DNA of 64,000 nucleotides from Aquisalimonas lutea (GTDB lineage: Bacteria; Pseudomonadota; Gammaproteobacteria; Nitrococcales; Aquisalimonadaceae): assembly GCF_030409225.1 (NCBI RefSeq), contig NZ_JAUFPK010000005.1, forward strand, positions 110,900 to 174,899. Reading direction: 5' to 3'. Made by a program: the position numbers and the translations under genes. Within the stretch, counting starts at the first letter, position 1. Each line of letters begins with the position of its first letter. Below, piece after piece: positions 1-64,000 of the stretch. The notes beneath the pieces were generated by a model. The model did no database searches. It saw only the letters and a list, made by a program, of their open reading frames with translations, and had not been told where the DNA came from.

Positions 1-89
1 GCCAGACCGGCTACCTGTATCACTACGCGTTCGTGATGATCATCGGCCTGCTGGTACTGCTGACCTGGTTCATGTTCGCACTGCGCTGA
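1..89 (+). CDS. nuoL: NADH-quinone oxidoreductase subunit L, C-terminal end (partial)
   Basis: Only the last 28 codons are present, in frame from base 3 to a TGA at 87-89. They encode one hydrophobic helix ending FMFALR, the usual kind of C-terminus for the NuoL proton-pumping subunit. The call rests mainly on position: nuoM follows after 78 bases and nuoN after that, the fixed nuoL-M-N order. The body of the gene lies left of the window. Confidence 0.8.
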   Translation, partial: QTGYLYHYAFVMIIGLLVLLTWFMFALR

Positions 90-167
90 CGCGAAGGCAG
101 AAAGAGACACGGTGGCGGCCGGGATGCCGGCGCCCGAAACCCGTTTGAACTGGTAAGGAAGTAACGG

Positions 168-1682
168 ATGTTGGAATCCTCCTGGCCCTTGTTGAGCGTG
201 CTCATCTGGCTGCCCATTCTCGGGGGCGCCCTGATCTTCCTGCTGGGCGACGACAAGGCCGACCGCGCGCGCCTGGTCGCGCTGCTGGTCAGCGGCCTGA
301 CCTTCGTGCTCAGCCTCGGCCTGATCATCGGGTTCGAGCCGGGTACGGCGGCCATGCAGTTCGTGGAGAAGCGGCCCTGGGTGGAGACGCTGGGCGTCAA
401 CTACTTCCTGGGCGTCGACGGCATCTCCATGCCCCTGGTGGTGCTGAGCACCTTCGCCACGCTGCTGGTGGTGCTGGCGGCCGGATCCCGCATCCAGTAC
501 CGGCCGGCCATGTACCTGGCCTGCTTCCTGATCATGGAAGGCATCATGGTCGGGGTGTTCTCGGCCTTGGACGCGATCCTGTTCTACGTGTTCTGGGAGG
601 CCATCCTGGTGCCGATGTTCCTGATCATCGGCATCTGGGGCGGCGCGGAGCGCATCTACGCCACCATCAAGTTCTTCCTGTATACCTTCGTGGGCTCGGT
701 GCTCATGCTGGTGGCGGTGATCTACCTCCAGTTCCAGGCGGGCAGCTTCAGCATTCCGGACATGTACGGCCTGGATCTGCCCCTGGCGACGCAGCTGTGG
801 CTGTTCGTCGCCTTCCTGCTGGCGTTCGCCATCAAGGTGCCCATGTGGCCCGTGCACACCTGGCTGCCGGACGCCCACGTCCAGGCGCCCACCGGCGGCT
901 CCGTCATCCTGGCGGCCATCATGCTCAAGCTCGGGGCCTACGGGTTCGTCCGCTTCGCCCTGCCCATCGTCCCCGAAGCCAGCATGCACCTGGACTGGCT
1001 GATGATCCTGCTGTCCCTGATCGCGGTGGTGTACATCGGTTTCGTGGCGATGATGCAGCAGGACCTGAAGAAGCTCATCGCGTATTCCTCCATCGCCCAC
1101 ATGGGCTTCGTCACCCTGGGGTTCTTCGTGATCTTCCAGGTGGTGGCCCGCACCGGCGACCAGGCCGGGGCGCTGCTGGCGCTGGAGGGCGCCATGGTGC
1201 AGATGGTCTCCCACGGGTTCGTCTCCGGGGCCATGTTCCTGTGCGTGGGCGTGCTCTACGACCGCATGCACACGCGCATGATCAGCGAGTACGGGGGCGT
1301 CGCCCACCGCATGCCCGTGTTCGCCGGGTTGTTCGTGCTGTTCGGCATGGCCAACGCCGGGCTTCCGGGTACGTCCGGGTTCGTCGGCGAGTTCATGGTC
1401 ATCCTCGGCTCCTTCCAGGCGAACTTCTGGTATGCCTTCCTGGCCGGCCTGACGCTGATCCTGGGCGCCGCCTATACCCTGTGGATGATCAAGCGCGTGA
1501 TGTACGGGCCGGTGGCCAACGACAACGTCGGCGCCCTGGAGGACGTGGACCCCGGCGAGAAGCTGGTGCTGGGGCTGCTGGCGGTGGCCGTGCTCTGGCT
1601 GGGGCTGTGGCCGGCGCCGCTGATCGCCATCATGGAACCGTCCCTGGCGAACCTGCTCGAGGTAGTGAACGCCGGGCTTTGA
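168..1682 (+). CDS. nuoM: NADH-quinone oxidoreductase subunit M
   Basis: Encodes 504 residues, normal for NuoM, an antiporter-like proton-translocating subunit of the complex I membrane arm. The sequence is a run of about 14 hydrophobic helices. The family's central motif is visible: a Lys-containing helix (AIKVPMWPVHTWLPDAHVQA) followed by the loop and helix with QQDLKKLIAYSSIAHMGF, which carry the lysines and histidines of the proton path. An early conserved glutamate sits in FWEAILVPMF. The start is ATG at 168, after a purine-rich AAGGAAG about 7 bases upstream. The gene lies between nuoL and nuoN and should be co-transcribed with them. Nothing unusual was seen. Confidence 0.97.
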   Translation: MLESSWPLLSVLIWLPILGGALIFLLGDDKADRARLVALLVSGLTFVLSLGLIIGFEPGTAAMQFVEKRPWVETLGVNYFLGVDGISMPLVVLSTFATLLVVLAAGSRIQYRPAMYLACFLIMEGIMVGVFSALDAILFYVFWEAILVPMFLIIGIWGGAERIYATIKFFLYTFVGSVLMLVAVIYLQFQAGSFSIPDMYGLDLPLATQLWLFVAFLLAFAIKVPMWPVHTWLPDAHVQAPTGGSVILAAIMLKLGAYGFVRFALPIVPEASMHLDWLMILLSLIAVVYIGFVAMMQQDLKKLIAYSSIAHMGFVTLGFFVIFQVVARTGDQAGALLALEGAMVQMVSHGFVSGAMFLCVGVLYDRMHTRMISEYGGVAHRMPVFAGLFVLFGMANAGLPGTSGFVGEFMVILGSFQANFWYAFLAGLTLILGAAYTLWMIKRVMYGPVANDNVGALEDVDPGEKLVLGLLAVAVLWLGLWPAPLIAIMEPSLANLLEVVNAGL

Positions 1683-1754
1683 CACGTTAACGCATGCGGG
1701 TCGCGCCGCTAGCGGCCGCGATTCGCCGCTGGGCCTTGAGCTCTGAGGAAAGCT

Positions 1755-3200
1755 ATGACGACGGATGCCTTCGAGATACCGAACCTGACGCTGGCGCTGC
1801 CGGAGATCTGGATGCTCGGCGTGGCGTGCCTGGTGCTGGTGGTGGATCTGTTCAGCGGGGACCGGGATCACACGCCGGCCTACTGGGTTGCCCAGCTCGG
1901 TCTGCTGAGCGCGGCGCTGATCACCGTGCAGGCGCAATGGGGCCTCGATGTCACCACGTTCGACGGCAACTATGTCGCCGACGCCATGGCGGTGGTTCTC
2001 AAGGTGACCGTGCTGCTGCTGACCTTCCTGGCGTTTGCCTACTCCCGGGACTACCTGCGGGAGAGGGGCATGCTCCGCGGCGAGTTCTACCTCCTGAGCC
2101 TGTTCTCCACCCTCGGCATGATGGTCATCATCTCGGCCCACAGCCTGCTGGTTCTGTACCTGGGGGTCGAGCTCATGTCCCTGTCCCTGTACGCGCTGGT
2201 GGCCATGCGCCGGGGCTCGCCGGCGGCCTCCGAGGCGGCGATGAAGTATTTCGTCCTCGGGGCGCTGGCCTCGGGGATGCTGCTGTACGGCATGTCCATG
2301 CTGTACGGCGCCACGGGCAGCCTGGACCTCGCCGCCATTACGGACGTCGCGGCCGCGGAGAGCCGCCTGCTGCTGGTGTTCGGCCTGGTGTTCACCGTGG
2401 TGGGGGTCGCGTTCAAGTTCGGCGCCGTGCCGTTCCACATGTGGGTGCCGGACGTCTACCAGGGCGCGCCCACGGCCGTGACCCTGTTCATCGCCACGGC
2501 CTCCAAGGTGGCGGCGGTGGGGCTGTTCATCCGGCTCATCGGCGAAGGCCTGGAGCCTCTGCACGGCGACTGGCAGAACATGGTGCTGCTGCTGGCCGTG
2601 GCATCGATCCTCATCGGCAATACCGTGGCCCTGGTGCAGACCAACATCAAGCGCATGCTGGCGTACTCCACCTTCAACCACATCGGCTTCATCTTCCTCG
2701 GCTTTGTCGCCGGTTCCGCCGAGGGCTACGGGGCGTCCATGTTCTACGCCGTGACCTATTCGTTCACCGTGGCGGCGGCGTTCGGCGTGATCATGCTCCT
2801 GAGCCGGCAGGGCTTCGAGGCCGAGAACCTGGAAGACTTCAAGGGGCTCAACGAGCGCAGTCCGCTGTTCGCCCTGGTCATGCTGCTGCTCATGGTCTCT
2901 CTCACCGGCATTCCCGGTACCGTGGGCTTCTATGCCAAGTGGCTGGTCATCCGCTCGGTGGTGGACGCCGGCGTCATGTGGGCGGCGGTGTTCGCGGTCA
3001 TCGGCGCCGTGGTCGGCGCGTTCTACTACCTGCGCGTCGTGCGCCTGTGCTACTTCGATCAGCCCGAGGCGGAGGGCGGCCCGCAGCCCTCGGGCTCCGG
3101 CGGCTTTCGTTTCGTTCTGGCCGCCAACGGCCTGAGCGTGCTGCTTCTGGGCCTGTTCCCGGGGGCGCTGGTGGCGGTGTGCATGGCGGCCTTCGGCTGA
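1755..3200 (+). CDS. nuoN: NADH-quinone oxidoreductase subunit N
   Basis: Encodes 481 residues, standard for NuoN, the third antiporter-like proton-pumping subunit of complex I. It has the same fold as NuoM: multiple transmembrane helices, a conserved Glu in LYLGVELMSLSLYALVA, the lysine helix FKFGAVPFHMWVPDVYQGAPT and the later NIKRMLAYSTFNHIGF. The start is ATG 1755, preceded by GAGGAAAG. A 72-base gap separates it from nuoM and contains no terminator. The next gene begins three bases after its stop, so the operon continues. Confidence 0.97.
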   Translation: MTTDAFEIPNLTLALPEIWMLGVACLVLVVDLFSGDRDHTPAYWVAQLGLLSAALITVQAQWGLDVTTFDGNYVADAMAVVLKVTVLLLTFLAFAYSRDYLRERGMLRGEFYLLSLFSTLGMMVIISAHSLLVLYLGVELMSLSLYALVAMRRGSPAASEAAMKYFVLGALASGMLLYGMSMLYGATGSLDLAAITDVAAAESRLLLVFGLVFTVVGVAFKFGAVPFHMWVPDVYQGAPTAVTLFIATASKVAAVGLFIRLIGEGLEPLHGDWQNMVLLLAVASILIGNTVALVQTNIKRMLAYSTFNHIGFIFLGFVAGSAEGYGASMFYAVTYSFTVAAAFGVIMLLSRQGFEAENLEDFKGLNERSPLFALVMLLLMVSLTGIPGTVGFYAKWLVIRSVVDAGVMWAAVFAVIGAVVGAFYYLRVVRLCYFDQPEAEGGPQPSGSGGFRFVLAANGLSVLLLGLFPGALVAVCMAAFG

Positions 3201-3203
3201 TTC

Positions 3204-3524
3204 GTGGGCATCACCGTCGCCGTCGTCGCGCTGTTGCTCATCGCGCTGGTGGCAGCGAACCTGCCCTGGCTCACGGAACGGGTGTTGTTCATCCGCCGGC
3301 CGCCCGCCGGCGGCAAGCCCGAATGGATGCGCCTGCTGGAATGGGCCCTGATGTTCGCCGTGGTGGGGCTGCTGGCGGCCGGTCTGGAATACCGCGCCAT
3401 CGGCGAGATCTATCAGCAGGACTGGGAGTTCTGGGTGGTGAACCTGTGCCTGTTCGCCATCATGGCGCTTCCGGGATTCATCTATTACCACGATCTGCGC
3501 CGCTACTTGCGCAAGCGCCGCTGA
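3204..3524 (+). CDS. DUF2818 family small membrane protein
   Basis: Encodes 106 residues with three hydrophobic helices, at about residues 1-20, 45-65 and 75-95. The pattern (AANLPWLTERVLF early, RLLEWALMF in the middle, GFIYYHDLRRYLRKRR at the C-terminus) matches the DUF2818 family, which habitually follows nuoN in beta- and gammaproteobacteria. It starts with GTG at 3204, leaving 3 bases after the nuoN stop, so translation is probably coupled. The function is unknown; a link to complex I is inferred only from the constant position. Confidence 0.85.
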   Translation: MGITVAVVALLLIALVAANLPWLTERVLFIRRPPAGGKPEWMRLLEWALMFAVVGLLAAGLEYRAIGEIYQQDWEFWVVNLCLFAIMALPGFIYYHDLRRYLRKRR

Positions 3525-3602
3525 AGCCCGGCACGCTGCTCGATAGCGCACGAATACTGGTTGCGTTCCCGGGGCCTGAGCGCTACCATGCGCAGCGTCA
3601 AT

Positions 3603-3679
<77 letters not shown>

Positions 3680-3690
3680 AGCAGTATGGA

Positions 3691-3720
3691 CAGGCGGCCT
3701 CCGGCCGCCTGTTTTCGTTT
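3691..3720 (+). terminator. rho-independent terminator after tRNA-fMet
   Basis: Perfect 9-bp stem CAGGCGGCC (3691-3699) / GGCCGCCTG (3703-3711) with a TCC loop, followed by TTTTCGTTT. It lies 12 bases after the tRNA CCA end. Confidence 0.9.
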
Positions 3721-3761
3721 CAGCGTCCCCCATCGCCTACCCCCGCAGCGCGACGAACGAC

Positions 3762-4808
3762 TCATGTCCCGCGGGTCGCGCCGGGAGTCTGGCCGAACAT
3801 GCGTCGATAGGCGTGGATGAAGTTCGGCACGTGACGGTACCCCGCCAGATACGATGCCTCGCCGATGCTGAGCTCGTTCTTCTGCAGGGCGGTGCGGGCG
3901 CGCTCCAGGTTCCTCCGCCGGGTGTACTGCAGGAAGGTCTCGCCGAATGCCCGCTTGAAATGCCGCTGCAGGGTGCTCACGCTCATGCCCGCGTGCCGGG
4001 CGCTCTCCCGGATGCCGGGTGAGCCGATGCCGTGCTGCTCGATGAAATCCAGGACGCGGTTCAGCCGCTGCATGTCGTGGCGCGTATCCGGCAGGCCGAT
4101 CCCTTCGGCGGGGGTGGTCGGGTCTTCGCGGACGGCCTGTACGGCAACGCTGAGCAGCTCGAGGGCGCGGCTCTCCAGTACGAGTTGCTGCAGGGGCGTG
4201 TCCAGGGCCGGCGGATTCAGCAGCGCCAGCGCCAGTGCCTCGGCCTCGGGGGATGCCTGCCAGTAGCGGTGGCAGAGATGGTGCCCGAGGATTTCATATC
4301 CGTCGGGGAGCGGCTGGCCGAACCATCGGGCGAGCCAGTGCTGGTCAACGGCCACCGATACCTTGCGCGTGAGCTGACCGGGGTGGATTCGTCGCGACAG
4401 AACGCTGGAGCGGGTCGTCGTGATGCCCAGGCACGCGGCCTGCTGGCTGCGGTCGGCTCGTCCCACCCGGAACGGACAGCCGTCCAGGGAGAAGGCGAGC
4501 GTTCCCTCCAGGACCACCGTAACGACGAATCGTGCCGGAAGCTCGATGGTCGCGGTCGAGTCCAGTATCTCGCGGCCGCTGCTTGCGTGGACGATGAGCC
4601 CGGACGGCGATTGCCACAGGAGAAACCCGCCGTCGAGCACACCCGTTCCCGTGGGCTCCATGCCGCGACCGAGGCGGTAGTGAGCGCCCGCTGGGGCCGC
4701 GCGGGCCGCGATCTCCCCGGGGTGCACCACATGCCGCTGCAACTGCCGTGCAGGCCCCGCTTCCACTGCCGCGGCGACCGTGCCGGGATGTCTCGTGACG
4801 TTGCTCAC
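3762..4808 (-). CDS. AraC family transcriptional regulator of siderophore uptake
   Basis: Encodes 348 residues. The C-terminal 90 or so residues form a double helix-turn-helix DNA-binding domain of AraC type (ESARHAGMSVSTLQRHFKRAF, then ELSIGEASYLAGYRHVPNFIHAYRRMFG). The N-terminal 250 residues are a divergent ligand- or effector-sensing region without a recognisable cupin motif. The gene is divergent from a TonB-dependent receptor, with 141 bases between the two starts. That is the arrangement of PchR-type activators, which respond to the imported ferric siderophore; activation of the adjacent uptake operon is therefore inferred. The start at 4808 gives MSNVTRHPG; AAGGAGGGTT, complementary to 4817-4826, is a plausible ribosome site. 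Confidence 0.85.
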   Translation of the reverse strand: MSNVTRHPGTVAAAVEAGPARQLQRHVVHPGEIAARAAPAGAHYRLGRGMEPTGTGVLDGGFLLWQSPSGLIVHASSGREILDSTATIELPARFVVTVVLEGTLAFSLDGCPFRVGRADRSQQAACLGITTTRSSVLSRRIHPGQLTRKVSVAVDQHWLARWFGQPLPDGYEILGHHLCHRYWQASPEAEALALALLNPPALDTPLQQLVLESRALELLSVAVQAVREDPTTPAEGIGLPDTRHDMQRLNRVLDFIEQHGIGSPGIRESARHAGMSVSTLQRHFKRAFGETFLQYTRRRNLERARTALQKNELSIGEASYLAGYRHVPNFIHAYRRMFGQTPGATRGT

Positions 4809-4906
4809 TCGCGCTGAACCCTCCTTGCCGCGTGGTCCGCTGTCATAGCGGTTTGCCGTCTCCGCATAGCAGACGCGCCTTACACGCCATCCTGCCAGTC
4901 GATATT

Positions 4907-4925
4907 ATAAATGCGAATCATTACC
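4907..4925 (+). promoter_or_regulatory. Fur-like box before the TonB-dependent receptor
   Basis: ATAAATGCGAATCATTACC matches 13 of 19 positions of the classical Fur consensus, including the unbroken AATCATTA core. It sits 24 bases upstream of the receptor start, inside the divergent region shared with the AraC gene. A TATTAT (4903-4908) that could serve as a -10 overlaps its left edge, so a bound repressor would block transcription. Iron-dependent repression of the whole uptake operon is inferred. Confidence 0.65.
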
Positions 4926-4949
4926 ATTTCTAAGACAGGAGTCGAGCGG

Positions 4950-6989
4950 ATGAAAACGCGCGATGACGAGAGCGTCCCGGCGACCCGTGCACGGCCCGGC
5001 AGGAACCGGTGCGGACGCACCGCCGGGAGAACGCTCGGCGGGGTCATTCTCTTGGGGCTGAGCCCGTTGGCGGCTGCCCAGGACCATCCCGTCGAGACGC
5101 TGAAGACCATCGATGTCTGGAGCGCGCAGGTATCCAGTGATTCCACCTATCTCGGCGAGGGCGACATTACCCTGGAGCAGCCGGATCACCTGAGCGATCT
5201 CCTGCGGGATCAGCCCGGTGTCGAGGTCGGCGGGACCCACTCCACGAACCAACGCATTAACATCCGCGGGCTCGATGATACCGACCTGGAAGTCACCATC
5301 GACGGGGCCCGGCAGAACGCGTTCATGTACCACCACATGGGCAATCTCCTGATCAATCCGGACATCCTGAAGTCCGCCGAGCTGCGGGTGGGGCGCAATT
5401 CGGTGGCGCGCGGCGGCCTGGGCGGTTCCACCGCGTTCGAGACGAAGGACCCGGACGATCTCCTGCGCCCCGGGCAGAGCGCCGGTGCCCGCGTGTCCGG
5501 TTCGTACTTTACCAACGACGAGCGTCGCGGCTCCGTGACCGGCTACGGGCGCGTCGGCGGCGGTGTCGACCTGATGGGTTACGCCTACTACACGGACCGC
5601 GACAACCCGGAGGATGGTTCCGGGACGCGGAACATCGGCAACGACGGCGAGATCGCCAACGGCCTGGTCAAGGGCGGCTGGAACCTGACGGAGATCGATC
5701 GCCTCGAGCTCTCCTACGATCGCTACCGGGACGAAGGGGACTACACGTATCGACCGGACGTCGGACGGGCGACCAACGAGAGCATCCCCAACAGCGACCT
5801 GGAGTACCCCACGGAGTACGCCCGGGATACCTGGTCATTGAACTACGAGCGCAGCCCCGCCGACGGCACCGCCATCGATGCCACTGCGTACTACAACGAT
5901 CTCACCCTCGAGCGCGACGAGACCCGGGTGGGGCGGCCCGTGGTCCAGGGCGAGGTGGCCAACCGCGGTGCCCGGGCGCGCTTGCGCACCGCCGCGGACG
6001 GGCCCTTCGTGGCGCACCGCTTGACCTACGGCGTCGAGGTCTTCCGCCAGGAGGCCACATACAGCGAGGACGGACAGGAGCTGACCGAGGAGCGCAGCGA
6101 CGAGTACGCAGCCTATCTGGAAGACCGCCTGGCCTTCGGTGATCGCTTCGCCCTGACCCCGGGCGTGCGCTACGACCGGTACGAGGCGGATTCGCAGACC
6201 ACCGAGGACACATTCGATGCCTGGTCGGCGGCCCTGGCCGGCGAATTCGCCGTGAGCGACTCCCTCATGCTGCACGCCAGCGCTACCGAGCTCTTCAAGG
6301 GGCCGGAGCTTGCCGAGACCTTTACCAACGAGCCCGGTGCGTTCCTGCCCAACGAGGATATCAAGCCCGAAACGGGCCGCAACGACGAGCTGGGCGCGCG
6401 ATTCAGCCGGGAGGATCTCCTGGGCGCGGACAGCTTCGCCGCCGGATTCACGGTCTTTCGCACGCGCATCGACGACCGTATCGAGTCCGAACGCGTCGGC
6501 GGCAGCACGCGCCTGGTCAATGCCGGTACCCTGGAGATCGAGGGCTACGAGGCGAACGTCAAGTACACCGTCGGCAGCACCTCGCTGACGCTGACCCACT
6601 CTGCCCAGGAGTCGGAATTCCGGGACACGGGTGAGCCGCTCGACCGCGAGATCGGCGACACGTATGCCGTAACGCTGGACCACTACATCCGCAGCCTGGA
6701 TCTCGCGCTGAACTGGACCTCGCGTTACGTCGCCGAAGAGGACAACGTGCCCTCCGGCTCGGATCCCAAGCCGTCGTACGATGTCCACGACGTCTCCGTC
6801 CAGTGGCTTCCGCAGGGTCGCCTGGAGGGGCTGACCGTGACCTTCGGCGTCGACAACGTGTTCGACGAATTCTATGCATCGCATGCATCGCGCACGGGCA
6901 CGACGATGCACCCGGTGTTCGGCCAGCTGGAGACCACCGACTACGAGCCCGGGCGCAACGTCAAGCTCACCGCGGCCTACCGGTTCTGA
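4950..6989 (+). CDS. TonB-dependent ferric-siderophore outer membrane receptor
   Basis: Encodes 679 residues. A long basic signal peptide ends near GLSPLAAAQ, and a likely TonB box follows (KTIDVWS). The plug domain is at about residues 60-180 (LSDLLRDQPGVEVGG, then INIRGLDDTDLEVTIDGARQ), and a 22-strand barrel ends in the aromatic C-terminus LTAAYRF. I chose ATG 4950 because AGGAG lies 8 bases upstream (4937-4941); the in-frame ATG at 4911 lies inside the Fur-like box. It imports a ferric siderophore or similar chelate across the outer membrane with TonB energy, and leads the operon with the SIP reductase and ABC importer. The C-terminal half resembles receptors annotated for haem or catecholates, so the ligand is not settled. 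Confidence 0.9.
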   Translation: MKTRDDESVPATRARPGRNRCGRTAGRTLGGVILLGLSPLAAAQDHPVETLKTIDVWSAQVSSDSTYLGEGDITLEQPDHLSDLLRDQPGVEVGGTHSTNQRINIRGLDDTDLEVTIDGARQNAFMYHHMGNLLINPDILKSAELRVGRNSVARGGLGGSTAFETKDPDDLLRPGQSAGARVSGSYFTNDERRGSVTGYGRVGGGVDLMGYAYYTDRDNPEDGSGTRNIGNDGEIANGLVKGGWNLTEIDRLELSYDRYRDEGDYTYRPDVGRATNESIPNSDLEYPTEYARDTWSLNYERSPADGTAIDATAYYNDLTLERDETRVGRPVVQGEVANRGARARLRTAADGPFVAHRLTYGVEVFRQEATYSEDGQELTEERSDEYAAYLEDRLAFGDRFALTPGVRYDRYEADSQTTEDTFDAWSAALAGEFAVSDSLMLHASATELFKGPELAETFTNEPGAFLPNEDIKPETGRNDELGARFSREDLLGADSFAAGFTVFRTRIDDRIESERVGGSTRLVNAGTLEIEGYEANVKYTVGSTSLTLTHSAQESEFRDTGEPLDREIGDTYAVTLDHYIRSLDLALNWTSRYVAEEDNVPSGSDPKPSYDVHDVSVQWLPQGRLEGLTVTFGVDNVFDEFYASHASRTGTTMHPVFGQLETTDYEPGRNVKLTAAYRF

Positions 6990-7003
6990 GCGCGGAGGCG
7001 GTC

Positions 7004-7876
7004 ATGAGCCGGTCCGGGACAGGGGCAGGGCACCGGGCGAGAACGCCCCCGCGCATGCTGGAAGTACAGCAGGTGCTGGAGCTGAGCCCGCACATGCGCC
7101 GCATCCGCCTCGGCGGCCGGGAGCTGGACGGCTTTCCCGCGGGCAGGGACGGAGCCCACATCAAGGTCTTCCTGCCCCGGCCCGGACAGGCGCAGCCGGT
7201 CCTGCCGGAGCCGGGGGCGAACGGCCCGGTCTGGCCTCCGCCGGAACAACGCCCCGTGACGCGTACCTACTCGGTGCGGCGCTACGATCCGGATACAGGG
7301 CTGCTGGACGTGGATTTCGTGCTCCACGACGACGGCATCGCATCGGCCTGGGCCCGGCAGGCGCGGCCGGGCGATCGCATGGGCATCGCCGGCCCCGGCG
7401 GGCCGGACCCGATGCTGGGGCAGGCGTCGTTCTACCTGCTCGCGGGCGATCTCTCCGCCCTGCCGGCCATCGGTGCGCTGCTGGAGAAGCTGCCGTCATC
7501 GGCACATGGTCAGGCCCTGATCCAGGTTCCCGACAGCGCGGACGTCCAGCCGCTGGACCACCCCGAGGGTGTCGCCGTCAGCTGGCTGCACTGCCGCGAT
7601 CCGGTGCTCGGCGGGCGCCGGCTGGCGGCGTGGGTGGAACGCCTGGAGTGGCCCGTTGCGCCGTGCTCTGCATGGGTCGCGGGCGAGCGCTCCGCGGTCG
7701 TCGCGATCCGTGACCACCTGCGTACGGTGCGCGGCTTCGACCGGCGCAACCTCTACGCGATTCCATACTGGCGCGCCGCGCTCTCGGAGGAGGCGTTCCA
7801 CGAAGAGCGCCACCGCATCATGGATGAGCTCGCCGCCGATGCGCCACGACAACCAGACCGGGGGGAACACGGGTGA
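7004..7876 (+). CDS. siderophore-interacting protein (FAD-dependent ferric-siderophore reductase)
   Basis: Encodes 290 residues of the SIP/ViuB family, cytoplasmic flavoproteins that reduce the ferric siderophore so that iron is released. An N-terminal FAD-binding barrel carries TRTYSVRRYDPDTG (RxYS flavin contact). It is followed by a NAD(P)H domain with YLLAGDLSALPAIGALLE, the AWVAGE segment and a C-terminal aromatic YAIPYWRAALSEE. ATG 7004 follows GGAGG (6994-6998), 15 bases after the receptor stop. The stop overlaps the next gene's GTG by four bases, implying coupled translation. The presence of a reductase suggests a ligand that is not hydrolysed for iron release, such as a hydroxamate or mixed-type siderophore. 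Confidence 0.88.
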   Translation: MSRSGTGAGHRARTPPRMLEVQQVLELSPHMRRIRLGGRELDGFPAGRDGAHIKVFLPRPGQAQPVLPEPGANGPVWPPPEQRPVTRTYSVRRYDPDTGLLDVDFVLHDDGIASAWARQARPGDRMGIAGPGGPDPMLGQASFYLLAGDLSALPAIGALLEKLPSSAHGQALIQVPDSADVQPLDHPEGVAVSWLHCRDPVLGGRRLAAWVERLEWPVAPCSAWVAGERSAVVAIRDHLRTVRGFDRRNLYAIPYWRAALSEEAFHEERHRIMDELAADAPRQPDRGEHG

Positions 7877-8799
7877 CGACGATGATGTGCTGGGCGCGGC
7901 TGCTCGCGGGCGTTGTGCTGCTGGGCGCGGCGACGCCTGCGCTGACCGCGGAGACACGCACGATGACCGACGTAACGGGCGCCGAGGTGGCCGTCCCGGA
8001 GCAGCCGGAGCGGGTCGTGGCCTTGAGCGAGCGCGATCTCGATGCGCTGCTGGCCCTGGGGCTGGACCCCGCCGGGACCACCAGCGGCCGCGGCCAGAAC
8101 GACGTGCCCGGCTACCTGCGCGAGCGCGCCGATGACGTCCCCATCGTGGGTCATTTCATGCAGCCGTCGCTGGGTCGTCTCGTCGAGCTGCAACCGGATC
8201 TCATTCTCGCCGGCGGCCTGCCCGATGCGCAGCTGATCGGACGCCTGCGGCGCATCGCACCGACGGTGGTGACCTACCGCGCAGACGACGATTGGCGCAG
8301 CGCCTTCCGCAACGCCGCCGAGGCGCTGGGACGCGAGCAACGCTACCGCGCGTTCCTGGAGCGATATCGGCAACGCGTCGCGGACCTGCGGGCGGCCATC
8401 GGGGCCGACGCCGACGCGACGGTGAGCATCGTCCGCTGGAATCCCCGGGGCCCCATGTACATGCAGCATGACGCATTCGCCAGCACGGTGATCCGCGACC
8501 TGGGGCTCGCCCGGCCCGCCGCCCAGCAGGAGCCCGGCGTTGCCCACTCGCCGCCGCTCAGCCTCGAGGCGCTGGAGCGCATCGACGGTGACTGGCTGTT
8601 TCTCGGCACGCTGCGGCGGGAGGGCGACGCCCGGCGTGCCCTGGAGCGGGCCCGCGAGATGCCGGCGTTCCGCGGTCTGCGGGCCGTACGCAACGGCCGC
8701 GTGGTCGAAGTGGACGGCTCGCTGTGGACGAGCCTCGGTGGCCCGCTCGCCGCGCTCGCCGTGCTGGAGGATATCGAGCAGGCAATGGTGCCGCGGTGA
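7873..8799 (+). CDS. iron-siderophore ABC transporter substrate-binding protein (FecB/FhuD type)
   Basis: Encodes 308 residues. An N-terminal signal sequence (about residues 5-24, ending ATPALTA) targets it to the periplasm. The mature protein has the two-lobed class III binding-protein fold: TVTGAEV-like opening, PERVVALSERDLDALLALGL, LVELQPDLILAGG, and a C-terminal GPLAALAVLEDIEQAM. It hands the ferric siderophore from the outer membrane receptor to the two permeases that follow. It starts with GTG at 7873, overlapping the SIP stop, and its own stop overlaps the next GTG. No lipobox cysteine is present, so it is probably soluble. Confidence 0.88.
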   Translation: MTTMMCWARLLAGVVLLGAATPALTAETRTMTDVTGAEVAVPEQPERVVALSERDLDALLALGLDPAGTTSGRGQNDVPGYLRERADDVPIVGHFMQPSLGRLVELQPDLILAGGLPDAQLIGRLRRIAPTVVTYRADDDWRSAFRNAAEALGREQRYRAFLERYRQRVADLRAAIGADADATVSIVRWNPRGPMYMQHDAFASTVIRDLGLARPAAQQEPGVAHSPPLSLEALERIDGDWLFLGTLRREGDARRALERAREMPAFRGLRAVRNGRVVEVDGSLWTSLGGPLAALAVLEDIEQAMVPR

Positions 8800-9839
8800 C
8801 GGCGCCGCGGCACGAGGGCCGCAGCGCGCGCCTGCTGGCCGGCGCCCTGGTCGCGCTGGTCCTGCCGGCCCTCGTCGTCCTGTCGCTGGTGACGGGGGCG
8901 GGCGAGCCCGGGCCCGTCGGCAGCCTGCGGTACCTCCTGAGCGCCGGCTCGGTGCCCGACGCGGCCACCGCGGACACGGTGATCCGCACGCTCCGCTTGC
9001 CACGTACCGCCGCCGCCGTCGTGGTGGGCATCGCCCTGGGTGTTGCCGGCTGTCTACTTCAGGCGCTCACACGGAACCCCCTGGCCGAGACCGGGATTCT
9101 GGGGATCAATGCCGGGGCCGCGCTGGCGGTGGTGCTCGGCATTACCTACGCCGGCGCCGGGACCGGAGCGGCCTATCTGGTGTGGGCCTTCGCCGGGGCC
9201 CTCGCGGGCAGCGCCCTGGTGCTGCTGCTCGCCAACGCCGGGGCGGCGACGCCGCTGCGGTTGGTCCTGGCCGGCATTGCCCTGGGGTCGACCTTCAGCG
9301 GGCTGACCGCGGCGGTATTGCTCGGCAATCAGGCGAGCTACGATCAGTACCGCTTCTGGGTCCTGGGGACGCTCTCCGGCGTCGACACGGGTGCATTGTG
9401 GTTCATCATGCCGGCCGTGGCCGCCAGCGTCGCCCTGGCCCTGCTGGTGACGCGGCCGCTTTCGGCGCTGCTGCTCGGCGACGATGCCGCCCGGGCGCTG
9501 GGGCATCATCCGCGCGTGATCCGCGCCTGGGTGGCCCTGGCGGCGACCCTCGCCGCCGGCTCGGCGGTGGCCCTGGCCGGACCCATCGCGTTCCTGGGCC
9601 TGCTCGCACCGCATGCCGCCCGCGCGGTTGCCGGGCCCCGGCTGGGTGTCCAGTGCGTCCTGTCGGGCGTGGTCGGGGCGGCCGTCCTCCTGGGCGCGGA
9701 CATCGTGGCGCGTGTCGTCGTGCCGCCGTTCGAGGTGCCTGCCAGCGTTCTGGTCGCCCTGCTGGGTGCGCCGGTGATGATCTGGGTGGTGCGCTCCAAC
9801 CGCCTGCTGCGCCTGACGACCTCCGGAGGCGGACCGTGA
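8796..9839 (+). CDS. FecCD-family iron-siderophore ABC permease 1
   Basis: Encodes 347 residues with about ten transmembrane helices and the FecCD signature segments RLPRTAAAVVVGIALGVAGC, QALTRNPLAETGILGINAGA and GPIAFLGLLAPHAAR. The last is the cytoplasmic loop that contacts the ATPase. GTG 8796 overlaps the previous stop by four bases, and the stop at 9839 overlaps the following GTG in the same way. It should pair with the next permease as a heterodimer in the inner membrane. Confidence 0.9.
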   Translation: MTAPRHEGRSARLLAGALVALVLPALVVLSLVTGAGEPGPVGSLRYLLSAGSVPDAATADTVIRTLRLPRTAAAVVVGIALGVAGCLLQALTRNPLAETGILGINAGAALAVVLGITYAGAGTGAAYLVWAFAGALAGSALVLLLANAGAATPLRLVLAGIALGSTFSGLTAAVLLGNQASYDQYRFWVLGTLSGVDTGALWFIMPAVAASVALALLVTRPLSALLLGDDAARALGHHPRVIRAWVALAATLAAGSAVALAGPIAFLGLLAPHAARAVAGPRLGVQCVLSGVVGAAVLLGADIVARVVVPPFEVPASVLVALLGAPVMIWVVRSNRLLRLTTSGGGP

Positions 9840-10909
9840 CTGGTGCCGGGAGAGGCGCCGCCGGCGGGCGTACGTGGGAGGGAGGCATCCGGCTGGGGGC
9901 GTACTCGTTGCGGTGGCGGCTGCGCCCCCTGGCTGCCGCGGTCGTTTTGCTGGCGGTGCTGACGGCAGCGCTGCCGTTCGTGATCGCCCTGGGGCCGGGC
10001 GGGCTGGACGCGGCCGCGACGGTGGCGGCCCTGGTCGGGCAGGGCAGCCCGACGGAGCGCCTGCTGGTGCTGGAGCTCCGCCTGCCGCGGGTACTGACCG
10101 CGGTGGCCGGCGGGCTCGCCCTGGGCGTCGCCGGCTGCCTGATGCAGACGCTGGCCCGCAATCGTCTCGCCACGCCCGCCATCCTCGGCGTCAACGAGGG
10201 CGCGACGCTGGCGGTCATGTTCTCGGTGTTTGTGACGGGCACCGACGCGCTGGGGCCGTGGTGGACCGCTCCCCTGGGGGCGCTTGCGGCCATGGCCCTG
10301 CTGCTGGTGCTCACCGGGGATATCGGCTCCCGCGGCTACCGGGTGCTGGTGATCGGTCTGGCGCTGTCGGCGGTGCTGCGCTCCACGGCCGAGCTGGGCC
10401 TATCCTGGGGCGAGCTGCAGCATGCCAGCGCCGTCTACATCTGGAGCATGGGCAGCCTGAACGCCCGCGGGGATGCGGTCACCGGGCCGGGCATGGTCCT
10501 GCTCGGCGTCGTGCTGGTGACGGCCTGGCTGCTCGCGCGCCGGCTGGCCCTGCTCCAGTTCGACGAGGACTCGGCGACATCGCTGGGCCTGGACGTGCGC
10601 TGGTGCCAGCTGATCGCCCTGCTGCTCGCCGTCGTGCTGGCGGGGCTGGCGGTGGGTATCGCCGGCCCGGTGGGCGGGCCGATGGGCTTCATCGCCCTGG
10701 CGTCGCCCATCATCGCCCGGGGGCTGGCCGGGCGGCCGGGCGTGCCCCTGGCCGTGTCCGGGCTGATCGGCGCGCTGCTGGTTCTCGGCGCGGACACCGT
10801 CGGCCGGGTGGTCGTCGCTCCGGCCGAGCTTCCTGCCGGCGCCATCACCAGCATCGTCGGCGGCCCGTTTCTGATCTGGGTGCTGTTGTCGAACAGCAGG
10901 GAGGGGTGA
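9836..10909 (+). CDS. FecCD-family iron-siderophore ABC permease 2
   Basis: Encodes 357 residues; a second FecCD permease, clearly paralogous to its neighbour (RLPRVLTAVAGGLALGVAGC, QTLARNRLATPAILGVNEGA, GPVGGPMGFIALASPIIAR). It has about ten transmembrane helices, with a slightly longer basic N-terminus before the first helix. GTG 9836 overlaps the upstream stop by four bases, and the ATPase GTG follows immediately after its stop. Two different permeases in tandem are typical of Fec, Fep and Vct importers. Confidence 0.9.
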   Translation: MTGAGRGAAGGRTWEGGIRLGAYSLRWRLRPLAAAVVLLAVLTAALPFVIALGPGGLDAAATVAALVGQGSPTERLLVLELRLPRVLTAVAGGLALGVAGCLMQTLARNRLATPAILGVNEGATLAVMFSVFVTGTDALGPWWTAPLGALAAMALLLVLTGDIGSRGYRVLVIGLALSAVLRSTAELGLSWGELQHASAVYIWSMGSLNARGDAVTGPGMVLLGVVLVTAWLLARRLALLQFDEDSATSLGLDVRWCQLIALLLAVVLAGLAVGIAGPVGGPMGFIALASPIIARGLAGRPGVPLAVSGLIGALLVLGADTVGRVVVAPAELPAGAITSIVGGPFLIWVLLSNSREG

Positions 10910-11767
10910 GTGGATCTCGTCGCGGACAACCTCACGGCCGGATACCCGGGGCATACTGCGGTGCGTGACGTGAGCCTGGGCGTACGCGAGGGTGAGGTGA
11001 CCGTCGTGGTGGGCCCGAACGGCTGCGGCAAGTCGACGCTGCTGCGGTGCATGGCGCGGCTGCACCGGCCTGCGGGCGGTTGCGTGCGCGTGGGCGGAGC
11101 GGATGTCTGGCGGCTCCGCCCGCGCGCCGTCGCCCGGCGCGTGTCGCTGCTGCCCCAGGTACCGGAGGCGCCGGAGGGGATTACCGCCGCAGGGCTGGTC
11201 CGTTTCGGGCGCCATCCGCACCAGGGGCTTCTGCGCCAGTGGTCGTCCCGGGACGAAGCCGCCGTGACCCGGGCCATGGCGGACGCCGGCATCACCGACC
11301 TGGCGGACCGGCGGCTGGACCGCCTGTCCGGCGGCCAGCGCCAGCGGTGCTGGCTGGCGCTGGCGCTGGCGCAGGACACGCCCGTGATGCTGCTGGACGA
11401 GCCCATCAGCATGCTGGACCTCGGACACCAGGTGGAAGTGCTCGGCGTGATCCGCCATCTGGCGGCGGGCGGCCGCGCCGTCGTCATGGTCCTGCACGAC
11501 CTGACCACCGCGGCACGCTACGCCGACACCCTGGTAGCCATGCGCGACGGTCGCATCGTCGATCACGGACCGCCCCGCGCAACGGTGACGCCCGCGCTGA
11601 TCCGCACGCTCTACGGCGTCGATGCCGACATCCTGGCGGCGCCGGGCGACGGTGCGCCTGTCGTCGTGCCCCGGCACGAACGGGCGGGGCGAGGCGGGGA
11701 TGCAGAGGAATCGTCGGCGGACGCCGGCGTGGCCGCCTGCACATCGGAGAAGGGGACACCGCCGTAG
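10910..11767 (+). CDS. iron-siderophore ABC transporter ATP-binding protein
   Basis: Encodes 285 residues of the FecE/FepC type. Walker A is GPNGCGKST (about residues 36-44), the Q-loop is LLPQ, the ABC signature is LSGGQRQRCWLALALAQ, Walker B is VMLLDEP and the switch histidine is in VLHDL. After about residue 255 there is a low-complexity tail rich in Gly, Arg and Glu with no family counterpart. It starts with GTG directly after the permease stop and completes the five-gene import set. The next gene downstream is convergent. Confidence 0.92.
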   Translation: MDLVADNLTAGYPGHTAVRDVSLGVREGEVTVVVGPNGCGKSTLLRCMARLHRPAGGCVRVGGADVWRLRPRAVARRVSLLPQVPEAPEGITAAGLVRFGRHPHQGLLRQWSSRDEAAVTRAMADAGITDLADRRLDRLSGGQRQRCWLALALAQDTPVMLLDEPISMLDLGHQVEVLGVIRHLAAGGRAVVMVLHDLTTAARYADTLVAMRDGRIVDHGPPRATVTPALIRTLYGVDADILAAPGDGAPVVVPRHERAGRGGDAEESSADAGVAACTSEKGTPP

Positions 11768-11786
11768 TCGTCGCCCCGCCGCGCCG

Positions 11787-12902
11787 TCAACCCTGCCCGG
11801 GCGTCAGCGCCTCGATCATCGCCGCCAGGAACCGCGCCGCCTCGCCCCCGGTCACCGCACGGTGGTCGAACGTCAGCGACAGGGGGAGAACCCGGCGGAC
11901 CGTGATCTCGCCGCGGTGAGCGACCGCCTCCTCGCGGAGCCGTCCGGCACCCACGATGGCGACCTGGGGCGGCGACACCACGGGGCTGGCGTACCGGCCG
12001 GCGAGGGGGCCGAAGTTCGACAGCGTGATGGTGGCCCCCTGCATCTCCTCCGGTGGAATCTCCCGGCTGGCAACGGCCGCGCGGAGGTTTTCCAGCCCCC
12101 GGCGCAGGTCGGCGCCGTCGCGATGATTGACGTCGCGGAGCACGGGCACGAACAGCCCGTCCGGGGTGTCCACCGCGATGCCCACGTGCACCTCGTCCAT
12201 GAGGCGGCGCGTCAGGCCGTCGCCGTCGAACCAGGCGTTGAGCGCGGGCTCCGCCTCGCAGGCCGAGGCCAGGCCCCGGACCAGCCGCATGGTGATATCC
12301 GTGCCCGCTTCCCAGGCGTGCACGTCCGCGTCCTCGAACAGCGAGGCGGGCACCACCCGGGCATGCGCGTACGCCATGTTGCGGGCCATGGTGCGGCGCA
12401 CGCCCCGGAGGGGCTGGGCATCCGTCAGGGCCTGCTGGCGGCTGGCCTGCCGGTGGACGTCGTCGCGGGTCACCAGGCCGCCGGGGCCGCTGCCGGTGAC
12501 CCGCTCCAGGTTCACCCCGAGGCGCTCGGCCAGCGCCCTGACACCGGGGGTCGCCCGTTGCCGGCGGGCGCGCTGGCTGGATTCCGGGGCGCCGATGACG
12601 AACCGGTCCTCCTGCGGCGCGGTGTCCGAGCGCTCGAGCTCACCCACCACGGTGCCTGCATCCTCGTCCTCGCCCTCGAAGGCCACCAGGGGCTCGCCGG
12701 TGTGGATGATGTCGCCGGCCTGGCCGTACAGCCTGGCGATGGTGCCGTCCCACGGGGAGGGCACCTCGACGATGGCCTTGGCGGTCTCCACGGCGACCAG
12801 GGTCTGGTCGGCGGCCACCGCATCGCCCTCGCGAACGTGCCACTGGACGATCTCCGCCTCCGCCAGCCCTTCGCCCAGATCGGGGAGCTTGAACGTCTTC
12901 AT
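11787..12902 (-). CDS. 2-oxoacid dehydrogenase E2, dihydrolipoamide acyltransferase (branched-chain type)
   Basis: Encodes 371 residues, compact for an E2. One lipoyl domain lies at residues 1-80, with the lipoylated lysine in VAVETAKAIVEV. A peripheral-subunit-binding domain (TPGVRALAERLGVNLERVTGSGPGGLVTRDDV) is at about 125-160. The acyltransferase core ends with the catalytic histidine motif LTFDHRAVTGGEAARFL. It transfers the acyl group from E1 to CoA. ATG 12902 overlaps the E1beta stop by four bases. The leucine-type dehydrogenase at the head of the operon favours branched-chain 2-oxoacids over pyruvate as substrate. No lipoamide dehydrogenase (E3) gene is in the cluster. Confidence 0.88.
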   Translation of the reverse strand: MKTFKLPDLGEGLAEAEIVQWHVREGDAVAADQTLVAVETAKAIVEVPSPWDGTIARLYGQAGDIIHTGEPLVAFEGEDEDAGTVVGELERSDTAPQEDRFVIGAPESSQRARRQRATPGVRALAERLGVNLERVTGSGPGGLVTRDDVHRQASRQQALTDAQPLRGVRRTMARNMAYAHARVVPASLFEDADVHAWEAGTDITMRLVRGLASACEAEPALNAWFDGDGLTRRLMDEVHVGIAVDTPDGLFVPVLRDVNHRDGADLRRGLENLRAAVASREIPPEEMQGATITLSNFGPLAGRYASPVVSPPQVAIVGAGRLREEAVAHRGEITVRRVLPLSLTFDHRAVTGGEAARFLAAMIEALTPGQG

Positions 12903-13876
12903 AGCGCAACCACCTGTTCCACGGCTTCGACGATATCGGCGACCTGCGGCATGTACGCCTGCTCGTTGCGGTAGTAGGGCATGATCGTGTCGTATCCGGT
13001 CACCCGCACCACGGGCGCCTGCAGGTCCAGCAGCGCGGCCTCGGCCAGCGAGGCGGCCACCTCGGCGCCGAGACCGCCGTGCCGGCAGGCCTCGTGGACA
13101 ATGACGGCGCGCCCGGTCTTGGCCACGGAGCACAGCAGCGTCTCCCGGTCCATGGGGCTGAGGGTGGCGACATCGATGACCTCGCACGACAGGCCCTGGT
13201 CGGCGAGGCGCGCCGCTGCCTGCAGCGTCTCCGTGATCGCCGCTCCCCAGCTGATCAGCGTGACGTCGTCGCCTTCCCGCAGGGTGAAGCAGGTGTCCAG
13301 GGGCAGCGCCGCGCCGTCGTCGTCCACGGTCTGGGTCACGGCCCGGTAGATGCGCTTGGGCTCCAGGAAGACCACCGGGTCCGGATCGCGGATCGCCGCC
13401 AGCAACAGGCCGTAGGCGCGCCGGGGCGAGGTGGGCATGACCACGCGCAGGCCCGGGATGTGGGCGAACAGCGCCTCGGTGCTCTCGGAGTGGTGCTCCG
13501 GGGCGTGAATGCCGCCGCCGAACGGCGCCCGGTAGACGATGGGGCAGGTCAGCCGGCCGCGGGTGCGATTGCGCATGCGCGCGGCGTGGCTGATCATCTG
13601 CTCCATGCCCGCGTAGATGAAGCCCATGAACTGGAACTCCGCCACCGGGCGCAGGCCCTGGACGGCCATGCCCACGGCGGTTCCCGCGATCAGCGTCTCC
13701 GCCAGGGGCGTGTCCATGACCCGCTTGAAGCCGAAGCGCTCCTTCAGCCCCGCCGTGGTCCGGAAGACGCCGCCGTTGGTGCCCACGTCCTCGCCCAGGA
13801 CGACCACGTCGTCATCCCGGGCCATCTCGTGATGCAGCGCCATGTTGACCGCTTCCGCCAGCGTCACCTCGCTCAT
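12899..13876 (-). CDS. 2-oxoacid dehydrogenase E1 component, beta subunit
   Basis: Encodes 325 residues, the normal length for the beta subunit of alpha2beta2 2-oxoacid dehydrogenases. Typical segments include the opening LAEAVNMALHHEMARDDDVVVLGEDVG, RPVAEFQFMGFIYAGMEQMISHAARMR, the middle APFGGGIHAPEHHSES and the C-terminal VIVHEACRHGGLGAEVAA. It binds the pyrimidine end of thiamine diphosphate with the alpha subunit. The start overlaps the alpha-subunit stop by four bases, and the end overlaps the E2 start in the same way. Confidence 0.92.
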   Translation of the reverse strand: MSEVTLAEAVNMALHHEMARDDDVVVLGEDVGTNGGVFRTTAGLKERFGFKRVMDTPLAETLIAGTAVGMAVQGLRPVAEFQFMGFIYAGMEQMISHAARMRNRTRGRLTCPIVYRAPFGGGIHAPEHHSESTEALFAHIPGLRVVMPTSPRRAYGLLLAAIRDPDPVVFLEPKRIYRAVTQTVDDDGAALPLDTCFTLREGDDVTLISWGAAITETLQAAARLADQGLSCEVIDVATLSPMDRETLLCSVAKTGRAVIVHEACRHGGLGAEVAASLAEAALLDLQAPVVRVTGYDTIMPYYRNEQAYMPQVADIVEAVEQVVAL

Positions 13877-14952
13877 CGATCACCCCCTTCGGCCTTGCGC
13901 TGCAGCCGCTGGTACTGCGGGATCAGCTCCGCGGGCAGGGTCTCGAAGAGGTAGTCGAACATGGCGGTGGGCGGTTCCGGCTCCGTGGCCAGGTAGTCGC
14001 TGACGGCCCCATCCACCTGCTGCTTGCACTTCGCCAGCCAGGCCTGCTCCCGCTCCTCGTCCCAGTGCCCCTGGCGGTACAGCCAGGTCTGGAGGCGCTT
14101 GACACCGTCCTGCTCCCAGGCTCTGCGGAGCTCGTCGGCGCTGCGGTAGCGGGTGGCATCATCGGCGGTGGTGTGGTCGCCGTAGCGGTAGGTCACCGCC
14201 TCGATGACGCTGGCCCCCTTGCCGGTGCGGGCGCGCTCCAGCGCCTCGGCCACGACTGCGCTCACGGCGAAGTAGTCCTGGCCGTCCACCCGGTGGCTCG
14301 GGAGCCCGCCGCTGATGCCCTTCTGGGCCAGGGTGCGGGAGCCGCTCTGGATGCGCGCCGGCGTGGAGATGGCCCACTGGTTGTTCTGCACGACGAACAC
14401 CACCGGCAGCTGCCAGGCGCCGGCGACGTTGACGCTCTCCAGGAAATCCCCCTTGGAGGTGCCGCCGTCGCCCACGGAGCACAGCACGGCCCGGCGCTCG
14501 CCGCGGACGCGAAAGGCCGAGGCCACGCCCACCGCGTGGCAGCACTGGGTCGAGACGGGCACGGCGACGGGCAGGTCCTCGGGGCAGTCGCGATAGTTGC
14601 TGCCGCGCTCGTCGCCGCCCCAGTAGAGGAGGAACTCCGTCATGGTGACGCCGCGCAGGAACTGCGCGGCGTGATCCCGGTAGTACGGTACCAGCACGTC
14701 GTCCGCGGCCATGCACTGCCCGACCGCGGAGCCGATGGCCTCGTGGCCGAGCACGGACGGGTAGGTGCCGCACTGGCCGGTGCGCTGCAGGGCGATGGCC
14801 TTGGCGTCGAAGGTGCGGGCGAGCACCATGTTGCGGTAGCCGGCGAGCACGCGCTCCGTGTCGTCCGCCAGGGCCGGCAGGTCCCGCACCGGAACGCCGT
14901 CGGCGCCGAGGTAGGTATGTCCGTCAACGGTGAATTCGTAGCGTTCTTTCAT
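13873..14952 (-). CDS. 2-oxoacid dehydrogenase E1 component, alpha subunit
   Basis: Encodes 359 residues. The thiamine-diphosphate motif runs from GDGGTSKGDFLES to VFVVQNNQW, and the active-site region YYRDHAAQFLRGV is present. It decarboxylates the 2-oxoacid (expected: the leucine, isoleucine and valine keto acids) and acylates the lipoyl arm of E2. The start is ATG 14952, 41 bases after the stop of the amino-acid dehydrogenase gene, which probably leads the same transcript. The sequence also resembles pyruvate dehydrogenase alpha subunits, so the substrate is judged from context. Confidence 0.9.
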   Translation of the reverse strand: MKERYEFTVDGHTYLGADGVPVRDLPALADDTERVLAGYRNMVLARTFDAKAIALQRTGQCGTYPSVLGHEAIGSAVGQCMAADDVLVPYYRDHAAQFLRGVTMTEFLLYWGGDERGSNYRDCPEDLPVAVPVSTQCCHAVGVASAFRVRGERRAVLCSVGDGGTSKGDFLESVNVAGAWQLPVVFVVQNNQWAISTPARIQSGSRTLAQKGISGGLPSHRVDGQDYFAVSAVVAEALERARTGKGASVIEAVTYRYGDHTTADDATRYRSADELRRAWEQDGVKRLQTWLYRQGHWDEEREQAWLAKCKQQVDGAVSDYLATEPEPPTAMFDYLFETLPAELIPQYQRLQRKAEGGDR

Positions 14953-14992
14953 GTCTACCCCCTACGTGCAGTGGGCAGGTCGCCGGCGTCGC

Positions 14993-16066
14993 TCAGGCCA
15001 CCCGGGACGGCCGCTGCTCCAGGCGCTCTTCCGCCATGCGCGCCGCCACCCGGTCCGTCGGCACGCCCTCGCGGTCGGCCTGCCGGAAGATCTGCGTCAG
15101 CGTCGGGCCGATGCGCTCGATATGCGTGCGCACCCGCTGCGGATCGTCCAGCGCGTCGCGCTCGTAGCTGACGTCGATGAGCCCGCCGGCATTGATGACG
15201 TAGTCCGGGGCATAGGCGATACCCACCTGGCGGAGCTGCTCGGCGTGTTCCGGGCGGTCCAGCTGGTTGTTGGCGGAGCCGGCGACGACGGCGGCCTTGA
15301 GGCGGTCGACGGTGACGTCGTCGATGACGCTGCCCAGCGCGCACGGGGCGAACACATCGGCCGCGACGTCAACGATGCGGTCGGGCGCCACGGCGGTGGC
15401 GCCGAACGCACGCTCGGCTTCCCGTGCGCGCTCGCCGTCCGTATCGGCCACCCACAGCTGCGCTCCCGCCGCATGCAGGCGGGCGGCCAGTTTCCAGCCG
15501 ACGTTGCCGAGCCCCTGGACGGCCACGCGCAACCCCGTCAACGTGTCGGCGCCGAGGTGGTGGGCCACGGCCGCCCGGATGCCGATGAGCACGCCGTAGG
15601 CGGTTGCCGGCGACGGGTCGCCCGTGCCCATGTTGCCGTCGATGTCCGGTCGCCGGCGGACACCGACCACACAGGGAGTCTCCCTGGCCACATCCTGCAG
15701 GTCGTCGACCGTGGTCCCCGCGTCCTCGGCGGTGATGTACCGGCCCCCGAGGCCGTCGATCATGCGCCCCAGCGCCCGGAACAGCCCGGCGTGCTTGTCG
15801 CGCCGCGGGTCCGCGATGATCACGGCCTTGCCCCCGCCGTAGGGCACCTCGGCCATGGCGGCCTTGTAGGTCATGCTGCGCGACAGCCGCAGCACGTCCC
15901 TCAGCGCCGCCGTGTCGTCGGCGTAGGCGAACGTGCGGCAGCCGCCCAGTGCGGGGCCCCGGCGCGTGTCGTGGATGGCGATGATGGCACGGAGCCCGGA
16001 TGCGCGGTCGTGACCGAGCACGACCTGCTCGTGCCCATCGAAGTCGGGGTGATCGAAGAACGCCAT
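14993..16066 (-). CDS. leucine dehydrogenase-type Glu/Leu/Phe/Val dehydrogenase
   Basis: Encodes 357 residues. The N-terminal catalytic domain has RGPALGGCR and MTYKAAMAEVPYGGGKAVI (substrate and catalytic lysines). The C-terminal Rossmann domain carries VQGLGNVGWKLA. Later segments APCALGSVIDD, GSANNQL and PDYVINAGGLIDV are typical of leucine and valine dehydrogenases. It oxidatively deaminates branched-chain amino acids to the 2-oxoacids used by the downstream E1-E2 complex. I chose ATG 16066 (MAFFDHPDFDG), with GGAGGAGG six bases upstream; the frame remains open further upstream but without family sequence. Confidence 0.9.
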   Translation of the reverse strand: MAFFDHPDFDGHEQVVLGHDRASGLRAIIAIHDTRRGPALGGCRTFAYADDTAALRDVLRLSRSMTYKAAMAEVPYGGGKAVIIADPRRDKHAGLFRALGRMIDGLGGRYITAEDAGTTVDDLQDVARETPCVVGVRRRPDIDGNMGTGDPSPATAYGVLIGIRAAVAHHLGADTLTGLRVAVQGLGNVGWKLAARLHAAGAQLWVADTDGERAREAERAFGATAVAPDRIVDVAADVFAPCALGSVIDDVTVDRLKAAVVAGSANNQLDRPEHAEQLRQVGIAYAPDYVINAGGLIDVSYERDALDDPQRVRTHIERIGPTLTQIFRQADREGVPTDRVAARMAEERLEQRPSRVA

Positions 16067-16483
16067 GATGCACCTCCTCCAGCTTTTGGCCGTCTTCGAG
16101 GTGTCGCTTCCGCCCGCCCGCGCCGGATGGGCGCCGGACTGGTCGGAGCGCACGGCGTCGCGCCGGATGGCGCCGACGTCGGTAGGCCGGATCCCGGCCT
16201 CTGGGGCCCGCCGGTTGTCCGGGCCCCTAGTCACAGTTTAGAACCTCGCTATCCGGGTTGGGAGGGTGCCTGTTGGTCCAGCGGCAAAGCACGGCGTGGC
16301 CTTCGTCAGCACGGAATCGAAGGTAGCTGGAGGGGGCTACGCTTCGTCGGACGCTTGCGCAGCGGCCGACTCGCATCGGGAGTCGGTGTCGATGAGGTGT
16401 GACAGGATTCCGCGCGTTGATAAACAGTCGCACTGTAATGTTCGTAATGAAGCCTCCAGGAGCTGCAGTCGAGGGAGTATTGC
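16067..16483 (+). other. divergent intergenic region with a direct repeat
   Basis: This 417-base gap separates the branched-chain catabolic operon (minus) from the receiver/CheC/GGDEF operon (plus) and must hold both promoters. The 12-mer CGCGCCGGATGG occurs at 16119 and again at 16159, exactly 40 bases apart. That is a spacing at which a multimeric regulator could bind, but no known operator is recognised. No consensus sigma-70 promoter and no convincing gene were found; the short ORFs here have no family-like sequence. Confidence 0.4.
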
Positions 16484-16849
16484 ATGCCGTTGCCCGTGCT
16501 CGTTGTGGATGATTCCTCCATGTCCAGGAAGCTCACCATCCGGGCGTTTCCCGGTGACTGGGACGTGGAGGTCTCGCAGGCCTCGGGCGGCCAGGAGGCT
16601 CTCGATGCGATCGAGCGGGGCCTGGGGCACGTGGTGTTCCTGGATCTCACCATGCCGGGAATGAGCGGCTTCGACGTGCTCGCCGAGATCCGGCGGCGGG
16701 GTCTGGACTGCTTCGCCGTCGTGGTGTCGGCGGACGTCCAGCCGAAGGCCGAAGAGCAGGCGCGCCAGCTTGGAGCCATGGCGTTCGTGCGCAAGCCGGT
16801 CAAGGCGGACGCGCTGCACGGCGTTCTCCGGGAGTACGGCTTCCTATGA
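16484..16849 (+). CDS. single-domain response regulator (CheY-like receiver)
   Basis: Encodes 121 residues, consisting only of a receiver domain. The acidic pair Asp9-Asp10, the phospho-acceptor Asp54 (VVFLDLTMPG), the switch serine in VVVSAD and Lys104 (RKPVKAD) are all present. There is no output domain, so it must act by protein contact. Its stop overlaps the start of a CheC-like phosphatase by four bases. That makes it the natural substrate of that phosphatase and a likely input to the diguanylate cyclase encoded third. The kinase that phosphorylates it is not in the window. Confidence 0.9.
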   Translation: MPLPVLVVDDSSMSRKLTIRAFPGDWDVEVSQASGGQEALDAIERGLGHVVFLDLTMPGMSGFDVLAEIRRRGLDCFAVVVSADVQPKAEEQARQLGAMAFVRKPVKADALHGVLREYGFL

Positions 16850-17478
16850 CCTTCCAGGAATACACGCCGGATCAGGAAGACGCCCTGCAGGAGGTGGTGA
16901 ACATCGCCATGGGCCAGGCCGGGGCGGCGCTGGCGCAGGTTCTCGACGTCTACGTGGCGTTGTCGGTGCCCCGGGTGCGTATCGTGTCGGCGGACGGCGT
17001 GGCGGACGCCGTGCAGGCCATGATTGCGAGCGCGCAGGACGGCGATCCGGGGGACGTGACGGCTGTCCGCCAGGGGTTCTTCAACAGTCTGCGCGGTGAA
17101 TCCATCGCCTTGTTCGGGACGGAAGGCTGCAACAGCCTCGCCGATCTCATGGGGCACGAGCAGGCCCTGGAGAAGGACGAGATCGACCGGGAGCTGCTGC
17201 TGGAAGTCAGCAACATCCTCTCGGGGGCGGTGCTGAACGGCGTTGCCGAGCAGCTGGATACGGACTTCGCGTTTTCCGCCCCCACGCTGATGGCCATGAG
17301 GCAACCGGTGAACCGGTTGCTTGATGCGCAAGCGCTGGGCTGGGACTACGCATTGCTCGTGGAGGTCAACTTCCGCCTGGAAGCTCCCGGCTTCTCCTGC
17401 CACCTGGTGCTGCTGATGCCGGAAGAGTCCATCGAGTTCATGCGCCGGGGCCTGGATGCGATGCTGGAGGGGTTGTGA
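16846..17478 (+). CDS. CheC-like phosphatase of a response regulator
   Basis: Encodes 210 residues. It has two copies of the CheC/CheX/FliY active-site pattern, in which a Glu and an Asn three residues apart are followed 22 residues later by Pro. Copy one is D12, E16, N19, P42; copy two is E120, N123, P146. These residues position water to hydrolyse a receiver aspartyl phosphate. No CheD gene or flagellar gene is nearby, so it is probably a dedicated phosphatase for the receiver encoded just before it. ATG 16846 overlaps the receiver stop by four bases, and its own stop overlaps the next GTG in the same way. Confidence 0.82.
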   Translation: MTFQEYTPDQEDALQEVVNIAMGQAGAALAQVLDVYVALSVPRVRIVSADGVADAVQAMIASAQDGDPGDVTAVRQGFFNSLRGESIALFGTEGCNSLADLMGHEQALEKDEIDRELLLEVSNILSGAVLNGVAEQLDTDFAFSAPTLMAMRQPVNRLLDAQALGWDYALLVEVNFRLEAPGFSCHLVLLMPEESIEFMRRGLDAMLEGL

Positions 17479-18437
17479 ACCACCCGGACGGCGACTCCAG
17501 GGACCTGCTGGAGTCGATCGTCGATCGCGTGAACGTCGGTGTGCTCGTCGTCGATGCGCACTACACCGTGGTCCGGTGGAACCGGTTCATGGCCATGCAC
17601 AGCGGCCTTGCGGCGGACGACGTGCTCGGTCGCGACTTGTTCACCGTCTTTCCGGACCTCCCGCGCCGATGGCTGACCCAGAAACTGCGCGGTGTGTTCC
17701 TTCTCAAGAACTACGCCTTCACCTCCTGGGAGCAGCGTCCCTACCTGTTCCGGTTTCCGCACAATCGGCCCGCTACGACGGCCGTCGTGGATTGCATGCG
17801 CCAGGACTGCACGTTCATTCCCATCAAGGATGGCGACAATCACGTCACCCACGTATGCATTACCATCATGGATGCAACCGATACGTGCATCTACCAGATA
17901 CAGCTCCGGGAGGCGATGGACAGCCTGGAAAAGAGCAGTGCGCGTGATCCGTTGACCGGCATTTTCAATCGCGGCCATATCGAGTCCCGGCTCCGCGACG
18001 AGTTCGCGCGCAGTCACCGGCACGACAGCGATCTGTCGGTCATACTGTTCGACATCGATCATTTCAAGCGGGTAAACGACCTCCACGGCCACATGGCAGG
18101 CGACGAAGTCCTGTGCGAGGTGGCCAACCGGGTCGCGGGGGCGCTGCGGAAGGAGGATGTCTTCGGTCGTTACGGCGGCGAGGAGTTCACCGTCGTGCTG
18201 CCGGACTCCGACCTGGCGGCGGCGCGGGTTGTTGCCGAGCGCCTGCGCCACTGCATCGCGGCCCGCCCGATCGTCACCTCCGCCGGTGCCGTTGACGTTA
18301 CGGTCACCCTGGGCGTTTGTCGGCGCCATCCGGATATCGCGACCCACGAAACACTCCTCAACCGGGCGGACCAGGCCCTCTACCGCGGCAAGGCGGGTGG
18401 CCGCAACGGGGTGTTCCTGTACGAGGACGAGGCCTGA
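17475..18437 (+). CDS. PAS-domain diguanylate cyclase
   Basis: Encodes 320 residues. A PAS-like sensor domain (about 8-140, DRVNVGVLVVDAHYTVVRWNRFM) contains two cysteines. A short helical linker and a GGDEF domain (about 155-318) follow. The active loop reads GRYGGEEF, a functional GGEEF form. RKED lies five residues before it, matching the RxxD inhibitory site for product feedback. It should make cyclic di-GMP. No membrane segment is visible, so the protein is cytoplasmic. GTG 17475 overlaps the CheC-like stop by four bases, completing a coupled three-gene cassette. Confidence 0.9.
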   Translation: MNHPDGDSRDLLESIVDRVNVGVLVVDAHYTVVRWNRFMAMHSGLAADDVLGRDLFTVFPDLPRRWLTQKLRGVFLLKNYAFTSWEQRPYLFRFPHNRPATTAVVDCMRQDCTFIPIKDGDNHVTHVCITIMDATDTCIYQIQLREAMDSLEKSSARDPLTGIFNRGHIESRLRDEFARSHRHDSDLSVILFDIDHFKRVNDLHGHMAGDEVLCEVANRVAGALRKEDVFGRYGGEEFTVVLPDSDLAAARVVAERLRHCIAARPIVTSAGAVDVTVTLGVCRRHPDIATHETLLNRADQALYRGKAGGRNGVFLYEDEA

Positions 18438-18573
18438 GCCTCGATCCCCGCGGTCGCAAGCGGGGCCGGCGAGGCCCGGGCTGATGCTTGTCGTGCGAAC
18501 GCCGGCCCATGCCTTGTCCGCCGCCCGGGGATCGCGCATCATTTCCGTATCGTTGAACGATCGGAGAACGGGC

Positions 18574-18846
18574 ATGAAACGGCTGATTGCGGTGGCACCG
18601 TTGTTGCTGGCGAGCCTGCCGGCGAGCGCGGATTCCATGCGTTGCGGCAACGCGCTGATTCTTCCGGGAGACCATGTCACCGAGGTCCACGAGGTCTGCG
18701 GCGAGCCGGTGCAGACCACCGAGATCGAGAACCGGTTCGGTGCCCGGGTGGGCACGCGCGAAGTCTACGAGACGGGCTACGGCCGCCCGCGCCACAGCGT
18801 GACCTACGAGGACGACCGGGTGGTCGCCATCGAGCGGATCCGCTAG
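18574..18846 (+). CDS. DUF2845-like small secreted protein
   Basis: Encodes 90 residues. A signal peptide (MKRLIAVAPLLLASLPASA, cleavage before DSMRCG) is followed by a short domain with two cysteines, in MRCGNALILPGD and VHEVCGEPVQ, spaced as in DUF2845 periplasmic proteins. The function is unknown. The start ATG 18574 follows GGAGA by 8 bases. It stands alone, 136 bases after the diguanylate cyclase; the gap holds a GC-rich hairpin (CCCCGC at 18446 / GCGGGG at 18460) without a clear T-tract. Confidence 0.7.
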   Translation: MKRLIAVAPLLLASLPASADSMRCGNALILPGDHVTEVHEVCGEPVQTTEIENRFGARVGTREVYETGYGRPRHSVTYEDDRVVAIERIR

Positions 18847-18938
18847 GGCCAGCGCTTCCCGGGTGCTTCTGTACGCCGCAGGGGTGCACGGCGTCTGATA
18901 CCATCGGCGGCCCGCCTCGCCGGATCCTCGAGGGACGC

Positions 18939-19028
18939 ATGACAACGGGTTTCGTGATCCATCCGCAGCTTCGCCGGGACAGCGAGTTCCTGGCCCGCCT
19001 GCCCGGGGCGACGCGGGCGGCGGGGTAG
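18939..19028 (+). pseudogene. 29-codon ORF resembling the start of a HIT-family protein (possible remnant)
   Basis: A short ORF opening MTTGFVIHPQLRRDSEFLARLP sits between two larger genes, with GAGGGA just upstream. The spacing of Phe, His-Pro-Gln-Leu, Asp and Leu-Pro is reminiscent of the N-terminus of HIT-domain proteins, but it stops before any histidine triad. It may be the remnant of a truncated gene, or chance. Only this similarity supports it. Confidence 0.25.
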
Positions 19029-19082
19029 CTCGGCGCAGGCCGGGGCATCGGCAGGAATGAACGATCGGCAGGAAGGGGCACC

Positions 19083-20492
19083 ATGGCTGCAGGGGAACCG
19101 GAGCTGAGCACCGACCAGAAAGCGCTGACCATCAACCTGGACAAGTTCAAGTTCGGCTCCATCGTGGAGATCGGCGCCGGTCAGGAGGTGGCGCGCCGTT
19201 TCTTCCAGGTCGGCGCGGCGGCGGGCACCATTGCCAAGACCATGTCGGCCTACGACATGGCGGTCAGCGACGATATCTACGGCCCGGTGGACCGCTATGT
19301 CAGCCGCGCCCGTCTGATGCAGATGCTGGACAAGGAGTTCAGCCAGGTGGTCAACCGGCTCACGGACGTGCGGCCGCGGAACTCCACCTTCTTCGCGTAC
19401 GCGGCCACGGTCACGGCCCGCAGCTTCAAGCAGCGCAATGAATGCCATGGCTGGGTAGGCATCCGGGCGCAGTTTCACCCGGGAGCGGAACCCAGCGACA
19501 TCGTGCTGCACGTGCGCATGCTCGACCAGGACAACGCCCAGCAGGCGGATGCCCTGGGCATTCTGGGCGTGAATCTCATCTACGGTGCCTTCTTCCATCA
19601 CAACTGGCCGGAGCAGGTAGTCGCCGGCCTGCGCGACGAGCTGGGCTCCGACCGCATCGAGGTGGATTGCATCCATTTCTCCGGGCCGTACTTCGAGGAA
19701 GTGGACAACCGGCACATGAACCTGCAGCTGATCCGCAGCTGGCTGACCCGCGCGGTGATCTTCAATCCCGACGGGCAGGTGGTGGTGCCGGGGGAGCTGT
19801 TCTACCGCAAGCCGGTGCTGGTCATCCGCGGGCTGTTCAAGCCGGTGACGCGGGTGAATGCGGACATGATGCTGTCCGGCCAGCAGCATTTCCGCCAGCT
19901 CGGCGGCGTGGATGCGGACGAGACGGTATCGCTGGCGGAGATCACCATGAACGCGCCTGCGGTCGAAGAGGTGCCCGACGACGCCGATTTCCTCGCCCGG
20001 GCGGACCTGCTGGCGGCGCTGGGCTATACCGTCATGATCTCCGACTACGTGCGCTTCTTCCGGCTGCGCGCCTACCTGCGGCGGTACACGCAGAGGCCCA
20101 TCGGCATCGTGCTCAGTGTCCGCGATTTCGGCACGCTGTTCGACGAGCGCTACTACGAGGGCGTCGAGGGCGGCATCCTGGAGGCGTTCGGCAAGCTGTT
20201 CCCGGACAATACCCAGGTCTATGTCTACCCGTCGCGCCGGCCCGACGAGACGGAAACCACCACCCTCCACAACGCCCGGGTGCCGTCACACCTGCGGCAC
20301 CTGCTGGCCCACCTGGTCGAGAACGGCAAGCTGCAGGCCATCGACCCCTGTGACGACAGCTGCCTGGACATCGACGCGGGTGAGGTCCTGGCCGGCCTGC
20401 GAGCGGGACGCGGCACCTGGGAGCAGGCCGTTCCCGAGCCCGTGGCCCAGGCCATCATCGAGCGCCGCCTGCTGGGATTTGATTCGGCATAG
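19083..20492 (+). CDS. conserved protein of unknown function (family sometimes mislabelled)
   Basis: Encodes 469 residues with no signal peptide or membrane segment. I recall close relatives in cyanobacteria and other bacteria sharing the opening LNLDKFKFGSIVEIGAGQEVARRFF and the pattern GTIAKTMSAYDMAVSDDIYG, GVNLIYGAFF, ISDYVRFFRLRAYLRRYT and GTWEQAVPEPVAQAI. These are often auto-named nicotinate-nucleotide adenylyltransferase or TonB-dependent receptor. I see no nucleotidyltransferase HxGH motif and no beta-barrel features, so neither name is supported. ATG 19083 is the chosen start. The next gene starts 170 bases downstream on the same strand, and an ATP-grasp gene converges from the right. 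Confidence 0.7.
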   Translation: MAAGEPELSTDQKALTINLDKFKFGSIVEIGAGQEVARRFFQVGAAAGTIAKTMSAYDMAVSDDIYGPVDRYVSRARLMQMLDKEFSQVVNRLTDVRPRNSTFFAYAATVTARSFKQRNECHGWVGIRAQFHPGAEPSDIVLHVRMLDQDNAQQADALGILGVNLIYGAFFHHNWPEQVVAGLRDELGSDRIEVDCIHFSGPYFEEVDNRHMNLQLIRSWLTRAVIFNPDGQVVVPGELFYRKPVLVIRGLFKPVTRVNADMMLSGQQHFRQLGGVDADETVSLAEITMNAPAVEEVPDDADFLARADLLAALGYTVMISDYVRFFRLRAYLRRYTQRPIGIVLSVRDFGTLFDERYYEGVEGGILEAFGKLFPDNTQVYVYPSRRPDETETTTLHNARVPSHLRHLLAHLVENGKLQAIDPCDDSCLDIDAGEVLAGLRAGRGTWEQAVPEPVAQAIIERRLLGFDSA

Positions 20493-20662
20493 GACGCCGA
20501 GCTCTTCCTCCCGGAACGTCTCCGTTGCGCCTGCCGATCGCTGCCCGCGCCGCGGACGATGGTCCCGGGGCCAGTGGACAAAATCGGCCCCGGAGGCCAC
20601 TATGCCCCGGGGTCGATCCGACACGCAGCGGGCCTCTCCGGGGCACCGGGGATGGAGAGACA

Positions 20663-22666
20663 ATGACGGATGGCAATGAGCAACACGGCGCTTCGCTGAT
20701 CCGGTTCGCGGAGCGGCTGGACCAGGCCTGCCACCGTCTGGCGGAGACTTCGAGCTTCGCCAAGTTCACGCACAGCGCCCAGGTCCTGGAGGCCGCCCGC
20801 CGGCTCATGGACCAGCCCGGCGGGGTGGCGGCGGTCTACGAGCGCATGGGTGCGCTGAAGGCGGCCGGGATCTTCTCCGGCAGTGACTGGGAGAATCCGC
20901 ACCAGCTCCAGCCGGAGATGGCGGCCAATACGCTCAAGCTGAGCACCGGCCACACGCTGGTCCTGGAGTGCCTGAGCGAGCTGTGGATGGCCTCCGTTGC
21001 GGAGGGGACGCTGGAGTCCACGGTCCTGTCCTCCGATGACGCGCGCGCCTTCCTGGCCCGGGTCCTGGCGCTGAATATCCAGCTGATCTTCGGCGAGCTG
21101 GGCGAGGCGGAACGTGTCCGCCTCGGCCGCAATGCCGATCTGGTGCGCTCCCACCAGCAGTTCATCCTCGAGCGCATCGGCTTCGACGCCGTGGTCGAGG
21201 AGCTGATCGGCGAGATCTGGCGGATTCTCCAGCAACGCCCCATCCAGCTGGATCACGTCAAGGCCATGATTACCAGCGTGGCGGCCTACCTGAACAGCAA
21301 CGAGTCCGGCGTGGCCATGACCAGCACGCGCGGCGCGGAACGGCTGATCAGCGCGCTCTACGGGCCCACCCGCGGCTGCCAGGAGGATCCGGGCCTGGAG
21401 GTGTTCGCCACCCGCCTGCAGGGCATGGACGAGCAGACCCTGCGCAACGAGGCCCTCGGCTTCGGGCGCGCCATGCACGATACCGGCCTGGTGTCCCCGT
21501 ACCACGCCGTATTCCTTCGCTTCATCCTGGACCAGGCCCCGGATCTGGTGCCGTCCACCCTGGGGCTCAGCAGCACCGGGATCGAGGTGCTGGCCTGCTA
21601 CAGCACCCTGGTGCACACGCTCATCCGCGAAGCCGTGTGGCCCGAGACGGCGGATGCCGTCTACGGCCTCGCGGGCCTGCTGGAGCGGGGCGTGCTCTAC
21701 AGCGGCCCGGTACCGCCGGCGCTGTGGCGCCAGATCCATCTGGAGCTGTGCTCGGAGGCGGTGCGGCTGCTGGATGCCGGTTCCCAGGGCGGGGCGGTGG
21801 CGCCCCGCACGCGGCTTCTGGCCGGCGTGATCAACGTCCTCGGCCGGCCGCTGGGCATGGGCCAGGGCAACAATCCCACGTGCCAGTCGGCCCGCGCTCT
21901 GTCCATGTGGTCCACCAACGACCCGGACTATCTCCTGCAGGTGGTTGCCTGGGCCGCCCGGGACAACGACGTGATCACCCATTTCGAGGGGCGCGCCCTG
22001 TCGTCGGCGGCCCTGGCGGCGCGCGAGCAGCCGGTCCCGCTGGGCGACGTGGATCCCGTCTCCGCGGTCGCCGTGCCCCACCTCGACGACCTGTACATGG
22101 AGATGGGGCGGCTGTGTGTGGGCCGCGGCGAGGATCCGCACAAGTGGGTGAATCCGGAGTTCCACGGCTGGTGGGTGGGACGCGGCTTCGCCATCGTGGT
22201 GGATGTGGCCAGCGGCAACCTGGTGGATTTCGACGGCTTCGCGCGGCGTTTCTATGCCTGCTATCACCCGCTGTTCAACGGCAACAACCCGGTCATCCAT
22301 TCACAGCCGGCCGGCGTTGCCGTCACCGACTCCACGGCCCGCTTCGTGGGCTGGCACGCCATCTCCATCGAGCGGGTGGGTTTCGATCCCGAGGGGTTGA
22401 TGCGGGTGTACTTCTTCAACCCGAACAACGACAGCACCCAGGACTGGGGCAACGGCGTCGTGGTCTCCACGGAGGGGGCAGGGGAGTACTACGGCGAGTC
22501 GTCACTGCCGTTCGAAGCGTTCGTCTCGCGGCTGTATATCTTCCATTTCGATCCCAGGGACGAGGCGCGGGACGTGGATGTCCCGGAGGAGGCCGTCGCC
22601 CGCATCCGTGCCATGGCGGTGGGCAGCTGGGCGGCCGGGCGCCAGGCGCCGGAGGCCGGCGCCTGA
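20663..22666 (+). CDS. large protein of unknown function with a possible papain-like Cys-His-Asn triad
   Basis: Encodes 667 residues, soluble, mostly helical in the first 400 (no signal peptide, no membrane helices). I do not recognise the family. The C-terminal third holds GNNPTCQSARALSMW (Cys407), RFVGWHAISIERVG (His565) and VYFFNPNNDSTQDWG (Asn586, Asp590). This order and spacing fit a papain-like or C39-like thiol hydrolase: helix-capping Cys, then His, then Asn/Asp-Pro about 20 residues on. It is inference from motif geometry only. ATG 20663 was chosen because GGAGAGA lies just upstream (20654-20660); the frame is open further left without family-like sequence. It ends 13 bases from the convergent ATP-grasp gene. 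Confidence 0.7.
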   Translation: MTDGNEQHGASLIRFAERLDQACHRLAETSSFAKFTHSAQVLEAARRLMDQPGGVAAVYERMGALKAAGIFSGSDWENPHQLQPEMAANTLKLSTGHTLVLECLSELWMASVAEGTLESTVLSSDDARAFLARVLALNIQLIFGELGEAERVRLGRNADLVRSHQQFILERIGFDAVVEELIGEIWRILQQRPIQLDHVKAMITSVAAYLNSNESGVAMTSTRGAERLISALYGPTRGCQEDPGLEVFATRLQGMDEQTLRNEALGFGRAMHDTGLVSPYHAVFLRFILDQAPDLVPSTLGLSSTGIEVLACYSTLVHTLIREAVWPETADAVYGLAGLLERGVLYSGPVPPALWRQIHLELCSEAVRLLDAGSQGGAVAPRTRLLAGVINVLGRPLGMGQGNNPTCQSARALSMWSTNDPDYLLQVVAWAARDNDVITHFEGRALSSAALAAREQPVPLGDVDPVSAVAVPHLDDLYMEMGRLCVGRGEDPHKWVNPEFHGWWVGRGFAIVVDVASGNLVDFDGFARRFYACYHPLFNGNNPVIHSQPAGVAVTDSTARFVGWHAISIERVGFDPEGLMRVYFFNPNNDSTQDWGNGVVVSTEGAGEYYGESSLPFEAFVSRLYIFHFDPRDEARDVDVPEEAVARIRAMAVGSWAAGRQAPEAGA

Positions 22667-22679
22667 GCTTTTGCCGCTG

Positions 22680-23906
22680 CTAGACGTAGAAGTCCAGCTC
22701 TTCCTGGTGCTTGAGCAGATCCCGCAGCTTGTGCGGGTTGTCCCCGAAGAAGTAGACCAGGCCCCAGTGGGTGCCGAATGCCGTACGCTTGGTGACCGTC
22801 TCCTCCAGCGGCGGCGTCAGCTCGTGGTACTCGAAGTACTCGTGGTTCTCGGTCTCTTCCGGGATCTCGAGCTTCGACACCACGCGCCGACGGGGATAGA
22901 CACCGAAGCAGCCGGCGTGCCCCTTGGCATCCACCACCTCCCGGGGGAAGAAGGCCTCGACCTCCTCTTCGGTGGTCTTGGGGTCGAAGCACAGCACCAT
23001 GCCCTGGTAGGCGTTGAACCCGTACGCCCGCTCCAGCAGCTCGAAGACCTTGAAGCCCGGCGGCCGGTAGGCCACCTCGCCGAAGTACATGGTGCCGTCG
23101 CTGGTGACGAAGTACTCGGGATGGATGAAGCCGAAGTCGATGTCGAAAGTCTTGATCAGCTTCTCGATCTCCTTGGTGATCAGGTTGCGCCAGCTCTCCA
23201 GCTCCGGGGTCGCCGGCACGAACACGGAGTAGCCCAGCGTCACGTACTCGGAGATGTTCAGGAAGCGGATCTTGCCGTTCTGGATCCAGGCCTCGACGGC
23301 GAACTCCCAGCCGTCCAGGTGGCTTTCCATGAGTAGCGGGTATTCTTCCTCGGGGATCAGGTCGATCTCGTCCGGGTGGCGGATGACCCGGTGTCCGAGG
23401 CAGCCGGCCTTGTCGAAGGCCTTCAGGTGGATCGGGTCGTCCGGGTCGCCGTCGAGCTTCAGCAGCGTCTGGTTGACGCGCTTGAGGAAGCGGATCACGT
23501 CGGACTTGTCGTGGGCCTCCTCGAAGATGCCCACGCGGATGCCGCCCAGCTGGGCGCGCCGCTTCATCAGCGCCTTGTCGCGGAACAGCACGGCCTGGCC
23601 GTGCAGGCGCGGGTTGCCCATGAGCACGGCATTGATGGCACCCGCCCATTCCACCGTTTCCTCGAACAGGGGGATGGCGACGTCGACGCCTTCGTCCTTG
23701 AGGCGCTCGGCGATCTCCATGGAGCGGTCGTTGAGGCGCTCGAAGTCCCAGGTGATGTGGGGAATGCCGTGCTCCTTGGCATAGTCCTCGGCCCACTCGG
23801 GGGCCACGATGACGTAGCGCCGGTCGAAGCGTTCCAGCGCGTCGATGCAGCTGATGCTCCAGCCGAGAATGGCGACATAGCCCTTGTCGGGGTTCTTTTC
23901 GGTCAT
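22680..23906 (-). CDS. ATP-grasp domain protein
   Basis: Encodes 408 residues. An N-terminal Rossmann-like pre-ATP-grasp domain (about 1-100: GYVAILGWSISCIDALERF, then DVAIPLFEETVEWAGAIN) precedes the ATP-grasp fold. There, DKALMKRRAQLGGIRV, LKAFDKAG, the acidic FAVEAWIQNGKI strand and FIHPEYFVTSDGTMYFGEVAYRPPG mark nucleotide and Mg binding. Such enzymes couple a carboxylate to an amine or thiol through an acyl phosphate. The substrate cannot be named. It converges on the 667-residue gene with 13 bases between the stops. The start at 23906 has GGAGG upstream. The relation to biotin- or purine-type carboxylases is only at fold level. Confidence 0.78.
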   Translation of the reverse strand: MTEKNPDKGYVAILGWSISCIDALERFDRRYVIVAPEWAEDYAKEHGIPHITWDFERLNDRSMEIAERLKDEGVDVAIPLFEETVEWAGAINAVLMGNPRLHGQAVLFRDKALMKRRAQLGGIRVGIFEEAHDKSDVIRFLKRVNQTLLKLDGDPDDPIHLKAFDKAGCLGHRVIRHPDEIDLIPEEEYPLLMESHLDGWEFAVEAWIQNGKIRFLNISEYVTLGYSVFVPATPELESWRNLITKEIEKLIKTFDIDFGFIHPEYFVTSDGTMYFGEVAYRPPGFKVFELLERAYGFNAYQGMVLCFDPKTTEEEVEAFFPREVVDAKGHAGCFGVYPRRRVVSKLEIPEETENHEYFEYHELTPPLEETVTKRTAFGTHWGLVYFFGDNPHKLRDLLKHQEELDFYV

Positions 23907-24101
23907 AAGCAGGGTCCTCCCGGGACGCTGTAGCGGTGCGGCGACCTGCATCTCCCGACGGGCCTACAGCCGGAACAAGCGAGATCCCGATCACGTGGGA
24001 CATCTAGGGTAAGCCTAGCACGCCCGCCGGGGAGGTTCCGAAAGCCGCGCCGGCCGGGTCCGGCCGCTTTCCCGGTCCACGAAGGGAGCCGTTACCGCGT
24101 G

Positions 24102-25283
24102 TCACAGCCGCTCGACGATGGTCACGTTGGCCATGCCGCCGCCCTCGCACATGGTCTGCAGCCCGTAGCGCGCGTTGCCCTGCTTCAGGCCGTGGAGGAG
24201 CGTGGTCATCAGCTTGGTGCCCGAGGCGCCCAGCGGATGCCCCAGGGCGATGGCGCCGCCGTGGACGTTCAGCCGTTCCGGGTCGGCCCCGGTGGCCTGC
24301 AGCCAGGCCAGGGGCACCGGGGCGAACGCCTCGTTGACCTCGAACAGGTCGATGTCGTCGACGTCCATGCCTGCTTTCCGCAGGGCCTGCTCCGTGGCGG
24401 GCAAGGGCGCCTCCAGCATGACCACCGGGTCGTGGCCGATGAGGGTCATGTGGTGGATGCGCGCCACGGGCTCGACTCCCAGGGCCTTCAGGCCGCGCTC
24501 GCTGACCACCATGACGCCGCTGGCACCGTCGCAGATCTGGCTGGCGTTGGCGGCGCTGATGTAGCCGCCTTCCTGCAGCGGATCGACGCCGGCGATGCCT
24601 TCCAGCGTGGCGTCGAAGCGGATGCCCTCGTCGACGGTATGCAGCTGGCCGTCGCCGCCGCCGTCGTGGCTGCGCGCCTCGACCGGCAAGATCTCGGCCT
24701 CGAAGCGGCCCTCCCGGGCGGCTGCGATGGCGCGCTGGTGGCTGCGCAGGGCGTAGCGGTCCAGCTCTTCCTTCTCCAGGCCGTATTTGCGGGCGATCAT
24801 CTCGGCGCCGGTGAACTGGCTGAACTCGCCCACGTCCGGGTAGCGCTCGCGGATGGCCGGGCTCATGTAGTGGCCCATGCCGGCCTTCTGGGGCAGCTTG
24901 ATGGTGGAGAACATGGGCACGCGGCTCATGCTCTCCACGCCGGCGGCGATGACCACGTCCATGGATCCGGCCATCACTGCCTGGGCGGCGAAGTGCAGCG
25001 CCTGCTGGGAGGAGCCGCACTGGCGGTCCACGGACGTGCCCGGGACGGACTCCGGAAGCTTCGAGGCCAGCACGGCGTTGCGGCCGACGTTCATGGCCTG
25101 CTCCCCGGCCTGGCTGACGCAGCCCATGATGACGTCTTCCACCAGCGCAGGGTCGGCGCTGCTGCGGTCCAGCAGGCCGTTGATGACCTGGGCGGCGAGA
25201 TCCGCCGGGTGCCAGCCGGACAGGCGGCCTCCCTTGCGGCCTCCGGCGGTGCGGGTCGCGGCGACGATGTAGGCTTCATTCAT
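24102..25283 (-). CDS. acetyl-CoA C-acyltransferase (thiolase)
   Basis: Encodes 393 residues, the usual thiolase length. The acyl-enzyme cysteine is Cys89 in SVDRQCGSSQQALHFAAQA. The C-terminal catalytic motifs VHGGAIALGHPLGASG (His) and TMCEGGGMANVTIVERL (Cys) are intact. It either cleaves 3-oxoacyl-CoA in beta-oxidation or condenses two acetyl-CoA. The phasin gene about 20 kb away shows that the host makes polyhydroxyalkanoate, but nothing here ties this gene to it. The gene stands alone; MNEAYIVAATRT is a typical thiolase start. Confidence 0.92.
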   Translation of the reverse strand: MNEAYIVAATRTAGGRKGGRLSGWHPADLAAQVINGLLDRSSADPALVEDVIMGCVSQAGEQAMNVGRNAVLASKLPESVPGTSVDRQCGSSQQALHFAAQAVMAGSMDVVIAAGVESMSRVPMFSTIKLPQKAGMGHYMSPAIRERYPDVGEFSQFTGAEMIARKYGLEKEELDRYALRSHQRAIAAAREGRFEAEILPVEARSHDGGGDGQLHTVDEGIRFDATLEGIAGVDPLQEGGYISAANASQICDGASGVMVVSERGLKALGVEPVARIHHMTLIGHDPVVMLEAPLPATEQALRKAGMDVDDIDLFEVNEAFAPVPLAWLQATGADPERLNVHGGAIALGHPLGASGTKLMTTLLHGLKQGNARYGLQTMCEGGGMANVTIVERL

Positions 25284-25405
25284 GGGGGGCTCGGTCTCCG
25301 TATCGCTGCGGCACCGGGTGGCCCGGTCACCGGTGGAAGGCTGATAGCACTGTTACGGCAACCCTACCGCAAATCGTCGGCCCAGCGCACCAGCGCATGG
25401 CCGGG

Positions 25406-25903
25406 CTAGGCCTCGGGAATCGGATCGATCCGATGCTCGTCCCCCAGGGCGACACAGTCCCGGCAGCGTGTCCCGTCCAGCCGGAAGAACGCCACCCGGT
25501 GCGGCTCGTCGAGGATGCTGAAGGCCAGGTCCCGGGCCACCCACACCGAGGCGATCGGCCGCAGCTCGTCCATGGTGCCGCCCCGGTCCGTGGCCAGGCG
25601 GGCCAGGCAGCTGCGCGCCTCGGCCAGGGTCGCCTCGCGTACCCGCGTCGTCGCGGGCGCGTGGTTGATGCGCCCCTGATGGGGCGTGCGCGCGATGATG
25701 TCGACGGCATCCGGCGCGCCCTCCGGGCTCACGTTCACCAGCACCGCCACGTCCCTGGGGGTCAGGAGAATGTAGACCGGCCCCTGGTACGCGAAGGTTC
25801 CCGAGACGAAGTCGTCCGTGACGGCCCCGAATGTCCAGTCGGGAACGAGGAGCCGGAAGTCCGGCGCGATGAAGCGCGTCAGCGCGTAGAACCGGACAGC
25901 CAT
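25406..25903 (-). CDS. hypothetical protein, 165 residues
   Basis: I do not recognise this protein. It is soluble, without a signal peptide, and begins MAVRFYALTRFIAPDFRLLVPDW. The middle third is rich in beta-strand pattern (GPVYILLTPRDVAVLVNVSPEGAP). The C-terminal end has CRDCVALGDEHRIDPIPEA with a Cys-x2-Cys pair, which alone does not make a metal site. The PLDc_N-type gene starts upstream on the same strand and ends 4 bases before this start, so the two are likely co-transcribed. Confidence 0.55.
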   Translation of the reverse strand: MAVRFYALTRFIAPDFRLLVPDWTFGAVTDDFVSGTFAYQGPVYILLTPRDVAVLVNVSPEGAPDAVDIIARTPHQGRINHAPATTRVREATLAEARSCLARLATDRGGTMDELRPIASVWVARDLAFSILDEPHRVAFFRLDGTRCRDCVALGDEHRIDPIPEA

Positions 25904-25907
25904 GGGT

Positions 25908-26084
25908 CTACTTCGGACCGAGGAGCAGCCAGGCGATCAGCCCGATCACCGGCACCACCAGCAGGATGACGATCCACAACGCCTTGACGACGGGGCCGGC
26001 CGGGCTCTGGGCGGTGCGGATGATGGCCCATATCACGATAAACAACCAGATCAGGCCGAGCACGCCGCTGATTTCGATGCCCAT
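25908..26084 (-). CDS. PLDc_N-type small membrane protein
   Basis: Encodes 58 residues. Two hydrophobic helices (about 8-25 and 33-55) with the ending VIGLIAWLLLGPK match the short PLDc_N family, named after the N-terminus of cardiolipin synthases but without a catalytic domain. ATG 26084 was chosen because AGGAG stands 8 bases upstream; the longer frame to 26132 adds a non-conserved leader. It is 4 bases from the following hypothetical gene on the same strand. The function is unknown. Confidence 0.75.
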   Translation of the reverse strand: MGIEISGVLGLIWLFIVIWAIIRTAQSPAGPVVKALWIVILLVVPVIGLIAWLLLGPK

Positions 26085-26257
26085 CGCCTGTCTCCTAGTC
26101 GGCGTTTCAGGGAATGCCGAATCATAACCCATCGGCCGGGGGCGGGGCAGCTCGGGTGCGGATACGTTGCCGCCCTGCGTGAGAGGCGGGGCGGCATGCG
26201 CGTACGAGCGCTTGCATCCGGCGATATACTATCGGTGCGACGAACAGGAGGGGGCAC

Positions 26258-26866
26258 ATGGTTGTCGACACGGTTGCGATCAATCGCCGCAGCAACGCGT
26301 TCGCGGGCGAGGAGAGCCTGTGGCTGTTCGGCTACGGATCGCTTCTCTACAAGGCGGATTTCCCCTTCCTGGAGTGCCGGCCGGCACGGATCCGCGGCTG
26401 GGTGCGGCGCTTCTGGCAGGGATCCCACGACCACCGGGGAAGCCCCGAGGCCCCCGGGCGGGTGGCGACCCTGATCCGCGCCCCGGAATCCGTGTGCACG
26501 GGCATGGCCTACCGCATCACCCCCGATGTTCTCGAGCCCCTGGACGTGCGCGAGAAGAACGGCTACCTGCGTTTCACCACGGAACTGGCGTTCACCGACG
26601 GCGGAACGGCCGAGGGCCTCGTGTATATCGCCACCGAGGACAACGCCGCCTTCCTGGGGGAGGCGCCGATGCAGGAGATGGCCCGGCACGTGGCCCGGTC
26701 CCGCGGCCCCAGCGGCCCCAATCGCGACTACCTGCTGGGCGTGGCCCGGGTGCTGCGCGAGCTCGGTGCCGACGATCCGCACGTGTTCGGACTGGAGGCG
26801 GCCATGCTGGCCTGGGAGTCCGGCAGCGGCGATCCCGTCAGCGGGGCAGGGGAAACGTCAGCCTGA
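26258..26866 (+). CDS. ChaC-type gamma-glutamylcyclotransferase (glutathione-specific)
   Basis: Encodes 202 residues, close to ChaC length. FGYGSLL (24-30) is the substrate loop, PARIRGWVRRFWQGSHDHRG is the family hallmark, and REKNGY carries the catalytic glutamate Glu99. It splits glutathione to 5-oxoproline and Cys-Gly in the cytoplasm. GGAGGGG (26248-26254) precedes ATG 26258. Its last 29 bases overlap the 3' end of the convergent histidine-kinase gene, so transcription of either is antisense to the other's end. Confidence 0.9.
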   Translation: MVVDTVAINRRSNAFAGEESLWLFGYGSLLYKADFPFLECRPARIRGWVRRFWQGSHDHRGSPEAPGRVATLIRAPESVCTGMAYRITPDVLEPLDVREKNGYLRFTTELAFTDGGTAEGLVYIATEDNAAFLGEAPMQEMARHVARSRGPSGPNRDYLLGVARVLRELGADDPHVFGLEAAMLAWESGSGDPVSGAGETSA

Positions 26867-28181
26867 TGCGCGCGCCGCCGGTGGCCGCGGTCTCGATGGC
26901 CATGGTTCCGTCGTAGGCGGCGACCAGCTCGGCGACGATGGCCAGCCCCATGCCGGTACCGTGCGGCCCGCTGCTGCCGTGGCCTCCCCGCTGCAGGACG
27001 TGGTCGCGCTCACCGGGAGCGATCCCCGGGCCGTCGTCGTCGATGATCATGGTCAGCGTGCGGTCATCCTCGCCGGCGAGTGCCTGTAGCCTGATCCACC
27101 CGCTGCAGTGGCGCGCGGCGTTGTCCAGTACGTTGCCGAGGATTTCCATGAGCTCGTCCTCGGGGCCCGGGAACCGGAGCGCCGCGGGACACTCCAGGGC
27201 CAGCTCCGGCAGTGGCTGCCGCCGGGCGGCGACGGTGCGCAGCAGCCGTTCCGCCGCCGGGCGCACCGGCGTGCTCTGGCCGAAGCGCTCCCGGCTCCGG
27301 CCCGCCCGGGCCAGGTGATAGCGCACGCTGGTATCGATGCGATCCACCTGGTCCAGCGCTTCCTGCTGCTGGCTCGGATCGGCGCCGGCAGCAAGAGCCC
27401 CGCGGAGAACGGCCAGAGGCGTCTTCAGGCTGTGGGCCAGGTCGGCGAGGCTGTTCTGGTACTGGCGCCGGCGCTCGCGCTCTGCGTCCAGAAGCCGGTT
27501 GATGCCCCGGGCCAGGGGGGCCAGCTCCTCCGGGGTGTCGTCGCCGAGGTAGTCCCTGCGGCCGCGGCGGATGTCCTGGAGCTCGCGGACCGTGCGCCGC
27601 AGCGGATGCAGCCCCCAGTAGTGCAGCAGCAGCTGGGTGGCCAGCAACCCGAGGCCCGCGGCACCGAGCCAGCCCCAGAGCGTGCGCCGGAATGCCGCGA
27701 GCTGCGCCTGGCTGTCCAGGCGCGATTCGGCGATCTCCACGGTGAAGCGCCCGCTGCCCGCCCCGGGGCCGCTCCAGCGCACGCCGTAGGCCAGGGTCCG
27801 GGCGGAGTCCCGGTTCAGGGTCGTCTGCCCGTAGCGGAGACGGCCCGGAGGCAGGGCTGCGGTGCCGGACCATTGCAGGCCGTCCAGGGAGCCGGAACGC
27901 CACAGGATCGTGCCGTCGTCATCCAGAATCCGCCCGTACAGCCCCGAGCCGGGCTCACCGAAGCGGGCGTCCGGGAGCGCGGCGGGGACGGTGAGCCCCT
28001 GGTCTTCAAGACGGGCTCCCGCCAGCATCGTGTAGACGTGGTTCCGCAGCCGTTCGCGCTCGGCCTGCTGGAGGCTGCTGCGGAAGGCCAGGTCCAGGGC
28101 CACGCCGGTGGCGCCGAGGAAGACCACGGTGGCCGCGCAGGCGGCCAGGAGTAGCCGCCGTCCCAGGGAGCGGTGCTTCAT
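26838..28181 (-). CDS. sensor histidine kinase (PhoQ/QseC-like)
   Basis: Encodes 447 residues. The first transmembrane helix is near residues 10-30, a periplasmic sensor of about 130 residues follows, and the second helix is near 165-185. A HAMP-like linker comes next, then HisKA with the phosphorylated histidine in SLADLAHSLKTPLAVLRGAL. The HATPase domain has NVLDNAARHC, DDGPGIAPGERDHVLQRGG and GTGMGLAIVAELV. ATG 28181 overlaps the response-regulator stop by four bases. Its 3' end overlaps the convergent chaC gene by 29 bases. Confidence 0.93.
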   Translation of the reverse strand: MKHRSLGRRLLLAACAATVVFLGATGVALDLAFRSSLQQAERERLRNHVYTMLAGARLEDQGLTVPAALPDARFGEPGSGLYGRILDDDGTILWRSGSLDGLQWSGTAALPPGRLRYGQTTLNRDSARTLAYGVRWSGPGAGSGRFTVEIAESRLDSQAQLAAFRRTLWGWLGAAGLGLLATQLLLHYWGLHPLRRTVRELQDIRRGRRDYLGDDTPEELAPLARGINRLLDAERERRRQYQNSLADLAHSLKTPLAVLRGALAAGADPSQQQEALDQVDRIDTSVRYHLARAGRSRERFGQSTPVRPAAERLLRTVAARRQPLPELALECPAALRFPGPEDELMEILGNVLDNAARHCSGWIRLQALAGEDDRTLTMIIDDDGPGIAPGERDHVLQRGGHGSSGPHGTGMGLAIVAELVAAYDGTMAIETAATGGARIRLTFPLPR

Positions 28182-28864
28182 GTTGCCTGCTCCGGGGCGT
28201 GGCGCAGGCTGTAGCCGAGCCCGCGGTGGGTGACCACGGGGCTGCAGTCGCCTTCGGGATCCAGCTTGCGGCGCAGGCGGCGGACGAAGACCTCGATGAC
28301 GTTGCTGTCCCGGTCGGCGTCGTCCGGGTAGAGGTGCTCGGTCAGCTCCTGCTTGGAGACCACGCGGTCGGGGTGCAGCGCGAGATACTCCAGCAGGTGG
28401 TACTCGAACGCACTCAGCGAGACCGCGGTGCCGTCGCGGCTGACCGCCTTGCGGGCCGTGTCCAGCGCGTACGGCCCGAAGTGCAGCACCGGATGCGCCC
28501 AGCCCGCGCTGCGCCGCAGGAGCGCGTTGACGCGCGCCAGCAGCTCCGGGACGTGGAACGGCTTGGTCAGGTAGTCGTCGGCGCCGCTCTCCAGGCCCTG
28601 CACCCGGTCCTGCCAGCCGTCCCGCGCCGTGAGCACGAGGACGGGCAGGCGGCTTCCCCGGGCGCGCAGCTCCCGGAGCAGGTCGAGGCCGGAGCGGCCC
28701 GGCAGCGCCAGATCGACGACCGCCAGGTCCAGGGGGTAGTCCCGGGCCAGGTGCAGGCCGTCGTCACCGTTGTCCGCCGTGTCCACCACGTAGCCCGCGG
28801 CCCGGAACTCGCGCGCCAGCTGGGCGAGCAGTGCGGCTTCGTCCTCGACGATGAGTATGCGCAT
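28178..28864 (-). CDS. OmpR/PhoP-family response regulator
   Basis: Encodes 228 residues. The receiver domain has Glu7-Asp8, the phospho-acceptor Asp51 (AVVDLALPG) and a lysine in YLTKPF. The winged-helix output domain covers residues 125-222 (LSAFEYHLLEYLALHPDRVVS, then SNVIEVFVRRLRRKLDPEG). It is the partner of the kinase with which it overlaps by four bases. A secreted PepSY protein gene lies 34 bases upstream on the same strand, the gene order seen in PhoPQ-, QseBC- and FeuPQ-like systems. Confidence 0.94.
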   Translation of the reverse strand: MRILIVEDEAALLAQLAREFRAAGYVVDTADNGDDGLHLARDYPLDLAVVDLALPGRSGLDLLRELRARGSRLPVLVLTARDGWQDRVQGLESGADDYLTKPFHVPELLARVNALLRRSAGWAHPVLHFGPYALDTARKAVSRDGTAVSLSAFEYHLLEYLALHPDRVVSKQELTEHLYPDDADRDSNVIEVFVRRLRRKLDPEGDCSPVVTHRGLGYSLRHAPEQAT

Positions 28865-28898
28865 GCCTTGTTCCCCGCGGTTTCGCGGCGGCCGGGGG

Positions 28899-29186
28899 CT
28901 ACCGGACCTCGCGCGTCCGCCGGTCGACCTCGTAGACCCGCACCTCCCCTTCCCGGACCAGCACCCGCACGATGAACCGCGCGCCGTTGCGGGCGTCCAC
29001 GCCGAGGACGCGCCCGTCGGTGCGCTCGCGGATCAGCTCGACGGCCTCATTCCGGGACAGCCGCCCGTCATCCGCCCGCGCCGATGATGCGCCGGGCAGA
29101 ACCAGCGCCAGCAGGACCGCGGCGATCACGATCCGGTACCAGGGTCCGCTGCGCCGGGGCGCGCGATGACGTTGCGGTCGGTCCAT
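28899..29186 (-). CDS. small PepSY-like secreted protein
   Basis: Encodes 95 residues. A basic N-terminus and hydrophobic signal (WYRIVIAAVLLALVLPGASSARA) are followed by a single PepSY-type unit: LSRNEAVELIRERTDGRVLGVDARNG, then FIVRVLVREGEVRVYEVDRRT. It is expected in the periplasm. Position upstream of a two-component pair suggests it modulates or is regulated by that sensor, as is common for PepSY-regulator-kinase operons. Confidence 0.78.
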   Translation of the reverse strand: MDRPQRHRAPRRSGPWYRIVIAAVLLALVLPGASSARADDGRLSRNEAVELIRERTDGRVLGVDARNGARFIVRVLVREGEVRVYEVDRRTREVR

Positions 29187-29408
29187 GCTGCGTCCGATTC
29201 ATTGCCCGTGCATGCGGGAGTGTACCTGCCCGCGCCTGAACGCGTCCTGAATGCGGCAGCGGGTACCGCGGCGATCGGCGGGCGTGGGTATTACTGTCGC
29301 GCCCGGAGCCGGGCATCGTTCGGCCCGCCCGGGCTTGCAATGCAGGGGCGGTGCCGTCGCTGGTAGGGAGTTGCCGGGCCGCGGGCGGGCCCCCGCGGCC
29401 CGGGACGG

Positions 29409-29897
29409 CTATTCCTCGCCGCCGGGGGAGCCGTCCATGGCGGACTGCTCGTAGTTCTGGATGCCGATGCGGTCGATGAGCTCCAGCTGCGTCTCCAGGA
29501 AGTCGTAGTGTCCTTCCTCGTCCGCGAGCAGCTCGCCGAACAGGTCGCGGCTGGCGTAGTCGCGGACCTTCTCGCAGTAGCCCATGGCCTCCCGGTACAG
29601 GGTCAGCGCCTCGCCCTCGGCGGCCAGGTCGCATTCCAGGATCTCCTTGACGTTGCCGCCGACCCGCACGGTGTCCATGTCCTGGACGTTGGGGTTGCCC
29701 CCGAGGAACAGGATCCGCCGCATGAAACGGTCGGCGTGGCCCATCTCCTCGCGGGCCTCCGTTTCCTGCTTCCGGGCAAGGGTGTTCAGGCCCCAGTGCT
29801 CAAGCAGCCGCGCGTTGAGCGTGTACTGGTGAATCGCCGTGAGCTCGCTGCGCAGGCCGCGGTTGAGATATTCAATGACCTTGTCGTCACCCTTCAT
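29409..29897 (-). CDS. bfr: bacterioferritin
   Basis: Encodes 162 residues. All ferroxidase ligands are present at the standard positions: Glu18, Glu51, His54, Glu94, Glu127 and His130. The haem-binding Met52 is also there, so this is a haem-containing, catalytically competent subunit of the 24-mer iron store. The start ATG 29897 has a strong TAAGGAGG upstream. On the minus strand GATAATCAT, about 40 bases upstream, resembles half of a Fur box, but the match is too short to rely on. The gene is monocistronic and divergent from cytochrome b561. Confidence 0.96.
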   Translation of the reverse strand: MKGDDKVIEYLNRGLRSELTAIHQYTLNARLLEHWGLNTLARKQETEAREEMGHADRFMRRILFLGGNPNVQDMDTVRVGGNVKEILECDLAAEGEALTLYREAMGYCEKVRDYASRDLFGELLADEEGHYDFLETQLELIDRIGIQNYEQSAMDGSPGGEE

Positions 29898-30145
29898 CCT
29901 GCCTCCTTATACTGTACCTCGTGGATCCCATGATTATCGCCGGAAATGCCGCCTTTGGCTAGGGAGTTGCCGAGTGTTTCCCTGGGGAGCAGCCAGCACG
30001 GCGACGCTCACCGCCGGGTGTTGGCCGACGGTGCCGGCCCGCGGCGGTTGCCGGGGGTGACTTGCATTCTCTCCGGGGATCAACTACAAATATTGATAGT
30101 ACGATATTGGACTATCCTTCGTCGGATAGAACACCGGAGATACTA
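29898..30145 (+). promoter_or_regulatory. divergent bfr / cytochrome b561 intergenic region with an inverted repeat
   Basis: This 248-base region between two divergent genes is noticeably AT-richer at 30085-30130. CTATCC (30112-30117) and GGATAG (30124-30129) form a perfect 6-bp inverted repeat, 17 bases before the cytochrome b561 ATG. The tract just upstream has repeated GATA elements. The repeat may be an operator or a leader hairpin for the b561-YceI operon. No full promoter could be assigned. Confidence 0.35.
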
Positions 30146-30718
30146 ATGGCGTTGCGCAATACCCGTTCCGGCTTCGGGCTGGTGGCGATCCTGTTCCACT
30201 GGCTTGCCGCCGTTCTGGCTGCGGGTCTGTTCGTCTCCGGCCTGTGGATGACCGGCCTGGACTATTACGATCCCTGGTACAACCGGGCGCCGGACCTGCA
30301 CCGCTCCTTCGGCGTCGTGCTGTTCGTGCTGCTGGGCCTGCGCCTGATCTGGCGCGCGCTCAACCCTGCGCCGGCGCCCGAGCCGGGCATCCGCCGCTGG
30401 GAGCATGTCGCGGCGGTCGTGGTCCACTGGGCGATGTACCTGCTGCTGTTCGCCATCATTGCCGCCGGCTACCTGCTGTCCACTGTGGACGGCCGCAGCA
30501 TCGAGGTCTTCGATCTCCTCAGTGTGCCGTCGCTGTACTCCGGCGGCGACAACCTGGAGGATCTGGCCGGGGCCATTCACTACTGGCTCGCCATGCTGCT
30601 GGCCGGCCTGGTGGGCCTGCACACCCTGGGGGCGCTCAAGCACCATTTCCGGGACCGCAATCGCACCCTGGTCCGCATGGTTCGCCCGGTGCGCCGGCGT
30701 GAACCACGTCAATCGTGA
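30146..30718 (+). CDS. cytochrome b561
   Basis: Encodes 190 residues with four transmembrane helices. The haem-ligand histidines lie in AILFHWLAAV, DLHRSFGVVLF, VVVHWAMYLL and GLHTLGALKHHF, the CybB-type di-haem arrangement. It passes electrons between quinol and acceptors in the inner membrane. ATG 30146 follows GGAGA by five bases. The yceI gene begins 17 bases after its stop; b561-YceI pairs are widespread. Confidence 0.93.
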   Translation: MALRNTRSGFGLVAILFHWLAAVLAAGLFVSGLWMTGLDYYDPWYNRAPDLHRSFGVVLFVLLGLRLIWRALNPAPAPEPGIRRWEHVAAVVVHWAMYLLLFAIIAAGYLLSTVDGRSIEVFDLLSVPSLYSGGDNLEDLAGAIHYWLAMLLAGLVGLHTLGALKHHFRDRNRTLVRMVRPVRRREPRQS

Positions 30719-30735
30719 AACGGAGGAACGCAATC

Positions 30736-31317
30736 ATGCGCAAGCTGATCATCGCAACAACCAGTGCCCTGAGCCTCTCCCTGGTCGCGGGCATCGCCCA
30801 GGCGGAGCCCGAGCAGTACGAGCTCGATCCGAGGCACAGCTTCATCGAGTTCCGCGTCAGCCATCTGGGCTTCGCGACCATGGTGGGCCAGTTCAACGAC
30901 TTCGACGGCGAGTTCACCTACGATCCGGACAACCCCTCCAACTCGGAGGTGAGCGTCACCATCGACACCGCAAGCATCGACACGGATGATTCGGAGCGGG
31001 ATCGGCATCTGCGCAACGAGGATTTCCTCAACGTCAGCGAGTACCCCGAGGCGCGGTTTGTCTCCACCTCCTTCGAGGAGCACGGCGACGGCGAGGCCAC
31101 CCTGGAAGGCGAGCTGACCCTGCACGGAACCACGCGCCCGATCACCATCGACGTCAACCAGCTCGGGGCGGGCGAGGATCCCTGGGGCGGCTACCGCCGC
31201 GGCTTCGAGGGGACCGTGACCCTTGATCGCTCGGACTTCGGCATCGACTACGATCTCGGCGAGGAGGCCGAGGAAGTCGAGCTGTACCTGTCCGTGGAAG
31301 GCGTTCGCCAGGACTGA
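30736..31317 (+). CDS. YceI family periplasmic lipid-binding protein
   Basis: Encodes 193 residues. The signal peptide MRKLIIATTSALSLSLVAG ends at IAQA. The lipocalin-like YceI domain follows, with YELDPRHSFIEFRVSHLGF at its start and GYRRGFEGTVTLDRSDFGIDY near its end. Family members bind polyisoprenoids such as ubiquinone-like tails. ATG 30736 is preferred over the GTG at 30715 because GGAGG (30722-30726) stands nine bases before it. The pairing with cytochrome b561 suggests a shared quinone-related role. Confidence 0.93.
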   Translation: MRKLIIATTSALSLSLVAGIAQAEPEQYELDPRHSFIEFRVSHLGFATMVGQFNDFDGEFTYDPDNPSNSEVSVTIDTASIDTDDSERDRHLRNEDFLNVSEYPEARFVSTSFEEHGDGEATLEGELTLHGTTRPITIDVNQLGAGEDPWGGYRRGFEGTVTLDRSDFGIDYDLGEEAEEVELYLSVEGVRQD

Positions 31318-31377
31318 TACCGGCCGCGGCGGCCGGGGTGCCTTCCCCGGTCGCCGTTACGAGCCCGCCCCGGGCCG

Positions 31378-33150
<1,773 letters not shown>

Positions 33151-33161
<11 letters not shown>

Positions 33162-33837
33162 GCTGTCCCCAGCCGTCCTCGAACACCAGCTCTTCCAGGG
33201 GCCTGCGCGTGTCCCAGCCTTCCTGTTCCAGCATGGGGGCATCGTAGAAGGCCTCGACATGCCCCAGGCAGAGGATGGCCACCGGCCGGCCGCCTTCGGG
33301 GATGCCGAGCAGATCCCGGAGCGCCTCGGGATCGAACAGCGACACCCAGCCCATGCCCAGCCCCTCGGCCCGGGCCGCCAGCCAGACGTTCTGGATGGCG
33401 CAGGCCACCGACGCCAGGTCCATGTCCGGCAGCGTCCGCCGCCCGAAAACGTAGGGGTCGCGGTCCGGCATCAGCGATACCACCAGTACCTCGCCGGCCT
33501 CACGCAGGCCTTCCACCTTCAGGCGCATGAACTCGCTGCCGCGTTCCCCCAGGGCGTCCGCCGTGGCGCGGCGCTCCTCGTCGACGAGGGCGTGCAGCTG
33601 CCGCCGCAATCCCGGATCGGCGATGCGGATGAACCGCCACGGCTGCATGTAGCCGACGCTGGGTGCACAGTGGGCCGCCGCCAGGAGCCGCTGCAGGACC
33701 GCCGGGTCCACCGGGTCGGGCCGGAAATGCCGCATGTCCCGGCGGCAGCGGATGACGCGGTAGATCGCGTCGATCTCCGGGGCGGAAAACGCGTGTTCTC
33801 GGGAGCCGGCGGAGCCGGCCGGGGTGCTCTCGGTCAT
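33151..33837 (-). CDS. bluB: 5,6-dimethylbenzimidazole synthase
   Basis: Encodes 228 residues of the nitroreductase fold. BluB hallmarks are visible: [74 protein letters not shown] and LCLGHVEAF. It fragments FMNH2 with oxygen to make the lower ligand of cobalamin. No other cobalamin gene is in the window. It overlaps the exporter ATPase start by 11 bases, an unusual partner. The start at 33837 (MTESTPAGS) lacks a strong ribosome site; a start at 33855 is also possible. Confidence 0.85.
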
Positions 33838-33876
33838 CGCGTCAGGGTAGCACAACCGGCCCTGCCAGGCCCTGCT

Positions 33877-34536
33877 TCAGGAACGACCCAGCAGGCGCCC
33901 CAGCAGGCCGGGGCGTTCGGGCTCCGGGAGCTCGGCCTGCCGCGCGCAGGCCTCCTCGATGATGCTGTCGAGCTCGTCGCTCACCGGCCGTGCCAGCTCC
34001 TTCTCCTCGCGGGTGAAGGCGGAGCCGTGCCCCTGGATGCCCGCGTCCAGCATGCGTGCGGCCCAGATGCCGATGGCGAGCCGGACCGTGTCCAGGACGC
34101 GCTGGTAGGCGCCGGCGGGGACCATGAGCGCGAGGCGCGTGTCCAGGCTGATCTTCGCGCGGAGCTCCTTCTGGTGGGCCTCGTCGATGTCCATGCGCCG
34201 CATGCCGGCCTTGCGGGTCTCCTTGCGCTCCCGCAGCAGGCCGGCGATGTCGGTACGGATGTCGATGTGGGTGACGCCGAGTGACTGGGAATCGCTGATC
34301 GGCGCCTCGATCCAGCCGGCGCCCGGTTGCCACGCGATCAGCACGGCGTCCTCGCTCTGCCGGTAGGCCGGCAGCGCGTCGTCGTCACCGTAGCCGTCGC
34401 GCTCCTTCCGCAGCCAGCTGGTGACGGGCTTCTGTTGCAGCACCGTGGCGTAGAACAGGGCGTTGTCGAGGAGATCGCTCAGGCTGGCGACGTCCTCGGC
34501 AGCCTGCTCGTGGAGGGTCTGGATGACGGATCCCAT
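33877..34536 (-). CDS. AbiTii-domain protein
   Basis: Encodes 219 residues. The N-terminal 60 or so residues (SLSDLLDNALFYATVLQQKP, then SWLRKERDGYGDDDALPAYR) match the pattern of the AbiTii domain, associated with abortive-infection-type phage resistance proteins. The rest is helical and unrecognised, ending in a Pro/Gly/Arg-rich tail. It is soluble. The start ATG 34536 has GGAGGAGGAG seven bases upstream. No toxin, nuclease or other defence gene adjoins it, so a defence role is unproven. Confidence 0.72.
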   Translation of the reverse strand: MGSVIQTLHEQAAEDVASLSDLLDNALFYATVLQQKPVTSWLRKERDGYGDDDALPAYRQSEDAVLIAWQPGAGWIEAPISDSQSLGVTHIDIRTDIAGLLRERKETRKAGMRRMDIDEAHQKELRAKISLDTRLALMVPAGAYQRVLDTVRLAIGIWAARMLDAGIQGHGSAFTREEKELARPVSDELDSIIEEACARQAELPEPERPGLLGRLLGRS

Positions 34537-34868
34537 GGTCTTCTCCTCCTCCCGCGAGTGCATCGTGCACCCCGGGGCGGCAGTGGCGACAGCGATTGCT
34601 TGTCGGTCCGCGGTTCGCGCCTTTCGGCTCAGGCGTTCTTGTGTAATGGCCACAATACGCCCCGGAAAACGCGGCGGACCGTGATACCAATCGCAGTTTG
34701 CTCAAGCCCGCCGTCGGCCGCGCCGGAAACGGGTTGGCATGCCCGGGGCCCGGGCCCGGTTTGACCGGTTCCGGGCGCGATCACATACTCGTTGCCAGTC
34801 ACCGCCGCGCCCTTGCTGCGGGTCTGCGGCGCCGCCCCACCGATCTCATCAGCAGCGAGGACCAAGCG
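34537..34868 (+). other. divergent intergenic region, AbiTii gene / aminotransferase
   Basis: This 332-base region separates divergent genes. TTGTG (34639-34643) and CACAA (34651-34655) form a short inverted repeat that could be an operator. No riboswitch, RNA gene or convincing consensus promoter was seen. In-frame extension of the aminotransferase ORF to 34698 is not family-like sequence. Confidence 0.3.
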
Positions 34869-36158
34869 ATGGCCAAGCACGCCGATCTTCTTGCCCGCCA
34901 CAAAGCGGTGCTGCCGGACTGGCTCGCCCTGTACTACGACGAGCCCATCGCCCTGGAGCACGGCTCCGGGCGGCACGTCACGGACGCCGAAGGCAATGCG
35001 TACCTGGACCTGTTCGGAGGCATTCTGACCACCATGACGGCGCATGCCCTGCCGCAGGTGGTCGAGGCCGTGCGGGCCCAGGCCGGGCGGCTGCTGCACA
35101 GCAGTACGCTTTATCTCATCGAGCCCCAGATCGAGCTCGCCGAGGAAATCGCCCGCCTGGCGCCCATGGACGAGGCCAAGGTGTTCTTCACCACCTCGGG
35201 CAGCGAGGCCAACGAGCTGGCGTTGCTGCTGGCGTGCACCGAGCGCCGCTCCCACCAGGTGCTGGCGCTGCGCAACAGCTACCACGGCCGCTCCTTCGCC
35301 ACCATGGGGATTACCGGCAACCGCGGCTGGTCGGCCTCGGCGCTGTCGCCGGTGGACGTGAAGTATGTCCACGGCGGCTACCGCTATCGCTCGCCGTTCC
35401 GCAACCTGGACGACCGTGCCTATATCGATGCCTGCGTGGAGGACCTGGAGGACGTCATCGCCACCCAGACCGCGGGCGACGTGGCGTGCTTCATCGCCGA
35501 GCCCATCCAGGGCGTGGGCGGCTTCGCGACGCCGCCGGACGGGTTGTTCGGCGCCATGAAGGAGGTCCTGGACCGCCACGGCATTCTCTACATCACCGAC
35601 GAGGTCCAGACGGGCTGGGGACGGACCGGGGAGCACTTCTGGGGCATCCAGGCCCATGCCGTGACCCCGGACATCCTCACGTTCGCCAAGGGCATCGGCA
35701 ACGGGCTGACCATCGCCGGCGTCGTGGCCCGTCCCGCGCTCATGGATGCGGTGACGGCCAACTCCATTTCCACCTTCGGCGGCAATCCGCTGTCCTGCGC
35801 CGGCGCCCTGGCCAATCTGCGCTACGCCCTGGAACATGACTTGCAAGGCAATGCACGTCGGGTGGGCGGTCACATGCTGACGACGCTGCGGGAGCGTACC
35901 GCGGACCTGCCGTCCGTGGCGGAGATTCGCGGCAAGGGGCTGATGATCGGCATCGAGCTGGTCCGCCCCGGGACCCGCGAGCCGGATCCCGCCGCCGCGG
36001 CCCGCGCCATCGAGGCGGCCCGCGAGCGGGGCGTGCTCATCGGCAAGGGCGGGCTGTACAACAATGTCCTGCGCATCGGGCCGCCGCTGACCCTGACCCG
36101 CGACGAGGCGGACCAGGGGATTGCCGCCATCGAGGCGGCGCTGCGGGACGGCGCGTGA
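34869..36158 (+). CDS. class III aminotransferase (aspartate aminotransferase superfamily, AGXT2/GabT-like)
   Basis: Encodes 429 residues. The PLP enzyme motifs are clear: FFTTSGSEANELALLLA (phosphate contact), YHGRSFATMGITG, the Asp-Glu-Val-Gln segment ILYITDEVQTGWGRTG and the PLP lysine in ILTFAKGIGNGL. The FGGNPLSCAGALANL segment follows. Such enzymes move an omega- or beta-amino group to pyruvate, glyoxylate or 2-oxoglutarate. ATG 34869 gives MAKHADLLARHKAVLP, a typical start. A Liv-type binding protein gene follows on the same strand, so the substrate may be an imported amino compound. Confidence 0.88.
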   Translation: MAKHADLLARHKAVLPDWLALYYDEPIALEHGSGRHVTDAEGNAYLDLFGGILTTMTAHALPQVVEAVRAQAGRLLHSSTLYLIEPQIELAEEIARLAPMDEAKVFFTTSGSEANELALLLACTERRSHQVLALRNSYHGRSFATMGITGNRGWSASALSPVDVKYVHGGYRYRSPFRNLDDRAYIDACVEDLEDVIATQTAGDVACFIAEPIQGVGGFATPPDGLFGAMKEVLDRHGILYITDEVQTGWGRTGEHFWGIQAHAVTPDILTFAKGIGNGLTIAGVVARPALMDAVTANSISTFGGNPLSCAGALANLRYALEHDLQGNARRVGGHMLTTLRERTADLPSVAEIRGKGLMIGIELVRPGTREPDPAAAARAIEAARERGVLIGKGGLYNNVLRIGPPLTLTRDEADQGIAAIEAALRDGA

Positions 36159-36346
36159 GGCCGGCGGCCCGCACCCGGTTTGTGCAGGATCCGGGGCAAT
36201 GCACTATTTTTAACAAGGGTTGGAGGAAGACCATCGAAGTCTCCCGGGTGGGAGGCACCCGGTAACGCCGGCGGGGTCCCGGGCGGATGCCGCCGGTTTC
36301 ACCGCTGCATGCAATCTTGGTGTAGCCAGGAAGGAGAGAGAACGTT

Positions 36347-37675
36347 ATGACACCAATAAACCTTCGCGGCTCTTCAAGCACCGGCCTGGCCGTGGCCGGA
36401 ATCACGGCGCTCGCGCTCGGGCTTGGCTCCACGGCGGCGACGGCGCAGCCGCCGTCGATCACACTCGGGCAGCTTGCCCCCTTCACCGGCTCCGGCGCGG
36501 AGTTCGGCGAGTACTACCGCGACGGTGCCGCACTGGGGGTGCAGCACATCAATGCCGCGGCCGAGGAGGTCCTCGGCGGACCCGTCATCGGCGAGCACAT
36601 CGCCGAGGACACCAACACCCTGCCGAACCCGGCCATCGAGGCGGCGCGCGGGCTCATCGAGGTCGAGGGCGTGCCGGCGATCATCGGCGGCTGGTCCAGC
36701 GGGGTGACGGTGGCCGTGGCCACCTCGGTGACCATTCCGTCCGAGGTGCTGCAGATCTCCAACGGCTCCACCTCGCCGTTGATCTCGGTGCTGCCCGAGG
36801 ACCGGGAGGCCGACCTGCTGTTCCGGACCACGGCATCGGATGCGCTGCAGGGCGTGGTGGCCGCGCAGATGGCCTCGGGCGAGATCATCGACGGCTACGA
36901 GTTCGACAGCGCCTCGACCATCTACGTCAACAATCCCTACGGGCAGGGCCTGTCCAACGCCTTCGCGCGCTCGTTCCAGATGCGCGGCGGCACCGTGCAC
37001 GCCCAGGTGCCCCACCCGGAGGAGATCCAGCCGACGTACACGTCGCAGCTGGCTTCGGCGCTGCAGAACGACCCGGAGCTGCTTTTCGCGGCGAGCTACC
37101 CGGGGCATTCCGCCACGTTCCTGCAGGAGGCCCGTGACCAGTTCGACTCGGGCGCGTGGCAGTTCGTCGACGGCAACAAGTCCGGCGAGGTCATCGACGC
37201 CCTCGGCGCCGAGACCGTCGCGGGGATGTACGGCACGGCTCCGGGACAGGATCCGAGCATCGCCGGCTTCGAGAACTTCGCCGAGGCCTTCGAGGGCGAG
37301 TTCGGCCACGACCGGATCCCGCCGTTCACCGAGTCCGCCTACGATGCCGCCATCGTGGTCGGGCTGGCCGCCGTCAAGGCGTATGCCGACGGTCACGAGA
37401 GTGCCGACGAGATCACCGGAACGGTGCTGCGCGACCGCCTGCGCGACGTGGCCAACGGCCCCGGGCAGACCATTACCGCGGGCGACATGGACAGCCTGAA
37501 AGCGGGCATCGAGGCCATCATGAACGGCGAGGACGTCCAGTACACCGGCGCCGCCGGGCCGGTGGACTTCGATGACAACGGCGACGTGCTGACGCCCATC
37601 GCCATCTGGCAGTTCACCGAGGACGGCACCGAGACCATCGAGATCCGCTCGCCGGAGCAGATCCCGGAGGAGTAG
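36347..37675 (+). CDS. branched-chain amino acid-type ABC transporter substrate-binding protein 1
   Basis: Encodes 442 residues. The signal peptide runs to about residue 33 (LGSTAATA). The periplasmic type I fold opens SITLGQLAPFTGSGAEFGEYYRDGA and continues with EAARGLIEVEGVPAIIGGWSSG and NNPYGQGLSNAF. ATG 36347 follows AAGGAGAGAG. The 188-base leader carries a CCGGGTG/CACCCGG hairpin (36244-36262). It is convergent with the livM-type permease, separated by a bidirectional-looking terminator, and is the likely partner of that Liv transporter. The ligand may not be leucine. Confidence 0.88.
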   Translation: MTPINLRGSSSTGLAVAGITALALGLGSTAATAQPPSITLGQLAPFTGSGAEFGEYYRDGAALGVQHINAAAEEVLGGPVIGEHIAEDTNTLPNPAIEAARGLIEVEGVPAIIGGWSSGVTVAVATSVTIPSEVLQISNGSTSPLISVLPEDREADLLFRTTASDALQGVVAAQMASGEIIDGYEFDSASTIYVNNPYGQGLSNAFARSFQMRGGTVHAQVPHPEEIQPTYTSQLASALQNDPELLFAASYPGHSATFLQEARDQFDSGAWQFVDGNKSGEVIDALGAETVAGMYGTAPGQDPSIAGFENFAEAFEGEFGHDRIPPFTESAYDAAIVVGLAAVKAYADGHESADEITGTVLRDRLRDVANGPGQTITAGDMDSLKAGIEAIMNGEDVQYTGAAGPVDFDDNGDVLTPIAIWQFTEDGTETIEIRSPEQIPEE

Positions 37676-37699
37676 ATCTCCGCGGTGGTATCGGCGGAA

Positions 37700-37727
37700 C
37701 GAGGGGGCCCACGGGCCCCCTCGTTTC
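37700..37727 (+). terminator. terminator between convergent binding-protein and permease genes
   Basis: CGAGGGGGCCC (37700-37710) pairs perfectly with GGGCCCCCTCG (37713-37723), followed by TTTCTT. It follows the binding-protein stop by 24 bases and lies just past the end of the minus-strand operon, so it could serve both directions, although the minus-strand T-tract is weak. Confidence 0.85.
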
Positions 37728-37758
37728 TTGATCGTCTCCCGTGCCGGCTCGGGGAGCG

Positions 37759-38973
37759 CTATCCGTCGCGGCTGCCGCCGTCCTTGCGGAGGTAGTTGGA
37801 CACCCGCATCTCCTCGCGCAGCACGCCCTGGGGCCGGAACAGAACGATTCCGGCAAGAAGAAGCGAGACCAGCAGCCAGCGGATGTATTGCGCCCGTCCC
37901 GGCAGCTCCTCGTGGATGGCCGCGAGCACCGGTTCCAGGCCGCTGGCGATGAACGAGGTGCCGCTCCATACCGCCCAGATGATGATGGCGCCCAGGATCG
38001 CCCCCCGGTGGTTGCCGCTGCCCCCGAGCATGAGCATGATCCAGACGATGAAGGTCGCGAACAGCGCGTGGAAGTGGCTGTAGTCGATGGCCACCGTGTA
38101 GTGGGCGTACAGGGCGCCGGCGATGCCCATGACCACCGCCCCCACCACGAATGACTGCACGCGGGCGTAGGTCACGTGCTTGCCGTTCATCGCCGCGGAG
38201 GCCTCGTCGTCGCGCACCGCCCGCAGCATGCGACCCCAGGGGGAGCGGCAGGCGCGCTCGATGATCAGGTAGAGCAGCGCCAGGAAGGCCGCCACGACGA
38301 TCAGGTAGAAGGCGCTGTAGTCCCGGGTGGTCAGCGGCTCGATGATCCAGGCCATGCCCTCGGGCAGCCAGGCGCAGCCTTCGCTCTCGAACAGGCAGCG
38401 CGCGGGCTGGGGAATGCCGCGCAGGGGCTGTGGGCCGTTGGCGAGCCAGCGCTCGTTCTGGAAGATCAGCCGGATGATCTCCGCCACGCCGATGGTGGCG
38501 ATGGCGAGAAAGTCCATGCGCAGGCGCAGCACCGGCACCGCCACGATCAGGGCGACCACGCCGGAGACCACGGCGGCCGTGGCCACGCCGACCAGGAACG
38601 GCATCTCCAGCCCGAACAGGACCTGGGTGTACTGGGCGGCGACGCCGGTGGGCGCCTCGATGGTCATCAGCGCCGAGGTGAACGCCCCCACGGCGAAGAA
38701 CCCGGCGACGCCGAAGTTCAGGTGGCCGGTGTAGCCCCACTGCGTGTTCAGGCCCAGGCTGAGCAGGCCGTAGATCGACGCCATGATCAGGAAGCTGATC
38801 ACGTACGACAGATACCCGCCGGGAATCAGGGCCGCCAGGATGAGCCCGGTGGCCAGGCCCAGGACGATGCCGCCCGGAACCCGCCAGGGACGCCCGGGCG
38901 GCAGCAGGATCGGCAGGATGAACGCCAGGGCGATGCCCAGCATGAGTCCCTTGATGAAGATCACCTGCGACAT
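37759..38973 (-). CDS. livM: Liv-type ABC transporter permease, LivM family
   Basis: Encodes 404 residues, ten or so helices. Family segments include YGLLSLGLNTQWGYTGHLNFGVAGFFAVGA, FLAIATIGVAEIIRLIFQNE and GRMLRAVRDDEASAAMNGKHV, the last being the cytoplasmic loop contacting an ATPase. A C-terminal basic tail follows. It is the final gene of the operon livG-livF-livH-livM, beginning 6 bases after the stop of the preceding permease gene. An insertion with two cysteines between helices (CLFESEGCAWLPEG) would lie in the periplasm. Confidence 0.92.
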   Translation of the reverse strand: MSQVIFIKGLMLGIALAFILPILLPPGRPWRVPGGIVLGLATGLILAALIPGGYLSYVISFLIMASIYGLLSLGLNTQWGYTGHLNFGVAGFFAVGAFTSALMTIEAPTGVAAQYTQVLFGLEMPFLVGVATAAVVSGVVALIVAVPVLRLRMDFLAIATIGVAEIIRLIFQNERWLANGPQPLRGIPQPARCLFESEGCAWLPEGMAWIIEPLTTRDYSAFYLIVVAAFLALLYLIIERACRSPWGRMLRAVRDDEASAAMNGKHVTYARVQSFVVGAVVMGIAGALYAHYTVAIDYSHFHALFATFIVWIMLMLGGSGNHRGAILGAIIIWAVWSGTSFIASGLEPVLAAIHEELPGRAQYIRWLLVSLLLAGIVLFRPQGVLREEMRVSNYLRKDGGSRDG

Positions 38974-38979
38974 GGCGCG

Positions 38980-40044
38980 TCAGCCTCCGTCCCGGCCCAG
39001 CAGGCCCTGCGGGCGAATCAGCAGGGTGATGACCATCAGCACGAACGCCACCGCCGGCCCGTAGGTCGGATCCAGGAACGAGGTGGAGACCTGGTGGGAG
39101 ATGCCGATGATCAGCGCGGCGATGAGGGCGCCATAGGGATTGCCGATGCCGCCCATGATGGTGGCGGCGAACATCGGCAGCAGCAGCCAGAACCCCATCT
39201 CCGGGCGCAGCTGCGAGCTCAGCCCGTACATGACGCCGCCGCAGGCGGCCAGAGCGCCGCCGAGCCCCCAGGTCCAGGCGATCACCCGCTCGGTGTTGAT
39301 GCCGCGTACGCCGGCGAGGTCCGGGTTGTCCGCGGTGGCCCGCATGGCCTTGCCCATCTTGGTCCACTCCAGCAGGGCCGAGACGCCGGCGACGAAGACG
39401 AAGGCCATGACCAGGATGAATACCTGGTCGCCCTGCACGCGGATGTTCAGGGGCAGCCGGAAGGCCGGGTTCGGCTGGCCCGGGTAGTAGAAATGGAAAT
39501 CCGGGCCCCAGATAAGATAGATCAGGCTGCGCAGGAAGAACGCCATGGCCAGCGACGCCATGGCGAACAGCACCAGGTGCGAGCCGGTGCGGCGCAGCCG
39601 GCGGTAGACCGCCCGGTCCAGCGCGATCGCCACCGCTCCGACCACCGGCATGGCGACGACCATGGCCACCAGGAACTCGTAGCCGAACGACAGGGGCGAC
39701 AGGGTGGGGCCGTCCGGCAGCAGGGGAAGCACGGTGTAGGTGACGTAGGCCCCCAGCGTGACCAGGGCCCCGTGGGAGAAGTTGGGGAATTTCATGACCC
39801 CGTAGACCAGGGTCAGTCCGATGCTGCCCAGGGCGATGACGCCGCCGAGCATGAGCCCCCAGGCGGTCAGGGACATCAGCCGGGAACCGGCGCCGCTGAG
39901 CGCGCCGAAGAGGTACATGAGCGCCAGGATGACGATCAGCGTCGCGATCAGGAACGTGCGCGTGCGGGTCATCTCCCGCAGGCGCTCGCCCAGGCGCTGT
40001 GCCTCGGCTGCCGGCTGTTCGTGGTCCGTGCCCGGTACGGCCAT
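38980..40044 (-). CDS. livH: Liv-type ABC transporter permease, LivH family
   Basis: Encodes 354 residues. About 35 hydrophilic residues precede the first helix; the core has GLMLGGVIALGSIGLTLVYGVMKFPNFSHGALVTLGAYV, KAMRATADNPDLAGVRGINTERV and GGIGNPYGALIAALIIGI, diagnostic of LivH. It pairs with LivM in the inner membrane. It starts 3 bases after the LivF-type ATPase stop and ends 6 bases before the next gene's start. Confidence 0.92.
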   Translation of the reverse strand: MAVPGTDHEQPAAEAQRLGERLREMTRTRTFLIATLIVILALMYLFGALSGAGSRLMSLTAWGLMLGGVIALGSIGLTLVYGVMKFPNFSHGALVTLGAYVTYTVLPLLPDGPTLSPLSFGYEFLVAMVVAMPVVGAVAIALDRAVYRRLRRTGSHLVLFAMASLAMAFFLRSLIYLIWGPDFHFYYPGQPNPAFRLPLNIRVQGDQVFILVMAFVFVAGVSALLEWTKMGKAMRATADNPDLAGVRGINTERVIAWTWGLGGALAACGGVMYGLSSQLRPEMGFWLLLPMFAATIMGGIGNPYGALIAALIIGISHQVSTSFLDPTYGPAVAFVLMVITLLIRPQGLLGRDGG

Positions 40045-40047
40045 TGA

Positions 40048-40755
40048 CTAACCCCCCAGATAGAGCCGCGCCACGTCCGGATCGGCCAGGAGCTCCCGGC
40101 CGGTGCCGTCGAAGCGGTTCTCGCCGTTGGCCAGCACGTAGCCGCGGTGGGCCATCTCCAGCGATTTCTGTGCGTTCTGCTCGACCATGAGCACGGCGAC
40201 GCCGGCGCGATTGATGTTCTGGATGTTGTCGAAGATCTCGTCGACCAGTTTCGGCGACAGCCCGGCGGAAGGCTCGTCCAGGAGCAGCAGCTGCGGCTCC
40301 AGCATCAGGGCGCTGCCCATGGCCACCATCTGGCGCTCGCCCCCGGACATCTTGCCGGCGCGCTGGCGGCGCCGCTCCCGCAGGCGCGGGAAGAACTCGT
40401 AGACCCATTCCCGGCGCTCGGGCAGCTGGCTGTCCGGCAGCAGATAGCCGCCCATGTCGAGGTTCTCCTCGACCGTGAGGGTGGTGAAGACGTTGTCCAC
40501 CTGGGGCACGTAGCACAGGCCCAGGCCGACGATGTCGTGGGGCTCGTGGCCGTGGATGGGGCGGTCCTTGTACGTGATGGTTCCCGACTTGGGATGGAGC
40601 AGGCCGAAGACGGTCTTCATGAGCGTGGACTTGCCCGCCCCGTTGGGTCCGATCAGCGCCACGACCTCGGCCTCGGCGACCTCCATGCGGACGTTCCGCA
40701 GGATCTCCATGTCGCCGTAGCCCGCGGTGACGTCGTCAACCTTCAGCAGCGGCAT
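40048..40755 (-). CDS. livF: Liv-type ABC transporter ATP-binding protein, LivF family
   Basis: Encodes 235 residues. Walker A GPNGAGKST, Q-loop YVPQ, signature KMSGGERQMVAMGSALM, Walker B LLLLDEPSAGLSPK and VEQNAQKSLEMAHRGYVLANG, the LivF-type switch. ATG 40755 lies 20 bases inside the preceding livG-type gene, implying coupled translation. It energises the LivH-LivM pair with LivG. Confidence 0.93.
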   Translation of the reverse strand: MPLLKVDDVTAGYGDMEILRNVRMEVAEAEVVALIGPNGAGKSTLMKTVFGLLHPKSGTITYKDRPIHGHEPHDIVGLGLCYVPQVDNVFTTLTVEENLDMGGYLLPDSQLPERREWVYEFFPRLRERRRQRAGKMSGGERQMVAMGSALMLEPQLLLLDEPSAGLSPKLVDEIFDNIQNINRAGVAVLMVEQNAQKSLEMAHRGYVLANGENRFDGTGRELLADPDVARLYLGG

Positions 40756-41566
40756 ACTGGCCCCCCAGATAGGCCTCGAGCACCCGTTTGTCATTGCGTA
40801 CAGCTTCCGGCGGACCCTCCATGAGGTGGCGCCCCTCGCTCATGACGATCACCGGGTTGCACAGGCGCATGATCAGGTCCATGTCGTGCTCGATGATGAG
40901 GAAAGTGATGCCGCGCTCCTGGTTGAGACGCTCGATGTTCTCGCGCAGGCGCTCCATGAGCGTGGGATTGACCCCGGCGCCCGGCTCGTCGAGCAGCACC
41001 AGCTTGGGCTCCGCCATGAGGGTGCGGGCGAGCTCCAGGAGCTTCTTCTGGCCGCCGGAGAGATTGCGCGCATACTCGTGGGCCAGGTGGGAGAGATTCA
41101 GGAACTCCAGCACCTGCTCGGCGTGCTCCCGGTGCGCCTGTTCCTCCGCCCGTACCCGTCCCCCGCGGAACAGGCTGGCGAAAAAGCCCTCCCCGGACTG
41201 ACCCGTGGGCACCAGCATGAGGTTCTCGAGCACGGACATGCTGGCGTGCTCCCGGGGGATCTGGAAGGTCCGGCAGATGCCGCGCTCGAAGATGCGGTGC
41301 GGGGGCAGGGCGGTGATGTCCTCGCCGTCCACCAGCACGCGCCCGGCGTTGGGGGCGAAGTAGCCCGCCACGACGTTGAAAAGCGATGTCTTGCCGGCGC
41401 CGTTGGGGCCGATCAGCCCGGTGATGGTGCCCTGCCGGACCTGCAGGGAGGCGCCGTTGAGCGCGCGCAACCCGCCGAAATCGAGGGTGAGATTCCTGAC
41501 CTCCAGCAGAGGTGACGCCGACGCGGTTGCGTTGTTGCTGTTGTTCTCCGGGGAGGTACCTGTCAT
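40736..41566 (-). CDS. livG: Liv-type ABC transporter ATP-binding protein, LivG family
   Basis: Encodes 276 residues. Walker [10 protein letters not shown], signature NLSGGQKKLLELARTLM, Walker B LVLLDEPGAGVNP and switch IIEHDMDLIMRLCNPVIVM. The LivG-type CRTFQIPREHASMSVLENLM segment is present. It heads the minus-strand operon. A Ser/Asn-rich stretch (SPENNSNNATASA) precedes the domain. A cysteine-hydrolase gene lies 133 bases upstream on the same strand and may share regulation. Confidence 0.93.
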   Translation of the reverse strand: MTGTSPENNSNNATASASPLLEVRNLTLDFGGLRALNGASLQVRQGTITGLIGPNGAGKTSLFNVVAGYFAPNAGRVLVDGEDITALPPHRIFERGICRTFQIPREHASMSVLENLMLVPTGQSGEGFFASLFRGGRVRAEEQAHREHAEQVLEFLNLSHLAHEYARNLSGGQKKLLELARTLMAEPKLVLLDEPGAGVNPTLMERLRENIERLNQERGITFLIIEHDMDLIMRLCNPVIVMSEGRHLMEGPPEAVRNDKRVLEAYLGGQYAAAEG

Positions 41567-41699
41567 CGAGTCCGGCTCCCGTTCGGCGTGGCCGCGCGTG
41601 CCCGGCCGCAGCCCAGGCTTGACGGTAGCAAAGCCGCGCAGGGGTGTCGAGCTTGCCGGCAGCGGCTTGCCGCGCCCTCAGCGCGCCGCCCCGGGCCCG

Positions 41700-42365
41700 T
41701 CAGCGCGGCCGGTCCAGCCCGGCGTACACCTGCCGCATGGTCTCCGGGGTGAACTGCATGGTATCCACGCCGGGGGAGCGCCAGTGCCGGCTGGGCTCGC
41801 CCCGCAGGCGCCTGACCACCTCGTCGGTATCGTAGATCTCGATGCCGTAGACCCAGTTGGCCATCATGAGAATGGCGGCCATGTGGGCGCCCTCGTTGGA
41901 CGTCGCGCACAGGTCCTTGACCAGGTGGACGCGGTAGTCGCGGAAATAGGCGTCGAACACCGAGGTCATCAGGCAGCCGTCGGTGACCAGGCCGCCGATG
42001 ATGACGTGCTTGGTGCCCAGGCTGCGCAGGGTGAGGTCCAGGTTGGTGGCGTGGAATGCGCTCCAGCGCTGCTTGTCGATGACGATATCCCCGGCCTCGG
42101 GGGCGATGGCGTCGATGATTTCCTCGTCGCCGGAGCCGCTGCAGTACAGCTGCGGGCGGCCGTGCTCGTCCACGGGCTCGTCCAGGGACAGCCCGACGCC
42201 GTCGGCGCGATTCACCTGCCGGGTGTAGATCACGGGGATGCCCCGGGCGCGGGCCTCGTGCAGCAGCCGCCCGGCATTGGCGACCACCGTGTCGAGACCG
42301 CGGAGACCGAAGTCGCTCTCCTTCTGCAGGTCGATGAGGACCAGGGCGGTGTCGCGGTAGTGCAT
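41700..42365 (-). CDS. isochorismatase-like cysteine hydrolase
   Basis: Encodes 221 residues. The catalytic triad of the family is visible: Asp11 in ALVLIDLQKE, a lysine in DIVIDKQRWSAFHATNLD and the nucleophilic cysteine in VIIGGLVTDGCLMTSVFDAYFRDY. Relatives hydrolyse amides and ureides such as N-carbamoylsarcosine, biuret or ureidoacrylate. AGGAGT precedes the ATG. Lying between a Liv-type transporter and a second binding protein, it may process the imported nitrogen compound. That is inference; the family is too broad to name a substrate. Confidence 0.85.
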   Translation of the reverse strand: MHYRDTALVLIDLQKESDFGLRGLDTVVANAGRLLHEARARGIPVIYTRQVNRADGVGLSLDEPVDEHGRPQLYCSGSGDEEIIDAIAPEAGDIVIDKQRWSAFHATNLDLTLRSLGTKHVIIGGLVTDGCLMTSVFDAYFRDYRVHLVKDLCATSNEGAHMAAILMMANWVYGIEIYDTDEVVRRLRGEPSRHWRSPGVDTMQFTPETMRQVYAGLDRPR

Positions 42366-42505
42366 GGCGGACTCCTGTATGCCTTGGATGGTCCGGCGAA
42401 GGGCGCCGGAGACCGTGGATCGTCAGCGCGGCGCTCGACAGTCTACCGCGCATGACAACCTGTGATCGCGTTCAACACCGGTGCCGGCCTCGCTTGCCAG
42501 CATGG

Positions 42506-42532
42506 GCGCGGCGCTTCGCGCAAGCGCCGCGC
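42506..42532. repeat. GC-rich inverted repeat upstream of the second binding-protein gene
   Basis: GCGCGGCGCTT (42506-42516) and AAGCGCCGCGC (42522-42532) are perfect 11-bp arms around CGCGC. The 10-mer GCGCTCGACA at the right flank (42529-42538) recurs at 42431-42440. The element is in the 230-base divergent gap between the cysteine hydrolase and the binding protein. It may be a leader hairpin or a repetitive extragenic element. Confidence 0.5.
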
Positions 42533-42595
42533 TCGACAATACCAACGGAACCGGCGCCCGCTCGGGAACACGCCGGCCGCGAGGAGAAGACAAGC

Positions 42596-43804
42596 ATGCA
42601 CAGACGATCCCGGATTGCCTGCGGCGCCGCCGCGCTGCTGGCCTGCAGCCCCGCGTTCGCGCAGTACAGTGATGAGGCCGTCCGCGTCGGCCTGATGACG
42701 GACCTGTCCGGCGTGTACAAGGACATCGCCGGCCAGGGCGCGGTGATCGCCGCGGAGATGGCGATCAACGACCGCGGCGGCGAGGTCGACGGCGTCCCCA
42801 TCGAGCTCATCGTCGTCGACCACGAGAGCGACGGCGAGGTGGCGCGGCGCGAGGCGCGCCGCCTGATCGACGAGGAGGGCGTGGACGTGTTCGCGGAGCT
42901 GGTCAGCTCCAGCGTGGCCCTGCCGGTGCAGGAGATCGCCCGGGAAGAGGAAGTGGTCACGCTGATCAGCGGCGCCGCCTCCTCCAGCCTCACCGGCGAG
43001 GAGTGCTCGCCCACCGGCTTCCACTGGGCCTACGACACCTACTCCCTGGCCGCCGGCACCGCCCGCGCGGTGGTGGAGGAGGGCGGCGACAGCTGGTACT
43101 TCCTGACCGCGGACTATTCCTTCGGCCACGCCCTGGAGGCGGATACCTCCGAGTTCGTGCGCGAGGCCGGAGGCGAGGTCCTGGGCGCGGTCCGGCACGA
43201 GTTCAAGGGGGCCGACTTCACCAGCGAGCTCCTGGAGGCCAGCGCTTCCGGTGCCGATGTGATCGGGCTCGCGAACGCCGGCGGTGACACCGTCACCGCC
43301 GTACGGCAGGCCTACGAGCTGGGGCTCTCCTCCGAGGGCCATCAGCTGGCCGGCCTGCTGCTTTTCCTGAGCGAGATCCGGACCCTGGGGCTGTACGTGG
43401 CCAGCGGCCTGCAGCTGACCACCGGCTTCTACTGGGATCTCGACGATCGCACGCGGGCATGGTCGCAACGCTTCCGCCGGCGCAACGGGCTACCGCCGAC
43501 CATGGTCCAGGCCGGTGTCTACTCGTCCCTGACGCACTACTTCGACGCCGTCGCCGATGCCGGTACGGATGATGGGCCCGCGGTGGCCGACCAGCTACAC
43601 GGCCGCGAGGTCGATGACTTCTTCGCCCGCAACGGGTTCATTCGCGAAGACGGGCGCCTGGTGCATGATATGGCGCTCATGGAGGTCAAGTCGGCCTCGG
43701 AGAGCACGGGAACCGGGGACTACCTGGAGCACGTCCGGACCATTCCCGGTGACGAGGCCTACCGACCCCTGGAGGAGGGCAACTGTCCGCATGTGACGCA
43801 ATGA
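42596..43804 (+). CDS. branched-chain amino acid-type ABC transporter substrate-binding protein 2
   Basis: Encodes 402 residues. The signal peptide ends ACSPAFAQ. The domain opens VRVGLMTDLSGVYKDIAGQGAVIAAEMAI and continues with SSSVALPVQEIAREEEVVTL and YFLTADYSFGHALEADT, the type I periplasmic-binding fold. It is only distantly similar to binding protein 1 at 36.3 kb. ATG 42596 follows GAGGAGAAG. No second permease set is here, so it probably serves the Liv genes divergent from it. The stop overlaps the next gene's ATG by four bases. Confidence 0.87.
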   Translation: MHRRSRIACGAAALLACSPAFAQYSDEAVRVGLMTDLSGVYKDIAGQGAVIAAEMAINDRGGEVDGVPIELIVVDHESDGEVARREARRLIDEEGVDVFAELVSSSVALPVQEIAREEEVVTLISGAASSSLTGEECSPTGFHWAYDTYSLAAGTARAVVEEGGDSWYFLTADYSFGHALEADTSEFVREAGGEVLGAVRHEFKGADFTSELLEASASGADVIGLANAGGDTVTAVRQAYELGLSSEGHQLAGLLLFLSEIRTLGLYVASGLQLTTGFYWDLDDRTRAWSQRFRRRNGLPPTMVQAGVYSSLTHYFDAVADAGTDDGPAVADQLHGREVDDFFARNGFIREDGRLVHDMALMEVKSASESTGTGDYLEHVRTIPGDEAYRPLEEGNCPHVTQ

Positions 43805-44856
43805 CGACGCGGCCCCGCTACTGGCTGCTGTCCGCCTACCGCGCCGACAGCCACGCGGTCTGGGCGGACTGGCTGGTGGCCAATGTGGCCGGTGTGGAGT
43901 GGCATGTCCGGGAGCTCCCCGGGCGCCATTTCCGCTGGCGCATCCGGGGCAACCCCCTGTCGTGGCTGGACGGCCTGCCGGCGGCCCCCCCGGATCGCAT
44001 CCTGGCCACCTCCATGGTGGACGTGGCCACCCTGAAGGGGCTGCATCCGGGGCTCGCCCGGGTCCCGGTGGATTACTACTTCCACGAGAACCAGTTCGCC
44101 TATCCGGTCAGCTCGCGCCAGGTCCGTTCCGTGGAGCCGCAGATCGTTCAGCTGTACGGCGCCCTGGCTTCCGAGCGCCTGATCTTCAACTCGGCCTTCA
44201 ACCGGGACTCCTTCCTGGAGGGGGTCGACGGCCTGCTCGGCCGCATGCCCGACGCCGTTCCCGCCGGTGTCCGCGAGCGCCTGGTGTCCCGGTGCCGGCT
44301 GTGCCCGGTCCCCGTGGAACCGATGCCGTCCGCCGACAGCAAGGACCCCGGGCTGATCCTGTGGAATCATCGCTGGGAGTACGACAAGGCGCCGGAGGTG
44401 TTCGCCGAGGCCGTTGTGGCGCTGGCGGCGGCCGGGTACGACTTCCGGCTGGCGCTGCTGGGACGTCGCCCGCGCACGCCGCCGGCGGCGCTGGAGCGCC
44501 TGCGCGAGGCACTGCCCGGGCACATCGTCGCCGACGGCCGCGTGGACGATGCTGCCTACCGCGACATCGTCGGCCGCGCCGGGATCGTGGTCAGCACGGC
44601 CATCCACGAGTTCCAGGGGCTGGCCGTGCTGGAGGCCTGCTCCGCCGGGGCCGTTCCCCTGGTGCCGGACGCCCTTTGCTATCCCGAGCAGTATCCCGCA
44701 ACGTACCGGTATCCGCCCGGGGACGCCGCGGCCTTGACCCGGCGCCTGGCGGAATGGCTCGACCGGGGGCGTCCTCCCGCCGTGGACGTCGTCTCATGGC
44801 TGACACCCCGGGTCGCGGAAAGATGGCATTCGCTGTTGCTGGGATCATCGGCGTGA
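43801..44856 (+). CDS. tRNA-queuosine alpha-mannosyltransferase-like glycosyltransferase (DUF3524)
   Basis: Encodes 351 residues. The N-terminal DUF3524 domain has YWLLSAYRADSHAVWADWL, LPGRHFRWRIRGNPLSW, ATSMVDVATLKGL and YYFHENQFAYP, the conserved core of the GTDC1/QTMAN family. A GT-B C-terminal domain carries LILWNHRWEYDKAPEVF and STAIHEFQGLAVLEACSAG. The family mannosylates queuosine in tRNA-Asp; that role is transferred by family. ATG 43801 overlaps the binding-protein stop, and the stop overlaps the next GTG, so three functionally unrelated genes appear translationally coupled. Confidence 0.85.
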   Translation: MTTRPRYWLLSAYRADSHAVWADWLVANVAGVEWHVRELPGRHFRWRIRGNPLSWLDGLPAAPPDRILATSMVDVATLKGLHPGLARVPVDYYFHENQFAYPVSSRQVRSVEPQIVQLYGALASERLIFNSAFNRDSFLEGVDGLLGRMPDAVPAGVRERLVSRCRLCPVPVEPMPSADSKDPGLILWNHRWEYDKAPEVFAEAVVALAAAGYDFRLALLGRRPRTPPAALERLREALPGHIVADGRVDDAAYRDIVGRAGIVVSTAIHEFQGLAVLEACSAGAVPLVPDALCYPEQYPATYRYPPGDAAALTRRLAEWLDRGRPPAVDVVSWLTPRVAERWHSLLLGSSA

Positions 44857-45839
44857 GCAGCGCGCACTATCGCATCATCCAATGCCGGGCGCTGACCGGC
44901 CCGGATGCCCTGGCCGTGGCGCACGAACCCGCCCGCCGGCCGGGGCCGGGGGAAGTGCGGGTGGCCGTGCGGGCCGCCGGCGTGAACTACCCGGATCTGC
45001 TCATGACCCGCGGTGCCTACCAGTTGCGTCTGGAACCGCCGTTCACGCCGGGGATGGAAGTGGCCGGCGAGGTCCTGGACACGGGAGCCGGAGTAACGCA
45101 GGTGCACCCGGGGGAGCGCGTCATCGCGCTGATGCGCCACGGCGGCTATGCCGAGGAAGTCGTGGTCCCGGAAGCGGCCGTCGTGCGTCTGCCGGAGACG
45201 TTCAATTATGAGCACGGTGCGGCGTTCCACGTGGCGACCCGGACCGCCTGGCACGCGCTGGTGGACCGGGCGGGCCTGGCTCGCGGGGAAACCCTGCTGG
45301 TGCTGGGAGCCACCGGCGGCGTCGGCCTGGCGGCGGTGGAGCTGGCGAGCCTGCTCGGCGCCCGGGTGATCGCCGTCGGCTCCAGCGACGACAAGCTGGC
45401 CGCCGCCCGGGAGCGCGGCGCGGAAGCCGTGGTCAACTACCGCACGCAGGATCTGCAGCAGGCAGTCGCCGCCTGCGGCAGCGGCGTCGTCGATGTGGTC
45501 TACGACCCGGTGGGCGGCGACCTGTCCCGGGCAAGCACCGGGCTGCTCGCGCCCGGCGGGCGCATGCTGATCATCGGCTTCGCCAGCGGTGACATCCCCG
45601 CGTTTCCGGCCGACCATGCCCGGCAGCACGGCTACACCCTGTTGGGCGTGCGCGCCGGCGAGGCGGGACGGCGGGATCCGGCCCGTGCGCGTGAAGGGCT
45701 GCAGGCCCTGCTCGCCTTCGCCGGGCAGGGCCACCTGAAACCCCGCATTCATGCCCGCTACCCACTGGTCCGGGCCGCTGAGGCACTGCATGCCCTGGAG
45801 CAGCGCTCCGTCGTCGGCCGGATCGTGCTGATTCCCTGA
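44853..45839 (+). CDS. NADPH:quinone oxidoreductase, zinc-free MDR family
   Basis: Encodes 328 residues. The GroES-like N-terminal domain has RAAGVNYPDLLMTRGAYQ and FTPGMEVAGEV, and lacks the zinc-ligand cysteines of alcohol dehydrogenases. The Rossmann domain carries LLVLGATGGVGLAAVELASLLG with AVGSSDDKLAAARERGA. GTG 44853 overlaps the previous stop by four bases. It should reduce quinones or enones with NADPH. The operon ends here; the phasin gene has its own promoter. Confidence 0.9.
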   Translation: MSSAHYRIIQCRALTGPDALAVAHEPARRPGPGEVRVAVRAAGVNYPDLLMTRGAYQLRLEPPFTPGMEVAGEVLDTGAGVTQVHPGERVIALMRHGGYAEEVVVPEAAVVRLPETFNYEHGAAFHVATRTAWHALVDRAGLARGETLLVLGATGGVGLAAVELASLLGARVIAVGSSDDKLAAARERGAEAVVNYRTQDLQQAVAACGSGVVDVVYDPVGGDLSRASTGLLAPGGRMLIIGFASGDIPAFPADHARQHGYTLLGVRAGEAGRRDPARAREGLQALLAFAGQGHLKPRIHARYPLVRAAEALHALEQRSVVGRIVLIP

Positions 45840-45891
45840 GCCGTCCGGACCGCCGGTCCATGATGCGGGCGTCCGGGGGAAGATCGTCCAG

Positions 45892-45926
45892 GCAATGTTG
45901 CATTGCACAATCCGTTCTGCTATGAT
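45892..45926 (+). promoter_or_regulatory. phasin promoter with an inverted repeat over the -35
   Basis: TTGCAT (45898-45903), a 17-base spacer and TATGAT (45921-45926) make a near-consensus sigma-70 promoter, strengthened by an extended -10 TGC (45918-45920). GCAATG (45892-45897) and CATTGC (45901-45906) form a perfect inverted repeat around TTG that covers the -35. PhaR-type regulators of phasins bind TGCA-rich inverted repeats, so this is a candidate operator; the identification is inference. Confidence 0.75.
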
Positions 45927-45993
45927 GCGACGCAACAAGGTTGGAGAAGGGCTCCACACCTTGCTGCCGATTCGCAAGACGGAGGTTACGACC

Positions 45994-46368
45994 ATGACGA
46001 ATCCGACCATCAACCAGTTCAACGAGCAGATCGAGAAGTTCTTTGGCGGCCCGGCGCGCGCCTTTGCCGATCTGAGCATCAACCACGCGGAGTCCCTGGT
46101 GGACACGCAGATCGAGGCCGCCAAGGCCTACACCGATCTCGGCCTGCGCCAGGCGCGCTCGGCGCTGGACATCAAGGCGCCGCAGGACGTGCAGGGCTAC
46201 GTCCAGGGGCAGCAGGAAGTCGCCAAGGAGCTCGGCGAGCGCGTCAAGGGTGACGCCGAGAAGGTGGTCGAGCTCAACCGCAAGTTCGCCGAGGAAGCCC
46301 AGAAGCTGACCCAGCAGAGCGCCCAGAACGTCCAGGGCGCGGCCAAGTCGGCCTCGAAGTCCAAGTAA
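45994..46368 (+). CDS. phaP: phasin family protein (PHA granule-associated)
   Basis: Encodes 124 residues, almost wholly amphipathic helix. The pattern NQFNEQIEKFFGGPARAFADLSINHAESLVDTQIEAAKAYTDLGLRQARSAL and an Ala/Gln/Lys-rich C-terminus ending SASKSK match the phasin family, which coats polyhydroxyalkanoate granules. ATG 45994 follows GGAGGT (45981-45986). It has its own strong promoter and a strong terminator, as expected for an abundant protein. No PHA synthase is in the window. Confidence 0.9.
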   Translation: MTNPTINQFNEQIEKFFGGPARAFADLSINHAESLVDTQIEAAKAYTDLGLRQARSALDIKAPQDVQGYVQGQQEVAKELGERVKGDAEKVVELNRKFAEEAQKLTQQSAQNVQGAAKSASKSK

Positions 46369-46414
46369 GGCGATCCCCGGGGCGCAGCGTCCCGGAGGCG
46401 CTGCTCCGGTCAGG

Positions 46415-46453
46415 AAAAACCGCCAACCCCTTTCGGGGGCTGGCGGTTTTTTG
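46415..46453 (+). terminator. terminator after the phasin gene
   Basis: AAAAACCGCCA...CCCC pairs with GGGG...TGGCGGTTTTTT around a TTTC loop, giving a long stem flanked by A- and T-tracts. It lies 46 bases after the phasin stop and could also stop transcription from the convergent EAL gene. Confidence 0.95.
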
Positions 46454-46497
46454 TTGTCTGAAAGGCTCGCCCTGTCCGCTGTCCGGTTCCGCCCGGT

Positions 46498-47556
46498 TCA
46501 GGCGGGCCGGGGTGGTACCGCGGCGGGGCGGGCGAAGTAGAAGCCCTGGACGAAATCGACGCCGTGCTCCCGGAGCCAGTGCCAGTCCTCGCGGGTCTCG
46601 ATGCCCTCGGCGATGATCTGGACGCCGAGCTCCCGGGCCATGTCGACGAGCCGCGAGGTGATGGACGCCAGGTAGCTGTTGGCGCTTACCCCGTCGACCA
46701 TGCCCCGGTCGAGCTTGACGAAGTCCGGCCGGATGTTCTGCAGCAGGTCCAGGGAGCCGTAGCCCGCCCCCAGGTCATCCAGAGCTACCCGGAAGCCGTG
46801 GCGCCGGTACTCCCGCAGGATGGCCTCCAGGTGCCCGGGATCCTCGATGAGCTCGGTCTCCACCACCTCGAAGACATAGCGTGCCGGTGACGCGCCCAGG
46901 CGGGCGACCTCGTCGAACGTGGTCCGCAGGCAGAACGCGGGGTCGTAGACCGAGGTCGGATTGAAATTGATGAAGACGTTCTCGCTGATCCCGTGCTCGT
47001 GGGCCTGCCGGATCGCCGCCACGCGTGCGGCACGGTCCAGGTGGAACATGAGGTCTGTGGCCCGCGCCGCCGGGAACAGCTGTCCCGGGCTGATCACCCG
47101 GCCGTCCTCGCCGATGCCGCGGGCCAGCGATTCAAAGGCGAAGATCCGGGAGCCCGAGTCGGCGTGGAGAATGGGCTGGAAGTGCATCTGCAGGCGCTCG
47201 CGGCGGAGGAGATCGCTCAGCCAGATGTGTTCCTGGCGCGCCACCAGCACGCCCAGGGGCTCCATGGCACCGAGGTGGCGGACGCTGAACTCCGCCTGCT
47301 CGGGAAGCAGCACGGCGGGGCAGTTGGATTGTTCCGGCCGGGAGAGCATCGACGACAGGTCGTCCAGCAGCGTTTCGGCGTCGCCGTCGGCGACCGTCAC
47401 GGAAATGACCTGGCCCTCCAGCTCGTCGACCCGCCAGCCGCGCTCGCGCAGCCGGCGGACCGCCATGGTCCGCGTATGGGCGAGTTTCGGCGCCAGATAC
47501 AGGGAGCTCGCATTCGTCTCGAGCGTGGGAACGACTTCACAGCCGGGGCATGCCAT
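46498..47556 (-). CDS. EAL-domain cyclic di-GMP phosphodiesterase
   Basis: Encodes 352 residues. The N-terminal 110 residues form an unrecognised region starting MACPGCE with a Cys-x2-Cys. The EAL domain covers about 115-345. The signature is AFESLARG (Glu-Ser-Leu instead of Glu-Ala-Leu), and the metal and catalytic residues look intact: NFNPTSV, VVETELI, DDLGAGYGS, KLDRGMVDG, EGIET and QGFYFARP. It should hydrolyse cyclic di-GMP. There is no GGDEF domain or membrane segment. It opposes the cyclase at 17.5 kb in activity but is not linked to it. Confidence 0.9.
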   Translation of the reverse strand: MACPGCEVVPTLETNASSLYLAPKLAHTRTMAVRRLRERGWRVDELEGQVISVTVADGDAETLLDDLSSMLSRPEQSNCPAVLLPEQAEFSVRHLGAMEPLGVLVARQEHIWLSDLLRRERLQMHFQPILHADSGSRIFAFESLARGIGEDGRVISPGQLFPAARATDLMFHLDRAARVAAIRQAHEHGISENVFINFNPTSVYDPAFCLRTTFDEVARLGASPARYVFEVVETELIEDPGHLEAILREYRRHGFRVALDDLGAGYGSLDLLQNIRPDFVKLDRGMVDGVSANSYLASITSRLVDMARELGVQIIAEGIETREDWHWLREHGVDFVQGFYFARPAAVPPRPA

Positions 47557-47673
47557 CGATCAGGGTCCTCATTCGTTGCGCGGAAACGTAGCGCGTTCCC
47601 GCGGCCCGGGACAATGGACTGGATCACAGTCCGTGCCGGCGCCGGGCCGTTGCGCGTTCTCCGTGCGCGGCGT

Positions 47674-50019
47674 TCAGCGGATGTCCACCTCGCGGCTGGC
47701 CTTGCGGAAGCGCACGCGCCACCCGGGCCATGCGGGCAGCTCCCAGCGCTTCGGCTGTCGCTGGCCGGAGCCGTCCATGGGCTCGGCGGTCACCCGCTTG
47801 CGGTGGACGTCGTAGTGGATCCGCAGCTCGACCCCGGGAAGGCTCCAGCGCCGCGGATAACGTTCGTCGAACCGTTCGCGCTCCCACGCGGGGATGCCTT
47901 CGAAGCGCAGATCCGGGGGCTCGATGAGCGCCAGGTCGTCACCGTGCCCGACGCCGAGTGCGGCGAGCCGCTCCACCAGCCAGGCATGGGGCTCGGGCAC
48001 CGGCTCGTTGTACCCGTGCAGCTCCTGGTAGAGCGTCCAGGCCTCGATATCGTCCCGGAGGCGGGCGCCGGCCGGGGCGAGCAGACGATCCTGCAGGATC
48101 AGCGCGGCGGCCGCCTCCCGGGCCGCGGCGCCCTCCGGCTCGACCTCCTCCCGGTGCAGGACGCGCCCGGCGTACCGCCAGGCGCGCTGGCAGACCAGCC
48201 GCCCGTCGCGTACCGCCGGGTTGTCGTCCCCGGGCCGGGCCAGCTCCCAGGTGATCAGGGTCTCCGGGGCCAGCGGCGCCATGCAGGTGGCCACGGTCAC
48301 AGTCTCGCGGGTGCCCCGGCCGGGGACGCTGTGGTCGTCCAGGACCAAGGCGGCCTCGTCGTCGGCGCCGAACAGCGTCTGCCGTCCGGGCACGAGCTCC
48401 GCCCGGCCGTTCGCCAGGGCCTGCCGCCGCTTCTCCCGGCGGACGAACACCATGGCAGGAGCGGCGGCTGCCGCCGCGGCCAGGGCGCGGTCGGCGGTAC
48501 CGGTGGCCAGTGTCGCGGGCACCGCGGGCAGCTGCGCCAGGGAGCGTACCTGGGCCGCCAGGCGCAGCGCTTCCCGCCGCGGGCCGTCGGCGACGGTGAC
48601 GCCGGGCAGCCGCGTGCCCCGCAGGGCGGCGACCAGCAGCGTGGCGTCGCAGCGCCGGCCCAGCGCCTCGGTCAGTTCCGCGCGCGCATCCTCCTCCCCG
48701 CTGGGGTGGACCAGTCCCCGCCCTGTCGTGAGCGCAGCGGCCAGGTCGGCCATGAACCCCCCGGCCTCGGCGTCCGGCATGGCCAGGATCAGGGCGGCGA
48801 ACGCCGTGTCCACCGGCAGGGCAAACAGTCGTTGACCCGTTGCCGTGGCACGGCCGTCCGCGTCGATGGCGCCGAGCGCCCGCAGGTAGCGCTCGGCCCG
48901 GCTCAGGCTCTCCTCCCGCGGCGGGTCGGGAAACTGCAGTGCGCGCACGGGCCGTCCGGCCACGGCGGCGGCCAGGGTCAGGTCGGTGAGGTCCTCGCGC
49001 CGGGTCTCCGGCGGCGTACTGGCCTGCAGCGGCGCCTGGCCGCCCCACAGCCGCAGGCACAGGCCCGGGGCCGTGCGGCCGGCCCGGCCCTTGCGCTGCT
49101 CCGCGCTGGCGCGGGAGACCGGCTGCAGCGCCAGCACGGTGCGGCCGTTGCGCTGGAGCGTGCGGCGCTCCAGGCCGCTGTCCACCACGGCCGTGACCCC
49201 GGGCACGGTGAGTGACGACTCCGCCACGTTGGTGGCCAGGATCACCCGCTGCCGGTCGCCCGGGTGCAGCGCCCGCTTCTGGTCCGCGACGGGGGCCGAG
49301 CCATGCAGGCACACCACGTCGGCATCCTCCGACGCCAGCCGGCGCGCCGTGCCGGCGATCTCCCGGCGTCCGGGCAGGAACGCGAGCACGTCGCCGTCGG
49401 TTCGCTGCCGCACCTGGTGCACGTCCCGGGCGATCCGCTGCTCCAGGTCCCTGGACGAGGGCATGTCCCGGGGGCTCGTTCCGGTGTGCTCAACGGTCAC
49501 GGGATGGCTGCTCCCGGGCGCTTCCAGCAGGCGCGCATCCAGGTGCTCCGCCAGGCGTTCGCCGTCCAGCGTGGCGGAGGTCAGCACCAGGGAGTGCTCG
49601 CCGGCGTCGCGCAGCAGCGCCAGGAGCAGGTCCGTGTCCCACCGCCGCTCGTGGAACTCGTCGAGGATCACCGTACGGTAAGCGGCAAGCCTGCCGGCGC
49701 CCAGCCAGTTGAGAACGATGCCCGGTGTCGCGAACAGGATCTCGGTGGTGTCGTCGTGGCAGCTGTCCAGGCGCACGGCGTGGCCCACCCGGCCGCCGTG
49801 GCGGCAGCCCAGCTCCCCGGCAACCCGCGCCGCCAGGCTGGTGGCGGCGATGCGCCGCGGCTCCACCACCAGCACGGGCCCGTGCGCCGCCGCCCAGACG
49901 GGAAGACGGGTGGACTTGCCGGTGCCGGTGGCCGCGGTGACCACCACGTGCCCGTGCCGGCCGGCCTCGTCGAAGGCGTCGCGGAGGACGTCGATGGGCA
50001 ATGATGACGTCGAGGTCAT
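47674..50019 (-). CDS. hrpB: ATP-dependent helicase HrpB
   Basis: Encodes 781 residues, somewhat shorter than most HrpB proteins. It is a DExH helicase with Walker A TAATGTGKST, motif Ia VVEPRRIAATSLA, the DEFH box VILDEFHERRWDTDL, SAT (VLTSATLDGERLA), motif V ILATNVAESSLTVPGV and motif VI QRKGRAGRTAPG. The C-terminal HrpB-specific domain (RRWSLPGVELRIHYDV, then PAWPGWRVRFRKASREVDIR) distinguishes it from HrpA. It is an RNA helicase-like protein of uncertain cellular substrate. The neighbours are unrelated. Confidence 0.92.
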   Translation of the reverse strand: MTSTSSLPIDVLRDAFDEAGRHGHVVVTAATGTGKSTRLPVWAAAHGPVLVVEPRRIAATSLAARVAGELGCRHGGRVGHAVRLDSCHDDTTEILFATPGIVLNWLGAGRLAAYRTVILDEFHERRWDTDLLLALLRDAGEHSLVLTSATLDGERLAEHLDARLLEAPGSSHPVTVEHTGTSPRDMPSSRDLEQRIARDVHQVRQRTDGDVLAFLPGRREIAGTARRLASEDADVVCLHGSAPVADQKRALHPGDRQRVILATNVAESSLTVPGVTAVVDSGLERRTLQRNGRTVLALQPVSRASAEQRKGRAGRTAPGLCLRLWGGQAPLQASTPPETRREDLTDLTLAAAVAGRPVRALQFPDPPREESLSRAERYLRALGAIDADGRATATGQRLFALPVDTAFAALILAMPDAEAGGFMADLAAALTTGRGLVHPSGEEDARAELTEALGRRCDATLLVAALRGTRLPGVTVADGPRREALRLAAQVRSLAQLPAVPATLATGTADRALAAAAAAAPAMVFVRREKRRQALANGRAELVPGRQTLFGADDEAALVLDDHSVPGRGTRETVTVATCMAPLAPETLITWELARPGDDNPAVRDGRLVCQRAWRYAGRVLHREEVEPEGAAAREAAAALILQDRLLAPAGARLRDDIEAWTLYQELHGYNEPVPEPHAWLVERLAALGVGHGDDLALIEPPDLRFEGIPAWERERFDERYPRRWSLPGVELRIHYDVHRKRVTAEPMDGSGQRQPKRWELPAWPGWRVRFRKASREVDIR

Positions 50020-50180
50020 GCGGGAAGGCTACACAGCCTGCCGGGCGGCTGGCCAGTGTACACACCCCGGTCCGGGTGCGCGGCGCCGTCGGTTGTGCTT
50101 GGCCCGGGAAGGCAGGGCCGGGCATACTCCGTACACGGCCGGGGGGATCCCGCTGCGCCGCGTTTCCCAGGGAGGATTGC

Positions 50181-50816
50181 ATGCTGTCGACACCGGATAT
50201 CGCGCGCCTGCCGCCGGGGGCCTTCCTGCGGGCGGTCATCGCCCGGGTCTGGCCGTTCGCCGCGGTGAGCTTCCTGTTCGCCGTGCTCGTCCTGCTGGTT
50301 CCGCGCACGTTCGACGGCACGGCGGTCGCCTGGCTGCAGACGCTTCAGCCCATCAACGCGCTGCTGCGGGAGCTCGCCCTGGGGTCGCTGCTGCTGCTCG
50401 GCGGCGTCGTTCTGGTGCTGCGGCGCCTGCCCCCGGGGCGCGTGGTGCTGCTGTTCACCGCGACCCTGTCGCAGGCGTTCATCACGTTCTTCCTGTACCT
50501 GGCCGCGCTGTTCGCGGGCCTGCTGGTGGCGTGGCCCCTGGCGATATGGGTCGAGGCGCCCATGGGGGATGTCCGGCCGGCGATCCTGGGGCCGCTGTAC
50601 GGCGTATTCAGCATCCTGCTGGTGTACATCGCCTTTGCGCTGGTCCACCGTCTGGGCACGCAGGAGTGGCCCGGGGCCACGCGGGGCCGGGTCGGGCCGG
50701 GGCGCATCGACCGCGTGCTGCGGCTGGAGCGCATCCCGGACCCGGCCGTTCGGGCCCTCGGGGCGCTCCTGCTGGCCCTGTTCGCATTCCTGTTCTGGAG
50801 CGGTGCGATCCTGTAG
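50181..50816 (+). CDS. hypothetical integral membrane protein, 211 residues
   Basis: Not recognised. Four to five hydrophobic helices are visible at about 24-42, 62-80, 88-118, 132-155 and 192-210, with a basic cytoplasmic-looking loop (HRLGTQEWPGATRGRVGPGRIDRVLRLERI) before the last. There is no catalytic motif. ATG 50181 has GGAGG five bases upstream. manC follows 55 bases after the stop on the same strand, possibly in one transcript. Confidence 0.65.
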   Translation: MLSTPDIARLPPGAFLRAVIARVWPFAAVSFLFAVLVLLVPRTFDGTAVAWLQTLQPINALLRELALGSLLLLGGVVLVLRRLPPGRVVLLFTATLSQAFITFFLYLAALFAGLLVAWPLAIWVEAPMGDVRPAILGPLYGVFSILLVYIAFALVHRLGTQEWPGATRGRVGPGRIDRVLRLERIPDPAVRALGALLLALFAFLFWSGAIL

Positions 50817-50871
50817 ACGAGATCGCGGGAGGGTTATGGGAGCCAACCAAGGGACCAATCAAGGAGAAGGC

Positions 50872-52302
50872 ATGGCCGGGATTACGCCGCTGGTCCTGTC
50901 CGGCGGGGCGGGGACGCGTCTGTGGCCGCTGTCGCGGGAGCTGTATCCCAAGCAGCTGCTGGCGCTCACCGAGCCGGAGCGGACCATGCTGCAGGTCACC
51001 GCGGATCGCCTGCACGGCCTGCCCGGGCTGGCGGACGAGGCCGTCGTCGTCTGCAATGAATCGCACCGCTTCCTGGTGGCCGAGCAGCTGCGGGATACCG
51101 CTCTTCACCGGCCGGCCATCCTGCTGGAGCCCGTGGGGCGCAACACGGCGCCGGCGGCCTGCGCCGGCGCGCTGCATGCCGTCGCCCGGGACCCGGAGGC
51201 GCTGCTGCTGGTCATGCCGGCGGATCACTGCATCAACGATCCGGCGGCCTTCCGGGACGCGGTGGCCAGCGGCCGGGAGGCGGCGCGCGACGGCGCCCTG
51301 GTGACCTTCGGCATCCGCCCCGCCCACCCCGAGACCGGTTACGGCTACATCCGCGCTCGCATGGACGGGCAGGCGGATGCCGGCGGTCCGATGCCCGTGG
51401 CCGAGTTCGTGGAGAAACCGGATGCGGACACGGCACAGCGGTACGTCGACTCCGGCGAGTACTTCTGGAACAGCGGCCTGTTCCTGTTCCGGGCCGACCG
51501 CTACCTGCAGGAGCTGGAGCGCCTGGAGCCGGACATGGTGGCGGCCTGCCGCGAGGCGCTCGACGGCGCGCAGCGGGATCTCGACTTCATCCGCCTGGAG
51601 CCGGAGGCATTCGCCCGCTGCCGGTCCGACTCCATCGACTATGCCGTCATGGAGCGCACCCGGGATGCCATGGTGATCCCCATGGACCCGGGCTGGAGCG
51701 ACCTGGGGTCCTGGTCGGCGCTGCAGGCGGTGAGCCCGGCGGACGCGGACGGCAACGTCACCCGCGGCGACGTCATCACGGAAGGCAGCCACAACAGCTA
51801 CATCCGCTCCGAGCACCGGCTGGTGGCCGCGCTGGGCATGAATGACGCCGTCATCGTGGAAACGGCGGACGCCGTGCTGGTGGCCGACCGGGGGCACGTC
51901 CAGGACGTCAAGAAGGTAGTCGAGCGCCTGCGCAGCCAGGGCCGGGAAGAGCCCCACAACCACCTGCGGGTGGTCCGGCCCTGGGGGTCGTACGAGAGCA
52001 TCACCGCCGGCGAGCGCTTCCAGGTCAAGCGCATCATCGTCAACCCGGGTGCCAGCCTGTCGCTGCAGATGCACCACCACCGCGCCGAGCACTGGGTGGT
52101 GGTGCGGGGAACGGCGCGAATCGTGCGCGATGACCAGACGTTCCTGCTGGGCGAGGATCAGTCCACCTATATCCCGCTGGGCACGCGGCACCGCCTGGAG
52201 AACCCCGGCAAGATCCCGCTGGAGCTCATCGAGGTGCAGACCGGCAGCTACCTGGGCGAGGACGATATCGTGCGCTTCGAGGACGTCTACGGCCGAGGCT
52301 AG
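50872..52302 (+). CDS. manC: mannose-1-phosphate guanylyltransferase / mannose-6-phosphate isomerase
   Basis: Encodes 476 residues, the normal type II length. The N-terminal nucleotidyltransferase opens ITPLVLSGGAGTRLWPLSRELYPKQLLAL and has VEKPD later. The C-terminal cupin isomerase half carries RPWGSYESITAGERFQVKRI, LSLQMHHHRAEHWVVVRGTA and the closing IPLGTRHRLENPG. It makes GDP-mannose for surface polysaccharides. I chose ATG 50872, with AAGGAG five bases upstream, over the in-frame ATG at 50836, whose purine tract is too close. It is the last gene before the base-composition change. Confidence 0.95.
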   Translation: MAGITPLVLSGGAGTRLWPLSRELYPKQLLALTEPERTMLQVTADRLHGLPGLADEAVVVCNESHRFLVAEQLRDTALHRPAILLEPVGRNTAPAACAGALHAVARDPEALLLVMPADHCINDPAAFRDAVASGREAARDGALVTFGIRPAHPETGYGYIRARMDGQADAGGPMPVAEFVEKPDADTAQRYVDSGEYFWNSGLFLFRADRYLQELERLEPDMVAACREALDGAQRDLDFIRLEPEAFARCRSDSIDYAVMERTRDAMVIPMDPGWSDLGSWSALQAVSPADADGNVTRGDVITEGSHNSYIRSEHRLVAALGMNDAVIVETADAVLVADRGHVQDVKKVVERLRSQGREEPHNHLRVVRPWGSYESITAGERFQVKRIIVNPGASLSLQMHHHRAEHWVVVRGTARIVRDDQTFLLGEDQSTYIPLGTRHRLENPGKIPLELIEVQTGSYLGEDDIVRFEDVYGRG

Positions 52303-52318
52303 CAAAATGCAACGAACT

Positions 52319-52350
52319 CGGGTTACAGGACACTAGGGTCCTGTAACCCG
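52319..52350. repeat. inverted repeat centred on CTAG, possible insertion-sequence end junction
   Basis: CGGGTTACAGGAC (52319-52331) and GTCCTGTAACCCG (52338-52350) are perfect 13-bp arms; the 6-base centre contains CTAG. Either half resembles the single copy at 55683-55700. Two outward-facing ends sharing CTAG look like a junction of IS630-type ends, which target TA/CTAG. A simple hairpin terminator for manC (no T-tract) is the alternative. The remaining 405-base gap to 52707 holds no gene apart from the promoter below. Confidence 0.6.
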
Positions 52351-52572
52351 GGATCGCTGGAGTATCCCTCGCCGCCGAGCCGCCCGCCAGCCGCGATTTC
52401 ACCTTGCCGTGCCGCGAGCGCAGTGGCCCACCCCCGGCTCACCCTTGTGCACGCCGCCGTGCTGCACGGACCGTGAGACCCTCCCAAAAGGCACCCGGCA
52501 AGCTCCCTTTACGGGGGCCATCATCGTTCGGGTGGGAGACCAGAATAATCACGCACAGGATCAGGGAGACCC

Positions 52573-52612
52573 TTGACAGACCAGCCCAACAAAATTATTA
52601 ATATATTAATAA
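52573..52612 (+). promoter_or_regulatory. hpa operon promoter with a palindromic operator
   Basis: A perfect -35 TTGACA (52573-52578), 17-base spacer and -10 TATTAA (52596-52601). A perfect 18-bp palindrome, TTATTAATA/TATTAATAA, spans 52595-52612 and covers the -10. AT palindromes of this size are typical MarR-family operators, and the operon's last gene is the MarR-type hpaR. Repression relieved by homoprotocatechuate-like compounds is inferred. The start codon of hpaF is 95 bases further on. Confidence 0.75.
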
Positions 52613-52707
52613 AAGGATGGTCCTTAAGGTGCTGGACGAGGGTGATCGCGTGGCATGCGCCCATGGAAGCCTGCTCAGCGTCCCGCCGCCATACCAAGGA
52701 GAACGAC

Positions 52708-53094
52708 GTGCCACATCTGCATATCGAGTACTCACCGAACCTCGAGCGGTACGTGGCCGTGCAGGATGTCTGCCGGGCCGCCTGGGAGGTCATGAAGGAA
52801 AGCGAGCTCTTTCCGCTCGCCGGGATCCGCGTGCGCGCCTTTGCCGCCGACCATTGCATCGTCGCCGACGACCATCCGGACAACGATTTCGTTGCGATGA
52901 CGCTATCCGTCGGCGCCGGCCGCGAGAAAGCGGCCCTGAAGGCAGCGGGAGAGCGCCTTTTCTCGGCGGTACAGGATGCGCTCGCCGCGCCGCTGGCCAC
53001 CACCCACTTCGCGCTGTCATTGGAGATTCGCGAGATCGATGCCGCGCTGGGTTGGAAGGACACCCCGATTCATAGCCGTCTTTCGCAACACTGA
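52708..53094 (+). CDS. hpaF: 5-carboxymethyl-2-hydroxymuconate isomerase
   Basis: Encodes 128 residues starting (fMet)-Pro-His-Leu-His-Ile-Glu. The family belongs to the tautomerase superfamily and uses the N-terminal proline exposed after Met removal; that fixes the GTG start at 52708, which has AAGGAG six bases upstream. The frame is open to 52573 but the extra residues are not conserved. It isomerises the product of the HpaE step in homoprotocatechuate degradation. First gene of the operon, 45 bases before hpaE. Confidence 0.9.
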   Translation: MPHLHIEYSPNLERYVAVQDVCRAAWEVMKESELFPLAGIRVRAFAADHCIVADDHPDNDFVAMTLSVGAGREKAALKAAGERLFSAVQDALAAPLATTHFALSLEIREIDAALGWKDTPIHSRLSQH

Positions 53095-53139
53095 GTCTTC
53101 GGAGACACCGGACTTGTCGACATGCCAGGAGTATTTCCG

Positions 53140-54648
53140 ATGAGCACATTGGAAGAGAACCTTGCCCGCGCGCAGGAATACATGAAGCGTTTTCGCGAGC
53201 GAGGGATCAACAACCACATCAACGGCGAATCGGTACCCGCTAGCTCGGGTGAGACCTTCGAGACCCTGTCGCCGGTCGATCTTGAGCCATTGGCCAAGGT
53301 CGCCCGGGGTGGTGCCGGCGACATCGATCAGGCGGCAAAAGCGGCCAAGGAGGCCTTCAAGACGTGGAGCAGGATGCCGGGCGAGGAGCGCCGCGCCATC
53401 CTGATCAAAGTAGCGGAAGCCATCGAGGCGCGCGCCGACGAAATCGCTTTCACCGAGTGCATGGACACCGGCCAGGCGCTGCGCTTCATGTCCAAGGCAG
53501 CCGTTCGCGGCGCGGCCAACTTCCGCTTTTTTGCCGACAAGGCGCCGCAAGCCGAGGACGGGCTCGCGCTTCGCAACGACAGCCAGATGAACGTCACCTC
53601 CAAGCGTCCATTGGGCCCCATCGGCGTCATCACTCCGTGGAACACGCCGTTCATGCTGTCGACCTGGAAAATCGCACCAGCGCTGGCCTCGGGCTGTACC
53701 GTGGTGCACAAGCCGGCCGAGTTCTCGCCGATGACAGCCAAGCTCCTGGTCGAGATCGCCGAGGATGCCGGTCTTCCCAAGGGGGTACTGAACCTGGTCA
53801 ATGGTTTCGGTGAAGACGCCGGCAAGGCCCTGACCGAACATCCCGATATCAAGGCAATCGCCTTCATCGGCGAAAGCCGTACCGGACAGATGATCATGGC
53901 CCAGGCCGCGCCGACCCTGAAGCGTTTCCATTTCGAGCTCGGCGGCAAGAACCCGGTCATCGTCTTCGACGACGCCGACATCGACCGCGCGGTGGACGCC
54001 GCCAGCTTCATGATCTACTCACTCAATGGTGAGCGCTGCACCTCTTCGTCTCGCCTGCTGGTGCAGGACAGCATCTACGAGGACTTTACACGTCGCGTGG
54101 CCAAGGTCGCCAATAACATCAAGGTCGGCCATCCACTCGACCCCGAAACGGTCGTCGGCCCACTGATCCACCCCGAGCACGAGAAGAAGGTGCTCTCCTA
54201 CTTCGACAAGGCCCGGGAGCAGGGCGCGACCATTGCCGCCGGCGGTGAAAAGGTCGGCAACGACGGCTGTTTCGTTCGGCCGACCCTGTTCACCCATGCC
54301 ACCAATGACATGGCCATCGCCCAGGAGGAGATCTTCGGCCCGGTGCTGACCGCCATTGCCTTCAAGGACGAAGACGAGGCACTGAACATCGCCAACGACA
54401 CCCAGTACGGTCTAACCGCCTATCTGTGGACCAACGATCTCAACCGAGCCATGCGTCTAACCGACGAACTTGAAGCGGGCATGATGTGGGTCAACTCCGA
54501 GAACGTTCGCCATCTGCCCGCACCGTTCGGGGGCGTCAAGGCGTCGGGCATCGGCCGCGACGGTGGCGACTGGTCATTCGACTTCTACATGGAGACCGTC
54601 AACGTTTCCTTCCCCCGCAAGATGCACCAAGCGCCGAAACTCGGCTGA
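53140..54648 (+). CDS. hpaE: 5-carboxymethyl-2-hydroxymuconate semialdehyde dehydrogenase
   Basis: Encodes 502 residues of the aldehyde dehydrogenase superfamily. Catalytic Glu266 (FELGGKNPVIVFDDAD) and nucleophile Cys300 (NGERCTSSSR) are present, with the NAD-binding segment PWNTPFMLSTWKIAPALASG. It oxidises the ring-cleavage semialdehyde made by HpaD. I chose ATG 53140 because AGGAG (53127-53131) is eight bases upstream; the ATG at 53122 overlaps that site. Similarity to the HpaE branch and the flanking genes set the substrate. Confidence 0.93.
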   Translation: MSTLEENLARAQEYMKRFRERGINNHINGESVPASSGETFETLSPVDLEPLAKVARGGAGDIDQAAKAAKEAFKTWSRMPGEERRAILIKVAEAIEARADEIAFTECMDTGQALRFMSKAAVRGAANFRFFADKAPQAEDGLALRNDSQMNVTSKRPLGPIGVITPWNTPFMLSTWKIAPALASGCTVVHKPAEFSPMTAKLLVEIAEDAGLPKGVLNLVNGFGEDAGKALTEHPDIKAIAFIGESRTGQMIMAQAAPTLKRFHFELGGKNPVIVFDDADIDRAVDAASFMIYSLNGERCTSSSRLLVQDSIYEDFTRRVAKVANNIKVGHPLDPETVVGPLIHPEHEKKVLSYFDKAREQGATIAAGGEKVGNDGCFVRPTLFTHATNDMAIAQEEIFGPVLTAIAFKDEDEALNIANDTQYGLTAYLWTNDLNRAMRLTDELEAGMMWVNSENVRHLPAPFGGVKASGIGRDGGDWSFDFYMETVNVSFPRKMHQAPKLG

Positions 54649-54705
54649 CGGCATTGTCGCAGGCGTTATTCCACCACCCGCTTGAAAGGATCAGGGAGCC
54701 ATACC

Positions 54706-55686
54706 ATGCCCATTCCGACTCCGAATCTTTATCCACCGTTCAACGTCATTCGCCTGAGCCATGTCGTGTTCCGTGTAACCGACCTGGCCAAGAGCCGTCA
54801 CTTCTATGTCGATACGCTGGGTCTTCAGGTGACGGACGAGGACGACCGGCGCATCTATCTGCGCGCCTTGGAAGAGCGTGGACACCACTGCATCGTGCTC
54901 GAGCAGAGCGACACCGCTACGGTTCAGGCACTGTCTTTCAAGGTCTTCGATGAGCAGGAACTGGACAATACATACGCCTGGTTCCAGGAGCAGGGCCATC
55001 CGGTCGAGTGGGTCGAGCGGCCCTATCAAGGGCGTACGCTGCGCACGGTCGACTGCTTCGATACACCCATCGAGTTCTATTTCAGGATGGACCGTTTGCC
55101 ACCCATCCATCAGCAGTACGCGCTGTACCGTGGTGTCAAACCACTGCGCATCGACCATTTCAACGTGTTCTCGGCCAACGTCGACCAGGCAGTCGAGTTC
55201 TACAACCGTATCGGCTTCCGCCTCACCGAATACACCGAGGACGAGGAGAGTGGCCGCCTGTGGGCGGCCTGGATGCACCGCAAGGGTGGCGTTCATGACA
55301 TCGCCTTCACGAACGGCGAAGGTCCCCGGCTTCACCACACGGCTTTCTGGGTGCCGACCCCGCTCAACATTATCGACCTTTGCGACTTGATGGCCACCAC
55401 CGGCTACGTCAGCAGCATCGAGCGCGGGCCAGGCCGCCACGGCATATCCAACGCCTTCTTCCTCTATATCCTCGACCCGGATGGTCACCGCATCGAGGTT
55501 TACTGCTCCGACTACCAGACCGTCGATCCGGACCTTGAGCCCATCAAGTGGGATCTGAAGGACCCGCAGCGCCAGACCCTGTGGGGTGCGCCGGCACCAC
55601 GCTCCTGGTTCGAGCGCGGCTCGCTGTTCGAGGGCGTCGACACTCAGGCGTCACAGCTGAACGCAACGCCCATTGTTGCCCCCTAG
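54706..55686 (+). CDS. hpaD: 3,4-dihydroxyphenylacetate 2,3-dioxygenase (VOC-type extradiol)
   Basis: Encodes 326 residues with two vicinal-oxygen-chelate modules. The metal ligands are His151 (RIDHFNVF), His210 (PRLHHTAF) and Glu264 (GHRIEVYCSDY), in the 2-His-1-Glu order of class I extradiol dioxygenases. It opens the aromatic ring of homoprotocatechuate next to the diol. ATG 54706 has GGGAG seven bases upstream. Its TAG stop lies within a CTAG that starts a repeat shared with 52.3 kb. Confidence 0.95.
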   Translation: MPIPTPNLYPPFNVIRLSHVVFRVTDLAKSRHFYVDTLGLQVTDEDDRRIYLRALEERGHHCIVLEQSDTATVQALSFKVFDEQELDNTYAWFQEQGHPVEWVERPYQGRTLRTVDCFDTPIEFYFRMDRLPPIHQQYALYRGVKPLRIDHFNVFSANVDQAVEFYNRIGFRLTEYTEDEESGRLWAAWMHRKGGVHDIAFTNGEGPRLHHTAFWVPTPLNIIDLCDLMATTGYVSSIERGPGRHGISNAFFLYILDPDGHRIEVYCSDYQTVDPDLEPIKWDLKDPQRQTLWGAPAPRSWFERGSLFEGVDTQASQLNATPIVAP

Positions 55687-55700
55687 TGTCCTGTAGCCCG
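55683..55700 (+). repeat. second copy of the CTAG-associated repeat
   Basis: CTAGTGTCCTGTAGCCCG matches 17 of 18 bases of the reverse complement of 52319-52336 and 16 of 18 of 52333-52350. CTAG here contains the hpaD stop codon, so the repeat begins exactly at the end of the gene. It may be a relic insertion-sequence end; there is no transposase between or beside the copies. Confidence 0.65.
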
Positions 55701-55744
55701 AGCACAAGCGGCCCGGTGATCCCGGGCCGTTCAGGAGAGACGTC

Positions 55745-56635
55745 ATGAGCACCACCCTTCTCCCTCGTCTGGCATCCTTCCACGCCGACGGCGCGGATCG
55801 CTACGGTGTCGTCGGCGACGAGGCCATCATCGATCTGACCCCGGAATTCGGTACTCGCTTCAAGGGGCTCAAAGAGATCATCGAGGCCGGCGCGATCGAC
55901 GAAATCATGGATGCTGCCGAGGGACGCCGCCCAAGCTACCGCGAAGAGGACGTCACTTTCCTGATTCCGCTGGCCAACCCCGAGAAACTGATCTGCGTCG
56001 GCGTCAACTTCCCGTCACGCAACGAAGAGTACAAGGACGGCCAGGCGGCACCGAGCAAGCCTTCGCTGTTCATTCGTTTTCCCCGCAGCTTCGTGGGCCA
56101 TCGGCAGAATCTGGTGCGCCCGCCGGAGAGCGAGCAGCTCGACTACGAAGGCGAGGTTGCCATCGTGATCGGCAAGGGCGGGCGCCGCATTCCCATGGAG
56201 AAGACCTATGAACACATCGCGGCGCTGACCCTGTGCAACGAAGGCACCATCCGCGACTGGGTCCATCACGCCAAGTTTAACGTCACGCAGGGTAAGAACT
56301 TCGATGCCACCGGCGCCATGGGCCCTTGGCTGGTGCCGTTTCGTGATGCCTCCCAGCTCGACGACATCGAGCTGACCACCCGCGTCAACGGCGAGGTACG
56401 CCAGCGCGATCGGACCTCGCGCATGATGTTCGATTTCCGTTACATCGTGAGCTACGTCTCTACCTTCACCACCCTGGTACCGGGCGACGTCATCGTCTGT
56501 GGCACGCCTACCGGTGCAGGTGCGCGCTTCGATCCGCCGGTCTGGCTCAAGCCGGGCGATGTCATCGAAGTCGAAGCCGATGGCATCGGCACCCTGGTCA
56601 ACGGTGTGGAGGACGAAAAACATGCCGTTGACTGA
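55745..56635 (+). CDS. hpaG: fumarylacetoacetate hydrolase-family protein, HpaG-type decarboxylase/isomerase
   Basis: Encodes 296 residues, one FAH module. Motifs include LICVGVNFPSRNEEYK, the metal-binding DYEGEVAIVIGKGGR and TLVPGDVIVCGTPTGAGARFDPPVWLKPGD. In the pathway it decarboxylates 5-oxopent-3-ene-1,2,5-tricarboxylate and isomerises the product. E. coli HpaG is a tandem of two such modules; here only one is encoded, so it either does both jobs or one is supplied elsewhere. GGAGAGACGTC precedes ATG 55745. Confidence 0.87.
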   Translation: MSTTLLPRLASFHADGADRYGVVGDEAIIDLTPEFGTRFKGLKEIIEAGAIDEIMDAAEGRRPSYREEDVTFLIPLANPEKLICVGVNFPSRNEEYKDGQAAPSKPSLFIRFPRSFVGHRQNLVRPPESEQLDYEGEVAIVIGKGGRRIPMEKTYEHIAALTLCNEGTIRDWVHHAKFNVTQGKNFDATGAMGPWLVPFRDASQLDDIELTTRVNGEVRQRDRTSRMMFDFRYIVSYVSTFTTLVPGDVIVCGTPTGAGARFDPPVWLKPGDVIEVEADGIGTLVNGVEDEKHAVD

Positions 56636-57425
56636 TACCCAGATCGCCGAGGCAGCCGATGCCCTGCTTGCGGCGGAGGAAAGCGGCGAGCAGATCGGCC
56701 TTCTGTCGCTACAGTACCCGGGCATGACACTGGATGACGCTTATGCCATCCAAGCCGCCCAGATGAAGCGGAAACTGGCCCGGGGACAGGAGATCATTGG
56801 CTGGAAAATCGGATTGACGTCTAAGGCCATGCAGGATGCGCTGGGCATCGATACGCCCGACAGTGGCGTGCTCTACGACTACATGCGCTTCGATACCGGC
56901 GTCGTGATTCCCGATAACCACTTCATTCAGCCGCGGATCGAAACCGAGATCGCCTTCGTCATGAAGGCGCCGCTGGAGGGGAAAGTCACTCGGGAGGAGG
57001 TACTGGCCGCCACCGACTACGTGTCGCCCGCCATCGAGATTCTCGATACCCGTGTCGTGCGCAGGGATGCTCGAACCGGTCAGATGCGCGTCATCGTCGA
57101 TACCGTGTCCGACAATGCGGCGAACGCCGGCATCGTGCTGGGCGAGGAGCAACACGCACCGAATGCCATCGATCTGCGCTGGGTCGGCTCGATCGTCAAG
57201 AAGAACCGGGATGTCGTCGCCACGGGCCTGGGTGCCGGCGTGCTCGACGACCCGGTGATCGGCCTGATGTGGCTGGCACGCCGCATGGCGGACTATGGCC
57301 AACGGATCGAAGCCGGTCAGGTCGTATTGTCCGGCTCCTTCATCGGTCCGGTTGAATGCCCGTCCGGCAGCGGTATCGAGGCGGACTACGGCTCGTTCGG
57401 GAAAGTGACGCTGCGGTTCGATTGA
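56622..57425 (+). CDS. hpaH: 2-oxo-hept-4-ene-1,7-dioate hydratase
   Basis: Encodes 267 residues. HpaH/MhpD-type motifs: [44 protein letters not shown] (metal-binding glutamates) and [23 protein letters not shown]. It hydrates the dienoate to 2,4-dihydroxyhept-2-ene-1,7-dioate. ATG 56622 lies 14 bases inside hpaG, after GGAGGACG, so it is translationally coupled. Confidence 0.93.
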
Positions 57426-57597
57426 TCGGCTGCCCCTGCCGCTGCGGCTCATGCCTGACCGGGCTAGCGGCGGCGCTAGCGTGACGGTCGGGCGTCAAAA
57501 AGCGCATCAGTCCCTGCTGATGCAACGGCCGGTGGTCCGGGTAGACCCTCACCATGCCGCATGGGGCCCCACCACACAGAGGATCGGGAGAGTATCC

Positions 57598-58398
57598 ATG
57601 GACATGCCCACCAACACGTTCAAACAGGCATTGGCCCGGAACGAGGCCCAGATCGGCATCTGGTCGGGCCTGGCCAATGGCTACTGCGCCGAAATTGCCG
57701 CCAACGCCGGCTTCGACTGGCTGTTGATCGATGGTGAGCATGCGCCCAACGACCTGCGTTCCATTCTCGAGCAGCTGCAGGCGGTCGCCCCCTACGAGGT
57801 GCAGCCCGTGGTGCGTCCTCCCGTGGGAGAGACGGCACTGATCAAGCAGTATCTCGATATCGGCGTGGCGAGCTTGCTGGTGCCCATGGTGGACAGCGCC
57901 GATCAGGCGCGCGCCCTGGTGCGTGCGACGCGCTATCCGCCGGAGGGTGTACGTGGCGTCGGCAGTGCGCTGGCGCGGGCTTCCCGCTGGAATTCCATAC
58001 CCGGCTATCTGGACAAGGCCGACGAGGAAGTATGTTTGCTGGTGCAGATCGAGACGCAGGAAGGGCTCGACAACCTCGACGCCATCGCCGCCGTCGAGGG
58101 CGTCGATGGCGTCTTTATCGGCCCGGCGGATCTGAGCGCTTCACTCGGTCATCGCGGCAATCCGGAGCATGAGGAGGTGCAGACCGCCATCGAGAAGGCG
58201 ATCCAGCGCATCCACCAGGCAGGTAAGGCGGCCGGCATTCTGTCGGCCAATCCGACGCTTGCCAAGCGCTATCTCGAGCTGGGCTGCACCTTCGTGGCCG
58301 TCGGGGTGGATGCCAGCCTGCTGATGTGCTCGCTGCGTGAATTGGCCGCCACTTTCAAAGGCGGCGAGACGCCGGAGCCTCCCGCCTCCGTATATTGA
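57598..58398 (+). CDS. hpaI: 4-hydroxy-2-oxoheptanedioate aldolase
   Basis: Encodes 266 residues of the HpcH/HpaI class II aldolase family. [34 protein letters not shown] opens the barrel. The metal and phosphate regions [34 protein letters not shown] and [11 protein letters not shown] follow. It splits the C7 intermediate to pyruvate and succinate semialdehyde. ATG 57598 has GGGAG seven bases upstream. The 172-base gap after hpaH holds two hairpins (GCTAGCG at 57463 and GCATCAG at 57504), perhaps an attenuation or processing site. Confidence 0.95.
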
Positions 58399-58462
58399 AT
58401 ACGCTCGGCCGGCCCATTCTTTGGCCTGGATGACTGATTCTCTCTTTATTTGGGCAGTTCCC

Positions 58463-59914
58463 ATGAACCTGACTGACTCCCATCTACTTCGCCAGCACGC
58501 CTACATCAACGGACAGTGGGTCAGCGCCGACAATGGCGACACCTTCACTGTCACCAACCCGGCCGACAACACGCCCATTGCCGAGGTCGCGCGCGTCGGT
58601 GCCGCTGCAACGCGGCACGCTATCGAAGCGGCCGATTCCGCGTTGCCAGCCTGGCGCGACAGGACCGCCAAAGAGCGGGCGACGCTCTTGCATCGCTGGT
58701 TCGCGTTAATGCAGGAACACAAGGAAGACTTGGCACGGCTGCTGAGCTGGGAGCAAGGTAAACCGCTGGCTGAAAGTCGCGGTGAGATCGATTATGGCGC
58801 CAGCTTCATCGAGTGGTTTGCCGAGGAAGGCAAACGCGTATACGGCGATGTCATTCCCAACGACAAGCCGGGCCGCCGCCTGGTGGTGATCAAGCAGCCT
58901 GTCGGCGTCGTAGCCGCTATCACGCCGTGGAACTTCCCGGTTGCCATGATCACACGCAAGGCAGGCCCGGCTCTGGCTGCCGGATGCACCATGGTGCTCA
59001 AACCTGCTTCCGAGACACCCTTGTCGGCGCTGGCACTGGCCGAATTGGCCGAGCGCGCAGGCGTGCCCGCCGGCGTCTTTAGTGTGGTAACCGGTAGTGC
59101 GGGCGAGATCGGCAGTGAGCTGACCCGCCATGAACGCATTCGCAAGCTGTCGTTCACCGGTTCGACCGAAATCGGCCGGCAGTTGATGGAGGAGTGCGCC
59201 GGCACCATCAAGAAGGTCAGCATGGAGCTTGGCGGCAATGCTCCCTTCATCGTCTTTGATGATGCGGATCTGGACGCCGCCGTCGAGGGCGCGATCGCCT
59301 CCAAGTTTCGCAATAGCGGGCAGACCTGTGTTTGCACCAATCGCATCCTGGTACACGATGCCGTCTACGACAGTTTTAGTGAAAAGTTGGTAGCTGCCGT
59401 GAAACGGCTCAAGGTCGCAGCAGCCAACGACGAAACCGCGCAACAGGGGCCGCTGATCAACCGGAAGGCGGTCGACAAGGTAAGAGCTCACATCGATAAC
59501 GCCGTCGATCAGGGTGCCACGGTGCTCTGTGGCGGGCGGCCTCATGCAATGGGAGACAACTTCTTCGAGCCAACGGTGCTCGGTGATGTGACGCCGAGCA
59601 TGGATGTTGCCAGTGAAGAGACGTTTGGTCCGCTTGCCCCGCTGTTTCGCTTTAATAGCGAACAGGAAGCCATTCGCATGGCGAACGATACTCCGTTCGG
59701 TCTCGCCTCCTACATTTATACGCAGAATATTGGCCGCAGCTGGCGCGTAGGGGAAGCTCTCGAATATGGTATGGTCGGCATAAACGAGGGCATAATCTCG
59801 ACGGAAGTAGCGCCGTTCGGTGGAATCAAAGCCTCAGGCGTAGGCCGGGAAGGCTCCCACTACGGCATTGAAGACTATCTCGAAATTAAATACTTGTGTA
59901 TGGGTATTCGATAA
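58463..59914 (+). CDS. gabD: succinate-semialdehyde dehydrogenase
   Basis: Encodes 483 residues of the aldehyde dehydrogenase superfamily, class GabD. The nucleophile is Cys289 in NSGQTCVCTNRIL, with Cys291 two residues later as in redox-sensitive GabD enzymes. Glu is in SMELGGNAPFIVFDDAD, and PWNFPVAMITRKAGPALAAGC is the cofactor segment. It oxidises the succinate semialdehyde released by HpaI to succinate. Third positions are markedly less GC-rich than elsewhere in the window. A strong terminator follows. Confidence 0.94.
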   Translation: MNLTDSHLLRQHAYINGQWVSADNGDTFTVTNPADNTPIAEVARVGAAATRHAIEAADSALPAWRDRTAKERATLLHRWFALMQEHKEDLARLLSWEQGKPLAESRGEIDYGASFIEWFAEEGKRVYGDVIPNDKPGRRLVVIKQPVGVVAAITPWNFPVAMITRKAGPALAAGCTMVLKPASETPLSALALAELAERAGVPAGVFSVVTGSAGEIGSELTRHERIRKLSFTGSTEIGRQLMEECAGTIKKVSMELGGNAPFIVFDDADLDAAVEGAIASKFRNSGQTCVCTNRILVHDAVYDSFSEKLVAAVKRLKVAAANDETAQQGPLINRKAVDKVRAHIDNAVDQGATVLCGGRPHAMGDNFFEPTVLGDVTPSMDVASEETFGPLAPLFRFNSEQEAIRMANDTPFGLASYIYTQNIGRSWRVGEALEYGMVGINEGIISTEVAPFGGIKASGVGREGSHYGIEDYLEIKYLCMGIR

Positions 59915-59926
59915 CCCAACGATCAA

Positions 59927-59956
59927 GGCCGAGGGGAGGACCCCTCGGCCGTTTTC
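59927..59956 (+). terminator. terminator after gabD
   Basis: GGCCGAGGGG (59927-59936) pairs perfectly with CCCCTCGGCC (59941-59950) around AGGA, followed by GTTTTC. It lies 12 bases after the gabD stop and only 15 bases before hpaR, so hpaR must rely on read-through or on a promoter near or within the terminator. Confidence 0.92.
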
Positions 59957-59971
59957 TTGATAAGGCAGAAC

Positions 59972-60412
59972 ATGGCGCGTCCGACTCCCTCTCTCCCCTT
60001 GGCACTGCTTCAGGCCCGTGAGTCCGTAATGGACTTCTTCCGGCCCAACCTCAACCGCAACAATATTACCGAGCAGCAGTGGCGGGTTATCCGCATCCTA
60101 TGGCAAGCCGACAATCAGACGCTCGAAAGTCACCAGCTGGCCGAGTTGGCATGCATTCTGCGCCCCAGCCTGACCGGCGTACTGGTGCGTCTGGAACAAA
60201 GCGGCCTGGTACACCGCTGGAAGCCCGAAACCGATCAGCGCCGTCTTTGCATCACTCTTACGCCGAAGGGCAATGCGCTTTTCGACGAAATGAAGGAAGA
60301 AATGATGCGGCAATACAGGAGGATTCAGGAGGCCTTGGGGGAGGAGAAATATTGCACTCTAATGAGCCTGTTGGACGAGGTGAAAAACCTGCGTCCTGAC
60401 GACGACAATTAA
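59972..60412 (+). CDS. hpaR: MarR-family repressor of homoprotocatechuate degradation
   Basis: Encodes 146 residues. The winged-helix core has ITEQQWRVIRILWQADNQT, the recognition-helix segment LACILRPSLTGVLVRLEQSGLVHRWK and the wing PETDQRRLCITLTPKG, the HpaR branch of MarR. It should bind the palindrome in front of hpaF and release it on binding pathway substrate. ATG 59972 follows AAGG; a TTG at 59957 is also in frame. It is separated from gabD by the terminator. Confidence 0.9.
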   Translation: MARPTPSLPLALLQARESVMDFFRPNLNRNNITEQQWRVIRILWQADNQTLESHQLAELACILRPSLTGVLVRLEQSGLVHRWKPETDQRRLCITLTPKGNALFDEMKEEMMRQYRRIQEALGEEKYCTLMSLLDEVKNLRPDDDN

Positions 60413-60532
60413 TAACGCGTTCGCTGCCGCCGGCCGGTCGGAATACGTGCTCCGGGGCAAGCCCACAAGCCGACCTGCTCGGATTTCGGGGTCCGCTTCG
60501 GCCAGGCCGTATCAACGCCCGGGATGGCGGTC

Positions 60533-60568
60533 GAGACCAAAGGGCCCCGGCCGGGGCCCTTTGGTCTC
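60533..60568. terminator. 36-bp perfect palindrome, likely bidirectional terminator
   Basis: GAGACCAAAGGGCCCCGG (60533-60550) is followed immediately by its exact reverse complement (60551-60568). The GC core flanked by AAA on the left and TTT on the right would stop transcription of hpaR from the left and of the convergent aldo/keto reductase from the right. The remainder of the 279-base gap holds nothing else recognisable. Confidence 0.8.
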
Positions 60569-60691
60569 CGAGCATACCGGTTTCAAGGTCCCTATGCGTG
60601 CCCGCATCCGTCGCCGGGCATGCATCAAGGTAGTGCAAGGCGGTGGCGCTTCCCGGATGGATGTCCGTGGAGCCCGGCCCGTGTGAACTCG

Positions 60692-61735
60692 TCAGCGCCC
60701 TTGCGCTGCCAACTGCTCACGCCGGTACTGGCCTTGGCGTTCCAGCATCCAGCCGGGATATTCCGGCGGCAGCTCGCTGACGCGATTGAGCTCAGTAAGT
60801 TCATGACCGCCGAGCTCGATTTGCGTCGCGGCAATATTGTCGTCGAGCTGCTCCGTTCGCTTGGCCCCGACGATGACGCTGGTGACGACGTCCTGATGCA
60901 GCAGCCAGGCAAGCGCGATCTGGGCGACCGAGACGCCTTTGTTGTCGGCGATGCGGCGCATCACGTCAATACAATCGTAAGCGCGTTCCTTCTCCACTGG
61001 CGGGAAATCGAAGCGGGTACGCCGGCCGCCTTCCTCGGCTCGACCGTCTCGCGTGTACTTGCCGCTGAGCAGGCCGCCGGCGAGAGGGCTCCACACCATG
61101 AGCCCGAGTCCTTCGCTTTGCAGCATGGGAGCGATGTCGCGCTCCAGGTCGCGGCCCGCAATCGTGTAATACGCCTGCAGTGACTGGAAGTGAGCCAGCC
61201 CCAGTCGGTCGGCAATGCCCAGTGCCTTCATGATCTGCCAGGCCGCCCAGTTGGACACCCCGATATAGCGGACATGCCCCTGTTGCACTAAGGTATCCAG
61301 GGCGTGGAGGGTTTCCTCGATCGGTGTGGCCGGGTCGAAGCCGTGGACCTGATACAGATCGATATGATCGACCTGCAGGCGCCGCAGACTGGCTTTTACT
61401 CCGTCCATGATGTGATAGCGCGACAAGCCCCGGGCATTCACTCCCGGGCCGGTTTCACCGAATACTTTGGTAGCGAGCACGACATCGCTGCGCGGTACCT
61501 GGAGATTCTTCAGGGCCTGGCCGGTCATCTGTTCCGATATTCCTTCGGAGTAGACATCGGCGGTGTCGATGAAGTTGATACCGGCATCGAGGGCCCGACC
61601 GATCAGGCGGTCGGCGTCAGCCTGCTGCAAGTCACCGATCTGGCTCCATAGCTCTCCCTCGCCGCCGAAGGTCATGGTGCCCAGGCAAAGCTCGGAGACG
61701 AACAGGCCGGTATTGCCGAATTTGCGGTAACGCAT
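60692..61735 (-). CDS. aldo/keto reductase
   Basis: Encodes 347 residues. The (beta/alpha)8 barrel has the catalytic Asp and Tyr in INFIDTADVYSEG, Lys in VVLATKVFGE and His in LYQVHGFDP, with cofactor contacts SPLAGGLLSGKYTRDG and VIVGAKRTEQLDDN. It reduces aldehydes or ketones with NADPH; the substrate is unknown. AAGGAGC precedes the ATG at 61735. It is divergent from an XRE-type regulator that may control it. Confidence 0.9.
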   Translation of the reverse strand: MRYRKFGNTGLFVSELCLGTMTFGGEGELWSQIGDLQQADADRLIGRALDAGINFIDTADVYSEGISEQMTGQALKNLQVPRSDVVLATKVFGETGPGVNARGLSRYHIMDGVKASLRRLQVDHIDLYQVHGFDPATPIEETLHALDTLVQQGHVRYIGVSNWAAWQIMKALGIADRLGLAHFQSLQAYYTIAGRDLERDIAPMLQSEGLGLMVWSPLAGGLLSGKYTRDGRAEEGGRRTRFDFPPVEKERAYDCIDVMRRIADNKGVSVAQIALAWLLHQDVVTSVIVGAKRTEQLDDNIAATQIELGGHELTELNRVSELPPEYPGWMLERQGQYRREQLAAQGR

Positions 61736-61848
61736 GGTTGTGCTCCTTTTGCAGTGTGCGCCTCGACTGAAGTGGAGACCCTATATCGGCTGTCAGGGAG
61801 AGGTAAGGAACGCCGTATACTGGTATCCGCACTTCCCCCCTGGAAATT

Positions 61849-61859
61849 GGTTACTAACC
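61849..61859 (+). promoter_or_regulatory. palindrome in the aldo/keto reductase-regulator gap
   Basis: GGTTA-C-TAACC is a perfect 11-bp palindrome in the 192-base divergent region between the reductase and the helix-turn-helix gene. An operator for the divergent regulator is plausible; no consensus promoter was identified. Confidence 0.35.
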
Positions 61860-61927
61860 TTTCAGGAGGTAAAACCGGGTCTCGGCATCGTTCGGCGATG
61901 GTTCAGCAAACCAGAAGGAATAGCGTA

Positions 61928-62803
61928 GTGCTTAGTAATGACCGTCGTAGCGAGATCGCTACCTTTCTGAGAATTCGGCGTGCGCGGCTGCAGCCGGAGC
62001 ACATCGGCCTGCCGCGTGGTACGCGGCGGCGAACTCCCGGTCTGCGTCGCGAGGAAGTCGCCGAGCTGGCCGGAATCAGCACCGAGTGGTACGCGTGGCT
62101 GGAGCAGATGCGCGACGTGCATCCATCGATGGATACGTTGCAGCATATCGCCCATGCGCTGAGGCTCGAACCTGCCGAGCAGCAGCATCTGCTGACGCTG
62201 GGCGGATACGGGCCGGAGAGCGGGAGCAATGGCTCGGCGCGCGAGGCTGCGGTGAGCCCTCAGCATCAGCGGCTGATGGATCAGCTCGAGTTCTGTCCGG
62301 CGTGGATCACGGGGGCACGTTCCGACATCCTGGCCTGGAACCGCGCCGCGACCGTCATCCACGGTGATCTCGGCGCCATGCGGGGAATCGAAAGGAACGG
62401 TATCTACCAGCTTTTCCTGAATCCGCGTATACGTCAGATGCTCGTGAACTGGGAGTCCCACGCCCGGGACTGTGTCGCGAAGTTGCGGCTGACTCATGCG
62501 AACTACATCGATGATTCGTGGTTCAACGAGCTGATCGGAATACTCCTTGCCCAAAGCCCGGAGTTTGCCGGCTGGTGGGGGGAGCACAATGTCCAGCTTC
62601 CCCAGGATGGCGTGAAGGGCTACCAGCATCCCGAAGCGGGGCGATTGGTATTCGACTACGCCATCCTCCAGGTGGCCGGTGGTAACGGCGCTTCATTGCA
62701 GCTCGTCACCTACGTCCCCACCAGCGATTCGGATACTCGGCAGAAGATGGAAACGCTGTTGGGCTATCCTGACTTCTTGTCGCTCGCGGGGGCGCGGGGA
62801 TAG
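61928..62803 (+). CDS. XRE-family regulator with MmyB-like ligand domain
   Basis: Encodes 291 residues. An N-terminal helix-turn-helix (about 10-75: RTPGLRREEVAELAGISTEWYAWLEQ, then PSMDTLQHIAHALRLEPAEQQHLL) is followed by a PAS-like MmyB domain (CPAWITGARSDILAWNRAATVI, then LRLTHANYIDDSWFNELIGILLAQSPEFAGWW). Such proteins often repress a divergent oxidoreductase gene. GTG 61928 has AAGGAA seven bases upstream; the in-frame ATG at 61898 is the alternative. Confidence 0.88.
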   Translation: MLSNDRRSEIATFLRIRRARLQPEHIGLPRGTRRRTPGLRREEVAELAGISTEWYAWLEQMRDVHPSMDTLQHIAHALRLEPAEQQHLLTLGGYGPESGSNGSAREAAVSPQHQRLMDQLEFCPAWITGARSDILAWNRAATVIHGDLGAMRGIERNGIYQLFLNPRIRQMLVNWESHARDCVAKLRLTHANYIDDSWFNELIGILLAQSPEFAGWWGEHNVQLPQDGVKGYQHPEAGRLVFDYAILQVAGGNGASLQLVTYVPTSDSDTRQKMETLLGYPDFLSLAGARG

Positions 62804-62917
62804 GCATCGACACCAGCGGTCGCAGGGCACCGATCCCGGTGGCAACCTTGATGCGCCGTCGACCACGCGGCGTCCCGGGCTCTGCGCCCGGGATTTCGCC
62901 GCCGACGGCGCGATTCA

Positions 62918-64000
<1,083 letters not shown>

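Follow-up and report, generated by a model that had tools for sequence, protein, structure and literature searches.

The conserved unit in this region of the Aquisalimonas lutea genome consists of two genes, one encoding a 408-aa ATP-grasp protein (ATPG) and the other a 667-aa papain-like candidate (U667). The pair is tentatively read, with slightly less than even confidence, as an amide-making/amide-cleaving module of ectoine-producing, mostly salt-adapted bacteria. The window is the whole stretch of DNA that was analysed (64 000 nucleotides of contig NZ_JAUFPK010000005.1). The three large neighbouring open reading frames (ORFs) described in the sequence-only reading were all present in it, the last two (U667 and ATPG) being convergent with 13 bases between their stops. 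The features are as follows.

19083-20492, + strand: conserved unknown of 469 aa; neighbour only, outside the two-gene module.
20663-22666, + strand: U667, 667-aa protein; ORF, 37-sequence alignment, AlphaFold2 model and fold matches.
20663-21844, + strand: all-helical N-terminal part of U667, about residues 1-394, from the secondary structure of the model.
21845-22663, + strand: papain-like predicted catalytic part of U667, about residues 395-667, from comparison with solved structures.
21863-21883, + strand: Q401-G402-x4-C407 of U667, papain-type oxyanion Gln and nucleophile Cys; invariant in the alignment.
22355-22357, + strand: H565 of U667, candidate catalytic His; unchanged in the 95 distinct copies covering the position.
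22418-22420, + strand: N586 of U667, candidate catalytic Asn; unchanged in the 95 distinct copies covering the position.
22680-23906, - strand: ATPG, 408-aa ATP-grasp protein, L-amino-acid-ligase-like; ORF, alignment, model and fold matches.

The U667 start was inferred to be the ATG preceded by GGAGAGACA (the longest ORF begins upstream at a TTG) and the ATPG start was picked by conservation.

ATPG and U667 were adjacent in 78 of the 80 loci compared. These loci were the best of 587 confirmed relatives and, because only these 80 were kept, the set is biased towards Halomonadaceae and Marinobacter (the latter name was inferred for genus g17 from neighbouring genes). The adjacent genes were arranged in tandem, ATPG then U667, in 70 loci (with an overlap of a few bases in L024), divergently in four and convergently in four. 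Presence of the two genes was identical across 495 sampled genomes (249 Pseudomonadota and 246 Actinomycetota; E 1e-10), both being found in 10 and neither in 485. G000 and G249 had been picked as pair carriers; without them, 7/248 and 1/245 genomes were positive. At most four first-look candidates were scored per genome in both samples, so that copy numbers are lower bounds. Pairwise distances of ATPG and U667 were correlated (r 0.82, a value that none of 999 permutations attained; 72 rows, i.e. 71 of the 80 loci plus L001, with a quick tree method). Identity across phyla was about 80% for ATPG and 55% for U667. U667 paralogues lying away from any ATPG gene were found in L099, L100, L105, L107 and L109, and ATPG copies away from U667 in L104 and L114; all these genomes also hold the pair. 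In Halorhodospira (L006), the two genes are on separate contigs. The distribution is patchy and lateral transfer is probable. The bond-forming ATP-grasp protein and the probable bond-cleaving enzyme noticed side by side in the window are therefore a pair conserved far beyond close relatives. No description of this system was found among the open-licence papers listed by capped literature searches. Plasmid carriage was rejected, as the plasmid search gave a single close match to the pair, on a 1.8-Mb Halomonas record, and identity was about 23-27% in the remaining 13 ATPG matches. Phage carriage was rejected because neither of the two patterns used turned up an ATPG relative on viral contigs, and a defence system because PADLOC gave no match.

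The co-occurrence proposed for three families came out positive for ATPG and U667 but negative for the 469-aa gene. Among the best 80 of the 587 relatives, this gene was linked to the pair only in Aquisalimonas L002, and two of the 3 carriers among the 249 sampled genomes have neither ATPG nor U667. Its protein matched nothing up to E 1 in Pfam-A, in PADLOC or among the sequences of solved structures, and nothing in NCBIfam. The three-gene cluster was rejected because the 469-aa gene is unlinked elsewhere and present in genomes without the pair; it is an unrelated neighbour. A neighbourhood restricted to close relatives, which the sequence-only reading had set against its own proposal, was thus found for the 469-aa gene but not for ATPG with U667.

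ATPG probably builds amide bonds, judging from its predicted structure and conserved residues. Its match to PF13535 was weak (21.4 bits, under the cut-off of 27). A profile of 26 sequences (drawn from 25 of the 80 loci; mean column identity 88%) recovered the solved structures 4dim (E 4e-4), 3vot (E 9e-4) and 4wd3 (E 2.6e-3). When the model (pLDDT 76) was compared with solved structures, the best matches were L-amino-acid ligases (Z 24.5-27), the top five rows being BL00235, BacD/YwfE (three entries) and RizA. The entry 4dim, named phosphoribosylglycinamide synthetase, was level with RizA (Z 24.3), followed by PurK (about 22) and biotin carboxylases (about 19). The ATP-grasp class given to the protein at first reading was borne out over the whole chain (350 residues aligned to 3vot_B, Z 27.0, rmsd 4.2), and the comparison narrowed it towards these ligases. 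E264, E277 and R281 were invariant in the 26 sequences and align with the HxE and GExAxR of RizA, BL00235 being also aligned; the metal-binding carboxylates and active-site Arg are thus conserved as in the L-amino-acid-ligase group. ATPG differs from BL00235, BacD/YwfE and RizA in being only 11-16% identical to them, in being tied to a papain-like partner and in its occurrence in ectoine producers.

U667 probably cuts amide bonds, as its modelled fold and invariant residues suggest. It matched neither Pfam-A nor PADLOC profiles up to E 1, which places it outside the named Pfam peptidase families, and had no sequence relative among solved structures up to E 1; NCBIfam gave one weak, irrelevant row. 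The AlphaFold2 model (pLDDT 82, pTM 0.76) comprises a helical N-terminal part and a papain-like C-terminal domain. Structure comparison, which had been suggested from the sequence, agreed with a papain-like fold in that 47 of the 50 rows listed belonged to the papain superfamily and spanned residues 367-638, yet the best matches (calpain cores, Z 7.9; staphopain, Z 7.4; bleomycin hydrolase, Z about 6) stayed under the tool's own threshold for a safe match, and helical-repeat proteins topped the plain Foldseek list, in which all E-values were above 0.001. In papain, the Gln lies six residues ahead of the nucleophile Cys, and the same spacing and the Gln-Cys-His-Asn order of papain-like peptidases are present in U667. 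Q401 and C407 were retained in every one of 96 distinct copies (including a partial one; the count of 113 loci includes repeats of the same copy), and Q401, C407, H565 and N586 in the 95 copies covering all four, so that the thiol-hydrolase triad first proposed as possible is upheld as Cys-His-Asn plus Gln. The alignment contained 37 sequences from 36 of the 80 loci, L015 being left out since its match contains a stop. The helical part gave weak helical-repeat (armadillo-type) matches and is possibly a protein-binding or regulatory region. Such a long helical part would suit a protein substrate too.

An HDAC-family amidohydrolase accompanies the pair in many genomes. This subfamily (at least 62% identity to the L104 copy) was confined to ATPG/U667 genomes within the 249-genome sample, where it occurred in 7/8 pair-positive genomes (528-840 bits) vs 0/241 negatives (228.5 bits at most). 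Since related genomes are not independent, counts were also made by genus (5/6 positives vs 0/126 negatives). The gene adjoins U667 in L005, L007, L009, L041, L061 and L111 and lies about 3 kb from ATPG in L104; it is near the pair in just 5 of the 80 loci (best 80 of 587 relatives). At E 1e-75, 22 of 33 additional U667-carrying genomes lacked it, among them all 10 actinobacterial genomes. In the window's genome it is encoded elsewhere, unlinked to the pair; that copy was assigned by its 65% identity, the PF00850 (Hist_deacetyl) scan being that of the L104 copy (314.3 bits vs a cut-off of 27.9). Each of the six aligned full-length copies has GHHAE, DWDxHHGNGTQ, SAGFD and LEGGY; L041, the seventh copy, is truncated by its contig end. 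Distant relatives (34-36%) were found in L021 and L047. No neighbour other than the HDAC gene itself was widely recurrent around these copies. Like the bacterial classical deacylases, this third partner is a Pfam Hist_deacetyl protein, but it forms a distinct subfamily, seen only with ATPG/U667 in the 249-genome sample. PDB relatives were mostly lysine deacetylases, and the subfamily is closer to HDAC6-type deacetylases than to acetylpolyamine amidohydrolases. No Glu was found in the aligned copies within the stretch that we take to be the site of the HDAC10 polyamine gatekeeper.

Ectoine synthase was also associated with the pair. In the Pseudomonadota sample it was found in 8/8 pair-positive vs 26/241 negative genomes (by genus, 6/6 vs 17/126), and elsewhere in 32 of the 33 further U667-carrying genomes (one of which is the same genome as G016) vs 5 of the 47 negative Actinomycetota genomes covered by this search, out of 244. 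One of the 33, the incomplete bin G256 with U667 at a contig end, gave no ATPG match. The single genome of the 33 without ectoine synthase, L045, is labelled Phormidium, but the contig may be contamination, as its copy clusters with one from an alphaproteobacterium. A physical link to ectoine genes was rejected, none being found among the loci compared. The ectoine synthase of the window's genome and the small ORF upstream of it had no match in the other loci, and the aminotransferase-like neighbour had matches of 25-32% only. Ectoine synthase may therefore mark salty habitats instead of a shared pathway. The HDAC partner and the link to ectoine producers go beyond what the first reading had.

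Other neighbours were surveyed as families present in at least 9 of the 80 loci; besides channel genes and generic ABC ATPases, none spanned lineages. An MscS-type mechanosensitive-channel gene is directly 3' of U667 in L012 and L019, and 30 of 32 Halomonadaceae loci have a large MscK-type gene in the flank. The latter reflects the gene order of one lineage, and mechanosensitive channels are common. GCS2-like, AstE/AspA-like and metallo-beta-lactamase-type genes were seen beside two U667 paralogues of a single genus. A riboswitch or small RNA upstream was rejected, the Rfam matches in seven loci and the window being limited to tmRNA, SRP RNA and one tRNA. A polyamine transporter as a general neighbour was rejected, as, of the three transporters identified, the one in L109 (which has a counterpart in L105) is polyamine-type and the others are a sulfate and an amino-acid system.

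In the tentatively favoured reading, ATPG would convert a small carboxylate into an acyl phosphate and then couple it to an amine, the carboxylate being most likely an amino acid or a derivative of one and the product a dipeptide-like amide. U667, as a papain-like amidase or peptidase, would cut or trim this product or its precursor, so that the product level could be set or reversed; in many lineages, the dedicated HDAC-family zinc amidohydrolase would deacylate the same substrate or product. Because the module belongs to ectoine-producing, mostly salt-adapted bacteria, the product would most likely be an osmolyte or else serve as a signal or protectant connected with osmotic state. A comparable unit is the NAGGN osmolyte operon (asnO, ngg and an aminopeptidase gene), which serves osmotic adaptation and, in the part of the source describing it, combines a peptide-bond-forming enzyme with a peptidase gene as ATPG/U667 does (PMC8070244). 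It differs in that its peptidase is an aminopeptidase and U667 is papain-like. No asparagine-synthase-like or acetyltransferase gene recurring across lineages was noticed among the identified neighbours of the pair.

Protein tagging is a rather unlikely alternative. Like RimK, ATPG would modify a protein with an amino acid or peptide, U667 would strip the tag or degrade the tagged protein, and the HDAC-like enzyme would deacylate lysines. The large helical region of U667 with its weak armadillo-type matches, the predominance of endopeptidases among its papain-type matches and the lysine deacetylases related to the HDAC partner all fit. The best fold matches of ATPG argue the other way, being free-amino-acid ligases (RimK-type enzymes were absent from the list, an absence that does not exclude them), as does, within the minority of neighbours identified, the lack of a lineage-spanning family other than channel genes and generic ABC ATPases. 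Precedents for an ATP-grasp protein with a protease-type partner exist. In the excerpts concerned, the RimK-RimB and rlo operons pair one with a retropepsin-like aspartic protease, where the ATPG partner has an invariant Cys-His-Asn, and Rlo proteases are linked to osmotic stress (PMC12239564). The Anbu operon, described as undeciphered, likewise associates an ATP-grasp protein with a hydrolase, but has four genes (ATP-grasp, alpha-E, transglutaminase-like and Ntn hydrolase), another hydrolase fold and, in the excerpt that deals with it, no mention of an HDAC-type partner (PMC6376114).

A polyamine conjugation cycle is improbable. Here ATPG would acylate a polyamine, U667 would free it and the HDAC-like enzyme would be an acetylpolyamine deacetylase, as the HDAC family includes polyamine deacetylases. 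The model for such a cycle is glutathionylspermidine synthetase/amidase, whose synthetase performs ATP-dependent amide synthesis. Its amidase domain is of the papain-superfamily CHAP type, according to part of PMC10318531. The likeness lies in the two predicted activities; ATPG and U667 are instead separate genes, and U667 has no CHAP match in Pfam-A and has its long helical region in addition. In L105 and L109, which are related genomes, a PotFGHI-like polyamine transporter operon ends with a U667 paralogue (for the L109 operon, the potA subfamily match is 410.6 bits vs a cut-off of 355.6), but this arrangement is limited to one genus, the apparent counterparts in L113 and L013 proved to be sulfate and amino-acid transporters, and the HDAC subfamily is closer to the HDAC6 type, with no Glu in the presumed gatekeeper stretch.

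A diffusible dipeptide antibiotic or signal, with U667 as maturation or self-protection enzyme, is quite improbable. BacD and RizA, which make dipeptide antibiotics or their precursors, are among the nearest ligases by fold, and the patchy, probably laterally transferred distribution fits; against this, no biosynthetic gene was seen to recur beside the pair across lineages among the minority of neighbours identified in the neighbour tables, and ATPG, at about 80% identity across phyla, is more conserved than expected of such a pathway. That the two are unrelated enzymes merely travelling together, U667 being a general or regulatory peptidase, is very unlikely: the copies lacking an adjacent partner and the far stronger conservation of ATPG fit, but 0/495 genomes hold one gene without the other, the distances correlate and adjacency is kept in three different arrangements.

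ATP-grasp ligases with a hydrolase partner have repeatedly been found behind the synthesis or regulation of unexpected metabolites and protein tags. In its fullest form, which is unlikely as a whole, the module reading would describe a new kind of osmoadaptation: a neutral dipeptide or amide solute, or an osmotic signal, would be made by an L-amino-acid ligase in ectoine producers, dismantled by a papain-like amidase when salt falls, and its acylated piece recycled by an HDAC-type amidohydrolase, the pair having passed between Gammaproteobacteria, Alphaproteobacteria and Actinomycetota. The enzymes for neutral dipeptide and derivatized amino acid solutes were unexplored in 2005, according to part of a review of that year (PMC1224877). 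The pair is conserved across phyla, its peptidase has no Pfam family, and the hypothesis linking salt, ectoine and deacylase is testable in tractable halophiles, Halomonas elongata and Marinobacter among them. If the pair makes a solute, it would be an addition to the short list of amide osmolytes.

ORF calling on the window recovered all three genes that the sequence-only reading had grouped into an unexplained cluster, each at the position assigned to it, and the coordinates bear out convergence of the ATP-grasp gene on the 667-residue gene, with 13 bases between the stops.

19083-20492, plus strand: 469-residue gene
20663-22666, plus strand: U667, 667 residues, papain-like candidate
22680-23906, minus strand: ATPG, 408 residues, ATP-grasp protein

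The proposed cluster was retained in part. ATPG and U667 form a genuine conserved two-gene system, to which a third gene is accessory; the 469-residue gene is separate, so the three neighbours do not form one unit. In searches up to E 1, neither U667 nor the 469-residue protein had a Pfam match, a PADLOC match or a solved relative by sequence. ATPG matched the Pfam ATP-grasp_4 profile below the profile's cut-off.

U667 relatives were collected by a scan with one genome per species, and the best 80 of at least 587 were retained. ATPG adjoined U667 in 78 of these 80 loci. At locus L006, ATPG was on a different contig from U667. At L002, the contig stops about 30 bases past the U667 match and no ATPG was found there or in the remainder of the incomplete bin (G256). 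The commonest layout was ATPG then U667 on the same strand (70/78; 69 by script plus L024, a locus that the script mislabelled and where ATPG and U667 share a few bases), followed by divergent (four loci) and convergent genes, as in the window (four loci). Three layouts that all preserve adjacency argue for function over frozen gene order. Carriers among these best 80 include Halomonadaceae, Marinobacter, Alcanivorax, Ectothiorhodospiraceae, Alphaproteobacteria, the actinobacteria Streptomyces, Amycolatopsis and Nocardia, and metagenome bins labelled Planctomycetaceae and Sumerlaeota. The pair on a contig labelled Phormidium willei (L045) groups with a Rhodospirillaceae copy (GC 0.70); this is possibly a contaminating alphaproteobacterial contig.

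Presence was then counted in 249 evenly drawn Pseudomonadota genomes and 246 Actinomycetota genomes, each sample including one genome chosen for carrying the pair: both genes were found in the same 8 genomes of the first sample and the same 2 of the second, and none of the 495 had one gene only. Pairwise distances of ATPG and U667 were correlated over 72 loci (r 0.82, reached in 0/999 permutations). A quick U667 tree gathered all nine actinobacterial rows into one group beside Oceanimonas, among gammaproteobacterial rows, a placement that suggests lateral transfer. The 469-residue gene is outside this system. Among the best 80 of at least 587 loci, it adjoined the pair in the Aquisalimonas bin L002 only, and it was present in 3/249 Pseudomonadota genomes: the window's own and two (G204 and G216) that carry neither ATPG nor U667. 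Its product belongs to a conserved family of unknown function, to which Pfam, searched up to E 1 with the window copy, assigned no name; relatives with 51-57% identity occur in two other gammaproteobacterial genomes (L138:8016-9434 and L139:8790-10211). Upstream of it, genes for a response regulator, a CheC/CheX-like phosphatase and a PAS-GGDEF diguanylate cyclase are consecutive (window 16484-18437) and make up an ordinary signalling cluster.

The ATPG structure model (pLDDT 76) has a ligase-type ATP-grasp fold. It aligned full-length with the L-amino-acid ligases BL00235 (Z 27.0), BacD/YwfE (several entries, Z about 25) and RizA (Z 24.5), the last tied with 4dim, an entry named phosphoribosylglycinamide synthetase (Z 24.3). 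PurK (Z about 22) and then biotin carboxylases (about 19) were weaker matches. ATPG is highly conserved: in an alignment of 26 sequences mean column identity was 88%. E264, E277 and R281 were invariant in it, and they line up with the corresponding residues in BL00235 and RizA.

The U667 model (pLDDT 82) consists of about 390 residues of helices followed by a mixed alpha/beta C-terminal part. Plain Foldseek placed helical-repeat proteins on top, with every E-value at or above 0.001. In a second structure comparison, 47 of the 50 rows listed were papain-superfamily proteins, spanning residues 367-638, with Z scores (calpain cores up to 7.9, staphopains 7.4, bleomycin hydrolases about 6) that are not safe alone. 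The sequence reads Q401-G402-x4-C407, then H565, then N586; papain has the same Gln-to-Cys spacing and the same residue order. Since these four residues (Q401, C407, H565 and N586) were unchanged in 95/95 distinct covering copies, paralogues included, the fold scores and residues together make U667 a likely functional papain-type hydrolase.

The third partner is an HDAC-family amidohydrolase (PF00850). Its gene was directly beside U667 in divergent (L005, L007), convergent (L009, L061, L111) or same-direction (L041) orientation, and about 3 kb from ATPG at L104; five of these linked loci are among the best 80 of at least 587 and two are others. The subfamily (at least 65% identity to the L104 copy and at least 528 bits) was present in 7/8 pair-carrying versus 0/241 other Pseudomonadota genomes, where the best match reached 228.5 bits (Fisher p 7e-13; by genus 5/6 versus 0/126, p 2e-8). 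In the window's genome it is unlinked to the pair (contig C13, 185129-186217). Among 33 further U667-carrying genomes, it was found at 62% identity or more in 10 and at 48% in one, and the other 22, all ten actinobacterial genomes among them, had no match at E 1e-75. It is thus accessory: among the 249 genomes it never appears without the pair, but the pair does appear without it. Neighbourhoods of the HDAC copies held nothing else widely recurrent. A second branch of the subfamily, 48-49% identical, occurs in two pair-carrying genomes (G138:C22:196259-197341 and G519:C1:167642-168730).

Ectoine synthase (PF06339) was present in 34/249 Pseudomonadota genomes, 8/8 with the pair versus 26/241 without (p 6e-8; by genus 6/6 versus 17/126, p 2e-5). 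It was also found in 32/33 further U667-carrying genomes versus 5/47 pair-negative Actinomycetota, and in 39/40 U667-carrying genomes overall after a duplicate was dropped (G016 = G509). Many large actinobacteria make ectoine regardless, so the weight of the association rests on the other lineages. It may reflect salty habitats instead of a shared pathway: in the other loci compared, no match was found for the ectoine synthase of the window's genome or for the small ORF just upstream, and the synthase's aminotransferase-like neighbour had 25-32% matches only. Neighbour families present in at least 9 of the best 80 (of at least 587) loci were nearly all restricted to Halomonadaceae or Marinobacter, out-of-frame overlaps of the pair, or generic ABC ATPases. 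The exception was mechanosensitive channels, found in 30/32 Halomonadaceae loci and at L010 (more than 6 kb from the pair), L012 and L019; in the latter two an MscS-type gene immediately follows U667 on the same strand (L012:2712-3539, L019:12063-12896). Channels of this kind are widespread and the Halomonadaceae arrangement counts as a single event, so this is no more than a hint. The Halomonadaceae gene, a few kb from the pair, is of MscK type (e.g. L115:2786-6196).

In one genus, three genomes each have U667 in at least three or four copies. Five of these copies lack an ATPG in their vicinity, and the ATPG copies L104 and L114 lack a U667 in theirs; extra copies do not always travel paired. 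In the regions L100:11960-15763 and L107:12045-16617, U667 paralogues have close to them genes of three kinds, GCS2-like (glutamate-cysteine ligase family 2), AstE/AspA-like and metallo-beta-lactamase-type, with a KAS III-like gene within a few kb. At L105:9989-11941 and L109:9983-11941, in two related genomes, a paralogue closes a PotFGHI-like polyamine ABC transporter operon, with a gap of a few bases in L105. This is the only solid polyamine hint for the alternative that the pair acts in polyamine conjugation, as it may; it may also act in protein tagging.

From the pair and its co-inheritance, the ligase-type fold, the papain-type residues and the HDAC and ectoine-synthase profiles, a single pathway can be proposed. 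ATPG would make an amide from a small carboxylate and an amine, U667 would cut or trim that amide, the HDAC-type enzyme would take an acyl group off in the same pathway and the product would serve osmotic life. Pairings of this sort do occur: dipeptide formation is paired with a peptidase gene in the NAGGN osmolyte operon (PMC8070244), and RimK-RimB and rlo are precedents that pair an ATP-grasp protein with a protease (PMC12239564). The ATPG-U667 combination was not described among the titles and abstract openings listed, which come from open-licence literature only; an earlier mention is possible. What makes the pair worth taking to the bench is that its product could be identified by a clear and inexpensive experiment.
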